Shown: piece by piece, positions 1 to 33,860 of the stretch
Numbering within the stretch: the first letter of the stretch is position 1
How the letters are laid out: every line of letters begins with the position of its first letter
IMG/VR virus record: IMGVR_UViG_3300047356_000168
Location: 1 to 33,860 of that record
Source of the DNA: a virus
Length of the DNA stretch: 33,860 nucleotides
Reading direction: 5' to 3' (one strand)
The notes under the pieces: generated by a model
Told to the model about the DNA's origin: nothing
The model's database searches: none
The model's input: the letters and a program-made list of their open reading frames with translations, nothing else
Position numbers and translations under genes: made by a program

Positions 1-637
1 TTCTATATACGTTTGATAGAAGTTCTTAAATAGTGAGTTCGTAGAACCTCCATAGTCACTTATAGTCCACTCGTCAACTTCATTATCAAAGTTTAGTGTG
101 TAACTTGGAATCCTGTACAACTTAAATCCATCTCCATTATCAAAAACATCATCCTCGACACTAATAATATCTAAGCCGTCTATAGATGCGACTCTAGTTA
201 CTATGTTGTCTGTTGTGTTTATTATGTAATCTCCTATATCTGCTGCTGACCCTAAGAAGCTAGATTGAACTTTATATGCGGTTGAGGTTGAGTTAGTACC
301 AGTGTAAAGTGGGTCTTCTACAGAATATCCTCTTTCATTTGTATTAGATGGTCTAAAGTAATTTGACAACTGAGTGTGAGTATTACTTGATGTCTGATAA
401 TTTATTCTGTAAGATGTTCCTGTGTTCGTTCTTATACCATAAAACAATACTGGCTTTGTAAGTACAGGGTCAAAATTAGCTGATGGATTCCCTTGAGCCT
501 CATCGTCAGAAGTGTTTGGCTTAAAGTTATCTCCAGCAGAATAACCCCACAGAATGTTAGTTCTTGCATTATCGTCCTCATCAAAAAGTCTCTCGTACTT
601 CATATGCTCGAATGGCAACTTTATCTTGTATGGCTTA
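1..637. repeat. Left copy of imperfect 637-bp terminal direct repeat
   Basis: Bases 1-637 align without gaps to 33224-33860. I count 26 mismatches, all between 128 and 552; both flanks (1-127 and 553-637) are identical. An in-frame tail gene continues across the join. The simplest reading is a circular or circularly permuted genome of about 33,223 bp, assembled with overlapping ends from two strain variants. A true long imperfect terminal repeat or a tandem duplication is less likely. Confidence 0.9.
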
Positions 638-2226
638 CCTCTGTCCACACCAGTAGGCTTAAACTCCTCATCGCCAAATATATGTCCAAACGACTCTTCG
701 TGCTGTTTCATCAAAAGGGTTTTAGGCTTCTGATATTCAAAGTCTACCTCACTAAATGGCACTGTCGAATCTATATCGTGCTCTGATGAGTCAACGTACT
801 TTGTTATATCGAATATCTTTGGATTGTCATTGTAGAAGTCGTTAAGAGGCAGCATACGAATCTTTCCGTAGTTTGCATCACTCTCATCGTCTATGTAGTA
901 AACAGTTAGATTAAACATCTTGAGTAATCCAGAGACGAAGTCCATCACCTTCATTTTAGGCATCTGCGTAGAGACTATTATTCTACCTACAGAAGAGAGT
1001 ACACCGCAAGAATAATTACCTTGAATAATTTCAAATATAGGGTCATCAGGATAGTCTTGCTCCTCTCTTTCCACACTTGCATTCATTGTGGGAGTAAAGT
1101 ATAACAGCTCTGAGGTTCTTATTACAAATTTAAGAGTGTCACTCTCAAAGTCTTGTGGGTTACCTCCGAAAACGTGAGTTGTAGTGCCTGTATTTTTTGA
1201 TGCTGTAGAATAAACAGAGCCATCTCTATAGAAGTCAATGTCATATTCTATATCGTCATATGTAGCGGAGGGTGTTATTGTTAGGCTTAATCTGAAATTA
1301 GAGTAACATATGTCATTAGGGTAACATTCAGTTCCCTCATTATATTTAAAATCCTCTCCGTTAGGTAATATATAAAGCACACTCTCTCCGCTTGTTTTAG
1401 ACCAAGAGCCTAATGTTTTGGCGTTATTTTGTCCACCACCTGCTTTACCCTTTTCCTTACTAAGCCACATATATAGATTGCTCATAGCTCCAGTGGATAT
1501 AAAATCAGAATCAACAAAGTCTATTCCGTACTTTGTTTCTATAGCAGATATAATATCCTTTACTTTCAGGGCAGGCTTTAGCTGGTCGTATCTAAGCGCA
1601 ACTTTTATGTTATGGGAATTATTGCTGTGATAGGCTAAGTCTCCGTCAAGAGTTGTTGCGCTGTGATTTGTGTCTGAGTTGTAGTATAATCTTTGAGTGT
1701 GTGTTATGAGGGGATATATGATTGACTCTGAGAAATATCCAGTAGTAAGTCCAGTCTGCACGTCTGAAGCCCCGTAGTCGTGGTCAAATGCGCTTAGGTC
1801 TAATTGACTTATTTCGTCATCTCCAAACAAGTCGCTTATTGTAACCGTGTTACCAAAGAAAGTCACATTGTATGAATGTACTTTGTTGTTCTTCATCTTT
1901 ACGCCATTCAGAAAGACTTTACCTCTTCTAAAGGGTATGTAATTTATCTCTAATACAGCATCTACTTTCTTTCTAGCATCAAATGCACCATCAGATATAA
2001 AGTAATTGTCAAAGTGCTTAAATATCTTATTATTAGACTTAGAAGCTGGTAGAGTGAATGACTGAGAGAAATCAGTGAATACTTTAGATATATCACGAAT
2101 GTCTTGTATCTTAGACGTAACAGAAATCGTTTCGTCTTCAAAGAAGTCCACTTGCTGAAAGTCTCCTTGAACTTGGTCTCCATTTACTATTGTTACAGGT
2201 TTTATGTATAGATTTACCTTATTCAT
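1..2226 (-). CDS. Large tail protein, likely distal tail/baseplate component (3' end cut by window edge)
   Basis: Open from ATG at 2226-2224 to base 1 with no stop (742 codons). It starts MNKVNLYIKPVTIVNGD and shows mostly beta-type, Asp/Ser/Thr-rich sequence with no recognised catalytic motif. The start overlaps the TAA of the upstream gene (TAATG). The frame continues across the circular junction into 33223-33044 for 59 more residues, so the full protein should be about 801 aa. It sits between tail genes and the tape-measure gene (in transcription order), which suggests a structural tail-tip or baseplate role. I do not recognise a named family. The last 637 bases of this copy differ from the copy at the right end at 26 positions (14 residues). 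Confidence 0.8.
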   Translation of the reverse strand, partial: MNKVNLYIKPVTIVNGDQVQGDFQQVDFFEDETISVTSKIQDIRDISKVFTDFSQSFTLPASKSNNKIFKHFDNYFISDGAFDARKKVDAVLEINYIPFRRGKVFLNGVKMKNNKVHSYNVTFFGNTVTISDLFGDDEISQLDLSAFDHDYGASDVQTGLTTGYFSESIIYPLITHTQRLYYNSDTNHSATTLDGDLAYHSNNSHNIKVALRYDQLKPALKVKDIISAIETKYGIDFVDSDFISTGAMSNLYMWLSKEKGKAGGGQNNAKTLGSWSKTSGESVLYILPNGEDFKYNEGTECYPNDICYSNFRLSLTITPSATYDDIEYDIDFYRDGSVYSTASKNTGTTTHVFGGNPQDFESDTLKFVIRTSELLYFTPTMNASVEREEQDYPDDPIFEIIQGNYSCGVLSSVGRIIVSTQMPKMKVMDFVSGLLKMFNLTVYYIDDESDANYGKIRMLPLNDFYNDNPKIFDITKYVDSSEHDIDSTVPFSEVDFEYQKPKTLLMKQHEESFGHIFGDEEFKPTGVDRGKPYKIKLPFEHMKYERLFDEDDNARTNILWGYSAGDNFKPNTSDDEAQGNPSANFDPVLTKPVLFYGIRTNTGTSYRINYQTSSNTHTQLSNYFRPSNTNERGYSVEDPLYTGTNSTSTAYKVQSSFLGSAADIGDYIINTTDNIVTRVASIDGLDIISVEDDVFDNGDGFKLYRIPSYTLNFDNEVDEWTISDYGGSTNSLFKNFYQTYIE

Positions 2227-3320
2227 TAGCGAATAGTATTTATCTTATCAAATGCAAAGTCGAATTCTACCGTATAGTTTACGAGCTTATCATTAACTCT
2301 GGTTTTAAATTGTAATGATTGTGTTTTAGGGCGTAATGGTAAATAGCTTGATGAATCATCTGGGTCTCGCATCCAAACGTATTCCGACAACATCAGCTGC
2401 CTAAACACTTCGTTGAAGGATTCATCTACATATCCAGTATTCATTACAACACTCTCTTTACCTACTAAATCTAAAGTCACCTCTTGATGCCCAGATGAAT
2501 TATAACTTGGTGTGGATGTAGAGAAATTCATAACAGAAGATTTATACGTGGTTGAGCTAACCTCTATAGACTTACTGCTTCTTTTGTCAAACCACATTTC
2601 TTGTAATGCACCAAATTTATTTATAAACGACACTTTTACTGGTGTGTATTTACTGCAATCTAAGTCGAATACATTTATAGTTGTATCGGCAGTTCCCCCT
2701 CCAGAATCATAATTAACAACCACCTTGTTGAATGTCGATGGAGTTAACCCTGCATTAACATAAGATATTTTGTTTGTTGAATTAGTAGTACTACTTATGT
2801 TTTCTGTATGCACTAAAGTTGCTCCATTATAGTATTTAAGAGTGTTAGTGTCTTCTCTGAATACTGGCACAACAATTTGGTAGTCACTTGGTCTGTATAT
2901 GATAGTATTAGATTGAAGTAAAGAACGACTTGGCTCAGGATTCGCTCCCTCATTAAAATAACCATATCCATCTACAGCTAAGAATTGATTAGTAACAGAG
3001 GGGCTTATGGTTGGGGAAGTTATGGACACTCCATTTTCATTTATAGCAGAAATTGTAGCTTTTACCCAAACACAATTAGTTGTGGCAGAGCCAGTGTAGT
3101 AATCGTTTTTAATGTAATCCCTAATAAGTTCTGCAATCTCAAATACAATGTAATTATTTTCTTCAAGCTCTGACTTGGTTATTGTATATTTAAGTTGAGT
3201 TGAGCTCGGAGATGATATAAAATTCCCGCTATATATGTGAAGCGTTAATGTAGCCTCTTGAAGATTGCTATCTGAGACTTTTATGTAAAACGGACTCCTT
3301 GTATTGATTATTTGTGCCAT
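2226..3320 (-). CDS. Tail-associated structural protein, unknown function
   Basis: 364 aa, ATG at 3320, starting MAQIINTRSPFYIKV. Sequence is beta-rich with many Ser/Thr/Asn, typical of Ig-like or jelly-roll structural proteins; no signal peptide or membrane segment. It resembles a family I associate with Bacteroidetes phage tail regions, but I cannot name a domain. Its stop overlaps the start of the 801-aa tail protein, and one base separates it from the upstream gene, so these are co-translated in the late operon. A role in the tail tip, baseplate or receptor-binding assembly is inferred from position only. Confidence 0.8.
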   Translation of the reverse strand: MAQIINTRSPFYIKVSDSNLQEATLTLHIYSGNFISSPSSTQLKYTITKSELEENNYIVFEIAELIRDYIKNDYYTGSATTNCVWVKATISAINENGVSITSPTISPSVTNQFLAVDGYGYFNEGANPEPSRSLLQSNTIIYRPSDYQIVVPVFREDTNTLKYYNGATLVHTENISSTTNSTNKISYVNAGLTPSTFNKVVVNYDSGGGTADTTINVFDLDCSKYTPVKVSFINKFGALQEMWFDKRSSKSIEVSSTTYKSSVMNFSTSTPSYNSSGHQEVTLDLVGKESVVMNTGYVDESFNEVFRQLMLSEYVWMRDPDDSSSYLPLRPKTQSLQFKTRVNDKLVNYTVEFDFAFDKINTIR

Positions 3321-3321
3321 T

Positions 3322-3870
3322 CTATTTCTTTAGTTCGTAAGTGTTTCCCTTTCTAATATAACCAGCATCAATCATTATTGTATCTAAGTCTACTAATACG
3401 TCTTCAACTAGGTATTCAGATATGTTTGATGATATTAAGTCATTGTACTTTTGCGCTATCGCTGACAAGTATTCTGTTTTGTTTATACCTCTACGATAAA
3501 TCTTTGTGCTTATGGCGTAAGCTACGCTTCTTAGGTTAGATTCAGTTCTCTGTAGAGTTTTTCCTTTTGCGTCTGTCAGTGTCTTTACCTTTCGACTAAC
3601 CCATCCTACCATTTTGTCTAGTGGAGGTCTATAACCTCCGTCTGTACCGTCATCTATTGCGTGAGCATAAGAAAGACCTTCCATATTAAACTCGCCATTA
3701 GATTTATCTACAGCCTTCTTTAAGCTGTTGGCTAGATTGCCTAAGTCAGTAATAGCTGCGTTAAACCCACCTCTACTGCGAGACCTGTCTAATTCCCCTT
3801 TAGTGAACTCAATCATATCCTCTATGAGACCTTCTAAGTATGCTTCGGTATTTTTGAGTTCTATATCCAT
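3322..3870 (-). CDS. HK97 gp10-like tail completion/neck protein (putative)
   Basis: 182 aa. An N-terminal helical part (about 1-60, EDMIEFTKGELDRSRSRGG) is followed by YAHAIDDGTDGGYRPP at about 68-83. The pattern of a small residue-rich turn plus Pro-Pro before a helix is typical of HK97-gp10-like tail components, and the C-terminus is helical. ATG at 3870 overlaps the stop of the upstream gene by one base. Neighbours are a terminator-like protein upstream and tail proteins downstream, which fits a tail-completion or neck role. The family assignment is by pattern, not by strong motif. Confidence 0.6.
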   Translation of the reverse strand: MDIELKNTEAYLEGLIEDMIEFTKGELDRSRSRGGFNAAITDLGNLANSLKKAVDKSNGEFNMEGLSYAHAIDDGTDGGYRPPLDKMVGWVSRKVKTLTDAKGKTLQRTESNLRSVAYAISTKIYRRGINKTEYLSAIAQKYNDLISSNISEYLVEDVLVDLDTIMIDAGYIRKGNTYELKK

Positions 3871-4364
3871 TATCTACAAGCGTCTCCTGTTGCGTTAATA
3901 AGCTGCATATCCGTATTGGCGGTCTCTATAACTAAATCCATACTCCAACCAGCTAATAGATTCTCAAATCTGTCCTCAAACTGAGTGGCAGATGCGTTAG
4001 AGGTAAGTTGGTATTTGTCGGTATATAAGTCGCCTCTACGAAGAGATGATTGCAATCCATTGATTACTGTAAGCTGAGTGTTAAATACATCGTGCTTGTT
4101 GTCTAGCCCTCTGTATGGAGTGGAGGCAGCAGCTAGTTTATCATCTTTACTCTCGTTTACGATGTCCATACAAATCACTTGCAAAGAGAACGTCATTATG
4201 TGCTCAGAGAAAGTTACATTCTGTATGTTTACGTGCGCTAGTGGGAATATAGTTTGTTTGGATAAGTCCACTTTAAATATATCGCCAAATGTAACTGTAT
4301 TGACCGATGGACTACCATCAAGATATGTGTTTAGCTTCTCTATTAATTCGTAATATGCTCTCAT
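3870..4364 (-). CDS. Putative tail terminator/completion protein
   Basis: 164 aa, starting MRAYYELIEKLNTYLD. Its size and fold pattern (N-terminal helix, then strands with TFSLQVICMDIVNES at about 77-91) resemble tail terminator proteins of siphoviruses. The repeated strand-forming segments and lack of membrane segments fit. The ATG overlaps the TGA of the frameshifted tail chaperone product (4361-4363), so translation of this gene is probably coupled to ribosomes that shifted into the -1 frame. Function is inferred from position between the chaperone and gp10-like gene. Confidence 0.55.
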   Translation of the reverse strand: MRAYYELIEKLNTYLDGSPSVNTVTFGDIFKVDLSKQTIFPLAHVNIQNVTFSEHIMTFSLQVICMDIVNESKDDKLAAASTPYRGLDNKHDVFNTQLTVINGLQSSLRRGDLYTDKYQLTSNASATQFEDRFENLLAGWSMDLVIETANTDMQLINATGDACR

Positions 4365-5136
4365 CGTTTATATGCTTTCTTAATCATCATTGCTTCTAAT
4401 TCGTTTTTCTCTTTCTCAAATGTTAGGTAGGTGAGGCACTGGAAGAGTGGACTCTCGGTGACATCATTGAATCTAAGGACATCCCCTTGAGCAAGTGCGT
4501 AAATTGATTGATACCATCCCCACTTTGAGCCAAAGTTTGCTTGAGCAGATACGTCTGTTCCTCCGTCAGATTTTTCTGTATAAAGCTCGGGATAGCTTTC
4601 AACAACTCCATCCCTAAAGCGTAAAAAAAAACCATAGAACTCATTGCTACATCTAGTGGCATCTCTTTCATTAGTTCAGATATCTCGTCACTTGGTTCGT
4701 ATGGCGCAATAGTATATTTCTCTTTACTGCGATAATTTACTGGTCTGTACAATACTGCCATAGCTTTGTGCATTGTTTCCCATTCAACTACGTTAGATTC
4801 CAAGTCTACATACTCGCCAAGAGATATATTCTCTATGTTTGGTATAAAGCCCATAGGAACGTCAAGTAGTTTGAAGTGGCGAATAATATCAGGTTTCTCT
4901 TCAAACGCCTTATTGATAATGCTAAGAACTTTATCCGCCTCAGCTAAAGGAATCTTTAATACGTCTTTGAATTCAACATTACAGAATATCTCAATAGTCT
5001 TCATATTGATAAACTCTGCTGCATTCTCATCATTCTTGTTCTGGTCAAGTATCTTTAAGTACTTTTGATACTGTCCGAGCGTTATGTCAGAAAGTGCGTC
5101 TGGAACTGATAATTGTATTTGTGCGTTATTCGCCAT
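4361..5136 (-). CDS. Tail assembly chaperone, long -1 frameshift fusion, gpGT-like
   Basis: If one base is re-read in the T9 run at 4623-4631, the -1 frame stays open for about 89 codons to TGA at 4361-4363, giving a product of about 258 aa. The added domain contains FGSKWGWYQSIYALAQGD and FNDVTESPLFQCLTYLTF, a pattern I recognise from second-frame domains of Bacteroidetes phage tail chaperones. Both frames look coding after the slip site. The alternative, a homopolymer length error in the assembly, would give a single fused ORF but would leave the well-formed frame-0 tail unexplained. Confidence 0.75.
4423..5136 (-). CDS. Tail assembly chaperone, short (frame 0) form, gpG-like
   Basis: 237 aa, mostly helical, starting MANNAQIQLSVPDALSDITLGQYQKYLKIL. 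First gene of the late structural unit, starting 61 bases below the TACAnTGTA array. It carries a run of nine T (plus-strand A run 4623-4631) inside codons Val-Phe-Phe-Tyr. Ribosomes that stay in frame read a further ~65 residues (ALGMELLKAIPS...) and stop at 4423. By analogy with lambda gpG/gpGT, this form and the longer frameshift form should coat the tape measure protein during tail assembly. Identification rests on the frameshift layout and the C-terminal domain in the -1 frame. Confidence 0.75.
   Translation of the reverse strand: MANNAQIQLSVPDALSDITLGQYQKYLKILDQNKNDENAAEFINMKTIEIFCNVEFKDVLKIPLAEADKVLSIINKAFEEKPDIIRHFKLLDVPMGFIPNIENISLGEYVDLESNVVEWETMHKAMAVLYRPVNYRSKEKYTIAPYEPSDEISELMKEMPLDVAMSSMVFFYALGMELLKAIPSFIQKNLTEEQTYLLKQTLAQSGDGINQFTHLLKGMSLDSMMSPRVHSSSASPT
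4623..4631 (-). promoter_or_regulatory. Slippery T9 run for -1 frameshifting
   Basis: On the coding strand the run is GG followed by nine T and AC, read GTT TTT TTT TAC in frame 0. Tandem TTT codons allow re-pairing of both tRNAs in the -1 frame with no mismatch. It divides the 237-aa and ~258-aa tail chaperone products. Transcriptional slippage on the homopolymer is an alternative mechanism with the same outcome. Confidence 0.7.
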
Positions 5137-5197
5137 ATTAAATTAACTTTTATGTTTGTTAGTGTTTGCCCAACTGTCTGTATGGCACAATATATAA

Positions 5198-5307
5198 TAC
5201 ATTAGTATAGTATAGTACATTGTATAGTATATAGTACATTGTATAGTAGAATACATTGTACAGTGTAAAAAGAATATATAGTACACTGTACTCTATAGTA
5301 CATTGTA
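5198..5307. promoter_or_regulatory. Array of TACAnTGTA palindromes upstream of late operon
   Basis: Perfect 9-mers with half-sites TACA/TGTA lie at 5216-5224, 5235-5243, 5252-5260, 5282-5290 and 5299-5307. An overlapping copy is at 5259-5267 and a degenerate copy (TACATTAGTA) at 5198-5207. Main start-to-start spacings are 19, 17, 30 and 17 bp. The array fills the gap between the stop of the 81-aa gene and the start of the tail chaperone gene, so it probably holds the late promoter with operator sites for a dimeric regulator. Iterons for a replication initiator are an alternative. Confidence 0.65.
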
Positions 5308-5553
5308 TTATACGGATAGCTTATCTCCATTGTAAAAGTGTCTGTATAACTCCCATATCTTTTCAGACCACTCATCCTTATCATACAGCTTGGGCGAAAC
5401 TATCTTTGATGCGCCATTATCAATAACTATCTTGAACTGATTGGCAGATGGGATAGGGTAGATTCGTATGTTTCTTTCCATACACCAGCTAAATGCCTTT
5501 AATGACTCTGGATGATTGTTTAAATCTATTACTTTCTTCTTGCGTTTTGCCAT
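5308..5553 (-). CDS. Small conserved phage protein of unknown function
   Basis: 81 aa if started at MAKRKKK (5553). This start is chosen because a TAnnTTTG promoter element ends four bases upstream and lies inside the longer ORF. The N-terminus is basic (KRKKK), followed by HPESLKAFSWCMERNIRIYP and a C-terminal WELYRHFYNGDK helix. It resembles small proteins seen in Bacteroidetes phages without known role. The late palindrome array begins one base after its stop, so it is the last gene before the late operon. Confidence 0.75.
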   Translation of the reverse strand: MAKRKKKVIDLNNHPESLKAFSWCMERNIRIYPIPSANQFKIVIDNGASKIVSPKLYDKDEWSEKIWELYRHFYNGDKLSV

Positions 5554-5557
5554 AAAA

Positions 5558-5587
5558 CAAATATACGAATATAATTTGTAAGTGCAA
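5558..5587 (-). promoter_or_regulatory. Bacteroidetes-type promoter for the 81-aa gene
   Basis: On the minus strand TTG (5587-5585) is followed after 19 bases by TATATTTG (5565-5558), matching the -33/-7 pattern of Bacteroidetes sigma-ABfr promoters. Only four bases separate it from the ATG at 5553, so the transcript may be leaderless. Confidence 0.6.
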
Positions 5588-5922
5588 CACATATGATATA
5601 GTACATTGTACCCCCTATTAGATTCATAGGGGTATTGAATTCAGTTGGCAGATGGAAGGTAGGCTGTGTATAGAGTTGAGGTATATTAGCTGCTGGGGTA
5701 TCATTACAGGCAGAGTACCCCATATAAAGCCATTTAAGGCTATTTAGAGGCGTTTTAAGAGCATAACGGGTGTTGTGTGGTATGTTGGTATGGTTGGAGA
5801 GGAGAAACGAGCTAAAAACGATAGAAAAATATACCTATTTAATATGAATTTAACCCAGCCAAACAAATTAATATCCTGAATAAAAACAAGATAACAAAAA
5901 AACCATACAAAAATATGGGTAT
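5566..5922. other. Gene-poor structured region
   Basis: No convincing gene in about 350 bases. It contains a single TACATTGTA palindrome (5602-5610) and a perfect 7-bp hairpin CCCCTAT/ATAGGGG (5612-5632). It also holds two copies of the dispersed TATTRAATTC-type motif (5612-5626, 5629-5644), a second hairpin TGGGGTA/TACCCCA (5694-5722) and a short stem AGCC/GGCT (5728-5741). None has a T-run, so they are not plain terminators. An origin, packaging site or structured RNA are possible; I cannot decide. Confidence 0.4.
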
Positions 5923-5945
5923 AAAAAGACCCTCCGAAGAGGGCC
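5923..5945 (-). terminator. Intrinsic terminator of the accessory small-gene unit
   Basis: On the minus strand GGCCCTC, loop TTCG, GAGGG, then TC and five T. Stem arms at plus 5930-5934 and 5939-5943, T-tract complementary to 5923-5927. It lies 31 bases after the stop of the 68-aa gene and ends the small-gene run. Confidence 0.85.
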
Positions 5946-5976
5946 AAACATAATGAAAAATACTATTTTGTTTAAT

Positions 5977-6183
5977 TTATTGCCAACATTTCGTCGGTTT
6001 ATTGCTTAGTGTATATACACCTTGGCCACTTAACCTATACTCATTTAACAAGTACTTTGCCTCTGTGAGGTCTTTTGCCTCGTCTATTGTCTCGGTCGGT
6101 TGGTTGTCGTATGTGAAATTTATATATCGTCTCATCTCTTTATTATGTTTTATTAAGTGTTCAAACTGTATTTTGTTAGCCAT
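5977..6183 (-). CDS. Small hypothetical protein (68 aa)
   Basis: Starts MANKIQFEHLIKHNKEMRRY with ATG at 6183. Mixed charge, soluble, with an ETIDEAKDLTEAKYLLNEYR helix in the middle and a Lys/Trp-containing end (KPTKCWQ). No family recognised. It is the last gene before the terminator at 5923-5945 and follows the 53-aa gene by two bases, so it belongs to the accessory operon. Confidence 0.65.
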   Translation of the reverse strand: MANKIQFEHLIKHNKEMRRYINFTYDNQPTETIDEAKDLTEAKYLLNEYRLSGQGVYTLSNKPTKCWQ

Positions 6184-6185
6184 AA

Positions 6186-6347
6186 CTAAAAATTTTCTCT
6201 TATATATGTTGAAAGTAATAGCTCGTTTTTTACACTAGATTTACCGTTGTCATCTTTCAATATCTTCCTAACAAAATTATCTTCCAAAACTATATTCGGT
6301 AAAATATTATGTTCGTTACATATGAATAAAAAGTCGTTGCGTGTCAT
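6186..6347 (-). CDS. Small hypothetical protein (53 aa)
   Basis: Starts MTRNDFLFICNEHNILPNIV, ATG at 6347, TAG at 6188-6186. Soluble, helical, no cysteine pairs that would bind metal. One base separates its start from the stop of the DUF8033-like gene, and two bases separate its stop from the next start, which supports it as a real gene in the operon. Function unknown. Confidence 0.6.
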   Translation of the reverse strand: MTRNDFLFICNEHNILPNIVLEDNFVRKILKDDNGKSSVKNELLLSTYIRENF

Positions 6348-6348
6348 A

Positions 6349-6624
6349 TTAATTCAAGTTTACAAGTTTATATTCTTTACTCTTTATTTTCTCTTTCGTT
6401 TCTTGTGTGCCTTCATTCAAAAATTCATTACGATATTTTGAAGTAGTGCGGGAATAATCCCAGTAATACTCATCGAGCTGCGTCTTTCCGTTGTAAGGTT
6501 TGAAAGCAATGATGGAGCGATAGCTTTGAAAATACACGCCCTTATCGGTATATATTTCAAACTGGTTTGCAATAGGGTTGCCTGTTCGTGGGCTGGTCAT
6601 CTGATTTACTTTTATTTTTTTCAT
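6349..6624 (-). CDS. DUF8033-like small protein
   Basis: 91 aa. The segments NPIANQFEIYTDKGVYFQSY (17-36), YYWDYSRTTSKYRNEFL (53-69) and the KIKSKEYKLVNLN end match, from memory, a small family common in Bacteroidetes phages (DUF8033). No biochemical role is known to me. ATG at 6624. A TATATTTG element (plus 6671-6678) lies upstream inside the preceding small ORF and could drive it. Confidence 0.7.
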   Translation of the reverse strand: MKKIKVNQMTSPRTGNPIANQFEIYTDKGVYFQSYRSIIAFKPYNGKTQLDEYYWDYSRTTSKYRNEFLNEGTQETKEKIKSKEYKLVNLN

Positions 6625-6635
6625 CTGTTTATGTT

Positions 6636-6761
6636 TTAAAATATTAATCTAAATAATATGTAAAGCGGTGCAAATATACACATAATTTTTACCGCCTTAA
6701 ATGTTAATCTATCTAATTTCATAAAGAAATTTTCGATTATATCTTCTCTATCGTTTCTCAT
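6636..6761 (-). CDS. Small membrane protein (41 aa), tentative
   Basis: MRNDREDIIENFF start at 6761, stop at 6636. The charged N-terminal half is followed by a hydrophobic C-terminal segment (VKIMCIFAPLYILFRLIF) that could span a membrane once. No homology recognised. It is supported mainly by tight packing between the 43-aa and DUF8033-like genes; a promoter-like TATATTTG lies inside it. Confidence 0.45.
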   Translation of the reverse strand: MRNDREDIIENFFMKLDRLTFKAVKIMCIFAPLYILFRLIF

Positions 6762-6765
6762 ATTA

Positions 6766-6897
6766 TTAAAAATTAAACGATACTAAATTAATGTTATTTA
6801 TTATGGTAATGATACCGCCCAAAATAATTGGTACAAATACTCCAATTATAGTCCAGAAAATTACTTTGTCAATTGTGTTGTTGTTTACTTTTTTCAT
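6766..6897 (-). CDS. Small membrane protein (43 aa), tentative
   Basis: MKKVNNNTIDKV start at 6897, with one clear membrane segment (about 12-33, VIFWTIIGVFVPIILGGI). Stop TAA at 6768-6766, four bases before the next start. Basic N-terminus and membrane span suggest insertion in the inner membrane. A TATATTTA element (plus 6932-6940 region) with CAAA further out lies upstream. Function unknown; could be a membrane effector. Confidence 0.5.
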   Translation of the reverse strand: MKKVNNNTIDKVIFWTIIGVFVPIILGGIITIINNINLVSFNF

Positions 6898-7214
6898 CTT
6901 ATTATGTTTTATGTTGTTTTTAATTATAGTGTAAATATACACAAAAAAGTTAACAAATCAGACTAAACCAAACTATTTATTTAATTTATATCTATTCTAA
7001 ATAACTACGCTCACCTATATATACTATATGTACGTGCGTGCGTTATTTACGACAATTTGCCAACATATCCAAATATTAATACAATTTAGAACCAGTCTAC
7101 ACAACTGAATTGACCGAGTTCATTATTCCCATTGAATTGCGCACCGATTGAATCTATTATATATATTAAATTCACAGGGTACGCAACTCAACAGGGTATT
7201 GAATTTACTTTCGC
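6898..7214. other. Intergenic stretch with dispersed TATTRAATTC motifs
   Basis: No gene found on either strand. The part nearest 6898 probably holds the promoter of the 43-aa gene. From 7128 to 7209 there are several copies of the dispersed motif: CCCATTGAATTGCG (7128-7141), TATTAAATTCACAGGG (7164-7179) and GGGTATTGAATTTAC (about 7195-7209). An AT-rich TATATATACTATATGTACG tract lies at 7015-7035. Confidence 0.5.
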
Positions 7215-7535
7215 TCATTCTTCGTCTTCTTCCATTAATTCTTTCGCCTCCTCCATTAATTCGTCAAAATCAAAATCGTTGTTGTGAATTTCCTCCAGAA
7301 GAGCGCAATAAGCTACTTGTGAAATGTTGGTGCATTCTAAGTCAAAGCTACTCCAATCGTATGCGCCCAACTCATCAATTATCTCGATGGAGTCTGAATA
7401 ATAGATAACTTGGTTGTCGATATCTTGACGAATCCAATCATCAAGCTCGTACTCTTCCGTAATATCCTCAGAGACCATCGCATCAATTATCTCTTCTCTT
7501 AAATCTGTTATATATCTGTTTATATTAAATCCCAT
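7215..7535 (-). CDS. Acidic hypothetical protein (106 aa)
   Basis: Start chosen at MGFNINRYITDLREE (7535); upstream codons are only an AT triplet repeat giving an Ile run. Strongly acidic: the C-terminus is Glu/Asp-rich (FDFDELMEEAKELMEEDEE). Preceded by the A-rich leader AAATATAAATA shared with two other genes of this unit. Small acidic early phage proteins often mimic DNA or bind host regulators, but nothing here proves that role. Confidence 0.65.
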   Translation of the reverse strand: MGFNINRYITDLREEIIDAMVSEDITEEYELDDWIRQDIDNQVIYYSDSIEIIDELGAYDWSSFDLECTNISQVAYCALLEEIHNNDFDFDELMEEAKELMEEDEE

Positions 7536-7547
7536 TCTATTTATATT

Positions 7548-7602
7548 TATTATTATTATTATTATTATACAATGATTATCCTTGCACAATGATTATCCTT
7601 GC
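7548..7602. repeat. ATT/TTA microsatellite plus perfect 17-bp tandem repeat
   Basis: A TTA/ATT triplet run spans about 7548-7568. It is followed by two perfect back-to-back 17-mers ACAATGATTATCCTTGC (7569-7585, 7586-7602) and a degenerate third piece ACGATTATCC (7611-7620). The second copy contains the stop codon of the 57-aa gene. Confidence 0.85.
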
Positions 7603-7766
7603 ACCTGTGTACGATTATCCTGTACTTCTCGAATAAATATTCGGTGCTTCTGAATATCTATATTGTACTTCTGGCAAATTATCTTTAATAATTCTACTTT
7701 ATCATTGGCGTTAAATACTGCGCTGGTATTCGCCAGACTTGGAATGTTTACTTTAAACTGTTTCAT
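7593..7766 (-). CDS. Small hypothetical protein (57 aa)
   Basis: MKQFKVNIPSLANTSAVFNA start at 7766, stop TAA 7595-7593 inside a 17-bp tandem repeat. Contains LLKIICQKYNIDIQKHRIFI, a likely helix-strand unit. Overlaps the upstream zinc-ribbon-like gene by an ATGA. No family recognised; part of the accessory operon. Confidence 0.6.
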   Translation of the reverse strand: MKQFKVNIPSLANTSAVFNANDKVELLKIICQKYNIDIQKHRIFIREVQDNRTQVQG

Positions 7767-7888
7767 ATTATATCAATTATATATTCATCGTCCACACAAT
7801 AGTGGCTCATTACTTCTCCTTTAAATTCCCCATCATCATAAACCCCCTCGAATCCACAATAAGGGCAACTATCATAATATCGTTTCAT
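7763..7888 (-). CDS. Small Cys-containing protein (41 aa)
   Basis: MKRYYDSCPYCGFEGVYDDG start at 7888, TGA at 7765-7763. One CPYCG knuckle (Cys8, Cys11) plus a later HYC (about 29-31) could form a small zinc site. Overlaps both neighbours (out of frame), as expected for compact phage coding. Function unknown. Confidence 0.55.
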   Translation of the reverse strand: MKRYYDSCPYCGFEGVYDDGEFKGEVMSHYCVDDEYIIDII

Positions 7889-8051
7889 TTCTACATTTTT
7901 TTGCTAATCTATCTACTCTACATTCCAAATGCACGATATAATCCATAAATGCTTTTACATAGTATGAATCGTCTGTATTCATTTCTTCTATTCTATATTC
8001 GAAATAATTGAATCCATCGTCAACTATATCCAGTAAGTTATATTGTTTCAT
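7872..8051 (-). CDS. Small hypothetical protein (59 aa)
   Basis: MKQYNLLDIVDDGFNYFEYR start at 8051, TGA 7874-7872. Acidic in the middle and basic at the end (CRVDRLAKKCRNE), predicted helical. Overlaps the next gene by 17 bases and the previous one by 14. Its N-terminus resembles that of the 54-aa protein upstream (MRQYSLKQI), perhaps an old duplication of the start region. Confidence 0.55.
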   Translation of the reverse strand: MKQYNLLDIVDDGFNYFEYRIEEMNTDDSYYVKAFMDYIVHLECRVDRLAKKCRNETIL

Positions 8052-8202
8052 TTTCTATTTCTGTTAAGTGATTAATAAGCATATTCAAACCAGACACAAT
8101 ACCTCTGTGTTCTGCCATAGTGTGCGAATCGTTTACCCATTCATCGTCTGAAATAATATCAATAGATATCATCTTTATCTGTTTTAAACTATATTGTCTC
8201 AT
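8038..8202 (-). CDS. Small hypothetical protein (54 aa)
   Basis: MRQYSLKQIKMISIDIISDD start at 8202, TAA 8040-8038. Helical, soluble, with WVNDSHTMAEHRG in the middle. Overlaps both neighbours by about 14 bases. No family recognised. Real-gene status rests on tiling with the neighbours. Confidence 0.55.
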   Translation of the reverse strand: MRQYSLKQIKMISIDIISDDEWVNDSHTMAEHRGIVSGLNMLINHLTEIENETI

Positions 8203-8404
8203 TTACTATATTTTTAAGTTCTTCTATTTTCTCTTTGTCTCGTTTCTCTTTCTCTTCAAACGCCAACTCAATTATATTAGGCAACCAATCCACCAGAGTA
8301 TAGGGGTCAATCGTAATTGAATTATACTCGTTGGAAAAACATACGCCATCATCATCAGCGTGGAGCGTAGTTATCTCATTTATATATATCCAGTTGTGTT
8401 CCAT
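8189..8404 (-). CDS. Small hypothetical protein (71 aa)
   Basis: MEHNWIYINEITTLHADDDG start at 8404. N-terminal strands (about 3-35) followed by a highly charged C-terminal helix (FEEKEKRDKEKIEELKN), suggesting a small globular domain with a coiled-coil tail. One base separates it from the 67-aa gene upstream. Function unknown. Confidence 0.6.
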   Translation of the reverse strand: MEHNWIYINEITTLHADDDGVCFSNEYNSITIDPYTLVDWLPNIIELAFEEKEKRDKEKIEELKNIVNETI

Positions 8405-8405
8405 A

Positions 8406-8609
8406 TTACATTCTTAATTTAATTTGTTCATATACAATGTTCGACAATCTTTCAGCATCGTGAACATCAAGGTCGTGTCCAAACTCATCATATACATACT
8501 GCATAATTTCTATATTCTCTATAATTGTGTCGGCACATTTAGATACTTTATCTCTAATGTTGTGTACTTCTTTAGTGTTCCCTTCGTGCGTGTTTAGTTT
8601 TACTTTCAT
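8406..8609 (-). CDS. Small hypothetical protein (67 aa)
   Basis: MKVKLNTHEGNTKEVHNIRD start at 8609, preceded by the A-rich leader ATATAAATA. Mostly helical; contains DTIIENIEIMQYVYDEFGHD and a final YEQIKLRM. No motif recognised. Lies 11 bases after the stop of the 162-aa gene. Confidence 0.6.
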   Translation of the reverse strand: MKVKLNTHEGNTKEVHNIRDKVSKCADTIIENIEIMQYVYDEFGHDLDVHDAERLSNIVYEQIKLRM

Positions 8610-8620
8610 ATTATTTATAT

Positions 8621-9109
8621 TTAACTTAATTCTATTATATCATATTCTAAATCGTAAATGTCGTCATTTACTTCCATCAACTCCATTAGGTAATTGCACA
8701 CCATACCCAATAAAATAGACTTGTCATCATCATCATCATTAGCACGTTCAATCAAATCATCAACTCCATTATAAAATGACATAAACCCAGAACGTGAAAC
8801 TAATTGAGGATTAGCCCATTCTTTAAAATCATCATTTATATAAGTCAGTAATTGATTAGAAACATCTGGCACTACATTAGCTTTTATTTTATCAGTAGTA
8901 TAATTGTAATATCTCGGAGAATCTAATCCAGCGAAAAACAATTCAATGCCTGTCTTATCTGTGAATCTGTGTAACCATTTACAAGCATAACTAATAAAGG
9001 TACTTGCATAATTTACATTATCATAATCAATACCATACGCATCGCATCTATTGTCAATATACTCTTCGTGATATCCATAAAAGCCACCGAAATCAATTTG
9101 TATTTCCAT
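8621..9109 (-). CDS. Conserved phage protein of unknown function (162 aa)
   Basis: Starts MEIQIDFGGFYGYHEEYID at 9109. The FGGFYG motif near the N-terminus and SPRYYNYTTDKI at about 64-75 fit a protein family I have seen in phages and mobile elements, but I know no proven function. A run of five Asp follows at about 125-130. First gene of the accessory unit, with a TATGTTTG promoter element 28 bases upstream and the A-rich leader AAATATAAATAAA just before ATG. Early expression is likely; host-directed function is a guess. Confidence 0.7.
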   Translation of the reverse strand: MEIQIDFGGFYGYHEEYIDNRCDAYGIDYDNVNYASTFISYACKWLHRFTDKTGIELFFAGLDSPRYYNYTTDKIKANVVPDVSNQLLTYINDDFKEWANPQLVSRSGFMSFYNGVDDLIERANDDDDDKSILLGMVCNYLMELMEVNDDIYDLEYDIIELS

Positions 9110-9207
9110 TTTATTTATATTTAAAATTGTTATACTGCAAACATAAACAGAAATTTATTTCCCAATGTTAAGCCAATGTTAAGAAATTGTTCTATATTTG
9201 TAATTCA
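9110..9207. promoter_or_regulatory. Divergent promoter region
   Basis: Minus strand: TATGTTTG (plus 9138-9145) with TTG 17 bases upstream (plus 9163-9165), driving the accessory unit from 9109. Plus strand: TATATTTG at 9193-9200, about 84 bases before the plus-strand gene. Repeated CCAATGTTAAG (9162-9172, 9174-9184 region) lies between the two and may bind a regulator. Confidence 0.55.
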
Positions 9208-9251
9208 ATAGTTTAATTCATAATTGAGTACTTATTTTAAGTTTTATAAAG

Positions 9252-9283
9252 TACCCTATTCGGAAGAGTAGGGTATTTTTTTT
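9252..9283 (+). terminator. Intrinsic terminator abutting the start codon of the plus-strand gene
   Basis: Stem TACCCTATTC (9252-9261), loop GGAA, GAGTAGGGTA (9266-9275), then eight T (9276-9283), followed directly by ATG at 9284. The stem has 10 pairs with one G-T wobble. Its placement suggests attenuation: a leader RNA of about 75 nt from the 9193-9200 promoter would end here unless the polymerase reads through. Confidence 0.75.
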
Positions 9284-9730
9284 ATGCCTATTAAATTCAC
9301 AGATATGGAACAAACAAATACAGGGGGTGTTAAATTCACAGGAGATTATTTTGATGAAGCAATAGAATATGTACAAGAAAAAGAAACGACCCCAATTAAA
9401 TTCACAGAGACCCCTATTAAATTCACAAGGAAACAAACACCTGTTTATAGTGGAGTGCTTAATTATTTCCCTGATGCGATAAGAGAAGTTGCTCAATGTT
9501 CTTATATGGGAAATCAGCAACACAATCCAGATAAACCTCTGCATTGGGATAGAAGTAAATCTGGCGATGAATTAGATGCACTAACTCGCCACTTACTTGA
9601 GGCTGGTACAATAGATACAGATGGGGTGCGCCATTCAGCTAAAGTAGCGTGGAGAGCTCTTGCTAATCTACAGAAAGAGATAGAGCGTTCTAACGAAGAA
9701 CATACATCCCCTTCGGAACAGAGCGAGTAA
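9284..9730 (+). CDS. dATP/dGTP diphosphohydrolase-like protein (MazZ-type family)
   Basis: 148 aa, the only plus-strand gene. Residues about 49-140 (YSGVLNYFPDAIREVA, NQQHNPDKPLHW, DALTRHLLEAG, DTDGVRHSAKVAWRALANLQ) match the family annotated as dATP/dGTP diphosphohydrolase N-terminal domain in phages. Such enzymes are thought to hydrolyse purine dNTPs and adjust the nucleotide pool; His/Asp/Glu residues of this region probably bind metal. The first ~45 residues are not part of that domain and contain four copies of a (P/V)IKFT-type peptide encoded by a dispersed DNA motif. The true start could be later (for example Met at 9305), since a terminator touches the first ATG. The 3' end overlaps the terminase gene on the other strand by 41 bases. 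Confidence 0.8.
   Translation: MPIKFTDMEQTNTGGVKFTGDYFDEAIEYVQEKETTPIKFTETPIKFTRKQTPVYSGVLNYFPDAIREVAQCSYMGNQQHNPDKPLHWDRSKSGDELDALTRHLLEAGTIDTDGVRHSAKVAWRALANLQKEIERSNEEHTSPSEQSE
9287..9427 (+). repeat. Four in-frame copies of the CCTATTAAATTCACAG motif
   Basis: Copies at 9287-9302, 9327-9342, 9392-9407 and 9411-9427, all on the plus strand and all in the same frame, giving PIKFT, VKFT, PIKFT and PIKFT. The same motif occurs outside genes in pairs (5612-5644, 7164-7209, 19613-19648, 26347-26380). Confidence 0.85.
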
Positions 9731-10904
9731 GTAGGTATTGAATTGCATACCGACTTCCGTCGATGCTGTGATTCCAATTATCCTGTGGAATACTACCCTT
9801 TAGTTTCCAAGCGTAATTATTGAACTCCTTAATTGTATTGATGGATTCTTTGTCTATAACAATATTGTAATCTTGCATTAAGGCGATTCCTGTCAATATA
9901 CTTCCCTTCTTCTTTATCGTTGGCGTTATATTGAGTCCTTTAGTCTTCAGCTCACTTATTAGTCGAGGCTCACTATTGTCGCACACTATAAGCTGTTTTC
10001 CTGCGATTCTACGGCACATCTCGAATATGTTGGAGGTAGACATACCTGCTTTGTAGAAGTGCTCTTTAATCCATATTATTTTGCGTGTCTTGTCTATTGC
10101 AATTTCAGTAAGTACTGAGGGGTCTGTTGAGAAACCAAAGTCGAGACCAAAGATTGTATCTTGATTGTCATCGAACTCTCCAATGCGCCAGTGAGTAAAG
10201 ATAACTCCTTCAGCCCTATCTAACCAGCCACCTAATATCTGGTGCTTATATTTATCTGGTCGTCTAGTTCTCATATCCTCCACTTGCGCCACAAATGATT
10301 CAGACAAATGCATCCTGTTATCTAAGTATGTAGTGTGTACATAATTCACATTCTCATTCTCTCCGTTGTGACCATCTGGAATACCTCTGTTCTGAAAGAA
10401 CCTTTGATATATCCAGTGTTCTTTTGTAGTGGGGTTTAGAATTAAGATACATCTGTTCTGTATTCCCATAGCTCGAACTGAGTAATCTATCTTATCAAAC
10501 GACTCTTCATCTGTAAGCTCCTCCGCCTCATCCAATACGAATGTGGTGACACCCTGAATGGACTTTAGCTTTGCAGTTTGGTCTCCACTGGCTGTCTTGA
10601 TACCACTAAAGAATATACTACTCCCTGTAAGGTTGTTTATGATTTCAGTCTTTGTGACAGTAAAGTTACCGCCAATACCCATAAGGTCTAACTTCTCCAG
10701 AAACTCTGGTATAATAGACATACTTGCTGAAGTCATAGTATATCGAGTAAAAAGTATCTTATGTCCTTTTTCGTAAGTGAGCAATACCAAAAAGGTATTT
10801 ATCGCAAAAGACTTTCCACTACCTCTACCGCCAGTACATATATGGTATCTGGATGGAGATTCGAATACCGAGTGATATTTAGGATTGAGCTGAACATTTT
10901 TCAT
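9690..10904 (-). CDS. terL: Terminase large subunit (PBSX-type)
   Basis: 404 aa from MKNVQLNPKY (ATG 10904-10902), which overlaps the TGA of the upstream 48-aa gene; a longer in-frame start at 10931 is less likely. The N-terminal ATPase has Walker A GGRGSGKS (25-32) and Walker B TFVLDEAEE (121-129). The C-terminal RNase H-like nuclease shows IFGLDFGFSTDPS with its metal-binding Asp and a later LIVCDNSEP motif. It translocates and cuts phage DNA at the portal, probably by headful packaging, which fits a circularly permuted genome. Its end runs 41 bases into the convergent plus-strand gene. Confidence 0.95.
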   Translation of the reverse strand: MKNVQLNPKYHSVFESPSRYHICTGGRGSGKSFAINTFLVLLTYEKGHKILFTRYTMTSASMSIIPEFLEKLDLMGIGGNFTVTKTEIINNLTGSSIFFSGIKTASGDQTAKLKSIQGVTTFVLDEAEELTDEESFDKIDYSVRAMGIQNRCILILNPTTKEHWIYQRFFQNRGIPDGHNGENENVNYVHTTYLDNRMHLSESFVAQVEDMRTRRPDKYKHQILGGWLDRAEGVIFTHWRIGEFDDNQDTIFGLDFGFSTDPSVLTEIAIDKTRKIIWIKEHFYKAGMSTSNIFEMCRRIAGKQLIVCDNSEPRLISELKTKGLNITPTIKKKGSILTGIALMQDYNIVIDKESINTIKEFNNYAWKLKGSIPQDNWNHSIDGSRYAIQYLLTRSVPKGMYVLR

Positions 10905-11047
10905 CGTTTGGTGTGAGGGTCTAAATTGCAAAATTCACATTGCTCACTACACCTGTCTCTACCAACCTCATACTCAACGCAATCGAAATCGCTTTCTTTC
11001 CTTCCATTAAAGAACGGAGAGTAACTATGCTTTATCTTCTTTGCCAT
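10901..11047 (-). CDS. Small Cys-rich protein between terminase genes (48 aa)
   Basis: MAKKIKHSYSPFFNGRKESD start at 11047, TGA 10903-10901. Contains CSEQCEFCN (33-41), preceded by Cys23, a possible zinc-binding cluster. It overlaps terS by 23 bases and terL by 4, so it is translated with the packaging genes. A small accessory packaging or DNA-binding role is possible but unproven. Confidence 0.65.
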   Translation of the reverse strand: MAKKIKHSYSPFFNGRKESDFDCVEYEVGRDRCSEQCEFCNLDPHTKR

Positions 11048-11540
11048 CGTCTTGTGTTTCAGATTCAATATCAATAGTCTTCTCTGGATTAAGGAATGAG
11101 ATTACAGGAATGTTCACCTCCTGTTTTACATTCAAATCCTTTTGTTCTTTTGGCTTACCATACTTGTACTCCCAAAGAAGTCTCAAGTGTGGGAATGAAT
11201 CCTTACTCATATTAGCTAGAGATTCCCAAGCCTTCTTCTCACTGCCAAAGGCACGTTTCATTGAACCAAGAGCGAAGTTCTTTATCTCCTCCTCTTTAGC
11301 TTTAGGCTTGCGCCCTTGTCCTCTTGACACTCCCTTAACAGCTCCGTTACCTCTGCGACCATCAGAATACTTCTTGTGCTCTTCTTTTACAATAGTCGGT
11401 TTGTTTGCCTTTGGTTCTGGTTTAGGTTTAGGCGCAGGACTATTCTTAGCCTCCTCCTCCTTACGCTTCTTGTCAGCTAACCACTTCTGTGTTTTGGAAC
11501 TTATAACTCCCTGTTTCTTAAACTCTTGCTCTTCAGACAT
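11025..11540 (-). CDS. terS: Probable terminase small subunit
   Basis: 171 aa. The N-terminal 70 residues are Lys/Pro/Glu-rich and likely disordered. The middle has GAVKGVSRGQGRKPKAKEEE followed by a helical part (IKNFALGSMKRAFGSEKKAW, then LRLLWEYKYGKPKEQKDLNV), resembling DNA-binding and oligomerisation parts of small terminases. It would recognise the packaging site and load the large subunit. Assignment rests on position directly upstream of terL plus the GKPKE-type end; no catalytic motif is expected. Confidence 0.7.
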   Translation of the reverse strand: MSEEQEFKKQGVISSKTQKWLADKKRKEEEAKNSPAPKPKPEPKANKPTIVKEEHKKYSDGRRGNGAVKGVSRGQGRKPKAKEEEIKNFALGSMKRAFGSEKKAWESLANMSKDSFPHLRLLWEYKYGKPKEQKDLNVKQEVNIPVISFLNPEKTIDIESETQDDGKEDKA

Positions 11541-11562
11541 ACGCCACCTTTAATTAAAGTAA

Positions 11563-11694
11563 CTACTTTTTTTCATCAGTGTTTTCTTCTTTAGGCAACT
11601 TGTCAATTATCGCCTGAATCATCATATAGAGATTAGAAGTAGCTTTCTCCAGATTAGCTATCCTTTGAGCCTGAGTCCATTTCTTTTGCTTCAT
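11563..11694 (-). CDS. Small helical protein (43 aa)
   Basis: MKQKKWTQAQRIANLEKATS start at 11694, stop TAG 11565-11563. Amphipathic helix, probably a short coiled coil (IANLEKATSNLYMMIQAIID). Start overlaps the TGA of the 46-aa gene (ATGA). Possibly a structural or terminase-associated peptide; no family recognised. Confidence 0.6.
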   Translation of the reverse strand: MKQKKWTQAQRIANLEKATSNLYMMIQAIIDKLPKEENTDEKK

Positions 11695-11831
11695 CGTTTA
11701 TTATTTAAGTCAACGTATGTAGAACGCTTATTGGTTCTGTGGTATTGATAAGTGTTTTTCCATTCAGGAATAGGGATGAACTTCACATCCCTGTCTATCT
11801 CCTCTTTTGTTTTACGTCTTCTATTCGCCAT
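11691..11831 (-). CDS. Small basic protein (46 aa)
   Basis: MANRRRKTKEEIDRDVKFIP start at 11831, TGA 11693-11691. Basic N-terminus (NRRRKTK), then IPEWKNTYQYHRTNKRS; nucleic acid binding is plausible. One base lies between its start and the stop of the DnaA-like gene. Function unknown. Confidence 0.6.
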   Translation of the reverse strand: MANRRRKTKEEIDRDVKFIPIPEWKNTYQYHRTNKRSTYVDLNNKR

Positions 11832-11832
11832 A

Positions 11833-12351
11833 TTAAGATATTGATTGATATACTTCTGTTTGTTGATTACGAGGCTTTATCTCTTGTTTAGCAACCTCGA
11901 CTAACATACGAAGTTTGTCAGTAATCTGCTCTACCTTGTCTTCGGGCAAGTCTCCAATTATATCAGATATCTCTTTACACTCTCTTATAACTCTTCTCTG
12001 AGAACTAAGTTGAGATTCAAGAAGTTTGTTCTTTAGGTAAACATCCGAGATGGCTTCATTTTGTAAACTAATCTCTCTTGTGTACTCACTGACAACTGTA
12101 TGATATCTAATTTTAACCCAATCCTCTGACTTAACAATGTTATTAAACTGGTTAATGCTATACAATATAGTGGCGTGATTCTTTTTAAACATCCTGCCTA
12201 TCGCAGTGTAACTGTATCTGTGGAACTGTTGTAGGACTTTATACATAATCATTCGTGCATATACAACCTCTCTAGTTCTATTGTTTTTTAATGGGTCTAC
12301 CTTGCAAACCTCTTGTGTAATATCTCTTAATATATCAAAGTCAATGTTCAT
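11833..12351 (-). CDS. DnaA domain IV-like DNA-binding protein
   Basis: 172 aa. Residues about 25-75 (TREVVYARMIMYKVLQQF, YTAIGRMFKKNHATILYSIN) carry the DnaA C-terminal signature in which the HATILY-type helix reads the DnaA box. No AAA+ domain is present, so this is a stand-alone DNA-binding domain followed by a helical, probably coiled-coil C-terminus. It may bind DnaA boxes in the phage origin or host chromosome, or act as a transcription regulator. Overlaps the 64-aa gene by 11 bases. Confidence 0.85.
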   Translation of the reverse strand: MNIDFDILRDITQEVCKVDPLKNNRTREVVYARMIMYKVLQQFHRYSYTAIGRMFKKNHATILYSINQFNNIVKSEDWVKIRYHTVVSEYTREISLQNEAISDVYLKNKLLESQLSSQRRVIRECKEISDIIGDLPEDKVEQITDKLRMLVEVAKQEIKPRNQQTEVYQSIS

Positions 12352-12535
12352 CTAATTCATTTTTATATTCAACGTAAGCGTTCGTAATACCTTGACACAT
12401 TTCGTAGTCTTCCATTTCCTTGAAGTGGTCGAGTAGAAGTCTTAACTCATCTACTCGTAGCACTCCAAGTCTTAGAGACAAAAGGAAATTGTCTTTATGG
12501 TCTTCAATTATTGATTTGTAGTCATCTTCTATCAC
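12341..12535 (-). CDS. Small acidic helical protein (64 aa)
   Basis: MIEDDYKSIIEDHKDNFLLS start at 12535. Acidic and helical throughout, with LGVLRVDELRLLLDHFKEME and YVEYKNELDEH at the end. Overlaps the RecB-like gene by an ATGA-type overlap and the DnaA-like gene by 11 bases. No family recognised. Confidence 0.65.
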   Translation of the reverse strand: MIEDDYKSIIEDHKDNFLLSLRLGVLRVDELRLLLDHFKEMEDYEMCQGITNAYVEYKNELDEH

Positions 12536-13308
12536 AGCGTTCCTCTAATCGTGTAGTTGTGCAATTCGTTCATACCGTTCTGTATTTCGTTAGTATAAAC
12601 CTCAACTGCTTGCTCAACCAAACTTTCGCCTAAGTTATAAAATTCTTCTGACATATCAAAGATTCCAATGTCATTAGTTCCCTTGTCAACTGCTATATAA
12701 AAGAAGTCAGTGTAATCCACATTGAACAACTGGCAGTAGATATACGCTTGACACATATATTTATAGTCCTTAGCACTCCAATGGAATTTATTTATGTTCT
12801 GGCACGTTTTTAAATCTACTATGCGCCCTGAACCTAAAGCATCTGCCTTAGCTCTGAATGGCTTGCCAAACAACATCCCTGCTGCTGGAACTTCCTTCTT
12901 AGTTCCATCTAACAGCTCAGTAGCGTGTTTATTGTTGGCGACTGCTTCAGCTAGGTACATAGCATTATTGTACTCCTTTATTGTATATGTCTCAGAGTTC
13001 TGGCTAAGTGCCTCTTTGAACGCCTTAGTGTTTCTACTCTGTACATCTACGAAGTTTAACTCCTGAAACTTCTCAGGCTCTAACACAGCGAGGTGCACGA
13101 GTTTACCTTGCAATAGCGCAGGGGTGTCGTCTCTTTGTCTTAATGATTTAATGTAAGCCTTTGGAGAATCCAAAAGTTTCTTTACTGAGCTACTACTAAG
13201 AGCGTACTTTCCTAAGTAACCATAGTAGAAGTTGTCATCATCCATTTTCTTTAGCAGTTCATCGTATTCCCAGAACTTGCCGTCTGTAGTCATTAATGTA
13301 TCTTTCAT
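12532..13308 (-). CDS. RecB/Cas4-like PD-(D/E)XK exonuclease
   Basis: 258 aa. Shows the order of motifs of phage RecB-type exonucleases (DUF3799-like): S-S-S-V-K-K-L-L near residue 38, ALLQGKLVHLAVLEP at about 64-78, FRAKADAL (about 151-158), RIVDLKTC (161-168) with the D...D-L-K catalytic core, and the QAYIYCQLF helix (about 187-195). Together with the ERF annealing protein it probably forms a two-component recombination system. Overlaps the next gene by four bases. Confidence 0.85.
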   Translation of the reverse strand: MKDTLMTTDGKFWEYDELLKKMDDDNFYYGYLGKYALSSSSVKKLLDSPKAYIKSLRQRDDTPALLQGKLVHLAVLEPEKFQELNFVDVQSRNTKAFKEALSQNSETYTIKEYNNAMYLAEAVANNKHATELLDGTKKEVPAAGMLFGKPFRAKADALGSGRIVDLKTCQNINKFHWSAKDYKYMCQAYIYCQLFNVDYTDFFYIAVDKGTNDIGIFDMSEEFYNLGESLVEQAVEVYTNEIQNGMNELHNYTIRGTL

Positions 13309-13310
13309 AT

Positions 13311-13460
13311 CTATTCTTCTTTTATTGTTCCATCAGGATAAACCCAAAAACCACCTGATAAGTAAAGAGGCTGCCCTCTAAATCCTTCAGGCGCAAGTTC
13401 AACTAACGATTCGTACATATCTAAACCTGCCTGTCTCATCAATTCTTCGTTATCTTTCAT
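13311..13460 (-). CDS. Small hypothetical protein (49 aa)
   Basis: MKDNEELMRQAGLDMYESLV start at 13460, stop TAG 13313-13311. Ends with LYLSGGFWVYPDGTIKEE, a beta-hairpin-like segment. Acidic, soluble. Separated by two bases from genes on both sides. No family recognised. Confidence 0.6.
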   Translation of the reverse strand: MKDNEELMRQAGLDMYESLVELAPEGFRGQPLYLSGGFWVYPDGTIKEE

Positions 13461-13462
13461 AT

Positions 13463-13558
13463 CTATTCTGTTTCAAATTCAGCGTGTTCTCCACACAAAT
13501 TACATATACCAGTGCCATCTATCCATTCAGGCGCACCGCAACAATTACTCTCTCCCAT
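13463..13558 (-). CDS. Zinc-ribbon micro-protein (31 aa)
   Basis: MGESNCCGAPEWIDGTGICN start at 13558; stop at 13463. Cys pairs at 6/7 and 19/22 (CCGAPEW...GICNLCGEH) form a typical small zinc ribbon found in phages. The longer frame reaching 13747 is rejected because it lies over the real 78-aa gene. Start overlaps that gene by 14 bases. Confidence 0.7.
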   Translation of the reverse strand: MGESNCCGAPEWIDGTGICNLCGEHAEFETE

Positions 13559-13781
13559 AATTCCAAGTGTGAGGGTGAAAGTCATTGAACACACTCCACA
13601 ACATCTCTCTTGTGGCTTGTTGCTTTTGCTTATATTCATCTGTCTGCATATAGGCTCTCTCTTCTTTAGCCTCATAGTACTGTCGCTCCATATCCTCATA
13701 GAACGCTCTCTTAGCCTCGTCACCTGCTTCGAGTTGTTGTCTCTCAATAAACTTGATAAATTCTTCTCCTGATTTTCCCAT
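13545..13781 (-). CDS. Charged helical protein (78 aa)
   Basis: MGKSGEEFIKFIERQQLEAG start at 13781. Very rich in Glu/Lys/Gln, a long amphipathic helix (KRAFYEDMERQYYEAKEERA), then a Trp-containing end. Overlaps the stop of the 95-aa gene by one base and the start of the zinc ribbon by 14. Unknown function. Confidence 0.6.
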   Translation of the reverse strand: MGKSGEEFIKFIERQQLEAGDEAKRAFYEDMERQYYEAKEERAYMQTDEYKQKQQATREMLWSVFNDFHPHTWNYGRE

Positions 13782-14068
13782 TATTCCTCTGTATTATAAT
13801 GTTTACTTAATAATCTAATAACTTCTATTAATGTCTCTGATACTTGATAGTTATTGCCAGAACTCAACTTAACTAGCAACTTAATATCGCACCTAACTTT
13901 ATTCTTCTTATCTAAATAAGGTAGCGAATTCAACTCTTCAAGGAAGACACCCTTTTTGTCGTGGCGTGCTATAGACTCGATAACCTGAGAGTCCTTCATC
14001 GGATTACCAAGTGTTTTTAATCCCGATATATTATATGTAAAACTTACTGTATCTAAATTACTCTTCAT
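13781..14068 (-). CDS. Hypothetical protein (95 aa)
   Basis: MKSNLDTVSFTYNISGLKTL start at 14068. Contains SIARHDKKGVFLEELNSLPY and VRCDIKLLVKLSSGNNYQVS, a mix of strands and helices; soluble. Overlaps both neighbours by single bases. No family recognised. Confidence 0.6.
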   Translation of the reverse strand: MKSNLDTVSFTYNISGLKTLGNPMKDSQVIESIARHDKKGVFLEELNSLPYLDKKNKVRCDIKLLVKLSSGNNYQVSETLIEVIRLLSKHYNTEE

Positions 14069-14259
14069 TACTTTATGTATTTAATTGTGTAACTAATAAA
14101 CTTCTCTATCCAATTAAGGGCTATCCTTAATGGTGTCTCTACTCCGTGATATACAGTAAGGAGTAGGGTCTCTAAGCAAAAGAACACAACGAGTGTTATG
14201 ATTGCTATAGATGCTCTTACAAGATTAAGGGGGTATCGTATAATTCTCTTTATAGTCAT
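14068..14259 (-). CDS. Small membrane protein (63 aa)
   Basis: Start at MTIKRIIRYPL (14259), chosen because the promoter element TATATTTG at 14285-14278 would fall inside any longer frame. Basic N-terminus, then a strong membrane segment (about 17-37, IAIITLVVFFCLETLLLT) and an amphipathic C-terminus. Inner-membrane location is likely. Function unknown. Confidence 0.6.
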   Translation of the reverse strand: MTIKRIIRYPLNLVRASIAIITLVVFFCLETLLLTVYHGVETPLRIALNWIEKFISYTIKYIK

Positions 14260-14277
14260 CTGTACTTGATTTGAGTA

Positions 14278-14309
14278 CAAATATATAAAAGAATTATCTA
14301 ATAAACAAA
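14278..14309 (-). promoter_or_regulatory. Bacteroidetes-type promoter
   Basis: On the minus strand TTTG (plus 14306-14309) is followed by 20 bases and TATATTTG (plus 14285-14278), a strong match to the -33/-7 consensus. It would start transcripts near 14272, just ahead of the 63-aa membrane protein gene, as an internal promoter of the middle unit. Confidence 0.7.
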
Positions 14310-14317
14310 ATTGTTAA

Positions 14318-14473
14318 TTACTTTTTTGGATTAAACTGGTCTTTCCAGATTGTTTGGCATACGGCATAACGCTGGTCTCTATCTGGGTTTTCTTCTCCCA
14401 TCTTAGCATTACCCATACATCTTTGAATGAAGTCTTTGTTTTTCTCGTATTTCTTTGGTCGTAGTAGTGGCAT
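14318..14473 (-). CDS. Small conserved phage protein (51 aa)
   Basis: MPLLRPKKYEKNKDFIQRCM start at 14473, TAA 14320-14318. Pattern KPKK...DFIQRCMG...P..DQRYAVCQ.IW matches a small protein common in phages of many hosts, with two conserved Cys (19 and about 39). Function unknown, often near structural genes. Lies alone between the PD-(D/E)XK gene and the internal promoter. Confidence 0.7.
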   Translation of the reverse strand: MPLLRPKKYEKNKDFIQRCMGNAKMGEENPDRDQRYAVCQTIWKDQFNPKK

Positions 14474-14494
14474 ATTGAAATAACAATATAATTG

Positions 14495-14917
14495 TCAGTT
14501 GTTTCTCATTATCAGTGACGCATCACATTCATTTAGTAGGTAAACATATTTCTTTACTTTAGCGTCACTCCATAATGTTGTCTTTGGACAGGGTATAACT
14601 TTTTTGTTTAGTTTAGTGAAGTTGTTTAAGTGAAATATATAACTACCTTTTGGGTCACTAACGTAATATAACTTAACAATGTCGGTATCTAAATTCATAA
14701 GAGCTTTATATTTATACTCTTCTAGCATCTTACTATAGTAATATGAATCCCTGAACTTCATCTCTATAATACACTTGTTACCTTTAGGTGTATATCCTTT
14801 TGCATCCCAGTGAGACATACCTTCTCCAGTCCACTGTAAATTCCATCCATAGGTATTCAATGTGGATACTGCGGACTTCTCAAGAGAATGTATATCTCTA
14901 ATCGTATTGCTTTGCAT
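14495..14917 (-). CDS. Putative PD-(D/E)XK nuclease
   Basis: 140 aa. HWDAKGYTPKGNKCIIEMKF (about 36-55) has the Asp ... Glu-x-Lys arrangement of PD-(D/E)XK enzymes (Asp38, Glu52, Lys54), followed by a helix (SYYYSKMLEEYKYKAL). Possible Holliday-junction resolvase or repair/host DNA-degrading nuclease. The start overlaps the 139-aa gene by 20 bases. Assignment is from the motif only. Confidence 0.6.
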   Translation of the reverse strand: MQSNTIRDIHSLEKSAVSTLNTYGWNLQWTGEGMSHWDAKGYTPKGNKCIIEMKFRDSYYYSKMLEEYKYKALMNLDTDIVKLYYVSDPKGSYIFHLNNFTKLNKKVIPCPKTTLWSDAKVKKYVYLLNECDASLIMRNN

Positions 14918-15317
14918 ACTCTTTATATATTTTATATAACTTATCGTGAATACTATTTATAAAACAAGGTGTACATCTTGTTGGCTTTGCCTTCTGGTGT
15001 AACACTCTGTTATATGTAGCAATCAATCTCTTTTGCTGGTCTGCCGTAATCTCAGGAGGTGTAGTGGTAAAATACCAGTGTAGAAACTCAAACTCCTCTT
15101 CATTTAAGCACTCTGGGTTTGCGTAAGGAAACATCTTATTTAGTATGTCCTTACGATTTTCGCACCCACAATCCTCTCCTAGAGCCCACTTAGCGATTTT
15201 ATCTACGCCAGTAGCTTTGAACACCTTCTCTACAGTGTCACCTAATCCTTTACTACTTTTTGTTTTTGTACTCTTTGTAGTCTTCTTCGAGCTTTTGCCT
15301 GATTTGCGCTTTTGCAT
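14898..15317 (-). CDS. Conserved Bacteroidetes-phage protein, unknown function (139 aa)
   Basis: The N-terminal 23 residues are a Lys/Ser/Thr-rich basic tail (RKSGKSSKKTTKSTKTK). Then comes GLGDTVEKVFKATGVDKIAK and GEDCGCENRKDILNKMFPYA, a pattern I recall from a widespread small family in Bacteroidetes phages. Another CTPCF pair lies near residue 115, so metal binding is possible. Overlaps the sigma-like gene by 65 bases in a different frame. Confidence 0.65.
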   Translation of the reverse strand: MQKRKSGKSSKKTTKSTKTKSSKGLGDTVEKVFKATGVDKIAKWALGEDCGCENRKDILNKMFPYANPECLNEEEFEFLHWYFTTTPPEITADQQKRLIATYNRVLHQKAKPTRCTPCFINSIHDKLYKIYKEYAKQYD

Positions 15318-15804
15318 TTGATAGTGTATTAAAAATTGAACTTAATGTTATGTTTGTTTCGCTTGATATATCTCTCATCGACATATCGGTTCTGTAATAT
15401 AGTTCGAACATCTTTCGGTCATACCAATACCAACTGTCCATTATTGAATCTACATTATTAAATATTTTCTCAAGATACTCTTTTCTGTCCTCTTCACCAA
15501 AATCCTCCTCACAATAGTAAAACTTCTCTAGTGATGGAATATGGTCGTCTATATTGACAGTCCTGTTATTCTTATTTAACTTAGCGTAATAAAGATTCCT
15601 CAGTGTCACATATATATAGAAAGTGTTTACCTCAGTCTCATTATACATAATCTTACTAGGGTCTTTAACATAATCGAATATCCTAACAAACATCTCCTGA
15701 ACCAACTCTTTCGAGTTCTCATCGGACAACTTAAAGGACTTCGCCATATTCAACCAGTCATAGTATTTTTCAGCTAATTTATCTAATAGCTCATTCTTCG
15801 TCAT
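15253..15804 (-). CDS. RNA polymerase sigma-70-like factor
   Basis: 183 aa. Region-2-like part (about 28-75: DENSKELVQEMFVRIFDYVK, then FYIYVTLRNLYYAKLNKNNR) and a region-4-like helix-turn-helix (about 135-172: FELYYRTDMSMRDISSETNI, then IFNTLSNAKAQIRQKLEE). This layout is that of small sigma factors found in Bacteroidetes phages. It could redirect host RNA polymerase to middle or late promoters, possibly those in the TACAnTGTA arrays. Overlaps the VRR-NUC gene by 14 bases. Confidence 0.75.
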   Translation of the reverse strand: MTKNELLDKLAEKYYDWLNMAKSFKLSDENSKELVQEMFVRIFDYVKDPSKIMYNETEVNTFYIYVTLRNLYYAKLNKNNRTVNIDDHIPSLEKFYYCEEDFGEEDRKEYLEKIFNNVDSIMDSWYWYDRKMFELYYRTDMSMRDISSETNITLSSIFNTLSNAKAQIRQKLEEDYKEYKNKK

Positions 15805-16081
15805 AATCTAAAAGTAACAGTATTTGTTCCAATGAGTTGCACACTGCATAATTTCCACCCCACTTGAGTGAGAAATCTAACTCATCTTTCGTTAATCTCT
15901 GTTGACTCTTAGATTTGTTCCCATCTTTAAGCTCTATAAGGTAATTAGAATTCATATAACCAACTATAATATCAGGCGCACCTTTACCAAGTTGGTGTGT
16001 ATGTAAAACCGATATACCTCGCTTTCTCAATTCTTGTACTATTTCTTTTTGATTTGCATCTACTCTAGCTTTCTTTCGCAT
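15791..16081 (-). CDS. VRR-NUC domain nuclease
   Basis: 96 aa, a complete stand-alone VRR-NUC: EIVQELRKRGISVLHTHQLG, KGAPDIIVGYMNSNYLIELKDG with catalytic Asp (about 36), Glu-x-Lys (about 50-52), and KSQQRLTKDELDF. Members cleave branched or nicked DNA, and phage versions usually stand beside the primase-helicase, as here (22-base overlap). Probable role in resolving replication or recombination intermediates. Confidence 0.9.
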   Translation of the reverse strand: MRKKARVDANQKEIVQELRKRGISVLHTHQLGKGAPDIIVGYMNSNYLIELKDGNKSKSQQRLTKDELDFSLKWGGNYAVCNSLEQILLLLDYDEE

Positions 16082-17808
16082 CTTTTAGCATCAATATCGT
16101 TAAAGGGTGTGTACCCATTAAAGTAATATCTCTGCTCCTTCACGTTGAAGTTTATTGCTGTAACATCCTGTGGAACTCCAACTAGCTTTTGTTTCTTAAT
16201 CTTTTGTGTACCAAAGATAACACTTGTATCTGAGAAATCCAAAGCCCTATTTGGTCTCCATACATAAGCTACATTATCAGCCTTATCTGCAAACGTACCT
16301 CCACCTTTAATCTTATTAACATCTGGCTTATAATATCTACCATCCTCAGTCTTTTGTGGTGTAACTTGATGCGCCACTAAATTCACACTAATGTCGTTGT
16401 CTATTGCAAACCTCTTTAGTTCAGACATAAACCTACTGATGTATAAGTCTTCTCTCTCACCAGAAAACATCTTATGCTGAACTGTATTGTAGGGGTCAAT
16501 GATTAGCGACCTAATTCCCTTTTGACGAACTAAGAACTTAGCACGCTCAAAGATATTGTCAAGTGTAAAGTATTTCTTAGGATATATAACAAAGAAGTGT
16601 TTCTTCACAAACTCAATACCCTCTTTGTACTCCTCTTCAGTCATCTGGTGTGAGTAGTATGGGTCAGCACTTTTACCTATGTACATCTCTATAATATCGT
16701 TAAAGAAGTCTCGCATAGGCATATTCTCTGGCGTAAAAACAGCAAACTTCCAGCCATCGTGAAACGCCTTAATAGTCGCCAGTTGATTAAGAAACAAGCT
16801 CTTTCCTTCATTCTGATATCCTGTCCAGATAGTAATCTCTTGCTTTCTCCAAGTCCACGCCTCATCTACAGAAGGAATGTAAGTAGTTGTGCCTCTTTCT
16901 TGACCATTATTAAAACCGTCTAGCATAGAATCCATAACATCCGTTACTTCAAACACACCCTCTAGTTTAGGGTCGTGAGCCGTTTTAAGACGCTTTCTGA
17001 GACTATCTATCCCTTCCTGTAGTAAGACTTCGTTAGCGTCCTTAAACGGTCTTAAATCAACTAATTTACATTTAGATGCGCCAAATCGTCTAAGCAATTC
17101 TCTTTCCAATAGGCGACCATTATCATCATTGTCAGTAGCTATGTAAATCTTTTTAGCTTGGTCAAACACCTCATAACAGTTAGAAATGCACTCTAACTTC
17201 TTATCAATGTTCTTGTCATCTTTGTTAGGCGCACCCATATTCACAGAAGTGTGAAAGTCAATACCTGCAACTTCCCACGATAGTGAATCTAATTCGCCCT
17301 CACATATAACGATTGACTCTGATTCTTTAACTCTGTCGTAGTTATAAATCATCGGTTTAGCATCTTTCGCCTGAGTAAAGGTCTTTCCGTTAATACCTCT
17401 AGTCTTGTAATTTATAAGGTTGTTATCTTTAAGATACGCAAATGCTACACTCTTGTTATCCTTTGTAGATACAATTTTATTCTTCTTAATCACCTCATCA
17501 GTGATACCTCTGTCATTCAAGAATTGACGACCTTCTTTCTTTAGGCTCGCCAGATAATTCTTGCTAGGAGATTTATAAACTTTCTTAGGTTGTTCCATTG
17601 TTACATAATTTTCTCTGTCATTTACTTTACCGCTAAAGCCACACTTGTGGCAGTTATATAATCCTTTCGCCAAATTAATAGAAAGACAAGTGTCCTTCCA
17701 ATTCTCTTTACCTAATCTGGCGCATTGAGGACATTTTACTTTCTGCTCTACTCTATTTCCCTTCGGTTGAATACCTAATTCGGAAAATTTTATGTCAATC
17801 GTTTGCAT
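16060..17808 (-). CDS. TOPRIM primase-DnaB-type helicase fusion (T7 gp4-like)
   Basis: 582 aa. N-terminal zinc ribbon with Cys26, Cys29, Cys53, Cys56. TOPRIM domain with VICEGELDS (Glu170) and IYIATDNDDNGR (Asp226, Asp228). C-terminal RecA-type helicase with Walker A GYQNEGKS (330-337), an unusual form lacking the second canonical Gly, and SLIIDPYN as Walker B. Provides priming and unwinding at the fork; no phage DNA polymerase gene was found, so it likely works with the host replisome. Lies directly below the second TACAnTGTA array. Confidence 0.9.
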   Translation of the reverse strand: MQTIDIKFSELGIQPKGNRVEQKVKCPQCARLGKENWKDTCLSINLAKGLYNCHKCGFSGKVNDRENYVTMEQPKKVYKSPSKNYLASLKKEGRQFLNDRGITDEVIKKNKIVSTKDNKSVAFAYLKDNNLINYKTRGINGKTFTQAKDAKPMIYNYDRVKESESIVICEGELDSLSWEVAGIDFHTSVNMGAPNKDDKNIDKKLECISNCYEVFDQAKKIYIATDNDDNGRLLERELLRRFGASKCKLVDLRPFKDANEVLLQEGIDSLRKRLKTAHDPKLEGVFEVTDVMDSMLDGFNNGQERGTTTYIPSVDEAWTWRKQEITIWTGYQNEGKSLFLNQLATIKAFHDGWKFAVFTPENMPMRDFFNDIIEMYIGKSADPYYSHQMTEEEYKEGIEFVKKHFFVIYPKKYFTLDNIFERAKFLVRQKGIRSLIIDPYNTVQHKMFSGEREDLYISRFMSELKRFAIDNDISVNLVAHQVTPQKTEDGRYYKPDVNKIKGGGTFADKADNVAYVWRPNRALDFSDTSVIFGTQKIKKQKLVGVPQDVTAINFNVKEQRYYFNGYTPFNDIDAKRCERKLE

Positions 17809-17844
17809 ATTTGATTTTTATTTTGTTTTTTATAAGTATTATAA

Positions 17845-17938
17845 TACAATGTATAGTATATAGTACATTGTATAGTATTTTATTTACTTACTATACATTG
17901 TACTCTATAATACAATGTATTAAGTACTATACACTGTA
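17845..17938. promoter_or_regulatory. Second TACAnTGTA palindrome array, upstream of primase-helicase
   Basis: Perfect copies at 17845-17853, 17864-17872, 17894-17902, 17911-17919 and 17930-17938, with spacings 19, 30, 17 and 19 bp. The last copy lies inside the 3' end of the winged-helix gene. Copies and spacings parallel the array at 5198-5307. Regulatory operators for the replication genes, or origin iterons, are the main possibilities. Confidence 0.65.
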
Positions 17939-18219
17939 TCACAGAGAGAACGGTATTTCGGATTTATATAAATCTTACGTTCTTTACCATCGTTCCCTAC
18001 ACTCTTAGTAACCCTTGTCACAAACTCTTTCTCCTCAAGTCTTGTAAGGATTCTATAGAAAGTCCTGTCTTTGATGTCAAGACTCTCGCATATATGTTTA
18101 CTAGTGGCGTAACAGTACCCTGTCTTATTCGCCAATGAGCAAACGTAACTAAATACAGCATTTTCCTGTAGATTCAAATCTAAGTCGCTCATAATTAATT
18201 TTATAAATTTAGGTCTCAT
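17920..18219 (-). CDS. Winged-helix replication initiator or regulator
   Basis: 99 aa. Residues 15-75 form a helix-turn-helix (LNLQENAVFSYVCSLANKTG, then SLDIKDRTFYRILTRLEEKE and a wing VTRVTKSVG), like the N-terminal domain of Rep/DnaD-type initiators (HTH_36-like). It is a good candidate to bind the palindromes at its own 3' end (17845-17938) and at 5198-5307. ATG at 18219 lies four bases after the T-run of a terminator, so its own expression may depend on readthrough. Confidence 0.75.
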   Translation of the reverse strand: MRPKFIKLIMSDLDLNLQENAVFSYVCSLANKTGYCYATSKHICESLDIKDRTFYRILTRLEEKEFVTRVTKSVGNDGKERKIYINPKYRSLCDTVYST

Positions 18220-18222
18220 AAT

Positions 18223-18246
18223 AAAAAAGGGGAGGCGAACCCCCCC
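18223..18246 (-). terminator. Intrinsic terminator with UUCG loop
   Basis: On the minus strand GGGGGGG, loop TTCG, CCTCCCC, then six T. Arms at plus 18240-18246 and 18229-18235. It lies between the SSB-like gene (ends 18255) and the winged-helix gene (starts 18219), so it limits transcription into the replication genes. Confidence 0.9.
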
Positions 18247-18254
18247 TGATTAGT

Positions 18255-18521
18255 TTAGAAAGGGAGGTCACTATTCTCCTCCACAGCTTGTTTAACTGGA
18301 GCACTTGCCTCGCCTTTAGGCTTCCAAGTGTTTACCTTTACGTTATGCGTTTTACCATACATCGGCTCTTTCTTAGGCTCGATTGTAAGGCGAACATATC
18401 GCTCTCCGTTATACTCATACCAATGGTCTCTTAGTTTGCTCTCTGAGATGCTAAAGTTGATTCCACTGAAATTGTCTGGCTTTGTACCAGTTCCTACATA
18501 AATTGCTTGTTGATTATCCAT
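18255..18521 (-). CDS. Single-stranded DNA-binding protein-like
   Basis: 88 aa, with beta-strand-rich body (YVRLTIEPKKEPMYGKTHNV) and a final acidic tail EENSDLPF like the C-terminal tip of bacterial SSB that recruits partner enzymes. Much shorter than a typical OB-fold SSB, so it may be a reduced SSB. Lies nine bases after the ERF gene. Role in protecting ssDNA during replication and annealing is inferred from tail and context. Confidence 0.65.
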   Translation of the reverse strand: MDNQQAIYVGTGTKPDNFSGINFSISESKLRDHWYEYNGERYVRLTIEPKKEPMYGKTHNVKVNTWKPKGEASAPVKQAVEENSDLPF

Positions 18522-18530
18522 ATTTAAAAA

Positions 18531-19082
18531 TTAAGCGGTTAATAATTGTTCTACTTTCTTACTTACTTTGTACTTCTTTCTAATGTCTTGAATCGACACT
18601 TTACCTGTACCCAATGCAGCTTTTGCGTTGTCAAACTTAACTCCACTGTCAGGCAACCAGCTTAAATCATCGCTAGACGTATTTATAGCCGTTTTACCGT
18701 GCGTATTAGTTGCATCTGAGTCTTTGGTATCGTCAATCAAAAATAAGCCGTTTAAGGCGTATTTGCGTGCATAAGATGAACTTGACCCAAATGATTGAGC
18801 TATGTCCATACCCTTCTTGTTAGTGTCAATACCAGCTTGAGCATTAACCATAACAGTTTCGCTGCCATCCGTTAGTTTAGCCGTAGCTGAAACGAATAGT
18901 GCGCCTTGATTCTCTATAAAGTCAGAGATTGTTAGAGCTAACTTGTGCTCTACTAATAGAGGTTTTACTGCCTCTAAGATGTCCTCACAGCTTCGATAGT
19001 TGTACTTACCGAAGTTGTTCTTTTGATTCTTTGGTGCTTTCAGTCTCCCCTGAATGTCCACCAACTTCTCATAAATAGTCAT
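18531..19082 (-). CDS. erf: ERF-family single-strand annealing protein
   Basis: 183 aa from MTIYEKLVDIQ (19082); the longer frame is rejected because a promoter lies right before this ATG. ERF signature: KNNFGKYNYRSCEDILEAVK (about 22-41), KPLLVEHKLALTISD, and the GSSSSYARKYALNGLFLIDD segment (about 102-121). Promotes annealing of complementary single strands; partner of the RecB-like exonuclease and the SSB-like protein. Confidence 0.9.
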   Translation of the reverse strand: MTIYEKLVDIQGRLKAPKNQKNNFGKYNYRSCEDILEAVKPLLVEHKLALTISDFIENQGALFVSATAKLTDGSETVMVNAQAGIDTNKKGMDIAQSFGSSSSYARKYALNGLFLIDDTKDSDATNTHGKTAINTSSDDLSWLPDSGVKFDNAKAALGTGKVSIQDIRKKYKVSKKVEQLLTA

Positions 19083-19086
19083 AGGG

Positions 19087-19118
19087 CAAATGTACAAATC
19101 CCAACTGACACCACCAAA
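19087..19118 (-). promoter_or_regulatory. Bacteroidetes-type promoter for the recombination genes
   Basis: On the minus strand TTTG (plus 19115-19118), 20 bases, TACATTTG (plus 19094-19087). Four bases separate it from the ERF ATG, so the message is likely leaderless. It overlaps the 3' end of the upstream nuclease gene's downstream spacer. Confidence 0.75.
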
Positions 19119-19121
19119 TAA

Positions 19122-19499
19122 TTATTGGATTAAATCGAAATTATTGAAGTTGTCTTTGTATTTATTGGTAAGTGAGAACCTCATAGCTTTCTGACCCTCA
19201 TTCTCGATTATAAAGAATCCATCGTATTCATCAAACCAAACAGCAAAGTAATCGCACAAGTGAGCTGGATAACCTCCGCCATCCCTATGAAGCGTTACTC
19301 TTGTATTATTATGCTCAGGGTCTTTTTGTCTATCGGCACTCACATATTTTATCTGTACCTTAAACATAACTCCATCCTTCTCTAATACACAGTCGTATGT
19401 AGAGGAGTCAAGTAGTGGCATACAAACATTAAAGCCGTTCTCCATAGCTCTAGTGGCGAACTTATATTCAGCGAAACAACCCTTCTGGTTTCTATCCAT
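19122..19499 (-). CDS. PD-(D/E)XK endonuclease-like protein
   Basis: 125 aa from MDRNQKGCFAEYKFATRAME (ATG 19499-19497). Early Glu (about 10), then STYDCVLEKDGVMFKVQIKYV (about 33-53) with Asp and Gln-x-Lys, the core of group I-intron-endonuclease/PDDEXK_5-type folds. It follows a strong terminator and is the first gene of the early unit, so it may act early in host DNA attack or in recombination. Assignment by motif pattern. Confidence 0.65.
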   Translation of the reverse strand: MDRNQKGCFAEYKFATRAMENGFNVCMPLLDSSTYDCVLEKDGVMFKVQIKYVSADRQKDPEHNNTRVTLHRDGGGYPAHLCDYFAVWFDEYDGFFIIENEGQKAMRFSLTNKYKDNFNNFDLIQ

Positions 19500-19512
19500 A
19501 AAACTAATATAC

Positions 19513-19545
19513 AAAAAAAAAGTGACAACCTTACAGGGCTGCCAC
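19513..19545 (-). terminator. Strong intrinsic terminator at end of late operon
   Basis: On the minus strand GTGGCAGCC, loop CTGTAA, GGTTGTCAC, then nine T. Nine-pair stem with two G-U wobbles (arms at plus 19537-19545 and 19522-19530). It lies after the lysis cassette and just ahead of the early nuclease gene, so it separates late from early transcription. Confidence 0.9.
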
Positions 19546-19654
19546 TCTTAATGAACAAAAAAATCAAATATAAAGGACTAAACAGAGAAAAACTTTATAT
19601 GCTACAAATATACCCTATTGAATTCACAAAGGGGTATTGAATTCACAGAAGTTA
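19546..19654. other. Short intergenic region with paired dispersed motif
   Basis: No gene. Two CAAATATA elements (TATATTTG on the minus strand) at 19565-19572 and 19605-19612 could be promoter -7 boxes. CCCTATTGAATTCACA (19613-19628) and GGGGTATTGAATTCACAG (19631-19648) form a pair directly upstream of the second box. Confidence 0.55.
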
Positions 19655-19780
19655 TTAACGACCTTGACCACGATTCTTCTTCTTGTAACCCTTCTGACCT
19701 ACAGAAGCGTTCTTAGAGTGTACGTTTGGTCGCTTTGATTTGCTCTTTGACTTGTATGTACTAACTATCTTTCTTGCCAT
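19655..19780 (-). CDS. Small basic phage protein (41 aa)
   Basis: MARKIVSTYKSKSKSKRPNV start at 19780, ending GYKKKNRGQGR. Extremely basic, predicted disordered. The STYKSKSK...RPxVHSKNAS...GQGR layout recurs in Bacteroidetes phages next to lysis genes. It overlaps the holin gene by 20 bases in another frame. Nucleic-acid binding or packaging of DNA is possible; no proof. Confidence 0.7.
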   Translation of the reverse strand: MARKIVSTYKSKSKSKRPNVHSKNASVGQKGYKKKNRGQGR

Positions 19781-20162
19781 TTTTATTGTTTTTTTCCCAA
19801 GTTCTTCCAACAAAATACGCACCGTAAACCGTAATGAGGAGCGTTTGAAATATAGGGATATATTCCTTTTGTATCGTAAACTGTCCAATGTTGCCATCGG
19901 TAAATGCCAATACGGTAAACATTGACGTAAGAAACACCATAACAATCGGTCTGATGTTTTTCGATAGAAAGCTATCACTCTGCATATCGAGCTTCCAGCG
20001 TTCTGTAACTTGTGTTTGAGCATCATTATCTGCTTTTTCAAGTAACTCTTGTATGTTTTGCTTAGCTTGTAGGCGTTCCTCATCAGTAGTAGTGACCTTG
20101 TCTATAACGTCACCTATATCTTTCACAAGACCTCCTGTAATAAGTTGTAGTATCTTTTTCAT
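19761..20162 (-). CDS. Holin (3TM-type family)
   Basis: 133 aa. An N-terminal amphipathic part (MKKILQLITGGLVKDIGDVI) and a helical charged middle are followed by two clear membrane segments: about 74-94 (IRPIVMVFLTSMFTVLAFT) and about 104-123 (IFQTLLITVYGAYFVGRTW). The C-terminus is basic. This matches GTA/3TM-type holins that permeabilise the inner membrane. It sits immediately after the M15 endolysin gene (one-base overlap). Confidence 0.75.
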   Translation of the reverse strand: MKKILQLITGGLVKDIGDVIDKVTTTDEERLQAKQNIQELLEKADNDAQTQVTERWKLDMQSDSFLSKNIRPIVMVFLTSMFTVLAFTDGNIGQFTIQKEYIPIFQTLLITVYGAYFVGRTWEKNNKNGKKDS

Positions 20163-20518
20163 TAGTATGTCCAGATTACTTGACCGTCCTTATCTTCATC
20201 ATCAATATCAATATGAATAAAGTTGTTTGCTATGCCAATACGAGTAATCCCATACTCTATAAATAGGCGCACCAAATGAAATCTATCCCTTGAGTTAGTA
20301 CACGCCACATCACAAGCTAAACCCTTTAGGTGGCTTGAATTAAGTTTCCCACCAACCTTAGCATTGTGGGATTCCGTTCTGTACCCAGATGTAATGTGAA
20401 TGGGTCTTCCGTAGTGCTCACGAACTTCTTCGAGTATCTCAAGAAGCTCTTTGTCCATTAATTGACCGCTTCCTTGTATATCAGGACTATCGAATTCAAA
20501 GTAGTTAAAGTATTTCAT
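20162..20518 (-). CDS. Peptidase M15 endolysin (D-Ala-D-Ala carboxypeptidase type)
   Basis: 118 aa, single catalytic domain. HITSGYRTESHNAKVGG (about 42-58), then SSHLKGLACDVAC (about 61-73) with the zinc ligands His63 and Asp70 of the SxHxxGxAxD motif, and FIHIDID (about 102-108) with the third His. Cleaves peptidoglycan cross-bridges. No signal peptide, so release needs the neighbouring holin. Confidence 0.9.
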   Translation of the reverse strand: MKYFNYFEFDSPDIQGSGQLMDKELLEILEEVREHYGRPIHITSGYRTESHNAKVGGKLNSSHLKGLACDVACTNSRDRFHLVRLFIEYGITRIGIANNFIHIDIDDEDKDGQVIWTY

Positions 20519-20835
20519 AATTTATCTATTACCTGTTGTATTTCGTTTAAATCTACATCTAGTCTAAAAGAGAGGTCAGCAGCCCATTGCCTAACCACTT
20601 TATTTTGCTTTAGCACCACTATAGTAGGTACTGTTTGAATTTGTTCTTTTAGTTTAATGCCCTGCTCTTCAAGCCAAACAAACTTAACGTCACAACCTCT
20701 TAGTGTTTTTAAGTTTATGTTTTGGTGCTTATTCCATTTAGTATTTACGTGTAACACAGTTATATCACTTGTTTTAACCTCCCCTAAAGATGTGGGGCTA
20801 AATAACAAAAACGCTAATACTATTAAAAATCTCAT
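20515..20835 (-). CDS. Secreted thioredoxin-fold protein lacking CxxC
   Basis: 106 aa with signal peptide (MRFLIVLAFLLFSPTSLG) and a thioredoxin-like core: TVLHVNTKWNKHQN in the usual active-site place and VPTIVVLKQNKVVRQW (about 67-82) with the cis-Pro loop. The CxxC redox pair is absent (WNKHQN region), so oxidoreductase activity is unlikely. Periplasmic location; role in lysis or superinfection is unknown. Overlaps the endolysin gene by 4 bases. Confidence 0.65.
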   Translation of the reverse strand: MRFLIVLAFLLFSPTSLGEVKTSDITVLHVNTKWNKHQNINLKTLRGCDVKFVWLEEQGIKLKEQIQTVPTIVVLKQNKVVRQWAADLSFRLDVDLNEIQQVIDKL

Positions 20836-20837
20836 AT

Positions 20838-21113
20838 CTATCTCAATTCATACAACCTTTGCTCTATTGTTTCAAGTTTCTCAAAGTTTTTTTCTATCAG
20901 CTCTCTATTGTTCATAATCTCACTACGTATAGCATTGTCTTTCAAGTCATACTCTTGTCTTGATATAACAGGTTCAGGTAACATCATAGCTTCGTCTATC
21001 TGACCTTTCAAGCTAAAATAAAATGCTGTAACCGTACTTATACCTACAGCAAGAGACACAATAGTTTCTATTGACATACTAAATTTAGTGTCTTTTGAGA
21101 GTTCTTTACTCAT
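20838..21113 (-). CDS. Membrane-anchored coiled-coil protein (91 aa)
   Basis: Single membrane segment at about 15-34 (ETIVSLAVGISTVTAFYFSL), then a periplasmic or cytoplasmic coiled coil (IRSEIMNNRELIEKNFEKLE). Such proteins occur in lysis cassettes as holin-like or spanin-like components. No lipobox is visible. Positioned between tail fibre accessory and thioredoxin-like genes. Confidence 0.6.
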   Translation of the reverse strand: MSKELSKDTKFSMSIETIVSLAVGISTVTAFYFSLKGQIDEAMMLPEPVISRQEYDLKDNAIRSEIMNNRELIEKNFEKLETIEQRLYELR

Positions 21114-21126
21114 TCCAAAGCCTTTT

Positions 21127-21402
21127 TTATTGTTGTTCAGCAGCAGCTTCAGCGTCTAAAGCATCTTGTTGTTTTTGAGCCTCTACCTCTTCAATCATTT
21201 CGTCCGTCCAAACACCTGTAACGTAGGGCTGTAAATTTTCTGGTAAATTACCAATAGGTTGTATTTCATATATGTTTCTTGAATAACTAGAAGAAATTAT
21301 CACACCGTCTTCTAAAACGTCAGTGCGTTGTCTCTCTTGAAGTACCCTAGAATTTTCTACAAACTCAACTTTATCTAAAACTGTATTTTTAACTAAACTC
21401 AT
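21127..21402 (-). CDS. Hypothetical protein downstream of tail fibre (91 aa)
   Basis: MSLVKNTVLDKVEFVENSRV start at 21402, with beta-rich N-terminal half (QERQRTDVLEDGVIISSSYS) and an acidic Ala/Gln-rich C-terminus. Small proteins of this kind often follow tail fibre genes. No chaperone motif recognised. Confidence 0.55.
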   Translation of the reverse strand: MSLVKNTVLDKVEFVENSRVLQERQRTDVLEDGVIISSSYSRNIYEIQPIGNLPENLQPYVTGVWTDEMIEEVEAQKQQDALDAEAAAEQQ

Positions 21403-21416
21403 TTTTTATTATTTAT

Positions 21417-24041
21417 TTATTGTGTTGTTCTATAATGTATTACTCCAGTTATTTGCCTCACACCATAACTACTATAGCCTATTGTATAATTAAAGTCATC
21501 ATTACGAAGTGGAGAAGTTCTAGACTGTGAATTGTTACTTGAAAAACCAAAATACATTCCATAAGTACCCCACTTATAAGGTCTAATTTGAAAACCAACA
21601 TCGCTAGTGTAACCATTCATATTCTGCCCAAAACCATAATCTCCGTGTAAAGGTGATGTTTTATTGTAGTCACTAGTGTAAGAACCTGCAACTGAAAAAG
21701 GTAAACCACCTAAAAAAGTTGCGTAAGAACCATTTAACCAATTCGTAGGTTGAGCACTACCGTTACTAAACATAATATCAATGTATACAGTAACAGAGCT
21801 ACCCACTTTAACGTATTTCGAATTATCTGACCAAGAACTAAAAGACCCAACACCACTATAAAAACTTATACTTGACCCAGGTTGATAGTAAGCAATTCCA
21901 AAAGTTAAATTAGCATCACCTTCTTCAAAGTCATCTAATTCGTTAGCTGTTCCTGTGCCACCAATACGAACACCATTTGACCCCATTATTAAATTACCAG
22001 TCATTGTATCGCCAGACTTAGATACCTTACCAGCTATATCTGTTGTATTAGTAGAAATATTACTTGTGTTGGTAGATATATTACTAGCATTAGTTGCAAT
22101 ATCCGTATCGTTTGACGATATATTTGTTGTATTAGTAGATATGTTACCAGCATTTGTACTAATATCTGATGTGTTAGTTGCTATATTAGTAACATTAGTT
22201 GATATTCCAGATGCATTAGTTGATATACCACTTGCGTTTGTAGCAATATCAGTATCATTAGATGATATATTAGTTGCATTTGTGGATATATTTCCTGTGT
22301 TTGTAGAAATATCACTTGTATTAGTAGAGATATTACTTGTATTCGTAGTAATGTTACTTGTATTTGTAGCAATATTAGTTACGTTTGTGGCAACTCCAGA
22401 CGTATTAGTAGCAATATTACTAGTATTCGTTGCTATGTCTGTATCGTTACTAGATATGTTATTAGCATTCGTTGTAATATCCCCTTCATTTGCCGTAACT
22501 CTTACGTCTAAAGCTGCAATGTCTGTGTCGTTACTGCTTATGTTAGATGCGTTTGTAGATATATTACTGGTGTTCGTGGCGATATCAGTATCATTGCTAG
22601 ATATGTTTGATGTATTCGTTGCAATGTTGGATGCGTTGGTTGCTATATCGGTATCGTTAGACGCAATGTTAGTTGCATTTGTACTTATATTGCCAGTATT
22701 GGTACTTACGTCACCTTGTAGGTTACTAATATCGGTATCATTACTACTTATGTTCGAAGCATTAGTTGCTATGTTAGTTACATTTGTAGCTATCCCACTG
22801 GTATTAGTCGCTATATTCGATACGTTAGTTGCTATATCAGTATCATTACTTGATATGTTACTAGCATTAGTACTAATGTTAGACGTGTTTGTATTAACAT
22901 CTGTTTGCAGGGAAGATATGTCGCTATCATTAGACGTTATGTTTGCAGTATTCGTAGAAATATTACTAGCATTAGTGCTTATATCACTCGCATTAGTGCT
23001 TATGGATGCTTCTAAGGCACTTCCATCAATATCTAATGTGTTGTTTAAAGCAGTTGTTGTTATGCCGTTAGAACCAGTTATTTCAAGTAATTCGCTATCT
23101 AAGTCAACTTGTCCACTTCCGTTATTACCGCTAAAGTCTAAATCCTCAGCAGTAACCTGAGCGTCTACATAAGCAGTAGTAGCCACTTTGGTACTATTGT
23201 CATTTAAAGACTGAGTTGTAGCAGCAACGCCATCAGCAAGAACTGAAGTGGCTGTTACATTGCCTGTCAAATCCCCTGTTACGTCACCAGTTACATCGCC
23301 TGTTAAATCTCCAGTTACATTTCCAGTGATATTACCTGTCACGTTACCAGTTACGTTTCCAGTCAAATCACCAGTAACATCCCCTGTAATATCTCCTGTG
23401 ACGTTCCCTGTTACATTACCTGTTAAATTACCAGTCACGTTACCTGTAACGTCTCCTGTGACACCTCCAGTAACGTCTCCTGTCAAGTCTCCTGTTACAT
23501 TTCCTGTTACACTACCAGTTAAAGTTCCTCCAGTTAGTGTGGCAGTACCATCTGTTAAAGTACCCCCTGTAATAGTTCCTGATACTGTTGGCGAATCAAC
23601 CAATCCTACAGTAAGTGTTTGACCACTCGCAGAAGTTTCTATTTCATTAGCTGTTCCAGATATATCTAATACTTGGCTATCTAAGTCAACTGCACCTGTT
23701 CCACTATCTCCCTGAAAGTCTAAATCTTGAGCTGTAACATTTGTATCAACATAATCCTTAACAGCAGCACTTGTTGGTATAGATGTGTCATTATCATTAT
23801 TAGCAATACCATCTGCCTCATCAACAAACTTCTCTACTGTAATGTCTTCCCCTGTGTCTTTGATAGAGCCAAAAGATACAGTGCCTGTTGCAGTTACCTG
23901 ACCATCGTTGCTAAGGGTAACGCCAGTTGAGTTTCCATCACCATCGGTAATTTCTACAGCACCATCAATAGCTTCATTGTCCGAAGTTTTCAATAGACCT
24001 TTGTAAGTGTCTTTTATTTTCTGATTAGTTAAACTTGCCAT
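21417..24041 (-). CDS. Repeat-built tail fibre protein (874 aa)
   Basis: Layout: N-terminal domain (1-172); about 22 four-residue TG(N/D)V-type repeats (175-263); a repeat of an N-terminal unit (AQDLDFQGDSGTGAVDLDS at about 104-122 and AEDLDFSGNNGSGQVDLDS at about 298-316); a long 7-residue repeat (NASNISS, NDTDIAT and variants) from about 345 to 670; then a ~200-residue aromatic/Gly-rich C-terminal head (GDTMTGNLIMG onwards) that probably binds the receptor. The heptads likely form a trimeric coiled shaft. Located between the connector gene and the lysis cassette. Confidence 0.85.
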   Translation of the reverse strand: MASLTNQKIKDTYKGLLKTSDNEAIDGAVEITDGDGNSTGVTLSNDGQVTATGTVSFGSIKDTGEDITVEKFVDEADGIANNDNDTSIPTSAAVKDYVDTNVTAQDLDFQGDSGTGAVDLDSQVLDISGTANEIETSASGQTLTVGLVDSPTVSGTITGGTLTDGTATLTGGTLTGSVTGNVTGDLTGDVTGGVTGDVTGNVTGNLTGNVTGNVTGDITGDVTGDLTGNVTGNVTGNITGNVTGDLTGDVTGDVTGDLTGNVTATSVLADGVAATTQSLNDNSTKVATTAYVDAQVTAEDLDFSGNNGSGQVDLDSELLEITGSNGITTTALNNTLDIDGSALEASISTNASDISTNASNISTNTANITSNDSDISSLQTDVNTNTSNISTNASNISSNDTDIATNVSNIATNTSGIATNVTNIATNASNISSNDTDISNLQGDVSTNTGNISTNATNIASNDTDIATNASNIATNTSNISSNDTDIATNTSNISTNASNISSNDTDIAALDVRVTANEGDITTNANNISSNDTDIATNTSNIATNTSGVATNVTNIATNTSNITTNTSNISTNTSDISTNTGNISTNATNISSNDTDIATNASGISTNASGISTNVTNIATNTSDISTNAGNISTNTTNISSNDTDIATNASNISTNTSNISTNTTDIAGKVSKSGDTMTGNLIMGSNGVRIGGTGTANELDDFEEGDANLTFGIAYYQPGSSISFYSGVGSFSSWSDNSKYVKVGSSVTVYIDIMFSNGSAQPTNWLNGSYATFLGGLPFSVAGSYTSDYNKTSPLHGDYGFGQNMNGYTSDVGFQIRPYKWGTYGMYFGFSSNNSQSRTSPLRNDDFNYTIGYSSYGVRQITGVIHYRTTQ
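22030..23010 (-). repeat. Heptapeptide (21-bp) repeat tract in the tail fibre
   Basis: About 46 copies of a 7-residue unit (N-x-S/T-x-I-x-S/T type). Third codon positions vary, so the DNA copies are degenerate. Length changes by recombination are likely between strains. Confidence 0.8.
23252..23516 (-). repeat. TGNV/TGDL tetrapeptide repeat tract in the tail fibre
   Basis: Roughly 22 units of four residues (TG-N/D-V/L/I), 12-bp period, mixed synonymous codons. It forms a linker between the two copies of the DLDF-type unit. Confidence 0.8.
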
Positions 24042-24152
24042 TTATTTTATTTTTAATAGGTCTTTATTGTTTACTTTCAATCCTTTGTTTAAGTATTGTT
24101 TCAACTTAATCACATTTTCCTTTTTAGGTTTATACTTGCTTATAGATTCCAT
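24042..24152 (-). CDS. Small basic protein (36 aa)
   Basis: MESISKYKPKKENVIKLKQY start at 24152, TAA at 24044-24042 immediately before the fibre ATG. Lys-rich, helical. Overlaps the connector gene by 13 bases. Fits the small gene slot between connector and fibre; no family known. Confidence 0.55.
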   Translation of the reverse strand: MESISKYKPKKENVIKLKQYLNKGLKVNNKDLLKIK

Positions 24153-24643
24153 CCGTGAAATAATGCGTCTTTATCTGGGTAAATATCTTCATTGCTATTC
24201 GTGTAATACTCTGGAAACTTAGAATCCGCATTAAAGCTCATATAATCTATAAATCTTTGAGTATAATACTCAGCATAATCTCTCTCTCTACTAATTAATA
24301 AATCAACCTCTTCTTTGTTGGCGATTGAACTGTTTTCTGAATTATGCTTATATACGCCACCATTAGCGATTGTGTACGCTGCAAACGGAAGGTACTCAGC
24401 CATAGCGTAGTGAATAAGCATAGGTTGAATATAGTCATTAACAAGATTTAAATAATCACCTATCAAATCTCCATCAATAATATTTTGACTAATCTTGTCG
24501 TACAAGTCAGTGCCCATATAATTTCTAACGTGAATTTCTTGCGCTATCTTAATGAACTGAATGAATTTGTCAGTGTCTACCGAACCACTCATCGCAGTGT
24601 TCTTTATAAGGTCAGCTCTCTTTATGAATAATGCAGTTGCCAT
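24140..24643 (-). CDS. Head-tail connector/adaptor protein (DUF6712-like)
   Basis: 167 aa, all-helical, with FIKRADLIKNTAMSGSVDTD at the N-terminus and YLNLVNDYIQPMLIHYAMAE in the middle. This pattern matches small Bacteroidetes phage proteins placed right after the portal gene, which are thought to be gp6-like adaptors forming the ring below the portal. Five bases follow the portal stop. Confidence 0.7.
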   Translation of the reverse strand: MATALFIKRADLIKNTAMSGSVDTDKFIQFIKIAQEIHVRNYMGTDLYDKISQNIIDGDLIGDYLNLVNDYIQPMLIHYAMAEYLPFAAYTIANGGVYKHNSENSSIANKEEVDLLISRERDYAEYYTQRFIDYMSFNADSKFPEYYTNSNEDIYPDKDALFHGWNL

Positions 24644-24647
24644 ATTA

Positions 24648-25877
24648 TTATTCTTCTTCTATTTTAGGTTCTTCATCAACTTGGTCTTTCTTTATACCAG
24701 TTTCTTTTTCTATCTCACTTTCAGATATAGCGTTTGTCAGGTCAGTAAACTCAAGTGGCTGTAATGTCTTGAAATATATATCAAGCTCAATACCATTGTA
24801 CATAAGCAGCTTCTCAAGCTCATCTAATATAGTTACTTGCATTGGGCGAATAACAGTATTGTCCATAAGCACAGAAGCCGTCTGAAGCTCTTCTGCGTTG
24901 TTTCCAAGACCAGTGGAGTCTTTGATGCCAACAAGCATAGGAGATACGATTCTGTGAGATACCATTACCTTACGCATAGATTCATCAGACAAGAATTGAT
25001 ACTGCTGGTGAGCGTCAGATAACTGTACAGGCTCTATTGTAGCTGCAAGCTCCTTAGAGTCGTTAAACGCCAATATAAAGCGACCTGCGTTAGAACTACC
25101 GCTAAACTTCTCAACGATACTTCTCTCAATCATCTCTCTTTGCTCATCTGGTGGAACACCGTTGTTGAAGTTGATAAGCATAGAAGGTGCGAGACCATTC
25201 TGAATGTTATTGATGTGATAGTTCGCTACTTCCTCTTCAAGTTCTGCATATTGTAATCCACCCTGATAATCTACTGGCGAATAGTATTTGTAACCAGCAC
25301 GGTAGGGCTTGATGTAAAGAATCTCAAGTGGTGATTTAGATTGACCGAAAGCAGGAATTCTCTTTAGCTTATCTGATTGTCTGTACTCTCCCCAATTAGA
25401 GTGGTAAAAGTAAGCCTCTATCTCGCCTTTTGAATTGCATTTCTCAGCTCTAAGCGTCTCTACAGGCATATGCTCAACCTGAGCAATTTTCTTCCTGTCT
25501 TTAGTGTAAATGACCTGTAAGGCAGCTTGACCCATCATTTTGTAATCGTAGCAAACTTTCTTCATACAGTCCTTAGAGAAGAGCTCTTTCATCTCGTCAT
25601 ACTGGCTTTGCTTTTCTTTTCCGTCAGTAGCATCAAGTCCTTTGCCGTAAATCATTTCTGCAATACCGTTGATTGCAGCGTTGTTTGTTGGCGAACCATT
25701 ATACCTGTCAATCAGGAACTCGAAGTAGTTGTTGTCATCGCCATACGAAATCCAGTCTTGATTACTGTACTCCTTAATGTCAGGGCGTGAATATGACTCT
25801 AAGTTTACGATGTGTATCTTACCATCTTTTGCTTGAGGCATAGTTCTTCTATTTGTGTTTCTTTTAGACTTACTCAT
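24648..25877 (-). CDS. Portal protein
   Basis: 409 aa. Hallmarks of Bacteroidetes siphovirus portals: WISYGDDNNYFEFLIDRYNG near 43-62, MIYGKGLDATDGK, YIKPYRAGYKYYSPVDYQGG (about 193-212), VANYHINNIQNGLAPSMLIN, SHRIVSPMLVGIKDSTGLG (about 311-329) and a final clip-like helical end with an acidic tail. Forms the dodecameric ring through which DNA enters; partners are terminase and adaptor. Overlaps the upstream gene by ATGA. Confidence 0.9.
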   Translation of the reverse strand: MSKSKRNTNRRTMPQAKDGKIHIVNLESYSRPDIKEYSNQDWISYGDDNNYFEFLIDRYNGSPTNNAAINGIAEMIYGKGLDATDGKEKQSQYDEMKELFSKDCMKKVCYDYKMMGQAALQVIYTKDRKKIAQVEHMPVETLRAEKCNSKGEIEAYFYHSNWGEYRQSDKLKRIPAFGQSKSPLEILYIKPYRAGYKYYSPVDYQGGLQYAELEEEVANYHINNIQNGLAPSMLINFNNGVPPDEQREMIERSIVEKFSGSSNAGRFILAFNDSKELAATIEPVQLSDAHQQYQFLSDESMRKVMVSHRIVSPMLVGIKDSTGLGNNAEELQTASVLMDNTVIRPMQVTILDELEKLLMYNGIELDIYFKTLQPLEFTDLTNAISESEIEKETGIKKDQVDEEPKIEEE

Positions 25878-26284
25878 AATATAACATATTCGTTGTTGTA
25901 AGTTGACTCTACTACATAATCATTCTTGTTAGGGTCATACTTATCGTAATCTGTTTGGTCTGTACAGAACATCATACCCTCGTACAGTTCTCCGTCAATA
26001 TCACTTAATTTAATCGTGTAAAATGTGCCTTCTTTTAAGTAGAATATAGATGTTATAGTAGAAAACACATCTCCATATTCATACACAAAATCTGGGTCTT
26101 GATTCCAATCAACATCTAGTTCATTGAAGTAGAAGTCTGTTGTCTGCCAATAATACTCAGAGACGTAATTAGAATCTCTGTTAGTTGACTTATCAATCAG
26201 AGTCATTGTAACAACTCCGTTGTTCTGTCTTCTTGGTATAACTTTAAGCACCTGTGTGCTATTAGATGTATTTAAGACGTGCAT
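25874..26284 (-). CDS. Small structural protein, unknown (136 aa)
   Basis: Start at MHVLNTSNSTQVLKVIPRRQ (26284); the longer frame upstream runs through a terminator and is rejected. Beta-rich with many aromatics (YYWQTTDFYFNE), ending VESTYNNEYVIL. I recall similar proteins in Bacteroidetes phage structural regions without a function. Follows the terminator at 26325-26351. Confidence 0.65.
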   Translation of the reverse strand: MHVLNTSNSTQVLKVIPRRQNNGVVTMTLIDKSTNRDSNYVSEYYWQTTDFYFNELDVDWNQDPDFVYEYGDVFSTITSIFYLKEGTFYTIKLSDIDGELYEGMMFCTDQTDYDKYDPNKNDYVVESTYNNEYVIL

Positions 26285-26324
26285 ACTAAAATAATAAAAA
26301 CAGCACTTTTTGTTTTTAGCGTAT

Positions 26325-26351
26325 AAAAAAAAGGGGATGTAAAACACCCCC
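26325..26351 (-). terminator. Intrinsic terminator within the late operon
   Basis: On the minus strand GGGGGTGT, loop TTT, ACATCCCC, then eight T: an 8-pair stem with one G-U. Follows the tail-tube-like gene and precedes the 136-aa gene; transcription of portal and fibre must read through it or start again. Confidence 0.85.
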
Positions 26352-26380
26352 TATTAAATCTATAACCCTATTGAATTTAG
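26347..26380 (+). repeat. Pair of dispersed CCCTATTRAAT motifs
   Basis: CCCCTATTAAATC (26347-26359) and CCCTATTGAATTTAG (26366-26380), same plus orientation as at the other sites. The first shares bases with the terminator stem; the second overlaps the stop codon region of the tail-tube-like gene. Confidence 0.7.
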
Positions 26381-26940
26381 TTAATTGCCGAAGGGTCTCT
26401 TTGAGTAGATTCTGTAGCTGTAGCACTTGACATACCTGCAAATGGGTCAGCGTTAGTACCGCCATCAACAAATGAAGGCATACGAAGCTCGTTAGCAGTT
26501 AGTGTAAGTGTATATCCATTCAAATCACCCATAGCAGTACCAGTAACAGCAGTACCGCCAGTAACATCAGCACCGTTTTCAGCACCAACTAATAAGAACT
26601 TATCATCGAATGTTTGAACAACAACGTGAGGTCTCCCGTACGCCATTAGTTTCAATTCTTTGTTGTCCTCTTTAGTCAGCTTGAATAAAGTGAGGTTTAC
26701 GACTTGCTCAAAGAATGTAGTTCCGTTCTCAAGAGAAGACGTAATGTTAGTTTCAAGGGAAGAGTTACCTTTAACGTCGTAAGTGTGGTAAGTGAAAGTC
26801 CCATCCATATTAGTGATTTCATCGCTACTACCAAAACTTAAAGTTCCTAAGTCTCCGAAATCTACAAAGTGAATTTTCTTAATACCACCAACGGCATCCT
26901 TACAAGGTCTCAATCTTCCGCCAGTTAAATCACAAGCCAT
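26377..26940 (-). CDS. Probable major tail tube protein
   Basis: 187 aa starting MACDLTGGRLRPCKDAVGGI. The segments GTFTYHTYDVKGNSSLETNI (about 48-67), NGTTFFEQVVNLTLFKLTKE and GADVTGGTAVTGTAMGDLNG (about 123-142) match a family in Bacteroidetes siphoviruses annotated as a major tail or structural protein. Beta-rich, as tube subunits are. It lies directly after the capsid gene and a terminator, consistent with high expression at a set ratio. Confidence 0.6.
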   Translation of the reverse strand: MACDLTGGRLRPCKDAVGGIKKIHFVDFGDLGTLSFGSSDEITNMDGTFTYHTYDVKGNSSLETNITSSLENGTTFFEQVVNLTLFKLTKEDNKELKLMAYGRPHVVVQTFDDKFLLVGAENGADVTGGTAVTGTAMGDLNGYTLTLTANELRMPSFVDGGTNADPFAGMSSATATESTQRDPSAIN

Positions 26941-26952
26941 ATTATAAGTATT

Positions 26953-26978
26953 AAAAAGGGGGTGGGTTTAGCACCCCC
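26953..26978 (-). terminator. Intrinsic terminator after the major capsid gene
   Basis: On the minus strand GGGGGTG, a 7-base loop, CACCCCC, then five T. Arms at plus 26972-26978 and 26958-26964. It lies between the capsid stop (26997) and the next start (26940); partial readthrough would make capsid the most abundant product. Confidence 0.9.
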
Positions 26979-26996
26979 ATATTAGACGATTAATTA

Positions 26997-27890
26997 TTAG
27001 GTGTAAAGAACGATGTCAGAACCGATACCATATTGGACACCAGCAGTGAATCGCATTACGATACGGACATTTTGACTTCCGTCAAGGTCTGCCATATCAA
27101 TAACTTTAACTTCGTTGTGGTCAGATAATAGACCAGTACCGAAATACAAGTTAGATGTCTCAGCAGCTACAGCATCGTTATCAGCAAGACCATTAGCAAC
27201 AAACAAAGGAATACCTTGAAAGTTCATATCAGTTTTACCGACATTGTATAAGTCTCTGTAACCTAAAGCAGCTTGTGCAGATACATAAGCCTTAGCGATG
27301 TTTGAAGAAACGTAGATTTTCAAATCTTCTTTTCCATAAACAGCAGAAGGAATTGCATCAACGATTTTCCCAAGTTCAGCGATTACGTTAGCAGAAGTAA
27401 CAGTAGTACCTGTAACATCTACAACAGTTCCGTCAGCAGCTAACAAAGTAGATAGACCGTCAAACTCACCAGCAGTAGCGTCAGTACCCTGCCAGATGTT
27501 TTGCTCAGTTTGCTCTGCAACTTTAGCAGCAACGTGACCGATTAGGAAATCAGCGAATTTAGGAGGCAAGTTGTCATAGGCAGAATAACCCATTTGAACA
27601 GCTTCCCAATCAGAACGGAAATCCTTCTTACAAAGCTCAAGGTTTACTTGAAACTCTTCAGGTTGGAGAATACGCTCTGTCAAAGTCAAAGAACCAGCGT
27701 CAGTAAAATCACAAGAAGCGTTCCCAATAAGACCGCTTGTAGCAACTTTCTTTACAACTTCTTTGTACTTTACATTAGGCTTTACAGTAATACCGCCTTG
27801 TGCGATTGTATTACCGCTTAATAGAGCAGCAGAGATGTACTTTCCAGCAAACTCTCCTGCGTATGTAGTAGTAATTGATGGAGTTGGCAT
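26997..27890 (-). CDS. Major capsid protein (HK97-fold type)
   Basis: 297 aa starting MPTPSITTTYAGEFAGKYIS. It has the long N-terminal arm, an E-loop-like charged section (VKYKEVVKKVATSGLIGNAS), LTERILQPEEFQVNLELCKK, a P-domain-like helical middle and a C-terminal beta part ending FTAGVQYGIGSDIVLYT. The family is common in Bacteroidetes phages. Placed between scaffold (upstream) and a terminator. Codon use is richer in G/C-ending codons than the accessory genes, fitting high expression. Confidence 0.85.
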   Translation of the reverse strand: MPTPSITTTYAGEFAGKYISAALLSGNTIAQGGITVKPNVKYKEVVKKVATSGLIGNASCDFTDAGSLTLTERILQPEEFQVNLELCKKDFRSDWEAVQMGYSAYDNLPPKFADFLIGHVAAKVAEQTEQNIWQGTDATAGEFDGLSTLLAADGTVVDVTGTTVTSANVIAELGKIVDAIPSAVYGKEDLKIYVSSNIAKAYVSAQAALGYRDLYNVGKTDMNFQGIPLFVANGLADNDAVAAETSNLYFGTGLLSDHNEVKVIDMADLDGSQNVRIVMRFTAGVQYGIGSDIVLYT

Positions 27891-27904
27891 AATTTATTTA
27901 TTAT

Positions 27905-28468
27905 TTAGTTTATTTTGGACATTACTCGGTCAAGTGTCGAAAGAGGGCGATTTTGACCGAACTTAAAGCCCTCGTTTTTAGATTGTTTTTCGTCTGGATT
28001 GTGTGCAATAGGCTCAACTGCTGGTTCAGCAGATAACTTTTCAACCTGTGCGCTCAATTCAGCTTTTTCTTGCTCGTAAGATTCTTTATCCTTACCCATT
28101 TCACCTTTCATTGACTCAATCATATCTTTGAGTTCAGCGATTTTAGAATCGAATTCAGACTTGGAAACATATTTATCATCTTCTAATTCCTCTTCTTCTT
28201 CTTCAACTTCTTCTTCTTCTTCCTCAGCTTCTTTCTCAGCTTCGTCTTCTTCAGCAAGTTTTTCTTCAGTAGATTCGTTAGATAGTTCTGTAACCTCTTC
28301 GGTTACTTCGTCTTCAGACAATGCAACTTCTTCCTTGACTTCAACTTCAGGAGCAACCTCTTCAGCAGATACTTCTACGTTCTCTACTTCTTCTTTTACT
28401 TCTTCTGCGTTAATCATAGAAAGTTTCTGCATAATGTCTTTTAATATAAGAGTTGCTTTACCTTCCAT
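27905..28468 (-). CDS. Capsid scaffolding protein
   Basis: 187 aa, extremely Glu-rich (AEKEAEEEEEEVEEEEEELE at about 76-95), then a coiled coil (KSEFDSKIAELKDMIESMKG) and a C-terminal FGQNRPLSTLDRVMSKIN segment typical of scaffold ends that bind capsid subunits. Lies immediately upstream of the capsid gene. Removed by the prohead protease during maturation. Confidence 0.8.
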   Translation of the reverse strand: MEGKATLILKDIMQKLSMINAEEVKEEVENVEVSAEEVAPEVEVKEEVALSEDEVTEEVTELSNESTEEKLAEEDEAEKEAEEEEEEVEEEEEELEDDKYVSKSEFDSKIAELKDMIESMKGEMGKDKESYEQEKAELSAQVEKLSAEPAVEPIAHNPDEKQSKNEGFKFGQNRPLSTLDRVMSKIN

Positions 28469-28520
28469 AATAAAATTTTAACTTTAAAGTATATAATAAT
28501 AACTAGTAATAATTCCTCTG

Positions 28521-28658
28521 TTAGATTTTGCCCACACCTTGAGCTCTTAATGTTCCGTCACAGCATTTCCTTGAATACGTCCTGCCGTTCTTACATAAGC
28601 ACCCACGTTTTGAATTGCGTGGAGATGTAGTGCTTGGTGTTTCTTCTGTCTTTTTCAT
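28521..28658 (-). CDS. Small Cys-rich phage protein (45 aa)
   Basis: MKKTEETPSTTSPRNSKRGC start at 28658, TAA 28523-28521. Core RGCLCKNGRTYSRKCCDG (18-35) has four Cys (20, 22, 32, 33), a small domain often seen in Bacteroidetes phages. Start overlaps the protease stop (ATGA). Gap of 50 bases follows before the scaffold gene. Confidence 0.7.
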   Translation of the reverse strand: MKKTEETPSTTSPRNSKRGCLCKNGRTYSRKCCDGTLRAQGVGKI

Positions 28659-30505
28659 TTCTTATTGCTTTTAGGGTGCTTCTTAGGTAGTAAGTCGTAA
28701 TCAGTTATATACTTGGCGTTTTGTGGTCTTCCGTTCTTTAGCAGGTAGATATAAGCATTAACTCTCGCTTGTGCCCACTGCTCGGCAGACTTTACCATTG
28801 GACTGTGTGAAGTTTGAAATGCACCTACTCCACGTTGATATACAGATTTCAGTTGACCTACAGTTGTTCCGTAGCCTAGTTTAGATTTATACTTCTCGTT
28901 GAAGTCACTAGCTTTCTTCTGTAAAGACTTTAACACTCTGGCTGGAACAGATACTCCCCTTCCCTTCCCAGCAGCTCCCTTTGGATTGCTATCGCTACCT
29001 CGTCTTGGAGCAGGGTTTTTAGTATCGGAATTTGGAGCTTTCGGGCTTCTAATAATTCTTCCTTTGTCATCGTATTTAGCTAATTTATGTTCCTTGCAAG
29101 GCATATACCAAGTATCGCCATCTACATCGTGAGTGTGATATCCTTCACAACCTATGTCCTTTGCAATCTTTAATGCTTCCTCTTTTGTATCGTAGGCGAG
29201 TCTTCCGTCAATCTCTTTAGAAGATAAGTCTAGCTTAGATTCCTGAGAGTTTATCTCGTCAAGTTTACCTTCTGCCCAACGAATACCTTCTTCTCCTCCC
29301 CAAGCATCCCAAAGAAGACCACCACAACCTTTGTTGTACGGTTCACTCTTCTTTTTCTCAAATCTGTTGTAAGATGCCATCTCAGATATCAAACAACGAG
29401 ACAGTGGCTTACCTTCAGCTAATAGTTTAGCAAATTGCCACGCTTGAGGTGTTCCGCATCTTGGTTTATTACTATCATAGTATGCAAGAGCTTGTTTAGC
29501 GTTCTTTCTGGCTGCGCTAGGGTAATCCTTATACGACTTATCATACAATCCTAATTCAAGCTCCTCAGTCAGCTCGTGACAGTCGCAATTAAGCTCTAAT
29601 TCGCCTAATTCACGCAGTTTAGACCTGCTCCATCCTAATGCTGCCTTTCCACCCCATAGAAGGTATGAAATTGTGCCACAAGCCTTAGAATCGCTTGGGT
29701 CATAGTATTCGGCAGCTCTTGACAAGTAAGAATACATCCTCTTTATCGTGGACACACTGAGTTTTTCACCCCTACTGAGCTGCTGTGCTCTTATTTTCCC
29801 CACAGAGGTGGCACACTTATTGTTTACCTTCTTATTTAGCTCAATACCACGCTTTGCGTTGTTTCTAACGCCACTTCCATAATCTCCGTATGTAGCGAAT
29901 TCGTATTTGTCGCCAAGAATTACGTTAGCAACCTCTAGTAGTATTTGTTTAGCTTCATTCTCTTCCTCTAGGTTTTCTATCTGAGACATAGCTACCTCAT
30001 CAGTAAAGTAGCCCTCAATAGAGAAGCCTTTTACTTTACCAGACTTGACGTAGTCATCCCAAACCTCTTCATTGTTTACCTTCATAGATACCATCCAAGT
30101 ACCTACAGGCATATCTAAACCGTATTTACGGCTCTTGTCGTGCACTTTATCCTCTACAATCCAAGATTCTACCACAGACAGTCCGTTAAGCTCTGCTTGG
30201 TGCTCTAAAGTGCTTTTATTTTGATTGCCACGCATCAAGAATAACTCCGATGCCTTACGCACAGTGTCTTCAGAGAAGTAGATGTAGTACTCATCCTCGC
30301 CATTACGCCTGTAGATGTTCTTGTTGGGGATTAGTGCTGCACCCATAAGAATCTTCTTTTCCTTATCTACTTCAGCAAGTTTGACTTCTGTTTCTTTGGA
30401 TAGTGCAATAAAATTCTCTTCTATTGCTGGCTTCTCTACTATTGATATGGCATCTATGCCAGAGAATAACCCTTCTTCGTCTATAAAAAGCTCTATAATT
30501 CTCAT
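28655..30505 (-). CDS. XkdF-like prohead protease fused to duplicated and DUF5824-like domains
   Basis: 616 aa. Residues 45-170 are an XkdF-type serine protease (YYIYFSEDTVRKASELFL, His102 in TLEHQ, Ser162 in GFSIEGYF). Two tandem copies of a Cys-containing domain follow (about 208-300 and 327-417; shared pattern R-x-NAK, C(A/G)T, LS, M-x-SY, CG, WGG, KL-x-E). Then a short module YDTKEEALKIAKDIGCEGYH (about 438-457) and a C-terminal DUF5824-like domain (about 517-605). The protease would trim scaffold and capsid. Much longer than stand-alone proteases. Confidence 0.8.
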   Translation of the reverse strand: MRIIELFIDEEGLFSGIDAISIVEKPAIEENFIALSKETEVKLAEVDKEKKILMGAALIPNKNIYRRNGEDEYYIYFSEDTVRKASELFLMRGNQNKSTLEHQAELNGLSVVESWIVEDKVHDKSRKYGLDMPVGTWMVSMKVNNEEVWDDYVKSGKVKGFSIEGYFTDEVAMSQIENLEEENEAKQILLEVANVILGDKYEFATYGDYGSGVRNNAKRGIELNKKVNNKCATSVGKIRAQQLSRGEKLSVSTIKRMYSYLSRAAEYYDPSDSKACGTISYLLWGGKAALGWSRSKLRELGELELNCDCHELTEELELGLYDKSYKDYPSAARKNAKQALAYYDSNKPRCGTPQAWQFAKLLAEGKPLSRCLISEMASYNRFEKKKSEPYNKGCGGLLWDAWGGEEGIRWAEGKLDEINSQESKLDLSSKEIDGRLAYDTKEEALKIAKDIGCEGYHTHDVDGDTWYMPCKEHKLAKYDDKGRIIRSPKAPNSDTKNPAPRRGSDSNPKGAAGKGRGVSVPARVLKSLQKKASDFNEKYKSKLGYGTTVGQLKSVYQRGVGAFQTSHSPMVKSAEQWAQARVNAYIYLLKNGRPQNAKYITDYDLLPKKHPKSNKK

Positions 30506-30514
30506 ACTATTATA

Positions 30515-32893
30515 TTAACCGAATGATGCGGTATTTGTTATGTTTCTATCTAGTTCTTGTTGTGATGATATATCTTTACCTACAACAAATGCTTTTACTG
30601 GTTTAGCTTGCTGACCTGCAACGGATTCAGCTAACTGAGATGTCTGAGATGCGCCAACAACATTAAAGTCTGGTGCTTTAATTTGCATACCTCCGCCAGC
30701 TCCTCCGCTACCGCCAGCTCCACCGCCACTAACAGACCCCTTGTACTTTTGTCGAGCTATATTGGCTACGTTGGCAAGTCCAGCAACTAACGCTACTCTT
30801 TGCGCTATATATGCACTTGAAATTGTGCCTGGTACTGATGGTACAAGTTGAGAGCCAAACGCTAACCAAGACGACTCATAGGTATTCATTAACGCTCTAC
30901 CTATCCTTGCTGCCTTATCAATCTTAAATTGTTTTCGTGCAATCTTATCTTTATCTTTCTCCATCTTCTCACGAATCTGGGTTTGCAATTCAGCATTACC
31001 TTCAGCAGCTTCCATCTCTCTGCTATACCTTTCCTCTATCTCTACAGTTTGATTGTGGGCTGTAACACCAAAAGTTTCAGTTAGTGCGTCAGATATTTTA
31101 CTGTACTGCTCATTTATAAAGTCAAACTTTTCCTGTTCTAATGCCTGTTCCTCTAAAGCAATCTTTCTTTTTAAGTCTAATAAGTCAAGTTCAGCTTGAG
31201 CTTTTATCTCCATACCCTTTTCATTCAACTCAACATCTTTACTAGCCATCTCAAAATTACTCTGAGCTAAAGCCTCATCTTCCCTAAGACTCTCTAAATT
31301 TCTTTCTCTTGTATTGAACGCTTGTTTTACGCCCATTTCATTTATAGCGTCTAAATTCGCAGCACGAGAATCTAATTGCTTCTCTTCTAAAGCATCTACC
31401 TTTTCCTGTTCTGTCCTAGACTCATCAAACCTCTTTCTTTCAAGCTTAACTCTTTTTGTGTCAAAGGATTCTTCGAGCCGAATCATAACCTCATCGTGCT
31501 CACTTTTAGCATCTTCTAAGGATTTATCGTAATCAATCTGAGCTTGTTTCTTTTCAGTATCAGTAGCCTTAGATTTCATAAAATCTTTAAGCCTCTGAGC
31601 TTGTTTCTCCTTAAATACGTCTAATCTTATTTTAAGCTCTGCCTTAGCGTTTTCTTCTTCGATGTTTATTATTTCATCGGCAGTTTTCATCTGCTTATCT
31701 ATAGCCTTTTGTCTATAGCTCTCTTCAAGTTTATCAAGATTTAGAATACCTCTTTTAAATATCCTCTCTCTTTTTCCATTTCCTTTTTCGTTCTTGTCAT
31801 TAACAATTATAATGTAATCGTCTATTATGTCAAGACGTTTCTTGTATTCTGTGGCTATTGTGGTAGATTCCTCTTTGTAATTCTTTATCGCATTTTCAGT
31901 TTCAGTTACTACCGCCTGAATCTGACCAACTCTTTTAGCGAAGTCAATTTTTAGGTTTTCGTTTGTATTGTCATTAGCTTGTTGTACGGCTTTTTGAAGT
32001 TGTATTCTTTGGTATGCTAAATCATCTTCTGCTTTCTGTTGTTTAAGTAAAACCTCGTACAATTCTTCATCTTGCTCACCCTGAACCTTCTGATACTCTT
32101 GAATTGCAGCTCTTGATAAAGCCTGTTCCTTTAATTTCTCTATGTACCTTTCAACTGCTGCTGTAGCTTCATCTGTATTTTCAGCTGAAGTTAATATAGA
32201 GGCGTTAAAATCTGGATATTCTTTGTTTAGTTTTTCTAACGCTATAGCTTTCTGCTCCTCAGATTGATTTGAATCTAATAGTTTGCCGATATAAATGTTG
32301 AAGTTACCAACAAGTTCTTCTGTAGCTTTAGAGTAACCTTTAGTTAAGTTAGTTAATTCTCTTAGTCTTGGGCTTAAACCATTAAATGATTTAACGAAAT
32401 CAAGAACCTTTTTACTTTGAAGAGCACCAATCAATAATTGAACAGCTAACAAAACACCACCTGTGCCCATTAAGGACTTACCTAAATCTTTCAGTGACGC
32501 AAGCATACCTCCAGATGTTTTAGCGAAGCTACCAAATAAACTCACTAATTGAGATAGGTTGTTAGCCATAGCCGTAAACCCATAACTCGCATCAGAAGCC
32601 AATCGGCCAGATTCAAGTAAGATTGCGTTGTTAAGTCCAGCTTGTGTTTTAGTTGCTTTCATCTGAGCTGCCGTCTTACCTGTGGCAGACGCAAGACCAA
32701 GACTTGACTTTGCAGCAGCAATGTTTATATCTTTCTGTATCTTTATCTGCTCATTTACCTTAGCTACCTCAATAGCTTCTTGTCTCTGTAAGTCAGATAA
32801 TTTCTTTGTTGCGTTAGATAGTTGGTCTGTTGACTTACTAGCTCCCTCAGCTCCTTTGAGCTGTATGGATATTATGATGTCTTGTTTAGCCAT
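30515..32893 (-). CDS. Tape measure protein
   Basis: 792 aa. N-terminal Ser/Lys-rich helices, hydrophobic stretch around 120-155 (FGSFAKTSGGMLASLKDLGK, MGTGGVLLAVQLLIGALQ), then a long charged coiled-coil body (about 200-640), and a Gly/Ala-rich C-terminus (SVSGGGAGGSGGAGGG). By the usual rule of about 0.15 nm per residue the tail would be near 119 nm. Overlaps the 53-aa gene; works with the chaperone gene at the head of the late operon. Confidence 0.9.
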   Translation of the reverse strand: MAKQDIIISIQLKGAEGASKSTDQLSNATKKLSDLQRQEAIEVAKVNEQIKIQKDINIAAAKSSLGLASATGKTAAQMKATKTQAGLNNAILLESGRLASDASYGFTAMANNLSQLVSLFGSFAKTSGGMLASLKDLGKSLMGTGGVLLAVQLLIGALQSKKVLDFVKSFNGLSPRLRELTNLTKGYSKATEELVGNFNIYIGKLLDSNQSEEQKAIALEKLNKEYPDFNASILTSAENTDEATAAVERYIEKLKEQALSRAAIQEYQKVQGEQDEELYEVLLKQQKAEDDLAYQRIQLQKAVQQANDNTNENLKIDFAKRVGQIQAVVTETENAIKNYKEESTTIATEYKKRLDIIDDYIIIVNDKNEKGNGKRERIFKRGILNLDKLEESYRQKAIDKQMKTADEIINIEEENAKAELKIRLDVFKEKQAQRLKDFMKSKATDTEKKQAQIDYDKSLEDAKSEHDEVMIRLEESFDTKRVKLERKRFDESRTEQEKVDALEEKQLDSRAANLDAINEMGVKQAFNTRERNLESLREDEALAQSNFEMASKDVELNEKGMEIKAQAELDLLDLKRKIALEEQALEQEKFDFINEQYSKISDALTETFGVTAHNQTVEIEERYSREMEAAEGNAELQTQIREKMEKDKDKIARKQFKIDKAARIGRALMNTYESSWLAFGSQLVPSVPGTISSAYIAQRVALVAGLANVANIARQKYKGSVSGGGAGGSGGAGGGMQIKAPDFNVVGASQTSQLAESVAGQQAKPVKAFVVGKDISSQQELDRNITNTASFG

Positions 32894-33047
32894 TTCTGTA
32901 TGATTTTGATTCTTTAACCCTTCTTACTGTCTCTTTTACATCATCCCAATTACTTGGTGCTTTATATAGTCCTTTAGCGATATCTGCGTTGTGAGATACG
33001 CCATACCAATCAGAAAGCTGCAATAAATCTATAATATCTTTTATCAT
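32886..33047 (-). CDS. Small protein before the tape measure (53 aa)
   Basis: MIKDIIDLLQLSDWYGVSHN start at 33047, TAA 32888-32886. Helical N-terminus, basic C-terminus (VKETVRRVKESKSYRNG). Overlaps the 801-aa tail gene (ATGA) and the tape measure start by 8 bases. Could help tail assembly; no family recognised. Confidence 0.65.
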   Translation of the reverse strand: MIKDIIDLLQLSDWYGVSHNADIAKGLYKAPSNWDDVKETVRRVKESKSYRNG

Positions 33048-33860
33048 AATACGTTTAGTAGTTCTAATTTAGACTCCCCTGTTTTTAGGTTGGTGTTTAT
33101 TGAATTTATTGTAAATACTTTGTCGCCAATCTGAAATCTATCGTTTAGCTTATAATTAAGTAATACACTATTCGGTAAATGTGCTGTTAGCTTGAATATG
33201 CGTTTCTTTGGATTAAAAGCGTCTTCTATATACGTTTGATAGAAGTTCTTAAATAGTGAGTTCGTAGAACCTCCATAGTCACTTATAGTCCACTCGTCAA
33301 CTTCATTATCAAAGTTTAGTGTGTAACTTGGAATCCTGTACAACTTAAATGCATCTCCATTATCAAAAACATCATCCTCGATACCGATAATATTTAAGCC
33401 ATCTATAGATACAACTCTAGTTACTATGTTGTCTGTTGTGTTTATTATGTAATCACCTATATCTGCTGCTGACCCTAAGTAGTTAGATTGAACCTTGTAT
33501 GCGGTTGAGGTTGAGTTAGTGCCAGTATAAAGTGGCTCTTCTAAAGAATATCCTCTTTCATTTGTATTAGATGGTCTAAAGTAATTTGACAACTGAGTGT
33601 GAGTATTACTTGATGTCTGATAATTTATTCTGTAAGTTGTCCCTGTGTTCTCCCTTAGACCATAAAACAATACTGGCTTTGTAAGTACAGGGTCAAAATT
33701 AGCTGATGGATTCCCTTGAGCCTCAATGTCAGAAGTGTTTGGCTTAAAGTTATCTCCAGCAGAATAACCCCACATAATGTTAGTTCTTGCATTATCGTCC
33801 TCATCAAAAAGTCTCTCGTACTTCATATGCTCGAATGGCAACTTTATCTTGTATGGCTTA
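33044..33860 (-). CDS. Large tail protein, second copy of 3' part (5' end cut by window edge)
   Basis: In-frame coding from the right edge to TGA at 33046-33044 (271 residues visible). The part 33224-33860 duplicates bases 1-637 with 14 residue changes, so this is the other allele of the gene at 1-2226. It supplies the missing C-terminal 59 residues (…FNPKKRIFKLTAHLPNSVLL…). There is no true start here; an apparent TTG start at 33841 is internal. Confidence 0.85.
   Translation of the reverse strand, partial: KPYKIKLPFEHMKYERLFDEDDNARTNIMWGYSAGDNFKPNTSDIEAQGNPSANFDPVLTKPVLFYGLRENTGTTYRINYQTSSNTHTQLSNYFRPSNTNERGYSLEEPLYTGTNSTSTAYKVQSNYLGSAADIGDYIINTTDNIVTRVVSIDGLNIIGIEDDVFDNGDAFKLYRIPSYTLNFDNEVDEWTISDYGGSTNSLFKNFYQTYIEDAFNPKKRIFKLTAHLPNSVLLNYKLNDRFQIGDKVFTINSINTNLKTGESKLELLNVL
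33224..33860. repeat. Right copy of imperfect 637-bp terminal direct repeat
   Basis: Gap-free match to 1-637 with 26 mismatches. Differences in codons: 16 replacement and 10 silent changes. The clean flanks suggest that an assembler closed the circle over a strain-polymorphic stretch. Confidence 0.9.

Follow-up and report, generated by a model that had tools for sequence, protein, structure and literature searches.

In phage lambda, two separate clusters of palindromes, OL and OR, are served by one reader (CI/Cro), and their matched letters differ between related phages; the lambda origin is made up of O-protein iterons with AT-rich DNA, situated within gene O. Phage SPP1 has two origins, oriL, in gene 38, and oriR, in the late region, which lie about 13 kb apart in the circle, are alike in build (direct repeats plus an AT-rich unwinding element) and have gp38 as their common binding protein; the switch to concatemer synthesis is believed to be set off by a fork stalling at oriR (PMC6316719). 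In the PLE satellites, RepA_N and the origin change in matched fashion, with semi-palindromic iterons that vary between close relatives, and an origin-directed nuclease is thought to select for this matched turnover (PMC8263062).

The window, meaning the whole stretch of DNA analysed here, is the full 33,860-base IMG/VR record IMGVR_UViG_3300047356_000168 (positions 1-33,860). Its ends overlap by 637 bases (1-637 against 33224-33860, 95.9% identical), which makes it probable that the genome, about 33.2 kb in length, is circular or has terminal redundancy and that the record contains two sequence variants. Judged by its primase, the closest named phage is Tenacibaculum phage JQ, at 50% identity. 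All of the genes discussed here are on the minus strand. The two repeat arrays and the genes that they adjoin are as follows:

17845-17938: array 1, five exact TACANTGTA sites (at 17845, 17864, 17894, 17911 and 17930), between the winged-helix gene and the primase-helicase gene
17873-17893: AT-rich gap separating the two site groups of array 1, rich in A on the coding strand
17920-18219, minus strand: winged-helix protein of 99 aa (HTH_36; similar to a domain found in phage replication initiation proteins)
16060-17808, minus strand: primase-helicase (Toprim + DnaB_C), the first gene after array 1
5198-5307: array 2, six exact TACANTGTA sites (at 5216, 5235, 5252, 5259, 5282 and 5299) ahead of the structural unit, with a further, degenerate site near 5198
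4423-5136, minus strand: first gene of the structural unit after array 2 (phrog_32199)

The repeated site, TACANTGTA, is a palindrome about its central base. It occurs 13 times in exact form in the window, with 11 of these copies in the two arrays, as compared with a mean of 1.25 and a maximum of 4 in 100 dinucleotide shuffles of the window. Local dinucleotide shuffles gave means of 0.06 for array 1 and 0.10 for array 2, and none of 5000 reached the observed 5 and 6. The array sites are real, and chance is not an explanation for either array. Other viral contigs with at least three copies of TACANTGTA were mostly simple tandem repeats or unrelated contigs.

A first-pass annotation had described array 1 as five perfect copies with spacings of 19, 30, 17 and 19, lying partly inside the initiator gene and repeating the geometry of array 2. 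The copies and their spacings were found exactly at the positions claimed, and the overlap, a small one, amounts to one site (17930-17938) within the ORF at 17920-18219 (minus strand); the site at 17911-17919 stops one base short of that ORF's stop codon. The likeness in geometry goes only part of the way: a gap of about 30 nt and steps of 17 and 19 are common to both arrays, but the order of the steps differs: read as the genes are transcribed, it is 19, 17, 30, 19 for array 1 and 17, 30, 17, 19 for array 2 when the site at 5259, which overlaps its neighbour, is omitted. The final site of array 1 ends 36 nt ahead of the primase start (about 14 nt in the relative L291), and the AT content of the array 1 stretch is 82%, versus 63% for the genome. 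The two arrays are 12.6 kb apart.

Some 200 loci were assembled for relatives from IMG/VR scans with the primase-helicase, the gene at array 2 and an alignment of p88, a small protein described below. The closer relatives, marine phage contigs, have arrays at both loci, and their places are conserved, one downstream of the winged-helix gene and before the primase-helicase, the other downstream of a small gene and before the structural unit, with letters that differ by clade. Six types of site can be listed:

Type A, TACANTGTA: the window, L004-L013, L016 and L018
Type B, TACACTTAGTGTA: L014, L015, L140, L141 and L144
Type C, TATCATGTTATA: L019 and L020 (array 1 only seen)
Type D, TACATGTTATA: L021-L032, L040 and L146
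Type E, TTACAAGTAAC: L056/L152
Type F, TACATAGTGTA: L156/L291 and kin

For types A, B, D, E and F, the same type is present at both arrays wherever one contig shows both loci. When array 1 was compared with array 2 by permutation across 13 representative genomes, the trace of 9-mers common to array 1 and its own array 2 was 278, versus a permutation mean of 42.8, and 0 of 200,000 permutations were as high; with the second type-A genome (G007) left out, so that type A was represented by a single genome, the count was still 0. Array 1 shares 9-mers with the array 2 of its own genome, not with the array 2 of other clades. More distant clades (e.g. G014-G024) have a short, AT-only array 1 that does not clearly share sites with array 2.

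The expectation that paired arrays beside the same two genes would recur in relatives is thus borne out, with the added feature that their letters change in concert. The first-pass annotation had named unrelated upstream sequence in relatives with the same genes, or arrays strewn at random through the genome, as observations that would speak against it. Taken literally, the letters of clades B-F are indeed unrelated, but what replaces them is again a repeat array, in the same spot and with a matching partner at the second locus. Nor are the sites strewn at random: few lie outside the two arrays, whether in six records searched for their own motif or in the F-type genomes. Since the letters change together at both arrays, one trans-acting binder probably serves both, and from these comparisons we consider it very likely that a single shared, sequence-specific binder reads the two arrays.

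The build of the arrays also recurs. In types A and B, up to three sites spaced by 16-19 nt stand on each side of an AT-rich gap of 29-31 nt; on the coding strand of the genomes listed, the gap is A-rich in array 1 (18 listed genomes have this A-rich stretch) and T-rich in array 2. The difference in the gaps had raised the idea that the two arrays lie in opposite orientation, an idea abandoned once the iterons of types D and F, which are asymmetric, were seen to have the same direction relative to the downstream gene at both loci.

As to function, the first-pass annotation had offered one switch controlling both units, or two replication origins. With one probable shared factor this is a fair pair of readings, of which origins are put only slightly ahead of a switch. 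By analogy with oriL and oriR of SPP1, there is close to an even chance that the arrays are two replication origins or replication-control sites; the grounds are the placement by the initiator-like and primase-helicase genes, the iteron-like build with its AT-rich gap, the recombination gene set and the SPP1 parallel itself. The two arrays would then form the paired binding platform of one sequence-specific phage protein, filling up to 3+3 iteron-like sites around the AT-rich gap (3+2 in array 1 here); that the specificity changes between close relatives suggests that this protein is phage-encoded. The main origin would be array 1, next to the genes for the initiator-like protein and the primase-helicase, while array 2, 12.6 kb off at the head of the structural unit, would be a second origin or a fork barrier and may help in the change to concatemer synthesis, together with the annealase, the exonuclease and the SSB-like protein. 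Several observations count against origins: the position of the arrays directly ahead of co-directional units and the iteron orientation shared at the two loci in types D and F would be expected of operators too, GC skew has no turn at array 1 or array 2, and array 1 is AT-only in the distant clades.

Only slightly less probable is that the arrays are paired operators, through which one transcription regulator (a repressor, roadblock or activator) controls the replication and structural units, its specificity having diversified like lambdoid immunity. Each array lies directly ahead of the first gene of a long co-directional unit, and the like orientation of the type D and F iterons relative to the downstream gene at both loci would suit an operator. 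L056 adds a further point, its array 1 being located between two divergent units, the primase on one side and, on the other, a unit that holds an annealase-like gene and p88. The three-site pair OL/OR of lambda, read by one protein, is a ready precedent. On the other hand, a Bacteroidetes-type promoter (TTG-N19-TAnnTTTG or TTTG-N17-20-TAnnTTTG) was found neither in nor next to the arrays, in a search that used the Bacteroidetes consensus, while the phage's own sigma-like factor may prefer other promoters. Such promoters were found before p94 (the gene just upstream of array 2), before the Erf annealase gene and before 14068-14280, and none of them carries an array. Neither an integrase nor a lambda-type (CI/Cro) repressor was seen among the genes examined; none of the HTH proteins tested follows the sites throughout, and the 30-nt AT-rich gap at both loci would need a separate explanation. 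One protein could serve both origin and operator roles.

Two other explanations carry much less weight. It is very unlikely that a host DNA-binding protein reads them, with letters that follow the host; site types that differ between close relatives would be in keeping with such a protein, but type A recurs in two lineages (the window clade and L016), and we know of no single flavobacterial host factor with such varied specificity. Gene conversion, with one array repeatedly copied onto the other and no common reader protein, could in part mimic a shared binder and would account for the linker letters common to both window arrays (ATAGAG and CTATATACTA), but it is highly improbable, for across clades the AT gaps go with the locus and the site letters with the genome, a pattern that speaks for a shared trans-acting binder rather than wholesale array copying, and random copying alone would not keep the sites repeated and near-palindromic within an array.

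The genes relevant to the identity of the shared binder, with two elements near array 2, are the following:

18255-18521, minus strand: p88, an SSB-like protein of 88 aa with DLPF as its last residues, encoded beside the Erf annealase; candidate binder
18531-19097, minus strand: Erf-type single-strand annealing protein
11833-12351, minus strand: protein that combines a DnaA domain IV with a C-terminal extension; not retained as general binder
5308-5592, minus strand: p94, a small conserved gene just upstream of array 2, with its conserved start probably at 5553
5558-5587, minus strand: Bacteroidetes-type promoter TTG-N19-TAnnTTTG before p94
5175-5187: TGYC-N5-GRCA element, flanking array 2 on its downstream side

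Upstream of the winged-helix gene lie p88 and then the Erf annealase, with an exonuclease gene also nearby. A terminator-like (intrinsic) hairpin is seen at 18247-18228, between p88 and the winged-helix gene; its end is about 9 nt from the winged-helix start codon, which leaves hardly any space for a promoter belonging to the latter gene.

The most telling genome is L016, whose backbone is close to the type-B genomes, yet both of its arrays are of type A. For each of 15 genes with data, a tracking contrast was obtained by subtracting the identity of the L016 protein to type B from its identity to type A. The p88 of L016 is 77% identical to type A versus 52% to type B, a contrast of +24.8, and is placed with type A in the p88 tree with a support of 1.0; the contrasts of the 14 other genes are all negative, from -55 to -1, making p88 the only one of the 15 tested genes that tracks site type. 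An ORF-by-ORF scan of L016 found two tail genes that also lean to type A. In L022, which has a type-D array as its kin do, p88 is 91% identical, as compared with 40% for the DnaA-domain protein. The tracking comes from essentially one switch event, on the B branch, and this one supporting contrast in L022. The matches of p88 to an SSB family are weak. Its predicted fold (pLDDT 80) gave no match in the PDB and includes no recognised sequence-specific DNA-binding fold; in BFVD it matches only uncharacterised or unnamed phage proteins, and a search of the phages collection with p88 as query gave no match. Since p88 lacks a recognised binding fold and adjoins Erf nearly everywhere, its tracking could be coincidence. 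It is the best-tracking candidate for the binder of the arrays, and is put forward as such tentatively; quite possibly, the binder is another phage protein. The fuller proposal, that the arrays are read by p88 and not by the winged-helix or DnaA-domain protein, and that changes in p88 reset the letters of both arrays, is possible but doubtful.

The DnaA-domain protein was identified by profile (E. coli 1j1v, E 1.4e-12). In L022 it is only about 40% identical to that of its kin, with which it shares the type-D array, and the PF08299 match is absent from the F-type genomes G029 and G049; lacking the gene, G029 still shows both arrays and G049 shows array 1. This divergence and the missing gene led to its rejection, and it is excluded as a general binder because the F clade keeps both arrays without it. 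The half-sites of type B had been likened by eye to DnaA boxes, a resemblance that fits type B only and was dropped. In the L016 protein, the HTH (residues 30-78) groups with type A (0.91), which had made it appealing as a binder, and the C-terminus with type B (0.94), and these split affinities suggest a domain exchange (11833-12351 in the window; L016:8186-8734).

The winged-helix protein adjoining array 1, which had been put forward as the natural binder, has lost ground. There is hardly any variation in its recognition helix (D-R-T-x-Y/F-R), although the sites turn over completely; it has diverged without tracking site type, the L016 contrast being -2.2 with an unresolved tree; and in L056 its gene is detached from array 1. 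That it is the binder is now improbable.

It may have a different target. Array 2 is accompanied by an exact TGYC-N5-GRCA element in 16 of 21 genomes, 13 of which have it on the downstream side, and in several distant clades the element flanks array 1 (L035, L041, L052, L054, L060 and L080). It stays constant while the site type changes, and so probably belongs to another protein; the winged-helix protein, with its constant recognition helix, would fit as its reader.

The p94 protein was rejected as binder, being present also in relatives that have no array at the array-2 position and not tracking site type; in L016 it is 60% identical to type A and 76% to type B. Its alpha-beta3-alpha model gave no significant match in the PDB. 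Upstream of p94, a non-coding block at about 5610-5750 is conserved across clades: ACTCTGCC ... AACTCTATACACA ... TTCCATCTGCCAACTG. A lone TACATTGTA is also present at 5602-5610, just upstream of the p94 promoter, and is missing from relatives; autoregulation through this single site at 5602 was rejected, as the site is not kept.

At least five natural specificity types within one family of uncultured marine phages provide a ready-made test set for the binder, and the paired control sites allow one to ask whether phages diversify their replication origins or switches in the manner of plasmids and lambdoid phages. If p88 is what reads the arrays, a phage lineage that is otherwise conserved would be split into replicon or immunity types, and phage replication or regulation would gain an unknown DNA-binding fold; a protein of the p88 fold that binds double strands sequence-specifically and has an SSB-like tail would, if true, be a new kind of initiator or regulator.

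Compared with the known systems, the arrays resemble lambda OL/OR in forming two separate palindrome clusters with matched letters; unlike OL/OR, they contain as many as six sites each, have an AT-rich gap and lie 12.6 kb from each other, and no CI/Cro-like gene, divergent promoters or lysogeny genes have been identified among the proteins scanned. Array 1 is like the lambda origin in combining an iteron array and AT-rich DNA at an initiator(-like) gene, though lambda ori is a single array, and here only one of the five array 1 sites lies in the initiator-like gene, whose protein does not track the sites. The likeness to PLE lies in its iterons, which differ among close relatives in step with a binding domain; PLE has one origin where there are two arrays here, and the covarying protein here is at best SSB-like, not RepA. 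SPP1 is an unrelated phage of an unrelated host, and it differs in that the window has short palindromes, with letters varying between relatives, and a helicase fused to a primase; the arrays of the window are putative origins. The likenesses to SPP1 are these: two similar repeat arrays per genome, one at an initiator(-like) gene and one in the late region, AT-rich parts within the arrays, a circularising genome, an annealase, an exonuclease, an SSB and a DnaB-type helicase, and, as the concerted change implies, probably one reader for both arrays, as gp38 is for oriL and oriR.
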